A stretch of 39,868 nucleotides of DNA, from positions 1-39,868 of the forward strand of contig LVAK01000077.1 of assembly GCA_001604035.1 (NCBI GenBank), in the 5' to 3' direction. Of this stretch, positions 1 to 39,868 are shown piece after piece. The first letter of the stretch is position 1. Each line of letters begins with the position of its first letter. The stretch comes from Clostridiales bacterium Firm_05. GTDB lineage: Bacteria; Bacillota; Clostridia; Oscillospirales; Ruminococcaceae. The notes below the pieces were generated by a model that was given only the letters and a program-made list of their open reading frames with translations, searched no databases and was not told the origin of the DNA. The position numbers were made by a program, and so were the translations under genes.

Positions 1-35
1 TGAGGGAGAACCCTTTTTCAAAAGGGTTTCCCTCA
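1..35. terminator. Large hairpin, probable bidirectional rho-independent terminator of an upstream gene
   Basis: TGAGGGA(g)AACCCTTTT-tc-AAAAGGGTTTCCCTCA: 16 bp stem with one bulged G. Confidence 0.6.
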
Positions 36-88
36 ATAACTGCCGTAAACATTCTATATAAGTACCACGCTTATAGGCAGCTTTTTGT

Positions 89-826
89 TTATCTGTTCTT
101 TCGATCAAAACCTGTGATGTCCTTTATAACTTCGCCGGCGATTATAAGCCCTGCTACAGATGGTACAAATGCATTTGAACCGGGAATAGATCGACGGCTT
201 GTAGGCGTCTCTTCGCAAAACTCAATATCATTTGCTGGCGGTAGAGGCTCTTCCTTTGAATATACTACCTTAAGTTTTTTTATGCCTCGCCGTTTTAACT
301 GATATCTCATAACCTTGGCCAGGGGGCAAACTGATGTCTTATATATATCAGCTACTTCAAATGCAGTAGGATCAACCTTATTGCCTGCGCCCATTGAGCT
401 TATCACAGGTACTCCAGCCACTTTTGCCTGCATAATTATTTCAATCTTACCTGTAACTGTATCTATTGCATCAACAACATAGTCGTACTGTGAAAAATCA
501 AAATCCCCTGCTGTTTCAGGCATAAAAAACGTCCTGTAAGTTTTGATCCTGCACGCCGGATTGATATCAAGGATACGTTCCTTTGCAACATCTACCTTAT
601 ACTTTCCTATCGAACTCATCGTTGCGATTATCTGTCGATTTATATTTGTTATACTCACAATGTCATTATCGATAAGATCGAGTGCGCCTATCCCTGAGCG
701 TGCAAGAGCTTCAACTATATGACCGCCAACTCCTCCTATTCCAAACACTGCTACTCGTGCGTTTTCAAGTCTATCTAACCCTTCCGTTCCGAAAATAAGA
801 CCTGTTCTTGCAAATTGTTTAAGCAT
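89..826 (-). CDS. tcdA: tRNA threonylcarbamoyladenosine dehydratase (ThiF/MoeB/HesA E1-like family)
   Basis: N-terminal GIGGVGG nucleotide-binding motif, RSGIGALDLIDNDIVSITNINRQ, overall length and composition of TcdA/YgdL. Confidence 0.88.
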   Translation of the reverse strand: MLKQFARTGLIFGTEGLDRLENARVAVFGIGGVGGHIVEALARSGIGALDLIDNDIVSITNINRQIIATMSSIGKYKVDVAKERILDINPACRIKTYRTFFMPETAGDFDFSQYDYVVDAIDTVTGKIEIIMQAKVAGVPVISSMGAGNKVDPTAFEVADIYKTSVCPLAKVMRYQLKRRGIKKLKVVYSKEEPLPPANDIEFCEETPTSRRSIPGSNAFVPSVAGLIIAGEVIKDITGFDRKNR

Positions 827-849
827 TGTTTTTTCCTTTCCAAGTGCGA

Positions 850-881
850 AAAGCTTCGGTAAAATTCATTACCGAAGCTTT
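850..881 (-). terminator. Rho-independent terminator downstream of ECF S component
   Basis: Perfect 13-bp stem AAAGCTTCGGTAA/TTACCGAAGCTTT with 6-nt loop, U-run on - transcript. Confidence 0.8.
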
Positions 882-886
882 AAAAT

Positions 887-1396
887 TTATATTGACTTTG
901 GGATCTTTTTTATCACGGCTTCATATATAACAACTGAACTTACAATACCCATAACGCCCTGCGCTACATTACCGACAATACCTAAAGCTGCTGTTGCGGC
1001 AGAGCCATAAAGCAATGCTTCAAATACAAAATATCCGGATATCATAACGATCTCAGCGGCGATGGCTCCGGATATTCTTCCGAGAAGACCATGTTTCTTG
1101 CCGGAAATGAACTTGAATACGCCATAAGATGCAACGGCCATACCGCTTTTGATTATAAGTGTTGCGGCTGCATATACAGCATATCCTGCGAAAAGATCAG
1201 CAAGTGCAGAGCCAATTCCGGATGCTGCAGCACCGTAGTACGGTCCGAGAACCCATGCTGAAACATTAACAAGACAGTCTCCGAGGTTTACATACCCCTT
1301 TGTTGGAGTAGGTATCCTTATCAGCATAGTTGCAACACAGGTTAGAGCTGCAAAAAGTGCTGAAAGAGTTACAAGTCTTATTTTTTTGCTGTTCAT
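887..1396 (-). CDS. ECF transporter S component (substrate unknown)
   Basis: Small multi-TM protein; KGYVNLGDCLVNVSAWVLGPYYGAAASGIGSALADLFAGY is typical of ECF S components. Confidence 0.75.
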   Translation of the reverse strand: MNSKKIRLVTLSALFAALTCVATMLIRIPTPTKGYVNLGDCLVNVSAWVLGPYYGAAASGIGSALADLFAGYAVYAAATLIIKSGMAVASYGVFKFISGKKHGLLGRISGAIAAEIVMISGYFVFEALLYGSAATAALGIVGNVAQGVMGIVSSVVIYEAVIKKIPKSI

Positions 1397-1424
1397 TAAA
1401 AAAACTCCTTTTGCTTAAATGCAA

Positions 1425-2708
1425 TTATTTTACTGCATCGAATCCCTTCTGAAGATCAGCAATGATGTCATCAATGTGCTCTGTTCCGATAGAAAGACGA
1501 ACAGTAGTAGGCTTGATGCCGGAAGCGAGGAGCTCTTCCTCACTTAACTGTGAATGGGTAGTTGACGCAGGATGTATAACAAGTGACTTTACATCAGCCA
1601 CGTTTGCAAGCAGTGAAAACAGTTCAAGGCTCTCCGTAAACTTCTTTGCAGTCTCGGCATCACCCTTGATATCAAATGTGAATATAGATGCTGCTCCATC
1701 TGGGAAGTATCTGTCATACAATTCTTTAGCTTTTCCTGTCTCCTGTGAAGGATGATTTACTCTTTCAACCTGAGGATGTGACTTAAGGAAATCTACGACC
1801 TTAAGTGCATTCTCAGTGTGTCTTTCGAGACGAAGAGAAAGTGTTTCAAGGCCCTGTAAGAGAAGGAAAGAGTTAAACGGAGATATAGCAGCACCCTGAT
1901 CTCTGAGGAGAGTTGTTCTTATCTTTAAAATGTATGCAAGATTGCCGCAGGCCTCAGTAAATATCACGCCGTGATATGACGGATTAGGCTTAGAAAGACC
2001 TGGGAACTTATCGTTCTGAGCCCAGTCAAACTTACCGGAATCTATGATAACACCGCCCATTACTGTACCATGTCCGCCGATGAACTTAGTTGCTGAGTGA
2101 ACAACTACATCAGCACCATGCTCGATAGGTCTGAGAAGATAAGGGGTAGCAAATGTGTTATCAACGATAAGCGGAATGCCATGCTTGTGTGCGATAGCAG
2201 ATATTGCTTCAATGTCTATCACGGATGAATTTGGATTACCAAGAGTTTCGGCATATAATGCCTTTGTATTTGGCTTTATAGCTTTCTCAAAGTTCTCCGG
2301 ATCACTTGGATCTACGAAAGTAGTTTCTATTCCCTGATCTTTAAGGGTATGTGAAAGAAGATTAAATGAACCACCGTAAAGATTGGTCGATGAAACGATG
2401 TGGTCGCCTGCAAGAGCTATATTCTGTATCGCATATGTTATTGCTGCTGAGCCTGAAGCAACAGCAAGTGCGCCTGCACCGCCTTCAAGCGCATTTATTC
2501 TTTCCTCAAAAACACTTGATGTAGGATTCATCAGCCTTGTATAGATATTGCCGGGAACTGTCAGTCCGAAACGGCCGGCAGCTGTTGCAGAATCCTTAAA
2601 CACGTAAGAAGTTGTAGCATAGATCGGTACAGCTCTTGAATCTGTGGCTGGATCCGGTGTTTCCTGACCTGCGTGTACCTGTAAAGTTTCAAATTTATAA
2701 TTGCTCAT
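1425..2708 (-). CDS. metY: O-acetylhomoserine aminocarboxypropyltransferase / O-acetylhomoserine sulfhydrylase (PLP-dependent Cys/Met family)
   Basis: METVHAGQ-like start ([10 protein letters not shown]), PLP lysine region [20 protein letters not shown], family length. Confidence 0.9.
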
Positions 2709-2765
2709 AATATCATACCTTTCATAATTGATTTGTTTTTTCTACCTTTCCTGTAGCTTGTATAT

Positions 2766-2794
2766 ACTATACCATACAATTCATACTATGTCAA
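2766..2794 (-). promoter_or_regulatory. Sigma-A-type promoter of metY
   Basis: On - strand TTGACA (2789-2794) - 17 bp - TATAGT (2766-2771). Confidence 0.75.
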
Positions 2795-2827
2795 TAGGTT
2801 TACAAATACATAATAATTATGAAAGGT

Positions 2828-2844
2828 TATAGATTGAATCTATA
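2828..2844. promoter_or_regulatory. MET-box-like 17-bp dyad upstream of metY promoter
   Basis: TATAGATT-G-AATCTATA, perfect 8-bp arms around one base; resembles the streptococcal MET-box TATAGTTTnAAACTATA (recalled from literature). Confidence 0.5.
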
Positions 2845-2866
2845 GCTGATATGATTCAATTCAACA

Positions 2867-2904
2867 GGGAGACATTCTGCTATGAAATAAGTCGAACATC
2901 TCCC
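2867..2904 (-). terminator. Hairpin downstream of upp (weak terminator or mRNA 3' structure)
   Basis: GGGAGAUGUUC/GAAUGUCUCCC pairs over 11 bp with two G-U wobbles only in the - transcript; no U-tract follows. Confidence 0.45.
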
Positions 2905-2912
2905 TTTGATAC

Positions 2913-3542
2913 TTATTTTGTGCCAAACATTCTGTCACCGGCATCACCGACACCGGGAACGATATATTTATCCTCGTTAAGACCTACATCAAGGGCACCG
3001 GTATATATTTCCACATCCGGATGAGCCTTCTGGATAGCAGATACACCCTCAGGTGAGCTGAGTATGCACATGAACTTTATGCTCTTTGCCCCTTTTTCCT
3101 TAAGGATATTTATAGCAGATACTGCTGAATTGCCTGTTGCAAGCATAGGATCAACTATTATAGCATCTCTTTCAGCTATATCTTCAGGAAGCTTTGAATA
3201 ATAATGTACAGATTCCTTTGTATCAGGATCACGGAAAAGACCGATATGACCGATCTTTGCGGCAGGAACAAGTTTTGTTACACCGTCTATCATACCAAGT
3301 CCGGCTCTGAGTATCGGAATGAACGCAAGCTTTCTGCCTGAGATTATCTTTGTTTTTGCTACAGCAAGAGGAGTCTCGATCTCGATCTGCTTAAGCGGAA
3401 GATCTCTTGTAGCTTCGTAGCATATAAACATAGCTACCTCAGATACAAGCTCTCTGAACTCCTTTGTACCTGTTGTTTTATCTCTGAGAAGAGATATCTT
3501 GTGCTGAACAAGCGGATGATCGATGATATGTAAATTTGACAT
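2913..3542 (-). CDS. upp: Uracil phosphoribosyltransferase
   Basis: [49 protein letters not shown]; classic UPRT. Confidence 0.96.
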
Positions 3543-3556
3543 AGTAATACTTCCTT

Positions 3557-3994
3557 TCAGTTTTTATTTTCAATTGCGGTTATAAGATCTACACGGCGTT
3601 TATGGCGTCCGCCTTCAAATGGTGTTGTAAGGAATATCTCTGCAAGCTCACAGGCAAGTCCTGGCCCCATAGTCCTTGCGCCCATACACATTACATTTGA
3701 ATCGTTGTGCAGTCTTGTGAATTTAGTTGAGAAAGAATCAGCGCAAAGAGCTGCTCTGATGCCATTGATCTTATTTGCGGCTATTGACATACCGATACCG
3801 GTCCCACAGATGAGTATCCCCTTCTCCGCCTTGCCGGATGTAACTTCTCCGCAGACCTTTTCGGCCATATCAGGGTAATCACAGGGTTCACCGTCTGTTC
3901 CCATATCGTTGAATTCAAAGCCCTTTTCTTTAAGAGTATCGATTATTATTTTTTTGAGTTCCACTCCTGCGTGGTCACAACCTATTGCTATCAT
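3557..3994 (-). CDS. rpiB: Ribose-5-phosphate isomerase B
   Basis: [36 protein letters not shown] motifs. Confidence 0.95.
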
Positions 3995-4037
3995 TTATCT
4001 TACTCCTATCTGTAAATTAAGCCAATACGAACAAAAT

Positions 4038-4733
4038 TCATTTATTTTTTTCTTCAAGATCTTTTTCAGCCTTGACCTTCTGAAGATATGAAACCTCAAG
4101 TTCTTCAGGAGAGATATGTGTTTTTGACGCTCCCGCAAGACATACACCTGATGCATTCTGCAAACGTGTATGCGGAGGAGCAATTATAAACATAGGCGAA
4201 TTATAATCTGTGAAGAAATCAGCTGCACCATCTCCGCAGAGGAGAACCTCTTTTCCTGCAAACGCAAGCTCCTGAGCAAGTTCATCACGGGAGATCAGTC
4301 TTTCCTTGCAAAGAGTCTCTATACTGAATCCGTCACAATTATAAATACAATTGTAAACGATATCACCTCTTGCTTTCATTACAACACATATCATACCTTT
4401 ATAAGGGATATTATTGCACGCTATACCTTCAAGAGTTGAGACGCCGCAGCATTTTATGTCAAGTCCGAAGCATAATGCTTTAACGGCCGCAACACCTATT
4501 CTCAGGCCTGTATAAGATCCGGGACCTGCTGCAACGGCGATCGCACCGATGTCAGACATTGTTTTTCCGGACTGAGCAATGATATCCTTAACAATGGGCA
4601 TTATCACCTGGGAATGAGTTTTTTGTGTATAAAGTGTATTCTGGGCAAGGAACAATTCCTTCTCAGTATCAAACAGCGCTGCTGAAGCGTTTTTTCCGGA
4701 GGTGTCAATTCCAAGAATCAGCAAATCTGCCAC
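4038..4733 (-). CDS. tsaB: tRNA threonylcarbamoyladenosine biosynthesis protein TsaB
   Basis: ILGIDTSGKNASAAL; AVAAGPGSYTGLRIGVAAVKAL. Confidence 0.93.
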   Translation of the reverse strand: MADLLILGIDTSGKNASAALFDTEKELFLAQNTLYTQKTHSQVIMPIVKDIIAQSGKTMSDIGAIAVAAGPGSYTGLRIGVAAVKALCFGLDIKCCGVSTLEGIACNNIPYKGMICVVMKARGDIVYNCIYNCDGFSIETLCKERLISRDELAQELAFAGKEVLLCGDGAADFFTDYNSPMFIIAPPHTRLQNASGVCLAGASKTHISPEELEVSYLQKVKAEKDLEEKNK

Positions 4734-5148
4734 CGTCCTCTATTATTATCTCACGCTCAAGTTCATTAAGCGTATTAATCGTAATATATATTGTTTCTTT
4801 CGGAAGAAATTCGTCAATGTTCTCTGACCATTCAACAGCCGCAACGTTATCCTCAAAGGGGTAATCATAAAATCCGGTCGACTCAAGGTCATCACCGTTT
4901 TCAATGCGATACATATCAAAATGGTACAGATTTATGTTTTCACCACGATACTCGTTTACCAGAGCAAATGTAGGAGAGGTAACATTGTCGCCCAGCCCCA
5001 TGCCTATGGCTATTCCTCGTGTGAATGTGGTTTTACCGGCACCAAGACCGCCTTTGTATGCGATCATGTCGCCTGGTTTTAACAGAGCTCCGAGCTTCTG
5101 GGCTGTGTTGATAGTTTCTTCCGGAGAATGAGTGATTACTTTTATCAT
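4705..5148 (-). CDS. tsaE: tRNA threonylcarbamoyladenosine biosynthesis ATPase TsaE
   Basis: Walker A GGLGAGKTTFTRGIAIGMG, SPTFALVNEYRG, YHFDMYR; 29-nt overlap with tsaB. Confidence 0.94.
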   Translation of the reverse strand: MIKVITHSPEETINTAQKLGALLKPGDMIAYKGGLGAGKTTFTRGIAIGMGLGDNVTSPTFALVNEYRGENINLYHFDMYRIENGDDLESTGFYDYPFEDNVAAVEWSENIDEFLPKETIYITINTLNELEREIIIEDGGRFADSWN

Positions 5149-5149
5149 C

Positions 5150-6829
5150 TCAGAAAAGTCCTGTTATATTTCCGTTGTTATCACAGTCGATATTGAACGC
5201 CGCTGGATTTTTCGGAAGTCCCGGCATTGTAAGAATATCACCTGTGTAGATAACAACAAATCCTGCGCCTGCTGAAAGCTTTGCGTCACGGACTGTTATG
5301 TTGAAGTTCTTAGGCTTACCAAGAAGTGAAGGATTATCGGAGAGAGAATACTGTGTCTTAGCAACACATACAGGAAGATCTCTGAAACCTATACCCTCGA
5401 TCTCCTTGATAGCTTTTTCAGCCTGTGCTGTAAAAGTTACGCCGTCTGCACGGTAGATCTCTCTTGCGATAGTCTCAACCTTGTCTTTGATCGACAATTC
5501 CGTACTGTAAAGAGGCTTGAACTCTGAGCTGTTCTCTGCACAGAATTTAATTGTCTCACATACCTTCTCTGCAAGATCAACGCCGCCTTCTCCGCCTTTT
5601 GCAAAGACCTCGCACATTGAAACTTCAACGCCCATTTCAGCACAGAAATCCTGAACAAATTTGATCTCCTGATCTGTATCTGTGCCGAATCTGTTGATTG
5701 CAACAACAACCGGAACATGATACTTATGCATATTTTCAATATGAGTCTGAAGATTTACAATTCCCTTTTCAAGCGCCCACATATTTTCTTTAGCAAGGTC
5801 ATTCTTCTGGACACCGCCGTTATATTTAAGAGCTTTGATCGTTGCAACAAGTACAACGCAGGCAGGTGTGAGTCCGCCATAGCGGCACTTGATGTCAAAG
5901 AATTTCTCTGCACCGAGGTCAGAACCAAAGCCTGCCTCTGTGATGCAGTAGTCTCCAAGCTTAAGAGCAAGTTTTGTAGCTCTTATAGAGTTACAGCCAT
6001 GAGCGATATTGGCAAATGGACCGCCATGGATGAATGCCGGATTATTCTCAAGTGTCTGTACGAGATTTGGCTTGAGAGCATCTTTGAGGAGTGCTGTCAT
6101 TGCACCGCAGGCGCCGAGCTGTCTTGCGAATACAGGTTCGCCGGAGTAATTGTATGCAACAAGGATATTTCCGATACGTTCCTTAAGATCAGCGATATCG
6201 GTAGCAAGGCAAAGAATAGCCATTATCTCGGAGGCAACTGTTATATTGAAACCGTCCTCTCTTGGAACTCCGTTTGCCTTTCCGCCCATACCTATGACAA
6301 TATTTCTCAGTGCTCTGTCGTTCATATCGAGACATCTTTTGAACATTACTCTGCGGGGATCTATACCAAGTTCATTACCCTGCTGGAGATGATTATCAAG
6401 CATAGCACAAAGAAGATTGTTTGCAGCTGTTATAGCGTGCATATCACCGGTAAAGTGGAGATTTATATCTTCCATTGGAACTACCTGAGCATATCCGCCG
6501 CCGGCAGCTCCTCCCTTCATTCCGAATACAGGTCCGAGTGAAGGCTCACGCAGAGCAAGAACTGCATTTTTACCTATACGGCCCATAGCCTCAGCGAGTC
6601 CGACGCTGATAGTTGTCTTACCTTCACCTGCCGGAGTTGGATTTATAGCTGTAACGAGTATCAACTTTCCGTCCTCACGAAAAGCAAGTTTTGAATAGAG
6701 ATTCTCGGAAAGCTTTGCCTTATAATGTCCATATGGTTCAAGGTCGTTTTCATCTATGCCCAGTCCTGCTGCGATCTCAGATATTTTTTTCATTTTCGCA
6801 TTCTGAGCTATTTCAATATCAGTTAACAT
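5150..6829 (-). CDS. fhs: Formate--tetrahydrofolate ligase
   Basis: [66 protein letters not shown]. Start moved from the ORF-track 6946 to the ATG at 6829, which has a GGAGGT SD upstream. Confidence 0.95.
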
Positions 6830-6866
6830 AAAAAAACAGATACCTCCGTTCATAAGTCTATATTTT

Positions 6867-6895
6867 ATTATAACACTATTATTATAAAAATGCAA
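6867..6895 (-). promoter_or_regulatory. Sigma-A-type promoter of fhs
   Basis: On - strand TTGCAT (6890-6895) - 17 bp - TATAAT (6867-6872). Confidence 0.7.
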
Positions 6896-6939
6896 GACTA
6901 TTTGATCCATATATAAAATAAGTTGTAATAATCTATTAA

Positions 6940-6968
6940 TTGACATAATTCGTCTTATGTGATAAAAT
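6940..6968 (+). promoter_or_regulatory. Sigma-A-type promoter of the 7001 lipoprotein gene
   Basis: TTGACA (6940-6945) - 17 bp - TAAAAT (6963-6968). Confidence 0.75.
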
Positions 6969-7000
6969 AATTATGAAATTATATGTCGGGAGGCCTCTAA

Positions 7001-8056
7001 TTGAAAAAACAGTTAATAATTTCTTTAATATCTGCTGTTGCTCTTGGAATGTCTATTTACAGCTGTTCTGCTAAAAGCTCAAGCTCTTCGGAAGATGAGA
7101 AACCGGTTGAGCACACTTCACCTAAAAATATCACTTTTGCATGGCAGGAATCATACAAAAGCCAGCTTGACAGCTTCAGATCGTCAGCTGATTTTTCTAA
7201 GGATTCACGCTTTGATCTTCGTGATCTGAATAAAGATGGTACGCCGGAGCTCATTATTTCTCCGAATTCTGCTCCTAATACAGCTTGTCAGCTTTTTACT
7301 TTTTCTGATGGCAATATCCGATCTCTTGAAGAAAACGGCGGATACGGCTGCTTTGAGTACTATCCAGCCAGTGAATCTATAAGCAACGAACACAGCGGCC
7401 AGGGATTTGTTATAGGCGAATTTAGACGGCTTGTTGACGGTGAGCTCAAAACCGAACTCAGCTACTATAATAACGCCGAATCTGCTGCTTCCGGAGCTTT
7501 GATAACATATGAGATAAACAAAGAAGAGGTCTCCATTAAAGAGTATGAGGAGGCACTTGAGCTTTTCAAGAGCAATCCTTCACTGATCCTTGGCAGAAAG
7601 TATACGTTCGGCGATTCAGCTGTCGAGAATGCTGTCTACTGTTCAGAAAGCTGGGGTGCTGTTCTCTTCGATGGTGAAAAGGAGCTTTACCGTAATAAGC
7701 TGGATGAGCTTATGGGACAGTATGATGAATATGCAGGTTTTGAGCTCGTTGATCTTGACAATGACGAAGTACCGGAACTCATTGTTTCAGAAGGTCTCTC
7801 GCCGGAAGCATCTTGCAGAATATTTATGATCAAAAACGGAGAATTATCCGAGATCGACGGAAAATACGGTGCTAATGGAAAGATTGGATTTGATGCTGAA
7901 AAGATCGTATTTTTCTCAGTTGATTCTCCTGAGGGAAATCAATGCTGGAATCTGATAGATCAGCCTCTTGATAACTATGAAAAATCTGAAAGCATAATTG
8001 AAGTCGGCCGCAAATATCTTCTGACATCATACAATGTTTCCACTGTACTGCAATGA
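7001..8056 (+). CDS. Putative lipoprotein with two Asp-rich DLxxDxxPELI repeats
   Basis: TTG start with GGGAGG SD; signal peptide with Cys at the lipobox position (SIYSC); repeats DLNKDGTPELIIS and DLDNDEVPELIVS. Confidence 0.75.
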   Translation: MKKQLIISLISAVALGMSIYSCSAKSSSSSEDEKPVEHTSPKNITFAWQESYKSQLDSFRSSADFSKDSRFDLRDLNKDGTPELIISPNSAPNTACQLFTFSDGNIRSLEENGGYGCFEYYPASESISNEHSGQGFVIGEFRRLVDGELKTELSYYNNAESAASGALITYEINKEEVSIKEYEEALELFKSNPSLILGRKYTFGDSAVENAVYCSESWGAVLFDGEKELYRNKLDELMGQYDEYAGFELVDLDNDEVPELIVSEGLSPEASCRIFMIKNGELSEIDGKYGANGKIGFDAEKIVFFSVDSPEGNQCWNLIDQPLDNYEKSESIIEVGRKYLLTSYNVSTVLQ

Positions 8057-8068
8057 TCCGGAGGATTT

Positions 8069-9436
8069 ATGGCTAAATCAAGATATGTTTACACATGTAA
8101 CCAATGTGGATATGAAAGCTCTAAATGGAACGGGAAATGCCCGTCATGCGGAGCATGGAACAGCTTTGAGGAGGAAGAAGCCGTAAAAACTGCATCCTCC
8201 GGAAAAGCTTCACAGTCCTCTCATGATCTTTCAGACAACATCCTTGAGCTCGAAGATATCGGCATTGACAGTGATGTAAGGTACGATACAGGCATAAGCG
8301 AACTAAACCGGGTTCTCGGCGGCGGACTTGTTAAGGGCTCTTTGGTACTTCTCGGCGGCGAACCGGGTATCGGAAAATCGACCATTTTGCTTCAGATCTG
8401 CCAGTTCCTCGGCGAGGAGCATTCGATCCTATATGTATCGGGAGAAGAATCGGCAAGGCAGATCAAGCTCCGTGCTCAGAGGCTTAATGTTGATACGGAA
8501 AATCTTTATATCCTCACCTCTACCGACGCTGAATCCATTGCTGAAACAATTGCCTCCAGTTCGCCTGATATAGCTATAATCGACTCTATTCAGACAATGT
8601 GTATCGACCGCATCTCATCAAGTCCGGGAAGCATAACTCAGGTTCGTGAATGCACCAATCTTTTCATGCATACAGCAAAAAATCAGGAAATTCCTTTGAT
8701 AATCGTTGGTCATGTAAACAAAGACGGCGCTATCGCTGGCCCGAAAGTCATGGAACATATTGTTGATGCTGTGCTGTATTTTGAAGGCGAGCGTCATCAG
8801 AGCTACAGGATCCTTAGAGCAGTAAAAAATCGTTTTGGTTCAACCAACGAGATCGGTGTTTTTGAAATGCGTGATAAAGGACTTGAAGAGGTTGAAAATC
8901 CGTCGCAAATGCTGCTTGCAGGCCGTCCGCATAATGTTTCAGGAACCTGTGTTGCTTGTGTTATGGAAGGTACACGCCCGATCTTAGCAGAGGTTCAGGC
9001 GTTAGCTGCAAAAACAAGTTATTCTGCTCCAAGAAGGATGGCTACAGGTTTTGATTTTAACAGATTGAATATAATTATTGCTGTTCTCGAAAAGCGAATT
9101 GGGATATTTCTTGGTTCACTTGATGTTTATCTGAATATTGTCGGCGGATTCAAGGTTGATGAACCAGCAGGAGATCTTCCTGTTGCGATGACATTATATT
9201 CTGCGGTAATGGATAAAAACATAGATGAGCAGCTTATTGCTTTTGGTGAGATAGGACTGGGCGGAGAAATCCGATCTGTTTCTCATATTGCCCAGCGTTT
9301 ACACGAAGCTGAAAGAATGGGATTCACAACCTGTGTTATCCCCAAGCAGTCGCTCAGTGCTATCGATAGGGGTAGCTATGGACTGGATATAGTTCCGGTT
9401 TCAAATCTTAAACAAGCTTTTAATTTAATAAAGTAA
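8069..9436 (+). CDS. radA: DNA repair protein RadA
   Basis: N-terminal Zn finger CNQCGYESSKWNGKCPSCGAWNSF, Walker A GGEPGIGKST, KNRFGSTNEIGVFEM. Confidence 0.96.
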   Translation: MAKSRYVYTCNQCGYESSKWNGKCPSCGAWNSFEEEEAVKTASSGKASQSSHDLSDNILELEDIGIDSDVRYDTGISELNRVLGGGLVKGSLVLLGGEPGIGKSTILLQICQFLGEEHSILYVSGEESARQIKLRAQRLNVDTENLYILTSTDAESIAETIASSSPDIAIIDSIQTMCIDRISSSPGSITQVRECTNLFMHTAKNQEIPLIIVGHVNKDGAIAGPKVMEHIVDAVLYFEGERHQSYRILRAVKNRFGSTNEIGVFEMRDKGLEEVENPSQMLLAGRPHNVSGTCVACVMEGTRPILAEVQALAAKTSYSAPRRMATGFDFNRLNIIIAVLEKRIGIFLGSLDVYLNIVGGFKVDEPAGDLPVAMTLYSAVMDKNIDEQLIAFGEIGLGGEIRSVSHIAQRLHEAERMGFTTCVIPKQSLSAIDRGSYGLDIVPVSNLKQAFNLIK

Positions 9437-9437
9437 A

Positions 9438-11060
9438 TCAAGGACTGCTGTCAAGCAGTCCTTTTTCTGTTATCTGTTCAGCAATTTCTTTAAATATTGG
9501 AGCTGCCGAATCGTTACCATATCCTCCGTCTTCTACTAATACTGTTATTGCATATTTTGGTGAATCTGCGGGAAAGAAGCCTGTTATCCAGCCGTGGCAG
9601 TATTCATTGCCTTCATCATCATATCTACCGGTCTGAGCGGTGGATGTTTTTGCAGCTATACCAACTTTTTCTGAGCGGGCATTTGCGTTATCATTATCTC
9701 TTATCGCAGCCGTCATCATTCTTCGCAGACCAGCAGCTGTATCTTCAGAAATAGCTCTTGAAAGCTGCGGCATTTTAACGTTTGCAATATTGACTCCGTC
9801 AACTGTTATTCCTTTTATTAGCCTTAACATCGGTACCTCTCCCCCATTGGCTATTGCACAGGTCATACGGTTGACCTGAAGCGGTGTCGCAGATAGTTTA
9901 CCCTGACCAAATGAAAAGTTTGCCAGCTCAGCCGGTATGCTCAGATCTTTTTCTGTTGGCAATACGCCGGGGGAAGCTGTGATACCTGAGCAAAGAGATA
10001 TCTCTTTTCCGAAACCAAGGTCATTTGCCAGCTGTCTTAGCTTTCTCACATCAAGCCTTCTGCTCAAAGCAATGAAATAAGTGTTGCATGAATCGGTGAT
10101 CGCACTTGTAATATTTTCTTTACCATGTCCGTCATATTTGTGACAGTTAAAGTACTGCCCTTTGATGTTTATTCTTCCGGTACATTCATAGATATAGCTG
10201 TTTTTTCCTTCGTTTATTGCTTCGCAGGCTGTGACGAGCTTGAAGATCGAGCCAACGCTGTATGAATATAATGCACGGTTTATAAGCGGAGAGCGTTTAT
10301 CATTCATTGCTGCTTCAATATTGTATGGCGAGTAAGATGGAAAGCTTGCCAATGCAATTATATCTCCGCTGTAGACCTCCGATACAACAATTGCTCCCTT
10401 ATTTATTTTTTTTCCGGCTGATTCACATATTTTCTGTATATCAAGATCGATTGTTGTTACAACCCCACCGATATCCGCACTGCTGGTTCGCAGTTTTTTC
10501 TTGTCGCCAATAAGTACTCTGTTGAATCCGTCACAGGTATACGTTATTGAGTTTTCACAATTGTCGCTTCGGAGTATTTTATCATATGCAAGCTCTAACC
10601 CGGAAGTTCCTTTGCCATCTGAAATATATCCTATTATATGCTGTGCCGTCTGATATGAAGAGTAGCGTTCAGGTATTTCTATAACTGTTACCGATTTTGA
10701 AATCGGAGTGGTTTCATCACATTGAAAAACATCCGGATATGGTGCAGTATTTATATGGTCGAATTCTTCTTTATCGGCAGCATACTCCCGGAGCGATGGC
10801 ATATCCGTGAAATATGGTATTACAAAAGCGTATTTCTGCTTTTTCATATTGACAAGCGGTTTCATATTTCTATCGTATATAGTTCCATAACTTGCCGGTG
10901 CTTTGACTGTGAGTTCTGCTCTCTCTTCAGCAGTTTCTGTGTATTCATTTTTCATTGTAAGCTCAAAATAATCAAGAACAATGATACTGAAAATCAGAAA
11001 AAAAGCAGCAATAAGCAGAATGATCCCGTTTTCTCCCCTTTTTCTTATCAAAAACATCAC
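9438..11060 (-). CDS. Penicillin-binding protein (transpeptidase, class B-like)
   Basis: SIFK (SxxK), SCN (SxN) and KTSTAQTG (KTG-box) motifs; single N-terminal TM segment; start ambiguous (GTG 11060, ATG 11057 or TTG 11051). Confidence 0.88.
   Translation of the reverse strand: MMFLIRKRGENGIILLIAAFFLIFSIIVLDYFELTMKNEYTETAEERAELTVKAPASYGTIYDRNMKPLVNMKKQKYAFVIPYFTDMPSLREYAADKEEFDHINTAPYPDVFQCDETTPISKSVTVIEIPERYSSYQTAQHIIGYISDGKGTSGLELAYDKILRSDNCENSITYTCDGFNRVLIGDKKKLRTSSADIGGVVTTIDLDIQKICESAGKKINKGAIVVSEVYSGDIIALASFPSYSPYNIEAAMNDKRSPLINRALYSYSVGSIFKLVTACEAINEGKNSYIYECTGRINIKGQYFNCHKYDGHGKENITSAITDSCNTYFIALSRRLDVRKLRQLANDLGFGKEISLCSGITASPGVLPTEKDLSIPAELANFSFGQGKLSATPLQVNRMTCAIANGGEVPMLRLIKGITVDGVNIANVKMPQLSRAISEDTAAGLRRMMTAAIRDNDNANARSEKVGIAAKTSTAQTGRYDDEGNEYCHGWITGFFPADSPKYAITVLVEDGGYGNDSAAPIFKEIAEQITEKGLLDSSP
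9440..9466 (+). terminator. Rho-independent terminator of radA
   Basis: AAGGACTGCT-GTCA-AGCAGTCCTT, perfect 10-bp stem followed by T's, starting 3 nt after the radA stop. Confidence 0.85.
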
Positions 11061-11091
11061 CTCTTATGCTATTATCTGCATAAGAGGTGAT
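11056..11091 (-). terminator. 14-bp hairpin between dtd and PBP gene; terminator that also contains the downstream SD/start
   Basis: ATCACCTCTTATGC-8nt-GCATAAGAGGTGAT perfect stem; - transcript continues with GTTTTTG. Confidence 0.75.
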
Positions 11092-11100
11092 ATTATTCGC

Positions 11101-11535
11101 TTATTCAAGAATAACTGTAAACGGTCCGTCGTTGAGAAGCTCAACCTTCATGTCAGCGCCAAATGAGCCTGTCTCGGTATGAACTCCTTTGCTGCGGCAG
11201 TACTCTATAAAATATTCATAAAGCTTATTTGCCTTTTCTGGTTTCGCTGCCTGAATAAAATTTGGTCTGTTCCCTTTACGACAGTCAGCATAGAGCGTGA
11301 ACTGTGGGACAACAAGCAGTGAACCTCCTACAGCGGCAAGATCGAGATTTATCTTCCCGTTTTCATCGGAGAATATACGAAGATTTATTATCTTATCAGC
11401 CAGTCTGCGGCAGTCATCTTCGGTATCGTCATGTCCCGCACCGAACAGCAGTAAATATCCGGTATCGATCTTACCGATCACTTCACCATCGACAGTAACT
11501 GACGCTTTTGTGACTCTTTGTATAATTATTTTCAT
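11101..11535 (-). CDS. dtd: D-aminoacyl-tRNA deacylase
   Basis: [44 protein letters not shown], 144 aa. Confidence 0.95.
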
Positions 11536-11537
11536 GC

Positions 11538-13508
11538 TTATTTCCTTACGATATCAAATCCGAATGGCTTTAAAGATATCCTGTCCTTTCCTACGGAATC
11601 TATAACGCTGTACATAGCCTTTGGAAGGCGTATCTCTGCGCCCTCGTCGGAATTGTTGAAGAAGAAGATAAAATCATCAAGTCCATTCGTTCTTGTGGTG
11701 ACTTCTACACCATCGGGAAGATCATTGAGACGGGGGATACCAGTCTGGAGCATAACATTTCCTGCAAAACTCTTATAAAAATCCATTTCGCATACTGTTC
11801 CGACATAATAGATAACACCGCTGCAATAGCGATTCATAGTAACAGCAGGACAGCATCTATAGAATCCGTCGTCATATTCTGCATAGGCTTTTGCAGTAGT
11901 AAGACTAAGTATATCGCACCACTGACTGCATGAGAATCTGTTTCCGGCAAAATCAACTATGGTCTGATTGTTGTTGCCTATCGGATCATATTCTGACACT
12001 TCTGCACCTACAAGTTCCTTGTATACACTTGGAAGAGGCTGCATCATACAGTTGTTGTTCTGATCTTTAACACCGCTTCTGTTTGTGAGAATAAGAGTTC
12101 CGCCGTTTATAGCGTATCTGTAGATATTCTCAGCAGCCTGCTTTTTATAAACAAACATTGCCGGCGCAATTACGACCTTATATGATGAGAGGTCGGATTC
12201 AGGTGAGACAACGTCAACATTTGCTCCATAATGCGAAAAAGCCTTGTGGAAGAAGCGGAGCTGCTGGATATAGTCAAAACCCTCAGTCTGCGGCTGAATC
12301 TTAAACGCCCATTCATTTTCGGGTGAATAGAGTATTGCTATATCTGAAACGATCTCAGTCGTATCTATGACACCAAGCTTTGATATAGATTTACAAAGTT
12401 CGGTGAATTCGTTGAATCTTCTTCCGGGAACATTGCTGTGGTCGATAAGTCCATGCCAGAACATTTCCGCACCAGTAACAGCTGTACGCCATCTGAAATG
12501 CATGACTGTATCTGCGCCGTGTGCAATAGCCTGAAGGGAATATCCCATGATCTGTCCTGGTCTCGGAGTCTGGGACATAGGCTCCCAACTGCCGGTAGGA
12601 CCGCTGAGCTGTTCCATTATCCAGAATTTCTTGCCTTTGACACCACGCATCATATCAAGGAAAAATGTATGTGAGTACAGCTCGTCCTTATCCGCAGGAA
12701 TATTTATTGGCGGATAGTTATCAAATGATACAAAATCCACCTCGTCAAAGAATTTGTATATATCCGGCTTACTTCCGCCCAGCCAAGCGTTGACAGTCAC
12801 CTTTGCCTTGGGTATCTCTCGCTTGATGATCATAGCAAGCTCTTTTACATATTTTGCAGTACACTCAGAGCTAAATCGCTGATACTCCATACAAAGAGAG
12901 GGATTCTGCCAGGTCTTCGGATAGGCAGTAGGCGGCTGTATCTCTGAGATATCGCTGTACTCCCCGCTCCATACACTGTTTCCGAAAACACTATTGATAT
13001 TTTCAAGTGTGTCATGCTTATCAAGCAGCCATTCTCTGAACTTCTTTCTGCAAACTTCACAGGTACAATGGTATGCTTCAAGCTCATTGTCTATCTGCCA
13101 AGCAATTATCTGATTACTTGATGAGTAATGCCTTACAATACGCTCGGTTATGCGCTTTGCATATGAAAGAAAAACATCAGAATTGATGCATCTGTGACCT
13201 CTGATGCCGGTCTGTATCGGCTTCTCGTCAGCCCCCCGCATAACTATCTCAGGATGTATTCTATAGAGCCATAAAGGAGGGCAGTTTGTAGGTATGCCCA
13301 TGACGACATCAATGCCGTATCTTGCAAAAATTCTCATAAGCTCGTCCAGCCAGCCGAAAACGAATTCGCCGTCTCTCGGCTCAAGTTTTGACCATGCGAA
13401 TTCAGCTATACGAACTACTTTTACTCCGGTCCTTGCCATGAGCCCAGCGTCCTTTTCCCACAGTGTACTGTCCCACTGTTCAGGATAATAATCAACTCCT
13501 ATTTTCAT
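11538..13508 (-). CDS. Beta-galactosidase, glycoside hydrolase family 42
   Basis: [13 protein letters not shown]; acid/base AWQIDNEL; Cys cluster HCTCEVC; nucleophile region [13 protein letters not shown]. Confidence 0.92.
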
Positions 13509-13521
13509 ATTATGCCTCCTG

Positions 13522-14058
13522 TTATATATCGTACTCGATCAGCTGGCAGTTGCCCATAAACCAGCCTGCAAATGTTTCCGTAGACATATCATTAAAGTAA
13601 GTCTCGATGACTCTGCATACGCCGCCATGACTTACTATCAAGATGTTTTTGTTGTTGTACTTTTTTATAATATCATCAAGTGCTGAATAGATTCTGTGGC
13701 TTAGCTGAAGAAGGGATTCGCCGCTGCGTCCCATACGGATACCGAAATTGATCTTATTTTCAGCAAATCCTTCAGTGAATCTTGTTTTGCCTTCGTATTC
13801 GCCATAATTCCATTCTTTGAGACGCTCATCTATAATTATATCTTTTCCGATGGCCTCTGCAACGATCTTAGCAGTTTTCAATGCCCTTTTCATTGGAGAT
13901 GCGATAATAATATCTATGTTTCCGAGCGTACACACCTTATCTGCAAGCTCCTTTGCCTGGCTGATACCGGTCTCATTTAGCTCAATATCAGTCGTTCCAA
14001 GTATCGTATCAGTACGGTTATATTCCGTCTGTCCGTGTCTGGTTGAGTATATTTTCAA
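13522..14058 (-). CDS. Histidine phosphatase family protein (phosphoglycerate mutase-like)
   Basis: RHGQTEYN motif, SHGGVCRVIE. Confidence 0.88.
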   Translation of the reverse strand: MKIYSTRHGQTEYNRTDTILGTTDIELNETGISQAKELADKVCTLGNIDIIIASPMKRALKTAKIVAEAIGKDIIIDERLKEWNYGEYEGKTRFTEGFAENKINFGIRMGRSGESLLQLSHRIYSALDDIIKKYNNKNILIVSHGGVCRVIETYFNDMSTETFAGWFMGNCQLIEYDI

Positions 14059-14075
14059 TTTATCACTACCTGTAA

Positions 14076-15737
14076 TCAGATTTTCATTGCGTGTTCAATT
14101 TCAGCTCTGGCGTTTTCCAGCATAAGATCCGAAGGAGAATCTCCGCCCATGATCCTTGCTATTTCAGCTATACGTCCATCGATACCAAGCTGTTCAACTC
14201 TTGTTTCGGTCCGCTCACCTATTGTATTCTTTTCGATAAGAAGGTGGTTATCGGCCATTACAGCTATCTGTGACAGATGTGTAACGCATATCACTTGTCT
14301 TACCTTGCCTATCTCACGCAGCTTTATGCCGATCTTCTGAGCAGCTTTGCCGCTGACGCCGGTATCGATCTCATCAAAGATCATTGTTGGGATACTGTCC
14401 TTTGCTGCAATAACACTTTTCAAAGCAAGCATTATTCTGGAAAGCTCTCCTCCTGACGCAATCTTAGATATGGGGCGTGGTTCTTCTCCTTTATTTGCTG
14501 ATATGAGAAATTCGATAGTATCCATTCCGTTTAAAGTGAGCTTACCCTTTTCGTGTCTGACAGCAATAACGACTCCGGACATATTCAGAAATTCAAGCTC
14601 TTCTGTAACCTGAGAAACAAATTTTTCGGCGATCTTCTCACGATATTCGTACAGAGATTTTGCCTTTTCTGTTACAGTGTGCAGCAGTTGATCCCTCAGG
14701 GAAGTCATTTCTTCAATTTCATTTCGAGCACTTTCGAGCTGCATGATCTCACGGCAGGCGTCATCATAAAGCTTTATGAGTCCTGGCACATCCTCTGCAT
14801 ATTTTCTTTTGAGCTTGTTTATATTGCTCAACCTTGTGGCAAGATACTCCAGTCTTTGCCCATCCAGTTCAATTTTATCGGCGAGAGATTCAAGCTCTGA
14901 TGCAATATCCGCCAGTTCTATTTCTGCTGCTGATAGTCTTTCGTATAAAATATTCAAGGACTTATTTGAATCTGTATACGCTGAGATCTCGTTTTCCGCC
15001 GAAACGATCATTTCATTTGCAGCTTCATCTCCGGTTATAAGGCTGACAGCAGACTTAATGGAAATAATTGCCTTCTCTGAATTTTTTGCAGTGTTATATT
15101 CGTTTTCAAGGTTATCGTTGTCATCCTCGGTCAGTTCAAGCTCTCCGATATCATCAATTATCTCGTTCAGGTATCTGCTTCGTTCAATGCGTGTCTGCTC
15201 TTGCTTTTTGAGTTCGCCCAGCCTTCTGGCAGTGTGCTGAAGTTCACGGAAAGTGGTTCTGTATGACTCTAAAAGAGTATCATCTCCTCCAAAATCATCA
15301 AGTATCTTAAGATGCTTATCACTGTCAAGCAGTACCTGGTTGTCATGCTGGCCGTGGATATTTATGAGCATAGCCCCAATTTCTTTAAGAAGTGAAGCAG
15401 ATGCGGTCCTGTGATTGATCCTGGAAACACTGCCCCCATCGGCGCTTATCTCACGAGTTACTGTGATCTCCTCGTTCTCATGCGAAATGCCGAGTTCATC
15501 AAGCTTTTCACATATTTCAGGTGAAAGATCAGTAAATAAGGCTGTAATGACAGCCTTATCACAGCCTGTTCTGACTATATCTTTGGTACATCTCTGACCG
15601 AGAACAGCGTTTATTCCGTTGATTAGTATGGATTTTCCTGCACCAGTCTCTCCTGTGAATATATTAAGATTATCCGTCAGCGGTATGACCGCTTCACGTA
15701 TAACAGCAAGATTCTGTATATAGATCTCTTTCAGCAT
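14076..15737 (-). CDS. recN: DNA repair protein RecN
   Basis: MLKEIYIQNLAVI, GETGAGKSILINGINAVLG, ASGGELSRIMLALKSV, FDEIDTGVSG. Confidence 0.95.
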   Translation of the reverse strand: MLKEIYIQNLAVIREAVIPLTDNLNIFTGETGAGKSILINGINAVLGQRCTKDIVRTGCDKAVITALFTDLSPEICEKLDELGISHENEEITVTREISADGGSVSRINHRTASASLLKEIGAMLINIHGQHDNQVLLDSDKHLKILDDFGGDDTLLESYRTTFRELQHTARRLGELKKQEQTRIERSRYLNEIIDDIGELELTEDDNDNLENEYNTAKNSEKAIISIKSAVSLITGDEAANEMIVSAENEISAYTDSNKSLNILYERLSAAEIELADIASELESLADKIELDGQRLEYLATRLSNINKLKRKYAEDVPGLIKLYDDACREIMQLESARNEIEEMTSLRDQLLHTVTEKAKSLYEYREKIAEKFVSQVTEELEFLNMSGVVIAVRHEKGKLTLNGMDTIEFLISANKGEEPRPISKIASGGELSRIMLALKSVIAAKDSIPTMIFDEIDTGVSGKAAQKIGIKLREIGKVRQVICVTHLSQIAVMADNHLLIEKNTIGERTETRVEQLGIDGRIAEIARIMGGDSPSDLMLENARAEIEHAMKI

Positions 15738-15746
15738 TTATACGGT

Positions 15747-16190
15747 TTACCTCCCGGGGAAAAGCTCATTCCTGAATTTTTTGGAAAGCTTCTTTGCATC
15801 CGCTTCACTGCGGACGAGAATGAATATTGTATCGTCACCTGCGATGGTGCCGACTATGCCCTGATGATTAACTGAGTCGATCGCCGCACAGGTTCCCTGT
15901 GCCATACCTGCCTTGCATTTCAGAACAATGGTATTCATTGCATAATCGACAGAAATAACAGCCTCTTCAAATATACTTTTTTCTGCTGCAGCTGTTGCTG
16001 GAAGTGTATATCTGTAAACACCCTTATCATCACGCTGCTTTACAAGAGAAAGCTGCTGTATATCACGGGAAAGTGTTGCCTGTGTAGTCTTTATGCCACG
16101 TTTGCCAAGCAGCTCTATGAGCAGTTCCTGCGTTGCAACAGGCTGCCCACTGATTATTTCCAATATTGCTTCATGCCTTCTGTTTTTCAT
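15747..16190 (-). CDS. argR: Arginine repressor ArgR
   Basis: N-terminal wHTH TTQATLSRDIQQLSL; C-terminal GTIAGDDTIFILVR. Confidence 0.93.
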   Translation of the reverse strand: MKNRRHEAILEIISGQPVATQELLIELLGKRGIKTTQATLSRDIQQLSLVKQRDDKGVYRYTLPATAAAEKSIFEEAVISVDYAMNTIVLKCKAGMAQGTCAAIDSVNHQGIVGTIAGDDTIFILVRSEADAKKLSKKFRNELFPGR

Positions 16191-16208
16191 TTTGTTCTCA
16201 CCAGCTTT

Positions 16209-17063
16209 TTATTTTATAGGTCTGCAAAGCTTCCGGCATACAGACTCATGGAATGAATTGCCTATAAGATTAATGAATTTGATATTATGCCTTCCACGGC
16301 ATATCTCAATTGAGGAGTTCTCATGGAGACTGAAATGCAGTTCACCGTCAACGTTTATGATCATACATTCATCTTTGGACGTTTTATTGGTAAGTTTCAG
16401 TTTTTTCCACGGAGAGAATAGTGTCGCTCTTGAAAATAAAGAATGCGGACAAATAAGTGTCATTTCTATGCACTCAAGATCGGGTTCAACAACAGGACCT
16501 CCGGCAGAAAGAGCGTATGCGGTGGAACCGGAGGGCGTACTGAAAAGTACACCGTCCGCACGGTATTTGCCGACAAGATAGCCTTCCGAATAAACTTCAA
16601 AATCACATATACGAAAGCTTCCTGAACGGCCTGACACCTCATTCAGTGCAGTATGAACTGTATCACCTGACTCCTCATGGAATGTTATATCAAGCGTCAT
16701 TCGCTCTGATATTTCATATTCGCCTGTTGTAAGCAGTCTTAGTTTGTCAAGCTGATCTGCCTCAAGACCAGCCATAAAGCCCAGTGTTCCGGTATTGATG
16801 CCAAGAAGTTTTGTATCCTTCCCCATAAGAAGTTTAGCGCAGCGAAGGATAGTTCCGTCGCCGCCAATGGCTATGACAAAATCCGATGTGTCGGCCGCCT
16901 GACTTATATCCTCGTATACAACATATGGCTTGTCAGAGAAATCGTTACGAAAATTCTCACTAACACTTACTTCTATCCCTGCGCTGTGTAGTACATCGCA
17001 GGCTTCTCTTGCACATGGAAGTGCGTTTTTCTTCTGGAAATTCGGGTATAATGCCGCTTTCAT
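16209..17063 (-). CDS. nadK: NAD kinase
   Basis: IGGDGTILRCAK, NTGTLGFM, DGVLFSTPSGSTAYALSAGGP. Confidence 0.94.
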   Translation of the reverse strand: MKAALYPNFQKKNALPCAREACDVLHSAGIEVSVSENFRNDFSDKPYVVYEDISQAADTSDFVIAIGGDGTILRCAKLLMGKDTKLLGINTGTLGFMAGLEADQLDKLRLLTTGEYEISERMTLDITFHEESGDTVHTALNEVSGRSGSFRICDFEVYSEGYLVGKYRADGVLFSTPSGSTAYALSAGGPVVEPDLECIEMTLICPHSLFSRATLFSPWKKLKLTNKTSKDECMIINVDGELHFSLHENSSIEICRGRHNIKFINLIGNSFHESVCRKLCRPIK

Positions 17064-17072
17064 ATCTTCACC

Positions 17073-17858
17073 TCAAAGCTGTTTGAATGAGCTTTCAACA
17101 AGCCCTCTGAGATCATGTTCGCTGTTTGTACCTGTTTTTTTGATAAGATGTACAAGATACTCTATATTGCCGCTTCCACCTTTTATAGGTGAAAAAGTGA
17201 ATCTGTTGGTTAAAAAACCTATTTTACGGGAAAAATCATTTATTTCTTCAAGCACCCTTAAGTGAACTTTTCTGTCTTTGACTATTCCTCGTTTACCGAT
17301 GTCTGAATGTCCTGCTTCAAACTGGGGCTTTATCAGAAGAGCAGCCTCACCGTTTTCCGCCAGGAGTTCATATATCTTTGGCAGGATGAGCTTCAGAGAA
17401 ATGAAGCTGACATCAGCACATACAAAGTCTACATATCCGCCAAGCTGATCTGAGGTAACGTTACGTATGTCGTTACCCTCCATATTGACGACTCGTTCGT
17501 CATTGCGGAGGGATTCTGCGAGTTGTCCGTGACCTACATCTACGGAATATACTTTATCTGCTCCGCATTTCAGCATATACTCTGTGAATCCACCGGTAGA
17601 TGCGCCTATATCGAGACATTTTTTGCCTGAAAGAACAATGCTGAACTCATCTATAGCTTTTTCAAGTTTTAGAGCACCTCTGCCAACATATAACTCTTCC
17701 TCGGATGAGCATATCTCATCTTCCGGCAGAACATCATCTGAAGGCTTTGACGCTTTTTTTCCATTTACGGTGACGTTTCCGGATCTGATCATTTCCTTTG
17801 CACGTTCACGACTTCTCGCTATACCTCTTGAAACAAGTTCCGCATCAAGCCTCGCCAT
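17073..17858 (-). CDS. tlyA: TlyA family RNA methyltransferase (S4 domain + FtsJ-like)
   Basis: S4 domain RLDAELVSRGIARSRERAKEMI; LDIGASTGGFTEYML; LIKPQFEAG. Confidence 0.92.
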   Translation of the reverse strand: MARLDAELVSRGIARSRERAKEMIRSGNVTVNGKKASKPSDDVLPEDEICSSEEELYVGRGALKLEKAIDEFSIVLSGKKCLDIGASTGGFTEYMLKCGADKVYSVDVGHGQLAESLRNDERVVNMEGNDIRNVTSDQLGGYVDFVCADVSFISLKLILPKIYELLAENGEAALLIKPQFEAGHSDIGKRGIVKDRKVHLRVLEEINDFSRKIGFLTNRFTFSPIKGGSGNIEYLVHLIKKTGTNSEHDLRGLVESSFKQL

Positions 17859-19770
17859 ACATGATGCTCCTTTTTCTTATATATTCTGCTATTTTGTCAC
17901 AGCTGAGCCCAAGATCACGAAGTATCTCCTTTACAGATGCCTGCTTTATATATTCTTTGGCAGTTACTCTGCTGTAATCTCCGCTGTAGCCGTATTCAGC
18001 AAGAAGATCACCAATTTTTTCAGAGATGCTCCCCTCGCCCATGCTCTCTTCAAAAAACACGATACGTTTGTATTCTGCTATTTCAGGGATAATATTTCTG
18101 TTTACAGGATATATCTTAGTCAGTTTAAGTATATCACAATTTATACCATCAGCATTCAGCAGTCCATGCGCCTTGTAAACTTCATTGTATAATCTGCCGT
18201 AGGTGATTATAAGCGTATCGGCAGGCTGTTCCTTGATAAATAGATATTCTGTACTTATAACGCTTTTATTGAAGGAAACCTCCTCGCTTCCACGGGGATA
18301 TCTGATAGCTACAAGACCTTTATTTGCATATATGGCCTTATTCATGCACATTTTAAGCTCGTCATAACATGACGGAGAATAAATAGTCGTATTAGGTATG
18401 GATGTAAGCATCGGTACATCAAGCAGTCCCTGATGTGTCTCTCCGTCCTCGCCGACAACACCTGCACGATCTACGCCGAGGATCACATGAAGATTTCCTA
18501 TGGAAATATCATGGATAAGCTGGTCGTATGCCCTTTGCAGGAAGGTGGAATATACCGCAAAAACCGGTATCTGTCCCATTGAGGCGAGTCCGCCGGCAAA
18601 GGTCGCAGCGTGCTGTTCTGCTATTCCCACATCAAAGAAACGTTTAGGGTATTTGAAGTGAAAGAACTGTAAACCAGTGCCATATTTCATAGCTGCTGTT
18701 ATGGCTGTCAGCCTGTCATCCTTTTCCGCCAGTCTGACAAGCTCCTTGCCGAAAACAGTGGAGTAACATTCTCCTACAGATACTTCGGGGTTGCCTGTAA
18801 CAACATCAAATTTTGCGATTCCATGGTACTCTCCCGGATTTTTTTCAGCCGGAAGATATCCTTTTCCTTTGACTGTCTTTGCGTGTATTATAACTGGACG
18901 ATGATAGCTCTTTGCCATATGAATTACTTCTTCCAGCTCACGGAGATCGTGCCCATTGACAGGACCGAGGTATACAAAACCCATGTCCTCAAAAAGAGTG
19001 CTCTGCTCAAACATTTTGTATTTCATCGAGCTTTTGATATTGCGGATACTTTTACGGATAGGCTTTCCGACTATAGGAAATTTCTCCAATCCATTCTCGA
19101 CAGCTCTTTTGGTGTTCAGGTATTTCTCAGTGTTTCTGAGAGAGGTAAGATACTTTGCAAGGGAGCCTACACTTTTGGAAATAGACATATTATTGTCATT
19201 GAGTATAACAATAAGATTTGTATTCTTATCACGGCCGCAGTTATTCAGCGCCTCGTAGAACATACCTCCGGTCATAGCGCCATCGCCTATCACGGCAACT
19301 GCATAGTTATCCTTTCCCTGAAGCTTCATTGCTTCTGCAATTCCGCAGGCAACGGATACAGATGTACTGCTGTGACCGCTTATAAAAACGTCATGTTCAC
19401 TCTCGTCAGGCTTGGGAAATCCGGAAATGCCGCCTTTACGGCGGATACTTTGGAACTGTTCAAGTCTACCTGTAAGTATTTTATGAGTATAGGACTGATG
19501 ACCTACATCCCATACAATACGATCCTCAGGAGAATTGAAATTGCGGTGTATAGCCATTGTCAGTTCGACAACACCAAGGTTGGAGGCAAGATGTCCGCCG
19601 TTTTTTGAAACTGTTGTTATAAGAAGGTTTCTGATCTCGCTGCACAGTCCTGTACATTGCTTAAGGGAAAGATTTTTCAGATCTCCCGGAAGACTAAGTG
19701 AGGACAATGAGACCTTAGCTTCTGGATTTATACTTTCTTTCATTTTATACGAAGCGGTAGCCTGAATCAT
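17845..19770 (-). CDS. dxs: 1-deoxy-D-xylulose-5-phosphate synthase
   Basis: GGHLASNLGVVELT, VWDVGHQSYTHKILTGR, DGDGAMTGG region, transketolase domain; 14-nt overlap with tlyA. Confidence 0.96.
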   Translation of the reverse strand: MIQATASYKMKESINPEAKVSLSSLSLPGDLKNLSLKQCTGLCSEIRNLLITTVSKNGGHLASNLGVVELTMAIHRNFNSPEDRIVWDVGHQSYTHKILTGRLEQFQSIRRKGGISGFPKPDESEHDVFISGHSSTSVSVACGIAEAMKLQGKDNYAVAVIGDGAMTGGMFYEALNNCGRDKNTNLIVILNDNNMSISKSVGSLAKYLTSLRNTEKYLNTKRAVENGLEKFPIVGKPIRKSIRNIKSSMKYKMFEQSTLFEDMGFVYLGPVNGHDLRELEEVIHMAKSYHRPVIIHAKTVKGKGYLPAEKNPGEYHGIAKFDVVTGNPEVSVGECYSTVFGKELVRLAEKDDRLTAITAAMKYGTGLQFFHFKYPKRFFDVGIAEQHAATFAGGLASMGQIPVFAVYSTFLQRAYDQLIHDISIGNLHVILGVDRAGVVGEDGETHQGLLDVPMLTSIPNTTIYSPSCYDELKMCMNKAIYANKGLVAIRYPRGSEEVSFNKSVISTEYLFIKEQPADTLIITYGRLYNEVYKAHGLLNADGINCDILKLTKIYPVNRNIIPEIAEYKRIVFFEESMGEGSISEKIGDLLAEYGYSGDYSRVTAKEYIKQASVKEILRDLGLSCDKIAEYIRKRSIMYGEA

Positions 19771-19794
19771 TCAGTTCTCCGCAGCTCCTTTATA

Positions 19795-20688
19795 TTAATT
19801 TTTCCTGTTCAGGAGCATATCTGTAAGCTCCATAAGGAAACCATTATTATCAAAGTTTTCAAGAAGAAGCATGGCTTCACGTGTTATTTCGCCGGCAATA
19901 GACTGGGCTTTTTCAATTCCGTACAGTGTAACAAAGGTGGTTTTATTCTCCTCTTCGTCACTGCCTACCGGCTTGCCAAGCTCCTCAGTTGTGCTTGTAA
20001 CATCGAGTATATCATCAACTATCTGAAATGCAAGGCCGAGCTTATATCCATATTCTGCGGCAGCTTCGATCTTTCGCATATCAGTTTCACCAGCACATAT
20101 GCATCCCATGATACATGATACAGATATCAGCTCGCCGGTTTTATGCTTGTACATATTGCGGAGATTAGCTTCATCAACATCATATCTCTGCTCGTTCTCC
20201 ATGTCTATGACCTGACCGCCGATCATACCGTTTTTTCCCACGGCCCTTGCAAGGTGACTGATTATCTGTATCTTCTGGTTTTCTGTCAATTTGTCATCAT
20301 CAGCTATTATTCCAAACGGAAGAACAGATAAAGCATCGCCGGCAAGTATTGCCATTGCTTCACCGAAGGCTTTGTGGCACGATGGTTTCCCACGGCGATA
20401 ATCGTCATTGTCCATAGCCGGAAGATCATCATGTATAAGGGAGAAAGTGTGTATCATTTCTATTGCAGCGGCAGGAGCAGATGCTGTTCTGTAGTCTCCG
20501 CCACAGGCTTCACAGAAAGAGTACACAAGAACAGGACGTATCCTTTTTCCGCCTGCTTCGAGAGAATAATTCATAGAATCAATAAGATTTTTCTGTGCAT
20601 CAGTAGAACTGGAATGCATATTATAATTCTTAAGGTTTCTTTCTGTGAATCTGATATATTCGTTGAATTTTTCTTTAAATAAACTCAT
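19795..20688 (-). CDS. ispA: Polyprenyl (farnesyl/geranyl) diphosphate synthase
   Basis: FARM HDDLPAMDND and SARM DDILD motifs, GGKRIRP. Confidence 0.94.
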   Translation of the reverse strand: MSLFKEKFNEYIRFTERNLKNYNMHSSSTDAQKNLIDSMNYSLEAGGKRIRPVLVYSFCEACGGDYRTASAPAAAIEMIHTFSLIHDDLPAMDNDDYRRGKPSCHKAFGEAMAILAGDALSVLPFGIIADDDKLTENQKIQIISHLARAVGKNGMIGGQVIDMENEQRYDVDEANLRNMYKHKTGELISVSCIMGCICAGETDMRKIEAAAEYGYKLGLAFQIVDDILDVTSTTEELGKPVGSDEEENKTTFVTLYGIEKAQSIAGEITREAMLLLENFDNNGFLMELTDMLLNRKN

Positions 20689-20689
20689 T

Positions 20690-20893
20690 TTATTCGTTTT
20701 CCGGTGCAGTACCGTTGACCTCCGTAATTTTTAAACGTGCTTCATCAAGCTGTCTGCGGCATTCAGCCGATAACTTCAGGCCTTCGCCATAGAGCTCTAC
20801 AGCCTTTTCGAGAGGGATATCCCCTTTTTCGAGCTCAGTTACTATATTCCCAAGATTGGAGAGATTTTCCTCAAACTTAATCTTCTTTGCCAT
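20690..20893 (-). CDS. xseB: Exodeoxyribonuclease VII small subunit
   Basis: FEENLSNLGNIVTELEKGDIPLEKAVELYGEGLKL. Confidence 0.94.
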   Translation of the reverse strand: MAKKIKFEENLSNLGNIVTELEKGDIPLEKAVELYGEGLKLSAECRRQLDEARLKITEVNGTAPENE

Positions 20894-20897
20894 TATA

Positions 20898-22088
20898 TCA
20901 CCATTTTTTTACGACCTTGGCTTCTGCGCCTCCGGTTCCGAAATTTATTTTCAAAAGATCACCTTTTTCGATGTCAGAAGACGAATCAAGGAGCTTTTCG
21001 CCTTTATATACAAGGGAATACCCCCTTGCAAGAACCTTCAGAGGGCTCAGCGCTTCAAGCTTTGCTATATTTTCTGTCAAAGATCTGTCCTGACGTTCAA
21101 GATAGGACAAAAAGGCGATTTCTGCTCGTTTACTGAGAGATTCGATTCTCTCCGACATAAGCCTGAGTCTGTTTTCAGGAGACTGGGCAGAGAGTCTTAC
21201 TGATAACGTTGAATATTGTTCTGTGAAACGCTCTACCTTACGTATGAGAGATGTTTTGATCCTGTTTTCGCACTGCTTAATGACATCAAGCAGTTGATTG
21301 ATATCCGGCACAGCAAGTTCGGCAGCAGCCGATGGTGTAGGTGCTCTCAGATCTGCAACAAGATCTGCAATGGAATAGTCGACCTCGTGTCCGACTGCTG
21401 ATATCACTGGAACAGAACAGTTGTATATACCGTAGGCGACCTTTTCTGTGTTGAAGGCACTAAGATCTTCTGAAGAGCCTCCGCCTCTGCCGACGATCAC
21501 AACATCGCAGCCCGACATTTCCGCTTTCAGTATTCCACGGCAAATGGAGTCAGGCGCTTCATCGCCTTGTACAATTGAATTTACAGCGATAAGCTCGCCT
21601 ATGGGGTATCGTCTTGACAGGACATTTATTATGTCACGGATAGCAGCTCCGTTCAGAGAAGTCACTGCTCCTATTTTCACAGGCATTGCCGGCAGCTGAC
21701 GTTTGTGGGATGCTTCAAACAGCCCGGCAGCTGCAAGCTTCTTTTTCAGCTGCTCAAGGGCTAATCCGGCTTTACCAGCGCCTTCCGGAAGGATATCATT
21801 CACATAAAGCTGATAGACTCCGTCACGCTCATATACGGAAATACTGCCTGAAACGATAACTGACATACCATCTTCAGGTTCAAATTTCAATCTTGATGCT
21901 GCAGAAGCGAACATAACTGCTTTTATAGAGCTTTCACTGTCTTTCAGGCTGAAATACATATGCCCGCTTTTGTAGTGATGAGTGAAATTTGATATTTCTC
22001 CACGGACCATAATTCCCTGAAGATTTTTATCACCTTTAAGGCTGAATCCTATATACTTATTTATCTGAGAAACTGTAATAACCGGCAT
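20898..22088 (-). CDS. xseA: Exodeoxyribonuclease VII large subunit
   Basis: ITVSQINKYI, VRGEISNFTHHYKSGHMYFSLKD, VGRGGGSSEDLSAFN, LRAPTPSAAAE. Confidence 0.96.
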   Translation of the reverse strand: MPVITVSQINKYIGFSLKGDKNLQGIMVRGEISNFTHHYKSGHMYFSLKDSESSIKAVMFASAASRLKFEPEDGMSVIVSGSISVYERDGVYQLYVNDILPEGAGKAGLALEQLKKKLAAAGLFEASHKRQLPAMPVKIGAVTSLNGAAIRDIINVLSRRYPIGELIAVNSIVQGDEAPDSICRGILKAEMSGCDVVIVGRGGGSSEDLSAFNTEKVAYGIYNCSVPVISAVGHEVDYSIADLVADLRAPTPSAAAELAVPDINQLLDVIKQCENRIKTSLIRKVERFTEQYSTLSVRLSAQSPENRLRLMSERIESLSKRAEIAFLSYLERQDRSLTENIAKLEALSPLKVLARGYSLVYKGEKLLDSSSDIEKGDLLKINFGTGGAEAKVVKKW

Positions 22089-23032
22089 TATACTTCACCT
22101 GTTGCTTTCAGACAGCCATATATTGCCACTCCGGCTGCATTATCGCATGAGAACTGAGGCTCTGCGAAGCTTGCATCATTCCAGATCGATGTTATCTTGT
22201 CCCTGATTATTTTGTCGGACATAACACCACCTGCAAATACAAGTGGAAGATCACCATGTTTTTCCAGAGCAGCCTCAGTCATTTTAATCAGGCTATCGGT
22301 AATGTAATCGAGGCAAAACGCAGCTATATCTTCTTTTGAAAGTCCTGAATCAAGCATTGATCTGCATTTATTCTCGATCCCGGACAGGCAGCAGTTACCG
22401 TCCTTTATAACCGGCTTAACTTTATAATGCTTTGCGGCATTATGTGCCAGTTTTTCAAGTTCTGCGCCGCAGGGAAATTTCAGTCCCAGCATAAGTCCGA
22501 CACGATCAACAGCCTGTCCGGCTTTAAGATCAAGTGAAGTACCTATTTCTGAAATATTGATAATATTTTCGTTATCAGGCTCACAGAGTAGACAATCTGT
22601 GGTGCCGCCGCTGACATGAAAGGCAATGAATCTCTCTTTTCTGAGTTCGAGCTTCCGGGCAGAATATAGGGCGGCAAGAATATGTCCGACCTGATGTGAG
22701 GTTGAATACATGGGAATACCGCTTATAGCACTGTAGCTTCTTGCAAAGCCTTCCCCACAAAGAAAGCATGGCATATAAGAACCAGAGATATTCCTTGGAC
22801 GTACAGACGCAGATACTGCTGCCGGAAACGCATTACAGTCAGAAAAAAGCTCTTCTATCATATCCGGAAGCTGCTTGGTGTGGTGAAAAACCGCATCACT
22901 CTGTCTCAGCCCAAGCTCCCCTTCTTTTACGGGAAGAAGTTTTTTCGCCTGATAGACACGTTTTTCCTCGCTTACATATATCGCTGCGGAGGTCGTATAA
23001 TTGCTGGTATCAATCCCCAGAAAATCAGGCAT
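22088..23032 (-). CDS. Peptidase M22 / Kae1-TsaD-like paralogue of uncertain function
   Basis: LGIDTSNYTTSAAI, HQVGHILAAL, FHVSGGTTDCLL, VFAGGVMSDK; shorter than canonical TsaD and conserved next to nusB/xseA in Clostridia. Confidence 0.85.
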   Translation of the reverse strand: MPDFLGIDTSNYTTSAAIYVSEEKRVYQAKKLLPVKEGELGLRQSDAVFHHTKQLPDMIEELFSDCNAFPAAVSASVRPRNISGSYMPCFLCGEGFARSYSAISGIPMYSTSHQVGHILAALYSARKLELRKERFIAFHVSGGTTDCLLCEPDNENIINISEIGTSLDLKAGQAVDRVGLMLGLKFPCGAELEKLAHNAAKHYKVKPVIKDGNCCLSGIENKCRSMLDSGLSKEDIAAFCLDYITDSLIKMTEAALEKHGDLPLVFAGGVMSDKIIRDKITSIWNDASFAEPQFSCDNAAGVAIYGCLKATGEV

Positions 23033-23438
23033 TTTCTACCTCTTTCTTCCTGTCTCGTGAGAAGGCGCCGAGAACACCATTTATGAAGGAGGTATCCTCC
23101 TGATATGTATATACCATTGAAAGCTTTATAGCTTCACTTATGGCAGCATTCATAGGTGTATTGTCATCATATATTGACTCGTACAGTGCTATCCTGAGTA
23201 TTGCCAGGTTGAGCTTTGATATTCTGCCTATGCTTCTTGATTTGCTGTAGCCGGAAATAATATTATCCAGCTCCTCTGCGTGCTGAAGTGTTCCTTCAAC
23301 GATCTTCTTTACCTCATCATTGACAGTTATCTCGTCGATCTCTTCAGCAATAGCATAGAGCTCATTGATATCATCATCACGCAGAAGCTGTTCAAAAACC
23401 AGCTTGAATGCGCTGTCTCTTATTTCACGTCTTGTCAT
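23025..23438 (-). CDS. nusB: Transcription antitermination factor NusB
   Basis: RREIRDSAFKLVFEQLL, LRIALYESIYDDNTPMNAAISEAIKLS, FINGVLGAF. Confidence 0.92.
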   Translation of the reverse strand: MTRREIRDSAFKLVFEQLLRDDDINELYAIAEEIDEITVNDEVKKIVEGTLQHAEELDNIISGYSKSRSIGRISKLNLAILRIALYESIYDDNTPMNAAISEAIKLSMVYTYQEDTSFINGVLGAFSRDRKKEVENA

Positions 23439-23460
23439 TTACTATCTCCTTTTCAGTTAA

Positions 23461-23796
23461 TTATTCAAAAACAACACCGCTTATGGTAACGTTCACTCTT
23501 GCTACAGTTACGCCGGTCATGTTCTGGATATTTTCCTTAACAGCATTCTGGACATCAAGGGCAACAGTGCGGGCTTTTTCTCCCCACTTAACCTTTATCC
23601 TGATATCGATCGCTGCGACGTCGCTCATCATATTGATCTTTATGGGACCGTTTTTTCTAAGGCGGCTCATTTTATTGATCTCACCGCCAAGGCCTGCAAC
23701 GCCCTTTACATCAAGGGCGGCAAGTCTTGCAATGGTTATCATAACGTCATCCGAAATTTTAAGTTTGCTTTTTACAGCTTCTTTTGATACGTCCAT
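23461..23796 (-). CDS. Asp23/Gls24 family envelope stress protein
   Basis: KISDDVMITIARLAALDVKGVAGLGG; VQNAVKENIQNMTGVTVARVNVTISGV. Confidence 0.9.
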   Translation of the reverse strand: MDVSKEAVKSKLKISDDVMITIARLAALDVKGVAGLGGEINKMSRLRKNGPIKINMMSDVAAIDIRIKVKWGEKARTVALDVQNAVKENIQNMTGVTVARVNVTISGVVFE

Positions 23797-23877
23797 TTTT
23801 TTGACCTCCGTTTACAACAGGATAGAGTGTAATATTTTAACAAATGAAGTATAAACACTCCTTCTTCTATATTATAT

Positions 23878-23923
23878 CAAAAAAAATCAGAATGTTCAAC
23901 TACTTTACCTCAAAAATTCTGAT
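23878..23923 (-). terminator. Rho-independent terminator of the spoIIIA operon overlapping the 3' end of spoIIIAH
   Basis: ATCAGAAT/ATTCTGAT 8-bp stem (23886-23893 with 23916-23923), long U-run in - transcript. Confidence 0.65.
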
Positions 23924-24469
23924 ATTTTCTGCAGAAACATCTGTCTCGCCAAGAATTATCTCCTTTATTGAAGCTGCCTGTGCCTTATCAAGGCCTTCTG
24001 TTCTTACTACGACCTTAGCAGATGTGCCATCAAGATAAGCTACGCAATCGCTGTATCCTTGTGCTTTTATAAGGGATTCGATAGTTCCTTCGCTTTCTAT
24101 CAGCTTTGATACCTCAACTGCATCAAGGGCTTTCATCACAGTTTCGTCCTCAGTGATGTCCCCTCCTCCGATTATCATCTGTAATGTCTGAACAGCTTCA
24201 TCACGATTATTCATTTTATCAAGCCTTGCCTGAGCGAAGTAATCAGTAGCACTGTCTGCCGGTGCATTTACAAATTCTGTTTCGCCGTAGCTTATAGTTT
24301 CTTCTTGGCTGTTCTTCTTTTCAGGCTTTTTCTTGCTTGTTACAGGCGTAGCTGCATAATTAATATATACCGCAACAGCGAGCATGAGAGTAAGGCAACT
24401 CATTATTATGTGTTTTTTCCCGATTATCAATGTTGGCTTTTTCATAAAATATCCTCTCTTTCTTTTCAT
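23900..24469 (-). CDS. spoIIIAH: Stage III sporulation protein AH
   Basis: Single TM then NSQEETISYGETEFVN...YFAQARLDKMNNRDEAVQTLQ; position at end of spoIIIA operon. Confidence 0.9.
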   Translation of the reverse strand: MKRKRGYFMKKPTLIIGKKHIIMSCLTLMLAVAVYINYAATPVTSKKKPEKKNSQEETISYGETEFVNAPADSATDYFAQARLDKMNNRDEAVQTLQMIIGGGDITEDETVMKALDAVEVSKLIESEGTIESLIKAQGYSDCVAYLDGTSAKVVVRTEGLDKAQAASIKEIILGETDVSAENIRIFEVK

Positions 24470-24987
24470 TGGAGTTTAGTGACATATATCTTGCCGGAGG
24501 AGATACCAAGTGCGGATGATACAGCCCGGTATATCCTTTCTCTGACAATGGCGCTGTCGCAACCTGTACAGGCAACTACCGCTCCGGCTATTTCAGGCAT
24601 CCGGACTGTTTCTATAAGCGCAGTCTTATCGCTTCCACCTCCTATCAGGACATATTTTTCTTCCTGATCTGTTCTGTTGTCGGCATGGCTTTGTTTTTCC
24701 TCCTTTGCATAAATATACTGCTCATTGCTGCTTAACGTCAGATATACCCTGACTTTTCCTGCGCCGTCTATACTTTCGAGAAAATCCTCCAGTCTCTCCT
24801 GAGTCTCAAGGCAATATCCGGCTATATCACTATCCGGAATTATCTTTTCCTTCTTGATGGTCGATTTATCACCTGACGGGAGAAGTGATGAAATAAGTAC
24901 AAGCAGCAGACCTGCCGCTCCAAGTATGATCACAACTGTCAGATTATTCTTTTCCCCGAACAGTTCCTTTATTTTTTTATCCAGCAT
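24466..24987 (-). CDS. spoIIIAG: Stage III sporulation protein AG
   Basis: YCLETQERLEDFLESIDGAGKVRVYLTL; MPEIAGAVVACTGCDSAIVRERIYRAVSSALGI. Confidence 0.92.
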   Translation of the reverse strand: MLDKKIKELFGEKNNLTVVIILGAAGLLLVLISSLLPSGDKSTIKKEKIIPDSDIAGYCLETQERLEDFLESIDGAGKVRVYLTLSSNEQYIYAKEEKQSHADNRTDQEEKYVLIGGGSDKTALIETVRMPEIAGAVVACTGCDSAIVRERIYRAVSSALGISSGKIYVTKLQ

Positions 24988-25438
24988 CGTCTACTACCTC
25001 CGTTTCTTTACCGAGGCTGCTGCGGACAATATCTGCCGCTTTTTCAAAATTATCAGCTTTGAGCGTTACCTTATTAATTGATATGCTTCCGTCATCCAGA
25101 ATATTAATCTCAGTTTCAATCTTATTGCAGTTTATTCCGGCTGACTTTATCTGACTGAGTAGCACTTCCGATATATTGTAGGATGTCTGCTGCCTCAGTC
25201 TTTCATTGTAGATCTTAGCTGCTTCATTGTAACTGTCGGCATTATAACTATCAGAATTTGGAAAATCAAATTCTATATTTCCTCTTACAAACGGAGCAAT
25301 AATAACTATAGCAAGGATGAGCTCCAACAATACTTTCATCTGATCATTGAGCTTCGTTCCGGATACAAGGTTTTCAATTATACATATCACAGCTGAAATT
25401 GCACATATCGCTGCGACACAGCTTTTCATTTCTTCCAT
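24977..25438 (-). CDS. spoIIIAF: Stage III sporulation protein AF
   Basis: Two N-terminal TM segments, operon position, SpoIIIAF-like size. Confidence 0.85.
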   Translation of the reverse strand: MEEMKSCVAAICAISAVICIIENLVSGTKLNDQMKVLLELILAIVIIAPFVRGNIEFDFPNSDSYNADSYNEAAKIYNERLRQQTSYNISEVLLSQIKSAGINCNKIETEINILDDGSISINKVTLKADNFEKAADIVRSSLGKETEVVDDAG

Positions 25439-25445
25439 TTTTCTC

Positions 25446-26552
25446 CTAAGAAATATTCATAAGCATAATACCTGTACATATCAGAAGCATGACCGAATAA
25501 CATATCAGTACACACTGTGCTATTGCAAGTCCGCTGTCGATCCCCTTAAGGAGCTTAACGATGGGATCGGCAGAAAAGAGCTCTGCTGCTGCCGAACTGA
25601 TCCAGATGACCACCCGGAAGGATATAAGCTCTATTATCGGAGGCAGAATAATTACTGCAATTGCAAAGCAGCCTGCTGTTCCTACTGTAGAAGCTATCAG
25701 CTCAAAGCTGCCTTTTACAGTTGAATATGCATCTGATACAGCTCCACCTACGATAGGGACAAATCCTGAGATCATGGATTTTATCGTTTTGGCGCCTGCC
25801 CCGTCAGTTTTTGCAGCAAGCGTTGTCCTAAGTCCGATAAACCCGGTAAAGAAAGTCATAAATAAAGTTATGCTCCATGTAACGATCTTCTTTATCAGCG
25901 TTATAACAGCATCTACTGAATGTTCAGGGAAAACGCTTCCGGATATGGATAGTGCTGCAATGATGCTTAATACAGGCATAAAAAAAGAATCTGCTGCTGA
26001 GGCAAAAGTGCATGAGGCAGTTATTATGAGAACATTATATGTTCCGCCGGCAATCGCTCCTCCGGAGGCTATTGTGATACCGGCAAAAACCGGAACGAAA
26101 ACCAGCATGAAACCGCTTAATCTGGAAACCGCATTGAGTGTGTGATCGAAAGCTGTCAGAAGTCCCGGAAGGATTGCGGCAGCGGCTGTGAGACTGCATA
26201 TCATATCGCCCATTTTACTGCTTTTGGAAAGGAAACCATTGTTCAGTCCATGCACAAATGATGAAAAAATAATGACCGTGATAAGTATTACGAGCAGACG
26301 AATAGGTGCGATAATTCTTTCTTTTACTGCATTTGATATTTCTTCTTTCAGGTCAGTCAGGTCGATATTGCCAATGTCTTCATACTTCCAGTCTATGTCA
26401 TAATCTGCAAGCATATCTTCAAGCTCTGATTGTATTTCCTGTCGGTCATCAGTGTAATCACAGTAAGCTTTTAAAGGGCATACCATAATGCTGAGTACTA
26501 TAAATACTATCAAGGTTAAAATAATATTCTTCATTTTATTGCAGGATATCAC
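25446..26552 (-). CDS. spoIIIAE: Stage III sporulation protein AE
   Basis: Polytopic, GLRTTLAAKTDGAGAKTIKSMISGFVPIVGGAVSDAYSTVKGS. Confidence 0.92.
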   Translation of the reverse strand: MISCNKMKNIILTLIVFIVLSIMVCPLKAYCDYTDDRQEIQSELEDMLADYDIDWKYEDIGNIDLTDLKEEISNAVKERIIAPIRLLVILITVIIFSSFVHGLNNGFLSKSSKMGDMICSLTAAAAILPGLLTAFDHTLNAVSRLSGFMLVFVPVFAGITIASGGAIAGGTYNVLIITASCTFASAADSFFMPVLSIIAALSISGSVFPEHSVDAVITLIKKIVTWSITLFMTFFTGFIGLRTTLAAKTDGAGAKTIKSMISGFVPIVGGAVSDAYSTVKGSFELIASTVGTAGCFAIAVIILPPIIELISFRVVIWISSAAAELFSADPIVKLLKGIDSGLAIAQCVLICYSVMLLICTGIMLMNIS

Positions 26553-26928
26553 CGATCTGTTCGAGTAGTGAACGGATAACAGGCAGACTCATCAGAGTTA
26601 GCTCCCCTCTTCCCCATAACTCTGCTGCTGAGGCGATCGCACTCTCGCCGCTGTCAGTACATATATCGCAGGTTATCTGAGTCACGAAACATATGGCTGC
26701 TGCCTTAAATACAAGAGCAAGATAACTGTCCGATATGCCTGCTTCTGTAAATATCTCTCTTACATCATTAATGACAGGCTGCAAAAACACTGTAAATCCA
26801 CTGATAACTGCTGTACAAGCAGCAAGTGAAATAAGCATCGACTGTTCCTTGTTATATTGTCTGAGCATTATTGCCAGTATAGCAGCACAAACACAAAATA
26901 TCGAAACAGAAAAGCTGTTGTCTACCAT
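26536..26928 (-). CDS. spoIIIAD: Stage III sporulation protein AD
   Basis: ICFVTQITCDICTDSGESAIASAAELWGRGELTLMSLPVIRSLLE. Confidence 0.92.
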   Translation of the reverse strand: MVDNSFSVSIFCVCAAILAIMLRQYNKEQSMLISLAACTAVISGFTVFLQPVINDVREIFTEAGISDSYLALVFKAAAICFVTQITCDICTDSGESAIASAAELWGRGELTLMSLPVIRSLLEQIGDILQ

Positions 26929-27119
26929 AGGCCAAACACCGTTTTGACAGTTTCAAACAGATCACCTATCTCCTGAACTATGACAACAAGTACAACGATC
27001 AATCCGGCAAGTGTTGTCATCATTGCCTGCTCTTCACGTTCTGCTCTTTTAAGTACAAGATTCAACACAGCTACGATAATACCTGTACCCGCTATCTTGA
27101 ATATGAGATCAATATCCAT
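26922..27119 (-). CDS. spoIIIAC: Stage III sporulation protein AC
   Basis: MDIDLIFKIAGTGIIVAVLNLVLKRAEREEQAMMTTLAGLIVVL; ATG at 27119 preferred over 27134 because of AAAGGA SD spacing. Confidence 0.92.
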   Translation of the reverse strand: MDIDLIFKIAGTGIIVAVLNLVLKRAEREEQAMMTTLAGLIVVLVVIVQEIGDLFETVKTVFGLW

Positions 27120-27133
27120 GTTTTTTCCTTTCA

Positions 27134-27643
27134 TTATATTACAAGTATCCCTGCCATTACACCAAACAGAGTTCCTACGCTTCGGTATAATCTGGCTTTT
27201 TTATGCAGTTCATCTGTTCTATGTCTTTCAGTTGCTGCAATATCCTCCTGTAAGGCCTCTATTACCGCGAGCTGACCTGGTATATCGCTCCTTCCAAGTT
27301 CATTACCAAGGGTGAGAAGGACTCTTTTTTCCTCTGAACCATAATTGTATGATCCTACAGCTTTTTGCCAGCAATAATGAAAATCTGTTCCGGGATCAAA
27401 AGCGTCCGGAAGGTTAGCGATAAACTGAAGTGGTGCAAGGGTTTCAGTTCTTTTAAGCTCAAAAACAAGCTTATAAACATCCATACCTGTGGTCCTTATG
27501 AGGATAGAAATATGCTGCAAAAGCGCAAAGATGCTTCGGCAGATCACTGTATCGTCATGGATCTTTTTAGCTGCTGCTGCACCGGAAGCTGTTCCTGCTG
27601 TTATAAACAATATTGCTGCTGCAATTTTCAGAAGCATTTCCAA
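27134..27643 (-). CDS. spoIIIAB: Stage III sporulation protein AB
   Basis: LQHISILIRTTG...LGRSDIPGQLAVIEAL; operon position. Confidence 0.88.
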   Translation of the reverse strand: MEMLLKIAAAILFITAGTASGAAAAKKIHDDTVICRSIFALLQHISILIRTTGMDVYKLVFELKRTETLAPLQFIANLPDAFDPGTDFHYCWQKAVGSYNYGSEEKRVLLTLGNELGRSDIPGQLAVIEALQEDIAATERHRTDELHKKARLYRSVGTLFGVMAGILVI

Positions 27644-28553
27644 GCCTCCTTATTTCCCGTATTACAGAAGGAGAGCCGCTACCCTGAAGTATGGCTGCAT
27701 GAGTGAATACTCCAGAATTTATCAGCGGCAAAAGAGCCTGTCTGCGAAAAATATCCTCATAGCTGTCTGCGTGAATCGTTGCTGCAAATCTTACACCCGA
27801 ACCATGTCCTTTAAGAATTGCGTTTGTATCCTTTTCCCCTGCTATCTCATCGCAGAATATAATATCAGGCGATAATGTCCTTATTGCCAATATTATCCCT
27901 TCAGTCCGGTCGCATCCTGTAATAACATTCGTCAGTTCTCCAACTTCATTGCTGCATATCCCATCATAAGTTGAGGATATTTCATTGCGTTCATCGATAA
28001 GTACAGTTTTCATTATATTTCCGCAGGCTCTGCAAAGATCACGCAAGAGAGTAGTCTTTCCTGAATTGACTCCTCCGCAGATCAGCACACTTCCAGCACC
28101 TTTGCCGGTTCTTGCAAACAGTTCGTCAGAAATCCCTGGAATACATCTTGATATCCTGAAATTAAGTCCACTATATTCCGTGAGTATCCTGTCTTTAGTA
28201 TCTGACATCCTTCCTGATATCCCGACTCTGACTCCTCCCGGAAGAACAATGAATCCCTCATGTAGTTCTCTCATGCAGCTATATAGCGAGTAATGACATA
28301 AAGCCTGCATTATATTGTCAATTTCATCCTTTGCAATGTTTATGCAGCAATGATCTTTTGGATCTCCGGTAAGTCTTCCTTCACAAGTCAGATACCTTAT
28401 ACGATCCGGAAAAATATATACCGCTTTCCTTCCGGCATACAGCCTGATCTCTGTCAGATCTCTTATTGCACTGCCATCAAGTTTCAGCATTGCGCTTCGT
28501 ATTGTTTTTGTCATATACCTGCTTATGATCGTGTACGCTTCCTGTGTTTTCAT
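27567..28553 (-). CDS. spoIIIAA: Stage III sporulation protein AA (ATPase)
   Basis: Walker A ICGGVNSGKTTLLRDLCR; LIDERNEI; HADSYEDIFRR; 77-nt overlap with spoIIIAB. Confidence 0.92.
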   Translation of the reverse strand: MKTQEAYTIISRYMTKTIRSAMLKLDGSAIRDLTEIRLYAGRKAVYIFPDRIRYLTCEGRLTGDPKDHCCINIAKDEIDNIMQALCHYSLYSCMRELHEGFIVLPGGVRVGISGRMSDTKDRILTEYSGLNFRISRCIPGISDELFARTGKGAGSVLICGGVNSGKTTLLRDLCRACGNIMKTVLIDERNEISSTYDGICSNEVGELTNVITGCDRTEGIILAIRTLSPDIIFCDEIAGEKDTNAILKGHGSGVRFAATIHADSYEDIFRRQALLPLINSGVFTHAAILQGSGSPSVIREIRRLGNASENCSSNIVYNSRNSFRCSSS

Positions 28554-28575
28554 TGCCTGTCCCTCCTTTCATTTA

Positions 28576-28604
28576 ATTCTATTCATCGCTGATCTACAAT
28601 ATGA
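28576..28604 (-). promoter_or_regulatory. Candidate sigma-E promoter of spoIIIAA
   Basis: On - strand TCATATT (28598-28604) - 14 bp - AATAGAAT (28576-28583); compares with KMATATT-N14/15-CATACAHT. Confidence 0.5.
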
Positions 28605-28605
28605 C

Positions 28606-28637
28606 AAAACAGCTCCGCAATTATGCAGAGCTGTTTT
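28606..28637 (-). terminator. Rho-independent terminator after ABC permease
   Basis: AAAACAGCTC-12nt-GAGCTGTTTT, immediately after the stop codon at 28638; symmetrical so possibly bidirectional. Confidence 0.8.
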
Positions 28638-31091
28638 TTAGTCTATTGATTTAAGCGATTCGGCCATATTTATCCTTTCAAGCTTTTTCATCATGAAAAT
28701 ATCAACAATGAAATTGAACAGGAAAGTGAGAATGATACTGTACAGAAAACTTATAGGCTCTATCCTGACCTTAAATGATACAAGATCAACGATTATCTGT
28801 GCCATAATAAAACGATGCAGTATTATTCCAAGCACTATTCCTAATGCCGAACCTATAGCAGTCAGTACGATATTTTCTCGTAAAACATAGGCTGAGGTCT
28901 CTTTTCTGAAGAATCCCAAAACCTTTATTGTGGCTATTTCACGACTTCTTTCCGTTATATTTATATTAGTGAGATTATATATAACAATAAATGCAAGTCC
29001 GGCTGCGCTGGCAATTACCAGCAGAACGATATAATTGAGACTGCTCATTGTATTTGCCATTCGTTCTTTAAGATCATCATATATGATCGTTGTGTTAACG
29101 TATTTATCCTTTGATATCGGGGCAGACAGCTTATTTATATCACTTTTTTCAGGATAATTAACAAAAGCGGCATTATACACAGTCGGATGGCTGAGCTGCT
29201 TCTCTATCGTTTCAGGCGAGATAAATATATAATTATAGACATGATTTTCAAATACGCCTGTAACTTTTAAATGCAGTTCGTGCAGCTCACTGTCACGCAG
29301 AGTTATCTCATCTCCAACATCTGCACTGTAGCGTTCCATTATACTGTTGCTGACTATCGCCTCATTTAATCCAGGAGTATCGACCTTATCACCGTTCATC
29401 GTTCTGAAATGCATGAAACTGTCTATATCCTCGTAGCTTTCAGGGATCATCAGATCTATGCTCTTTACCTTGTTTCCGTAAAGGATATCCCAATTGCTTT
29501 TGCGGTAGAATACGTATTTATCAGCGCTGCTGTCGAGCTTTTCAGTAATGCTATCCGGTATTTTTCCATTATCGGTGTTATTGAACATTATCGATGCATC
29601 AGCTACAAGTATCTCATTATACTGATCATCAGCAAAGCCGGCAATAGAGTCCTTTAATCCGAATCCAGCCAGCAGAAGTGCCATGCATCCGCTTATTCCG
29701 GTTATCATCATGAAAAATCTCTTTTTGTAGCGGAATATATTTCTCAGAGATACCTTGTGCAGGAATTTAAGTCTGTTCCATATGATCGGCAGATGCTCCA
29801 GCAATACACGCTTTCCTGCTTTTGGAGCCTTTGGCCGCATAAGACCGGCTGAATTTTCCGAAAGCTCATGACGGCATGAAAGCCATGTTACGCCCATAGA
29901 GCACAGCAGCGAGACGATCAGAGCTGTAATGGCAAGCTTAAAGTCGAATACAAACCTCATCGGGATGTGTATATACATCATTTTATATGTGATCCATATT
30001 ACTCCCGGGAAGAGGAATATGCCAATGGTATAACCTATTATGCAACCAAGTAATGCTGCGCTTCCGGAATAGAAAAGATAGCGCCCGATTATTGAAAAAT
30101 CTGAATAACCAAGAGCTTTGAATACTCCGATCTGTGTTCGTTGTTCTTCTACCATTCGGCTCATTGTCGTCATGCATACAAGTGCAGCAACAAGTATAAA
30201 AAATATAGGGAAGACTCGTGCGACCTGTTCAACTATTTCCGAATCACTTTCAAAGCAGGCGTAGCCGATATTCGTATTCCGGTCAAGAAGATAAGTTTTC
30301 GGAGCCTCTCTGGCCGGGAGCCCCATAGAGTCCATAAATTTGATGCTGCTCAATTTTGCCTGTTCAGCTGCAAGCTTATCCCATTTGTCTCTTCTGGCGT
30401 CGATATAGTCATCGTACTCATCGGAATATATCTCATAATCCTGGTCGAATTTGATGTATAGTTCACTGTATCGCTTTATTTCAAAGGCTTCTGGGAGGAT
30501 ATATATATATCCGCTTACAGAGCCATTGCCTATCGATGTAGTGCCTCGTTCAAAATTGACATAATACGGGGAATTAACTGTTCCGACGACCGTGAAGGCT
30601 GACATTTTTAAAGAATCTGCTGTTTCCTCACTGTTCACATCTGATACGACAAGCTTACTGTCCAATGGAGGAAGCTTCGCCATGTCGGCATCGACTACAC
30701 ATTCATCAGGAGATTGCGGCATACGTCCGCTCACGATCTCAGGACGATTGATATTAACTGGAAGCGAATGAACTCTCAGGACATTTTCCTTCGCTTTCTT
30801 ATAGTTGAAAATAACATCAAGCTCATAAGCTGTTTCAGAATATCTTACATCATCCTGGTCTGCAAAAAAATCTGCGTCTTCTTCAGCCCAGCCGTCTGTT
30901 GAGACCAATCTAAGGTCATATAATTCGTGCTCATTCATAAAACTGCCTATAGTATTGACCATAGAAGGAGTTGTTATCCGGACTCCGGAAAAAAATCCTA
31001 CTCCAAGAGCTATTATGGCCAGGATAGCAAGATACCTTCCAAGGCTCCCACGTATCTCTCTCAGCGCAGCCTTTTTCATTACTGATCTCAT
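28638..31091 (-). CDS. ABC transporter permease, FtsX/MacB-like
   Basis: MKKAALREIRGSLGRYLAILAIIALGVGFFSG; C-terminal ITERSREIATIKVLGFFRKE. Confidence 0.92.
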   Translation of the reverse strand: MRSVMKKAALREIRGSLGRYLAILAIIALGVGFFSGVRITTPSMVNTIGSFMNEHELYDLRLVSTDGWAEEDADFFADQDDVRYSETAYELDVIFNYKKAKENVLRVHSLPVNINRPEIVSGRMPQSPDECVVDADMAKLPPLDSKLVVSDVNSEETADSLKMSAFTVVGTVNSPYYVNFERGTTSIGNGSVSGYIYILPEAFEIKRYSELYIKFDQDYEIYSDEYDDYIDARRDKWDKLAAEQAKLSSIKFMDSMGLPAREAPKTYLLDRNTNIGYACFESDSEIVEQVARVFPIFFILVAALVCMTTMSRMVEEQRTQIGVFKALGYSDFSIIGRYLFYSGSAALLGCIIGYTIGIFLFPGVIWITYKMMYIHIPMRFVFDFKLAITALIVSLLCSMGVTWLSCRHELSENSAGLMRPKAPKAGKRVLLEHLPIIWNRLKFLHKVSLRNIFRYKKRFFMMITGISGCMALLLAGFGLKDSIAGFADDQYNEILVADASIMFNNTDNGKIPDSITEKLDSSADKYVFYRKSNWDILYGNKVKSIDLMIPESYEDIDSFMHFRTMNGDKVDTPGLNEAIVSNSIMERYSADVGDEITLRDSELHELHLKVTGVFENHVYNYIFISPETIEKQLSHPTVYNAAFVNYPEKSDINKLSAPISKDKYVNTTIIYDDLKERMANTMSSLNYIVLLVIASAAGLAFIVIYNLTNINITERSREIATIKVLGFFRKETSAYVLRENIVLTAIGSALGIVLGIILHRFIMAQIIVDLVSFKVRIEPISFLYSIILTFLFNFIVDIFMMKKLERINMAESLKSID

Positions 31092-31095
31092 GCTG

Positions 31096-31800
31096 TTACC
31101 ACTCTATTTCAGAGACATCTTTGACGATGTCATTCTTTCTGATATTGGATATTGTTCCGCTTTTGACAGTTATGACTCTGTCTGCCATAGCTGATATAGC
31201 CTGATTATGAGTTATAACGATAACGGTCATTCCTGTATTCCGACAGGTGTCCTGCAAAAGCTTAAGTACAGATTTACCTGTATTATAATCAAGCGCTCCT
31301 GTAGGTTCGTCACACAACAGAAGCTTAGGATTCTTTGCCAGCGCTCTTGCTATTGCTACTCTCTGCTGTTCCCCACCGGATAGCTGTGCAGGAAAATTCT
31401 TTATTCTCTCAGAAAGTCCGACTTGCCTGAGAACTTCAGATGCATCCAGAGGCTCTTTACATATCTGTGCAGCCAGTTCAACGTTTTCGAGTGCTGTCAG
31501 ATTTGGAACAAGATTGTAGAACTGGAATACAAATCCAACATCATATCTTCTGTAAGCGGTAAGATCGTGCTTGCCCAAAGCTGAAATATCTTTACCGTCA
31601 AGAAAAACATTGCCGGAGGTAAGGTTATCCATTCCTCCAAGAATATTCAGTATCGTAGTTTTTCCTGCACCGGAAGCTCCTACTATAACGCAGAACTCCC
31701 CCTTTTCGATCTCGAAGTTTACTCCGTTCAGAGCTTTTATCTCAAGCTCTCCGGTTTTATAAATTTTGCTTACATTTTTAAATTCAACATATGTGCTCAT
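31096..31800 (-). CDS. ABC transporter ATP-binding protein (LolD/MacB-type)
   Basis: Walker [14 protein letters not shown]; signature [32 protein letters not shown]. Confidence 0.95.
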
Positions 31801-31813
31801 AGCTCCATCCTTT

Positions 31814-32419
31814 TCAAATGACGATATCCGCTTTCTCCTTCGGTTTATATGCTTTATAATAATGATCTTCGGCAGGAAAATAACGTTCAGAATACTTCTT
31901 TATTATAGCATCTCGATCGCCGATATAGCCGTCACGCTTCAATACTCTTTCAAGCCGTTCTTTCTGAGGCACATCTATATATATCATATAGTCAAATGCA
32001 CCTGAAAGTTCCTTTCTCATCAGAAATACGCCTTCTACAATTACAATACTTCCGCAAGGGATATCGCATGAGCAGACTATATACTTGTCGTTCTCTTTGT
32101 CATAAAGCTCGAAGGGCTTTGGCTGAGCGCCTTTTTTGATCGGAGCGATCAATTCCTGCATGAAATAATCATACCTCCATTGGAGATAATAATATTGTTC
32201 CCACTGAGGATAATCATCATTATACCTTACAGCCTTCGGATGAATAAAATCATCGATATGCAATAAAACTGCGTTATGTCCAAGTTCGGAAAGCCTGAGC
32301 CTGAGTTGCTCTGAAATAGTGCTTTTTCCTGCCCCTCCAGCACCATCTATGCCTATAACAAGAGTTTGATCGATTTTATATAAAGATCTGATCTTTCCGA
32401 TTATATCGTTTATTTCCAT
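31814..32419 (-). CDS. Uridine kinase-like P-loop kinase
   Basis: IGIDGAGGAGKSTISEQL; LLHIDDFIHPKAVRYN; VIVEGVFLMRKEL. Confidence 0.85.
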   Translation of the reverse strand: MEINDIIGKIRSLYKIDQTLVIGIDGAGGAGKSTISEQLRLRLSELGHNAVLLHIDDFIHPKAVRYNDDYPQWEQYYYLQWRYDYFMQELIAPIKKGAQPKPFELYDKENDKYIVCSCDIPCGSIVIVEGVFLMRKELSGAFDYMIYIDVPQKERLERVLKRDGYIGDRDAIIKKYSERYFPAEDHYYKAYKPKEKADIVI

Positions 32420-32451
32420 AATAACTCTCCTGTATCATAAACTATGTTCAC

Positions 32452-32480
32452 ATTTTATCATATTGCTATTTTTTTGTCAA
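32452..32480 (-). promoter_or_regulatory. Sigma-A-type promoter of the uridine-kinase/ABC transporter unit
   Basis: On - strand TTGACA (32475-32480) - 17 bp - TAAAAT (32452-32457). Confidence 0.75.
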
Positions 32481-32486
32481 TAGTTG

Positions 32487-32530
32487 GCAAAAACAAATAT
32501 CCCACCGAAAAGCTCCGATGGGATACTTGT
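32487..32530 (-). terminator. Rho-independent terminator of the SGNH esterase gene
   Basis: ACAAGUAUCCCAUCG/CGGUGGGAUAUUUGU 15-bp stem (two G-U) followed by UUUUU on - transcript. Confidence 0.88.
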
Positions 32531-32542
32531 TTTATCCGATAA

Positions 32543-34462
32543 TTACTTTATTAATCCGATTCCCTGTATAGTAAAATTAGAATTAGCGTTTTCAACTTTG
32601 ATCGATACGTCAAGATCACCGGCTGTATCCTGATAGTAGCCAAGCTCTGCGTCAGGACCACCCCATGTATACTGTTTATTACCGCTTATCTTAGTTGATT
32701 TGCCGTTCACAGTTACAATGATATTGCCCATTCCTGTGCTGTTTGCCGTAAATACTACGATAAAGCCCTTTGCATTTACCTTGAAAGTCATCGGATTATT
32801 TGCGCTGTTCTTCTGGAAATTATAACTGTAAGGCAGTTTTCCTTGGCCATAGCCATTTCCTCTTGTGAATGAACCAGCATTAAATCCGTCAAGTTTTGAA
32901 GGATCAACGTTTACACAATCAGCATATTCTGAACCATATGCATATGTTGTCGGAATGATGTAGGAATCAGAACGATTTTCCGTTCTCATAGCCTGACGGA
33001 AGAAGTATGCCAAGCAATCAGCAACATACTGTCCGCCCTTTTCGTGTGGATGATATTCATCTTGGAAATAATCATCAGGCTGTAATAATTTAGTGTTGAA
33101 CGCCTTTGTCAAAGCATCAGCCATGCTTATGATCGGTACATCAAAATTCTTACCGGCAGCAACCATCTGTGTCTGGCTCGAGAAGCCCCCCTTTGAGCGA
33201 TTGATAAGAACAACTACCGCAGGCTCATTAGGCTGTGAAAGGCATTTCTTGATAAGGCTCTCGAAACACTTCTTATACATAATATCTTCGTGATCGTTTA
33301 CAGAGAACTCAAGGAATATAATATCAGGATTATTCTTTATCACATTGTCCTCACAGCGAACAAGACCAACAACAGATGAAGTGCCTGAAAGTCCAGCGTT
33401 GATTTCCTTGAAGGAACCTTTTGCAAATGTCTGCTCAACATATTTTGAGAATGGCTTTGAATAATTCGTACCCTCTGTAATTGAGCCACCAAGATAAGCT
33501 ATTGTTAATGGCTCTCCGTTTTCAGCAGCTTCAAGTTTGGAAGTAAGCCTGTATGTATTTCCCATGCTATTTATTGACGTTTTATAGAAATCAATAAATC
33601 CTGCTGATGCTGTTTCCTGATAGTCATCCCACTTGTTGTCCGGCTTAGGCGGCTCAGGCCATTCAGTAAGGTCACCGAGAATGAACTGCTGATGAAGCAC
33701 GAGATCGGCTACATCAAGTTTTTTATCTCTGTTGACATCAGCCGCCTTGAGGTCAGAACCGCCGGTGATACTGCTGTCAATGATTGCCTCCTTCATAAGG
33801 CAGGTATCAAATCCGTCGATAATACCATCAAAATCGAGATCACCGAGAACGACCTTTTTAGGTCCGCCTGCACCTGTTATAACTGTACCCGCCGGAGCAG
33901 CAACAGCATCGTCGATATAGAATGATATCTCAGAATCTACAGTTTCAACATAAAATACCATAGAAGATGCATCTTCCGGTATCTGATAATTGGTATTGGA
34001 TAGCTGTACCCACTCCCCCTTATTAGCTGTAACTGTAGCTATATTGCTATAATTTGCCTTTCCGTCAGCACCATTGTACTGCAAAGTAAGCTTAAACGTT
34101 TCCTCAGCGCTGCCGCTTGTATACATTACATTTACACTGAAGCTGTACTCCTGTCCAGGAATAAACTCAGTTGAATCAAGCTCCTTTGATGCACCATTCC
34201 ATGAAGCTGCTCTGTCCTGACAGTAAAGAGAACTGCTGCCAGAAAAAGAGTTGTCAGAACTTACTGACACAGAGGCTGAACCCCGTCCGCCCCAGTCACC
34301 TTTCCCTGATTCAAATGTATCATAGAAAATGGCTGGTAATTCTTTTTCTTCAGCTTTAACTGAAAGTCCGCTGCTCATCGGACAAGCTTGTATCAATGCT
34401 GCACACATTGAAGCTGCTGTTGCTGCTGAAATCAACATACGATTTTTCTTTTTTTGGATCAT
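32543..34462 (-). CDS. Dockerin-containing SGNH/GDSL-type carbohydrate esterase (signal peptide - CBM - dockerin - SGNH - C-terminal beta domain)
   Basis: Dockerin loops DLDFDGIIDGFD and DVNRDKKLDVAD; SGNH blocks YLGGSIT, SVND, DEYHPHEKG; CBM22-like N-terminal module. Confidence 0.88.
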   Translation of the reverse strand: MIQKKKNRMLISAATAASMCAALIQACPMSSGLSVKAEEKELPAIFYDTFESGKGDWGGRGSASVSVSSDNSFSGSSSLYCQDRAASWNGASKELDSTEFIPGQEYSFSVNVMYTSGSAEETFKLTLQYNGADGKANYSNIATVTANKGEWVQLSNTNYQIPEDASSMVFYVETVDSEISFYIDDAVAAPAGTVITGAGGPKKVVLGDLDFDGIIDGFDTCLMKEAIIDSSITGGSDLKAADVNRDKKLDVADLVLHQQFILGDLTEWPEPPKPDNKWDDYQETASAGFIDFYKTSINSMGNTYRLTSKLEAAENGEPLTIAYLGGSITEGTNYSKPFSKYVEQTFAKGSFKEINAGLSGTSSVVGLVRCEDNVIKNNPDIIFLEFSVNDHEDIMYKKCFESLIKKCLSQPNEPAVVVLINRSKGGFSSQTQMVAAGKNFDVPIISMADALTKAFNTKLLQPDDYFQDEYHPHEKGGQYVADCLAYFFRQAMRTENRSDSYIIPTTYAYGSEYADCVNVDPSKLDGFNAGSFTRGNGYGQGKLPYSYNFQKNSANNPMTFKVNAKGFIVVFTANSTGMGNIIVTVNGKSTKISGNKQYTWGGPDAELGYYQDTAGDLDVSIKVENANSNFTIQGIGLIK

Positions 34463-34518
34463 TGATCATCCACTCCTTAAATAAAAAAAATAGAATGTTT
34501 TTGTTCAGGATAGGAGAA

Positions 34519-34545
34519 ACAGCCGTACTTTAAGTACAGCTGTTC
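34519..34545 (-). repeat. Intergenic hairpin (3' of xylanase gene, 5' of esterase gene)
   Basis: AACAGCUGUACUU-A-AAGUACGGCUGUU, one G-U wobble on - transcript. Confidence 0.65.
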
Positions 34546-34587
34546 TTCCTGATTTGTCCCTTACAATAAATTTTGGTATTTATCAAT

Positions 34588-34621
34588 CTGCCCGGACGTA
34601 TTGTGCAGATAGTCCGGGCAG
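34588..34621 (-). repeat. Intergenic hairpin immediately after xylanase stop codon
   Basis: CTGCCCGGAC-14nt-GTCCGGGCAG, perfect 10-bp GC-rich stem without U-tract. Confidence 0.7.
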
Positions 34622-34627
34622 TATCGA

Positions 34628-37600
34628 TCACTTAAACTGCCACCAGTCAAAGTTTACATCGCCGCTGAATATAAAGTATACATCCTTCTTGCCGCTGATG
34701 CTGTTTACCGGATAAGTAACTTCAGTCATCTTGCCGCCGCCAGGTATCTCAGCATAGCCGATAACATCGCCTGTTGGACTTCCGGCACAGATCTTGATAG
34801 CTGCACCATTAGTTGAAGAAGCATTTATTGTTATGCTGTCACTTCCGTTATTGAAGTTAGCTCCTGTAACCTTGATCCATTCGCCCTTTGCGCCACGAAC
34901 TGTTGTGTCACGTAAACCGTCAACAACGATATTCTTGGTCTGGTTTGACATTGTCTCAGCCTGAACCTTGTTGTACGGGTTGAGAGTTTCGATCTGAGAA
35001 CAGCCCTTCATATCGCCTGAGCAAGAGAACTTGCCGTTGCTGAATGTAGCCTCATTGATCTGAGTTGAACGATAGTTACCGTCCTTGCTGTCCTTGCTGC
35101 GGTCATTAGGCCATGAACTATCGATGAATGTGTTGCCCATACGGATAGACTGCTGACGTGAATGGTATGCAACATAATACTTGTCCTTGAAGTAAATGAT
35201 AGAGTGGTGGTTGTTACCGCCGTTATCTATTCTCTGTGAACCAGTATTCTTGAATACATTTCCGGCAAGGTTGCTTTCTCCCCAAGACAGAGGATTTGTT
35301 GAGGTCATGTAGAGGATATCTGCATTTCCAAAGTTTACGCCGTTAACAGTCTTGTTTCCAACATCCCAGTTGGAGCAGTATGAATAGTACCATGTATCGC
35401 CGATTTTAATTACACTTGAATCTTCGAAGAGGTATGGGATATCCATTTTAACTGGATTCTGAGCAAGTGAGATCATGTCTTTACCAAGCTTAACAACTCT
35501 GCCTGTACCCGGCTTAGCAGGGTCGACACCGTTCTTACGTCCGCCGCCGAAGAAGAGGTAAGCTTCATCTGTTTTTTCATCATAGTATACGCCTGGGTCG
35601 AACATCCACTCAACATCACTGCAGTTAGGGCTGCCGTGTGTAAGAAGAGCGTGTCCGATAGGATCTGACCAAGGACCTGTTGGGCTGTCAGCTGTAACAA
35701 CACCAATGCCGCCGCCGCTGTTTGCAAAATAGAGGAAGAACTTAGGCTTGCCATCGATCATCTTCCAGCAAGCATCAGGTGCCCATGCGGCACTTGCCCA
35801 TGAACAGCATCCGTTAGTTGTTCTGCCGTTATTCTTAGCTATCGGAATAGCGCCGTGGTCAGTCCAGTTTACCATATCTGCTGTAGATACGCAGTTGATT
35901 GTACCTGAATTGTATGTATTGATCTGCATTCTGCCGTCTTTGTAGTACTCGATGGCATCATTTGTTGTGTAGATGTAAAGTCTTCCGTCATAAACCATCC
36001 AACCCGGATCAGCGCCGAAACGCTGAGTTGTCATAGGATTGTTTTCGCCGTCCTTTTTCCAGCTTGAATTCAAGCTAATGCCGCTGAAGAGTTTTTCCAT
36101 TTCTGTGAAATCGATATCTCTTTCAGCTACAGGGAATTCCTTGATCTTGCCAAGGAGGAACTGCTGAATGAGAAGAAGGTCGTTTACCTCATACTTGCCG
36201 CTCTTATCAACGTCAGCAGCCTGCTTTGTCTTGCTGTCCTCGAAACCGCCTTCAAGAAGACCGATACGTCCGAGAGTAAGATCGAATCCTGTAATAGTTC
36301 CGTCAAAATCTATATCGCCGAGTCTAACAGTCTTAACTATAGGCTTTCCTGCACCAGGAACTACTGTTCCTGCTACTGCGCCAACTACATCGTCAACGTA
36401 GAAGTTGTTGTAAACGCCATCATCATTTGTAGCTGACTCAACGTAGATAGCAGCATTTGTTGCGCCCTCAGGGATCGTATAATTTGTATTTGAAAGCTGG
36501 ATCCACTCGCCCTTTGAAACTGTGCCGCTTGCTATCTCATCATAATAAACTTCATTGTCAGCACCTGTGTACTGGAGCTTCATCATGAATGTATCGGTCT
36601 CATTATCGCCGTCCATGTAGCAAACATTTGCGGAGAAGCTGAATTCCTTACCAGCCTCAAACGGATTGCTGCTGAGATCGTACTTTGCACCGTTCCAGCC
36701 GGCTGTTCTGCCCTTTACGAGGAGAGACTCGCTGCCCTCGTAAGCGGCTCTTCCGCTTGTGAGAACTTCCTCACAGAATCTCGTATCCCAGCCTTCAGTT
36801 GAGCCTTCAAATGTATGGTGGAAGTAGTATCCGTTCTCATCCGGCTCAACAGGTGTAGGCGGTGTAGGTGTGAAACCTGTGCTTCCCGGACCTGTATATG
36901 GTGTACCTACACCCCACTTGCTGTCTGGAAGCATTGAATAAAGCTTGTTATAAGCTGCCTTAGGCTGGTTGCTTGTGTCACGGAGAGTACCGTTTGCACC
37001 AGAACCAAGCCATGAGTTAGAGTCGTTTGGTCCCCAGATCTGGAACAAAGTTACACGACCTGTTCCCTGCGGATTATCGTTCCAGTCCATAGCTGCCTGA
37101 CACAATGCACCGTACTTTGTAGCCTGATCGTTGTTGTTGAACTTAACAACATTGTTATCCTTAAGGGATACATCGAGCTCTGTGATCTGAACTTCACATC
37201 CAATAGACAGATACTTCTTCATAGCGGTTACATAATTGCTTACACCAGAGAAGCCGTCATATCCTGCATTAACATGTGACTGCATTCCGACACCGTCGAG
37301 AAGTCCCTTCTTATAGAGACTGTTACACATATTATAAATGCAGTCTCTCTTGTGATCCCAGTATTCGTTATAATCATTGTAGAACAGCTTGCAGGTGCTT
37401 GGGGCATACTTTCTTGCGTAAGTAAATGCTTTTTCTACAAAACTGTTATCTCCGTAGACCTGTACCCATGCAGACTTACCGCCCTGTCCCTGAATATTGC
37501 TGTCTCCGGCTTCTCTTGCGCCGCCGTAGCTTCTTGTGCGGTTAGAATCATCAGAAACACATTCGTTACATACATCGTATGCAAAGAGATCAAGTGAAGG

Positions 37601-38563
37601 ATACTGTGTCTTGAAAGCATTGAACATATTCTTTATGTAGCTTTCCATACGCGCATCCATTGTGCTCTTATCAGCCCAAGAGCCGTTATTCTGAAGGTTA
37701 GTCTTAAAGAACCAGGAAGGTGTCTGGCTATGCCATACGAATGTATGACCACGGAAGCCGATATTATTCTTTACACAGAAATCAGCAATAGCTGAGCACT
37801 GATTAAGTGAAACAGCAATATTATTGCCTGATGACTGACTCTGAACCATAGTTCCCTGAGGCTTTGTCTCATTCTCACACTCGATACTGTTGAAGTCCTT
37901 GATATAGTCAGCACAGATCGTTGAGTTTCTTACTGTAGTGCCGTTAAGGATATTTCCCACACGGAAGTAGTTTGCAAACTCATCTTTGAGGCCTTTTCCG
38001 GAAGGTGCTGCATAAACAACATTTGCAGATCTCTCCTCGGTAATGAGAACATCGTCGAAGCTGAAATCATTTGTGGATTCTGTTGTGATAGTCAGCAGAT
38101 ATTCAAATGTGTTTTCAGGAGCTTCATATGAAGCAGAAAGCTCTGTCCACTCTCCGCCATTAACGCTCTTTGTAATGATCTCCTTTATTGTCTCTTCCTC
38201 TGTGTCGTTATCCTTGTAAAGAAGGCTAACATGGAATACTTCATCAGTTTCGCTGTATACCTTAAAACTGTAGTCGTATTTCTTTCCGCCTTCAAGGTAG
38301 AAACCCTTTGAAGAAGCAACGCCTGATTCAGGGCTTGTTCTTCCGGTTATGGTCATACCTCTTGTACCATCATAGCCTGCGCCATTAATAGCTGTCAGTC
38401 TACTTGCTTCATCGTTTGCATACCAGCCCTCATAATCTGTCTCGAAGCCGTTATATACAACTTCGGCAGCGTAGGTGCGAGCTGTGAGCTCCGGAGCAAC
38501 TACGATGAGGCCGGCGGTGCATGCTGCAGCAGTTGCAGCAGACACGATTCTCCTAAATTTCAT
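34628..38563 (-). CDS. Multimodular cellulosomal xylan-degrading enzyme: signal peptide - CBM22-like - GH10 - PT linker - CBM22-like - dockerin - GH43 - CBM6-like
   Basis: GH10: GHTFVWHSQTPSWFF, acid/base DVCNE, nucleophile ITELDV; dockerin DIDFDGTITGFD / DVDKSGKYEVND; GH43: GADPGWMVYDGRLYIYTT, MFDPGVYYD, LFEDSSVIKIGDTWYYSYCS; C-terminal VQAETMSNQ...FDWWQFK. Confidence 0.93.
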   Translation of the reverse strand: MKFRRIVSAATAAACTAGLIVVAPELTARTYAAEVVYNGFETDYEGWYANDEASRLTAINGAGYDGTRGMTITGRTSPESGVASSKGFYLEGGKKYDYSFKVYSETDEVFHVSLLYKDNDTEEETIKEIITKSVNGGEWTELSASYEAPENTFEYLLTITTESTNDFSFDDVLITEERSANVVYAAPSGKGLKDEFANYFRVGNILNGTTVRNSTICADYIKDFNSIECENETKPQGTMVQSQSSGNNIAVSLNQCSAIADFCVKNNIGFRGHTFVWHSQTPSWFFKTNLQNNGSWADKSTMDARMESYIKNMFNAFKTQYPSLDLFAYDVCNECVSDDSNRTRSYGGAREAGDSNIQGQGGKSAWVQVYGDNSFVEKAFTYARKYAPSTCKLFYNDYNEYWDHKRDCIYNMCNSLYKKGLLDGVGMQSHVNAGYDGFSGVSNYVTAMKKYLSIGCEVQITELDVSLKDNNVVKFNNNDQATKYGALCQAAMDWNDNPQGTGRVTLFQIWGPNDSNSWLGSGANGTLRDTSNQPKAAYNKLYSMLPDSKWGVGTPYTGPGSTGFTPTPPTPVEPDENGYYFHHTFEGSTEGWDTRFCEEVLTSGRAAYEGSESLLVKGRTAGWNGAKYDLSSNPFEAGKEFSFSANVCYMDGDNETDTFMMKLQYTGADNEVYYDEIASGTVSKGEWIQLSNTNYTIPEGATNAAIYVESATNDDGVYNNFYVDDVVGAVAGTVVPGAGKPIVKTVRLGDIDFDGTITGFDLTLGRIGLLEGGFEDSKTKQAADVDKSGKYEVNDLLLIQQFLLGKIKEFPVAERDIDFTEMEKLFSGISLNSSWKKDGENNPMTTQRFGADPGWMVYDGRLYIYTTNDAIEYYKDGRMQINTYNSGTINCVSTADMVNWTDHGAIPIAKNNGRTTNGCCSWASAAWAPDACWKMIDGKPKFFLYFANSGGGIGVVTADSPTGPWSDPIGHALLTHGSPNCSDVEWMFDPGVYYDEKTDEAYLFFGGGRKNGVDPAKPGTGRVVKLGKDMISLAQNPVKMDIPYLFEDSSVIKIGDTWYYSYCSNWDVGNKTVNGVNFGNADILYMTSTNPLSWGESNLAGNVFKNTGSQRIDNGGNNHHSIIYFKDKYYVAYHSRQQSIRMGNTFIDSSWPNDRSKDSKDGNYRSTQINEATFSNGKFSCSGDMKGCSQIETLNPYNKVQAETMSNQTKNIVVDGLRDTTVRGAKGEWIKVTGANFNNGSDSITINASSTNGAAIKICAGSPTGDVIGYAEIPGGGKMTEVTYPVNSISGKKDVYFIFSGDVNFDWWQFK

Positions 38564-38800
38564 CAGGATACCCCCTTATTATAAATGAATGTTTCTCGGC
38601 AGTCTATCCAAATATTGCCGATTCCGTACCAGATTTTGCTAATGTGCAGATATATCTCCTTTTTTAATAGGTTCCGGCATCTTCTGAAGCATAAAGAAAG
38701 GCGTTCCGGAACATATAAACTCATGCTTATGTCCAAGCACGAACGCTCAGCTTAAAAAAGTACACAATTTATCTATACACACTTTGCATCTTCTGTGTCT

Positions 38801-38829
38801 ATTATACAATTGTTAACAATTTGTTACAA
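38801..38829 (-). promoter_or_regulatory. Promoter of the xylanase gene with a palindromic operator candidate in the spacer
   Basis: On - strand TTGTAA (38824-38829) - 17 bp - TATAAT (38801-38806); AATTGTTAACAATT at 38808-38821. Confidence 0.6.
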
Positions 38830-38996
38830 CCCACATTTTGCAGTTTTGGTGGATAAAATGTACAGATAGCATATTTTTAATATTTTGTTCATATTTAGTG
38901 TGCTTTGCTACTCTATCAGTTGATTCTCATATATAATTTCAGCAGATTAATAAAAAAAGAAGACGTTTTTTTCTTAAATTTTGTTATCTAACTGAA

Positions 38997-39025
38997 TTGC
39001 ATAACGCTTCTAAGAATGATATAAT
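38997..39025 (+). promoter_or_regulatory. Sigma-A-type promoter of the right-edge lipoprotein gene
   Basis: TTGCAT (38997-39002) - 17 bp - TATAAT (39020-39025). Confidence 0.7.
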
Positions 39026-39065
39026 TATAATGGTAAATTTTGATCAAGTGAAAAGAAGGTAGTAT

Positions 39066-39868
39066 ATGAATAAAAAAATATCTGCACTATTGACAGTATC
39101 GGCTTTGGTACTGTCATGTGTAAGCTGCGGCGGCAAGAGCAGTTCTTCTCATGCTGACAGCAGTTCAAATAACAACGCTTCGTCTTCCGGAGCTGTCGAG
39201 GAGGATCTGACTGTGGCTGCTATCGAGGAAAACTTGTCCCTTACAGAAGAGACTACCGCAGAACCGACCACGGTTCATGTTAGTCCTACTGAAACTATCT
39301 CCGTTGAATCCGGTTCACAGATAGAAGTCGGAAAATCACTCCCTTACACCGAAGGAAACAATACTATAAAATTTGAGCTTGCCGACCTTATAGAAGAAGG
39401 TGATCAGGTCAATTCCTTCACATTTGTTATCCGCGCTGCTGATGGAAAAAACATCGGTGAATTCAAAGGCGGCTGCGGAATTTCTGTAAACGGTGACTGT
39501 CCTTCGGCGACAACAAAGGGGTGGTTCCAGTCCCCTGATTTCTCTGCTCCAACACAGGGAACATACGGTGAAATAAAGTGGGATGTACCGTCTGAATTAA
39601 AGAATTATATCACAAACGGCGGCGAACTTCTTTTTGGATACTGGTGGGGCGGCGCTTCAAGCATTACAGTTGAAAGCGTTATCTGCTCCTTTACCCGTAC
39701 ACGTCAGGTCCCTACTGATGGTAAATCATCCATCGCTCTTAATCTGAGTACCGGATATACCCAAAATGCTAATCTGATATCGGTTCCTCTTAAGGATATT
39801 ATTCCTGATAACACGATTCCGGAGACACTGACTTTTGACGTGTCAGCTGGAGGCGCTTTTAAAAAGCT
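39066..39868 (+). CDS. Truncated (runs off window) putative lipoprotein with tandem YWWGG-type, possibly carbohydrate-binding, modules
   Basis: ATG at 39066 preceded by AAGAAGGT SD; MNKKISALLTVSALVLSCVSCGGKSSSS lipoprotein signal; open to window end; KNYITNGGELLFGYWWGGASSITVESVICSF. Confidence 0.75.
   Translation, partial: MNKKISALLTVSALVLSCVSCGGKSSSSHADSSSNNNASSSGAVEEDLTVAAIEENLSLTEETTAEPTTVHVSPTETISVESGSQIEVGKSLPYTEGNNTIKFELADLIEEGDQVNSFTFVIRAADGKNIGEFKGGCGISVNGDCPSATTKGWFQSPDFSAPTQGTYGEIKWDVPSELKNYITNGGELLFGYWWGGASSITVESVICSFTRTRQVPTDGKSSIALNLSTGYTQNANLISVPLKDIIPDNTIPETLTFDVSAGGAFKK

Follow-up and report, generated by a model that had tools for sequence, protein, structure and literature searches.

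In streptococci, methionine genes are preceded by the MET-box, a 17-bp palindrome with the consensus TATAGTTTnAAACTATA (PMC2627894; PMC5359408), and mutation of its TATAG and CTATA arms, which stand seven bases apart, lowered expression in Streptococcus pneumoniae (PMC5359408). The window, by which we mean the whole stretch of 39,868 nucleotides of Clostridiales bacterium Firm_05 DNA analysed here, holds a palindrome of the same length and build upstream of metY. The host also has LysR proteins of the family to which the streptococcal regulator MtaR/MetR/CmhR belongs: a homologue from Streptococcus suis shares 47% identity with one of them (P0003) and 56% with another (C95). This S. suis protein may be MtaR/MetR itself, as its gene order (next to pyr genes) would suggest, but this serves as a lead only. 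The palindrome also resembles LysR sites more generally (those of CysB, proteobacterial MetR and CmbR) in its T-N11-A form some 65-80 bp before the start, in its weaker promoter-proximal half-sites and in what we infer here to be activation from one helical face. The site sequences of CysB, CmbR and proteobacterial MetR themselves differ from the TATAG-N7-CTATA motif.

The features of the locus, with positions counted in the window, are as follows.

887..1396, - strand: gene for the S component of an ECF transporter (riboflavin-type Pfam family), 28 bp downstream of metY and possibly co-transcribed with it
1425..2708, - strand: metY, O-acetylhomoserine/O-acetylserine sulfhydrylase of 427 aa (TIGR01326 above cut-off), the gene under control
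2741..2757, - strand: GCTACAGGAAAGGTAGA, a weaker copy (6/8) of the CCTA-N9-TAGG palindrome, next to the predicted start
2766..2771, - strand: -10 element TATAGT, with TG before it; predicted start near 2759
2782..2798, - strand: CCTATTGACATAGTATG, a 7/8 match to CCTA-N9-TAGG, over the -35, where a second regulator may bind
2789..2794, - strand: -35 element TTGACA, 33 bp from the dyad
2800..2805, - strand: TTGTAA, exactly 22 bp from the dyad (from the sequence and the spacing table of related promoters)
2826..2846, - strand: extended 21-bp site GCTATAG-ATTCAAT-CTATAAC, 13 of 14 positions agreeing with the genus consensus GTTATAG-N7-CTATAAC
2828..2844, - strand: 17-bp dyad TATAGATT-C-AATCTATA, a putative LysR-type recognition site (TAG-N7-CTA, i.e. 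T-N11-A), from its sequence and its conservation before metY in the genus
2913..3542, - strand: upp, uracil phosphoribosyltransferase, the upstream neighbour, with no part in the control

At 2828-2844 the + strand reads TATAGATTGAATCTATA and the - strand TATAGATTCAATCTATA, so that the 17-bp dyad of the original prediction is indeed a perfect one (8+1+8). The promoter described with it, TTGACA-17-TATAGT with its -35 lying 33 bp from the dyad, was found at 2794-2766 on the - strand and agrees with the consensus at 11 of 12 positions. Taking the predicted start to be about 7 bp past the -10, near 2759, the dyad is centred at about -77, within the 75-80 bp upstream that had been expected. The MET-box consensus given with it, TATAGTTTnAAACTATA, is the published one (PMC2627894; PMC5359408), and the dyad departs from it, as claimed, by one symmetric change per arm. 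The outer TATAG and CTATA arms are seven bases apart in the window, and the site stands before methionine or cysteine genes in many genomes; the inner bases read ATTcAAT in the window rather than TTTnAAA and vary across 44 sites of the genus. Since the inner TTTnAAA is not conserved, we treat the site as a variant that resembles the MET-box and do not call it a MET-box. It differs from the MET-box also in that the genus consensus extends to GTTATAG/CTATAAC, and in its host clade, Ruminococcus and Lachnospiraceae.

Conservation was assessed in 100 genomes of the same genus, mostly draft assemblies and many of them metagenome-assembled, by scoring the 14 arm positions of GTTATAG-N7-CTATAAC in the 400 bp upstream of metY. 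The dyad proved to be conserved before metY in these related Ruminococcus genomes: in those positive for the LysR family, 42 of 57 metY genes were preceded by a site scoring at least 12/14 (perfect in 27), against 0.17% of shuffled metY upstreams, in which 13/14 never occurred. The other 15 metY upstreams were without the dyad, and two LysR-negative genomes, both incomplete, had it. Exact copies of GTTATAG-N7-CTATAAC numbered 62 in the 100 genomes, compared with 6 for a reversed-pattern control, and by hand count about 29 of the 62 lay within some 320 bp upstream of a metY match. A profile of 44 sites showed nearly invariant outer arms, GTTATAG and CTATAAC, around seven variable inner bases. 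The motif first proposed, TATAGWTTnAAWCTATA, of which the dyad is the only exact match in the window and the best in the 2.97-Mb draft host genome, therefore stands in its outer arms, whose conserved form is GTTATAG/CTATAAC, and falls in its inner bases. Upstream of metY, the host and its closest relative (metY 96% identical) both have upp, whereas others have different genes, which indicates that the dyad goes with metY and not with upp.

A chance palindrome in AT-rich DNA would be the simplest account of the dyad, and the host genome has many one-mismatch forms of TTATAG-N7-CTATAA; a scan of that genome alone, allowing at most one mismatch, gave no excess over the reversed control (18 vs 29). 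The significance of the site thus comes from its position and its conservation. These two, together with its phasing to the promoter and the genes that it precedes, contradict a chance origin, which conservation had already refuted and which we regard as next to impossible. On the comparative evidence, the dyad is a genuine conserved site.

Across 44 metY promoters, the gap from dyad to -35 was 22 bp in 35, 33 bp in two (the window and genome G058 only) and 43-44 bp in seven, a class that includes the host's nearest relative; before a host cysK gene it was 53 bp. These gaps, returned by a promoter finder that worked from the promoter consensus alone, without phase, differ by approximately whole helical turns, which fits an activator sitting on one face of the DNA and not an RNA element. 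The T-N11-A dyad is in this respect phased with its promoter as LysR operators generally are. The combination of dyad, 22-bp gap and promoter had matches in 87 of the 100 genomes and a handful in the control, and occurred at 8 sites in the host. In the window, the TTGTAA found at the same 22 bp may be what is left of an earlier promoter in the usual metY arrangement. A second CTAT-like half-site lies 10 bp past the first in the 44 metY sites, with an invariant A at profile position +24, as would be expected of a promoter-proximal LysR contact. The whole-turn gaps constitute natural variants for probing the contact between a LysR activator and RNA polymerase.

The original prediction had recognized neither a SAM riboswitch nor a T-box upstream of metY. 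This was borne out by Rfam covariance models run on 2690-2930 at gathering and permissive thresholds, which returned neither of these nor any other relevant match. Both SAM-I riboswitches and T-boxes, which control met genes in Clostridia, are nevertheless present in the host genome: there are two SAM-I riboswitches, one of them before metK (contig C178, L349), and 11 T-box matches, of which 6 exceed the Rfam cut-off, but neither element precedes metY. The proposal that a LysR-type regulator replaces riboswitch control is therefore supported at metY, whereas methionine control in the host as a whole is not by LysR alone. The dyad might still act as an RNA hairpin, be it part of the upp end, a terminator or a riboswitch not yet charted, with metY controlled by read-through; it is situated between upp and metY on the same strand, and that strand has a predicted fold, with the dyad as a stem, far better than those of shuffles (z -5.8). 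Yet the dyad precedes the promoter of metY and is hence outside the metY transcript, has no T-run and no terminator call, shows no covariation in its inner pairs and is kept before metY also when a gene other than upp lies upstream; its exact phase to the promoter is a property of DNA, and the Rfam result adds to the case against a hairpin, which we consider highly improbable. An RNA explanation argued from the good fold was rejected, as the folded region includes DNA upstream of the promoter. We note separately that CCTTTCATAATT (2815-2826), just past the dyad, is complementary to AATTATGAAAGG (2718-2729), which lies at the ribosome-binding site of metY. In RNA reading through from upp, the two would pair and so hide that site; a shorter form occurs in the sister genome G024 (L017). 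Such a fold might keep metY untranslated off upp transcripts.

A LysR-type regulator encoded elsewhere in the genome had been suggested, and a search for a LysR-type gene with the same motif proposed as a check. The host has a LysR protein with HTH_1 and LysR_substrate domains and gave nine LysR_substrate matches, four of which, on contigs C243 (P0003), C199, C242 (P0002) and C95, belong to one family, and several do have the motif before them. Within the genus, the exact motif was present in 43 of 65 genomes with the LysR family and in 1 of 35 without a good match (p=1e-10; like the other statistics given here, uncorrected for ancestry). In the 70 genomes whose metY upstream was read, the P0003 class, counted so as to leave out a diverged class (D), was found in 39 of the 43 genomes that have the dyad and in 6 of the 27 that lack it, and the C95 class in 21 and 2 of them, respectively. 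Among 78 metY loci of other organisms, a gene of the P0003 family adjoins metY in four (Lacrimispora, Oribacterium, another Lachnospiraceae and another Ruminococcaceae), and the dyad is present in all four compared with 4 of the remaining 74 (p=5e-5). Homologues from Priestia, Selenomonas and Enterococcus (42-50% identical to P0003) adjoin metE with TATAG-N7-CTATA in between, the Priestia site being an exact streptococcal MET-box, so that the link between family and motif is old and common across Bacillota. C95, C199 and P0003 share 41-65% identity over their full length with the Enterococcus, Priestia, Selenomonas and Streptococcus homologues; they are thus of the same subfamily as the Bacilli homologues tied to metE or MET-box sites. 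NCBIfam and PDB searches placed P0003 and P0002 in no named LysR equivalog.

Of the four paralogues of this family that coexist in the host, the likeliest regulator appears to be P0003 or its close paralogue at C199, while the C95 orthologue beside metE may share the sites. It could instead be argued that this MetR orthologue, and not the P0003 class, is the cognate regulator at metY: the homologues from Streptococcus, Enterococcus, Priestia and Selenomonas find their best host match in C95 (49-65% identity), and CATAGCTTTTAGCTATG lies between its gene and metE (contig C95, L212, intergenic 1869-1971). However, 22 of the 43 metY-dyad genomes gave no match of its class, among them G024, the nearest relative, and many that are almost complete, whereas the P0003 class is present in the 39 noted above. 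We therefore find C95 a rather unlikely candidate, and P0003 or the C199 paralogue remains the likeliest.

A second palindrome, CCTAY-N7-RTAGG, overlaps the -35 of metY promoters, and in many cases there is another copy close to the start, at a distance of about 41 bp. It is perfect in 26% of these promoters (L019, L026, L031, L253, L043 and others) against 0.4% of shuffles, and is found also in genomes without the LysR family; in the host-genome scan, CCTAC-N7-GTAGG showed no excess over the reversed control, which is a composition-biased control. The palindrome, a candidate Rrf2/CymR-type box, suggests that an additional regulator acts at metY. If another regulator probably works on these promoters, the dyad too might be bound by a protein of a different class, for example Rrf2 or MarR, that shares the sulfur regulon. 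CCTAY-N7-RTAGG is nonetheless an element distinct from the dyad, and TATAG-N7-CTATA is found together with LysR genes in Ruminococcus, Lachnospiraceae, Priestia, Selenomonas and Enterococcus; both its T-N11-A form and its position are as expected for LysR proteins. Binding of the dyad by another class is thus very unlikely, and a LysR-type protein remains the candidate that we favour.

In most relatives a short leader open reading frame, LRS[IV][VI][RK]GTDRMCxxRC, follows the dyad and promoter (L278, L277, L282, L276, L293 and about 15 other metY upstreams), with a variant, SERMCR, in L020-L027. The same leader is found before LysR genes of the P0002 type (L135, L180-L190), where a hairpin and a T-run come next. 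The leader peptides matched no Pfam or NCBIfam family. Judged by its sequence, the leader looks like a cysteine attenuator; the metY of the window is without it. Host contig C156 (L003/L215, near 2754-2821) carries an orphan P0002 leader, complete with dyad, promoter and leader reading frame and with no LysR gene behind it, near rhodanese-like and ThiF-like genes.

Genus-wide, sites of this kind precede cysK, ior/paaK next to a LysR gene, metB/lyase-like genes, malY, a gshF-like gene, ThiS/ThiF-like sulfur-carrier fusions and LysR genes, names that we assigned from the sequence except where we cite a family search. Sites in the host lie before an ssuA-like transporter operon, which is clustered with metB-like, cysK, LysR P0003, ior and paaK genes, and further ones mark a nitrogenase-like cluster that contains LysR P0002, a cysK gene and the gene for a Cys-rich lipoprotein. 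The best reading of these gene assignments is that the dyad belongs to a broad sulfur regulon. Unlike the streptococcal system, its targets would include cysK, ior/paaK, the nitrogenase-like cluster and LysR genes, and there are several paralogues per genome. On host contig C242 (L213), nifH-, nifB- and nifDK-like genes lie beside LysR P0002 with three dyad-promoters, and a similar metY-cysK-nif-LysR cluster is carried by a Treponema saccharophilum plasmid (L361); a sulfur-related role of the nif-like cluster, rather than nitrogen fixation, is possible. The lipoprotein gene, on host contig C53 (L006), has the dyad at the 22-bp gap and encodes a small protein rich in CC pairs (DCCKE repeats).

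We think it very probable that the dyad is the upstream recognition site of an MtaR/MetR-family LysR activator that raises metY expression on shortage of sulfur amino acids. One dimer of a LysR tetramer would occupy GTTATAG-N7-CTATAAC, and the other would reach toward the -35 on the same helical face through the promoter-proximal half-sites. With low sulfur amino acids as the presumed trigger, the tetramer would then aid RNA polymerase at the TTGACA-17-TATAGT promoter, leading to more metY expression. We infer activation from the position of the site and from the S. pneumoniae relative.

A wider reading, for which we see about an even chance, is that Ruminococcus and neighbouring Clostridia have a multi-paralogue LysR sulfur regulon on GTTATAG-N7-CTATAAC with helically quantized gaps, and that in most species the transcripts of this regulon, one of them that of a LysR gene, also carry a previously undescribed Cys leader peptide, so that sulfur uptake and a nitrogenase-like enzyme would be controlled in two steps. 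In the open-access literature, to which our search was confined, we found no description of a Ruminococcus or clostridial MET-box regulon. Our results would extend control of the kind known from the streptococcal MET-box to Clostridia that are dominant in gut and rumen, and they name a likely regulator family and a testable list of sulfur genes in bacteria whose transcriptional control is almost unstudied.
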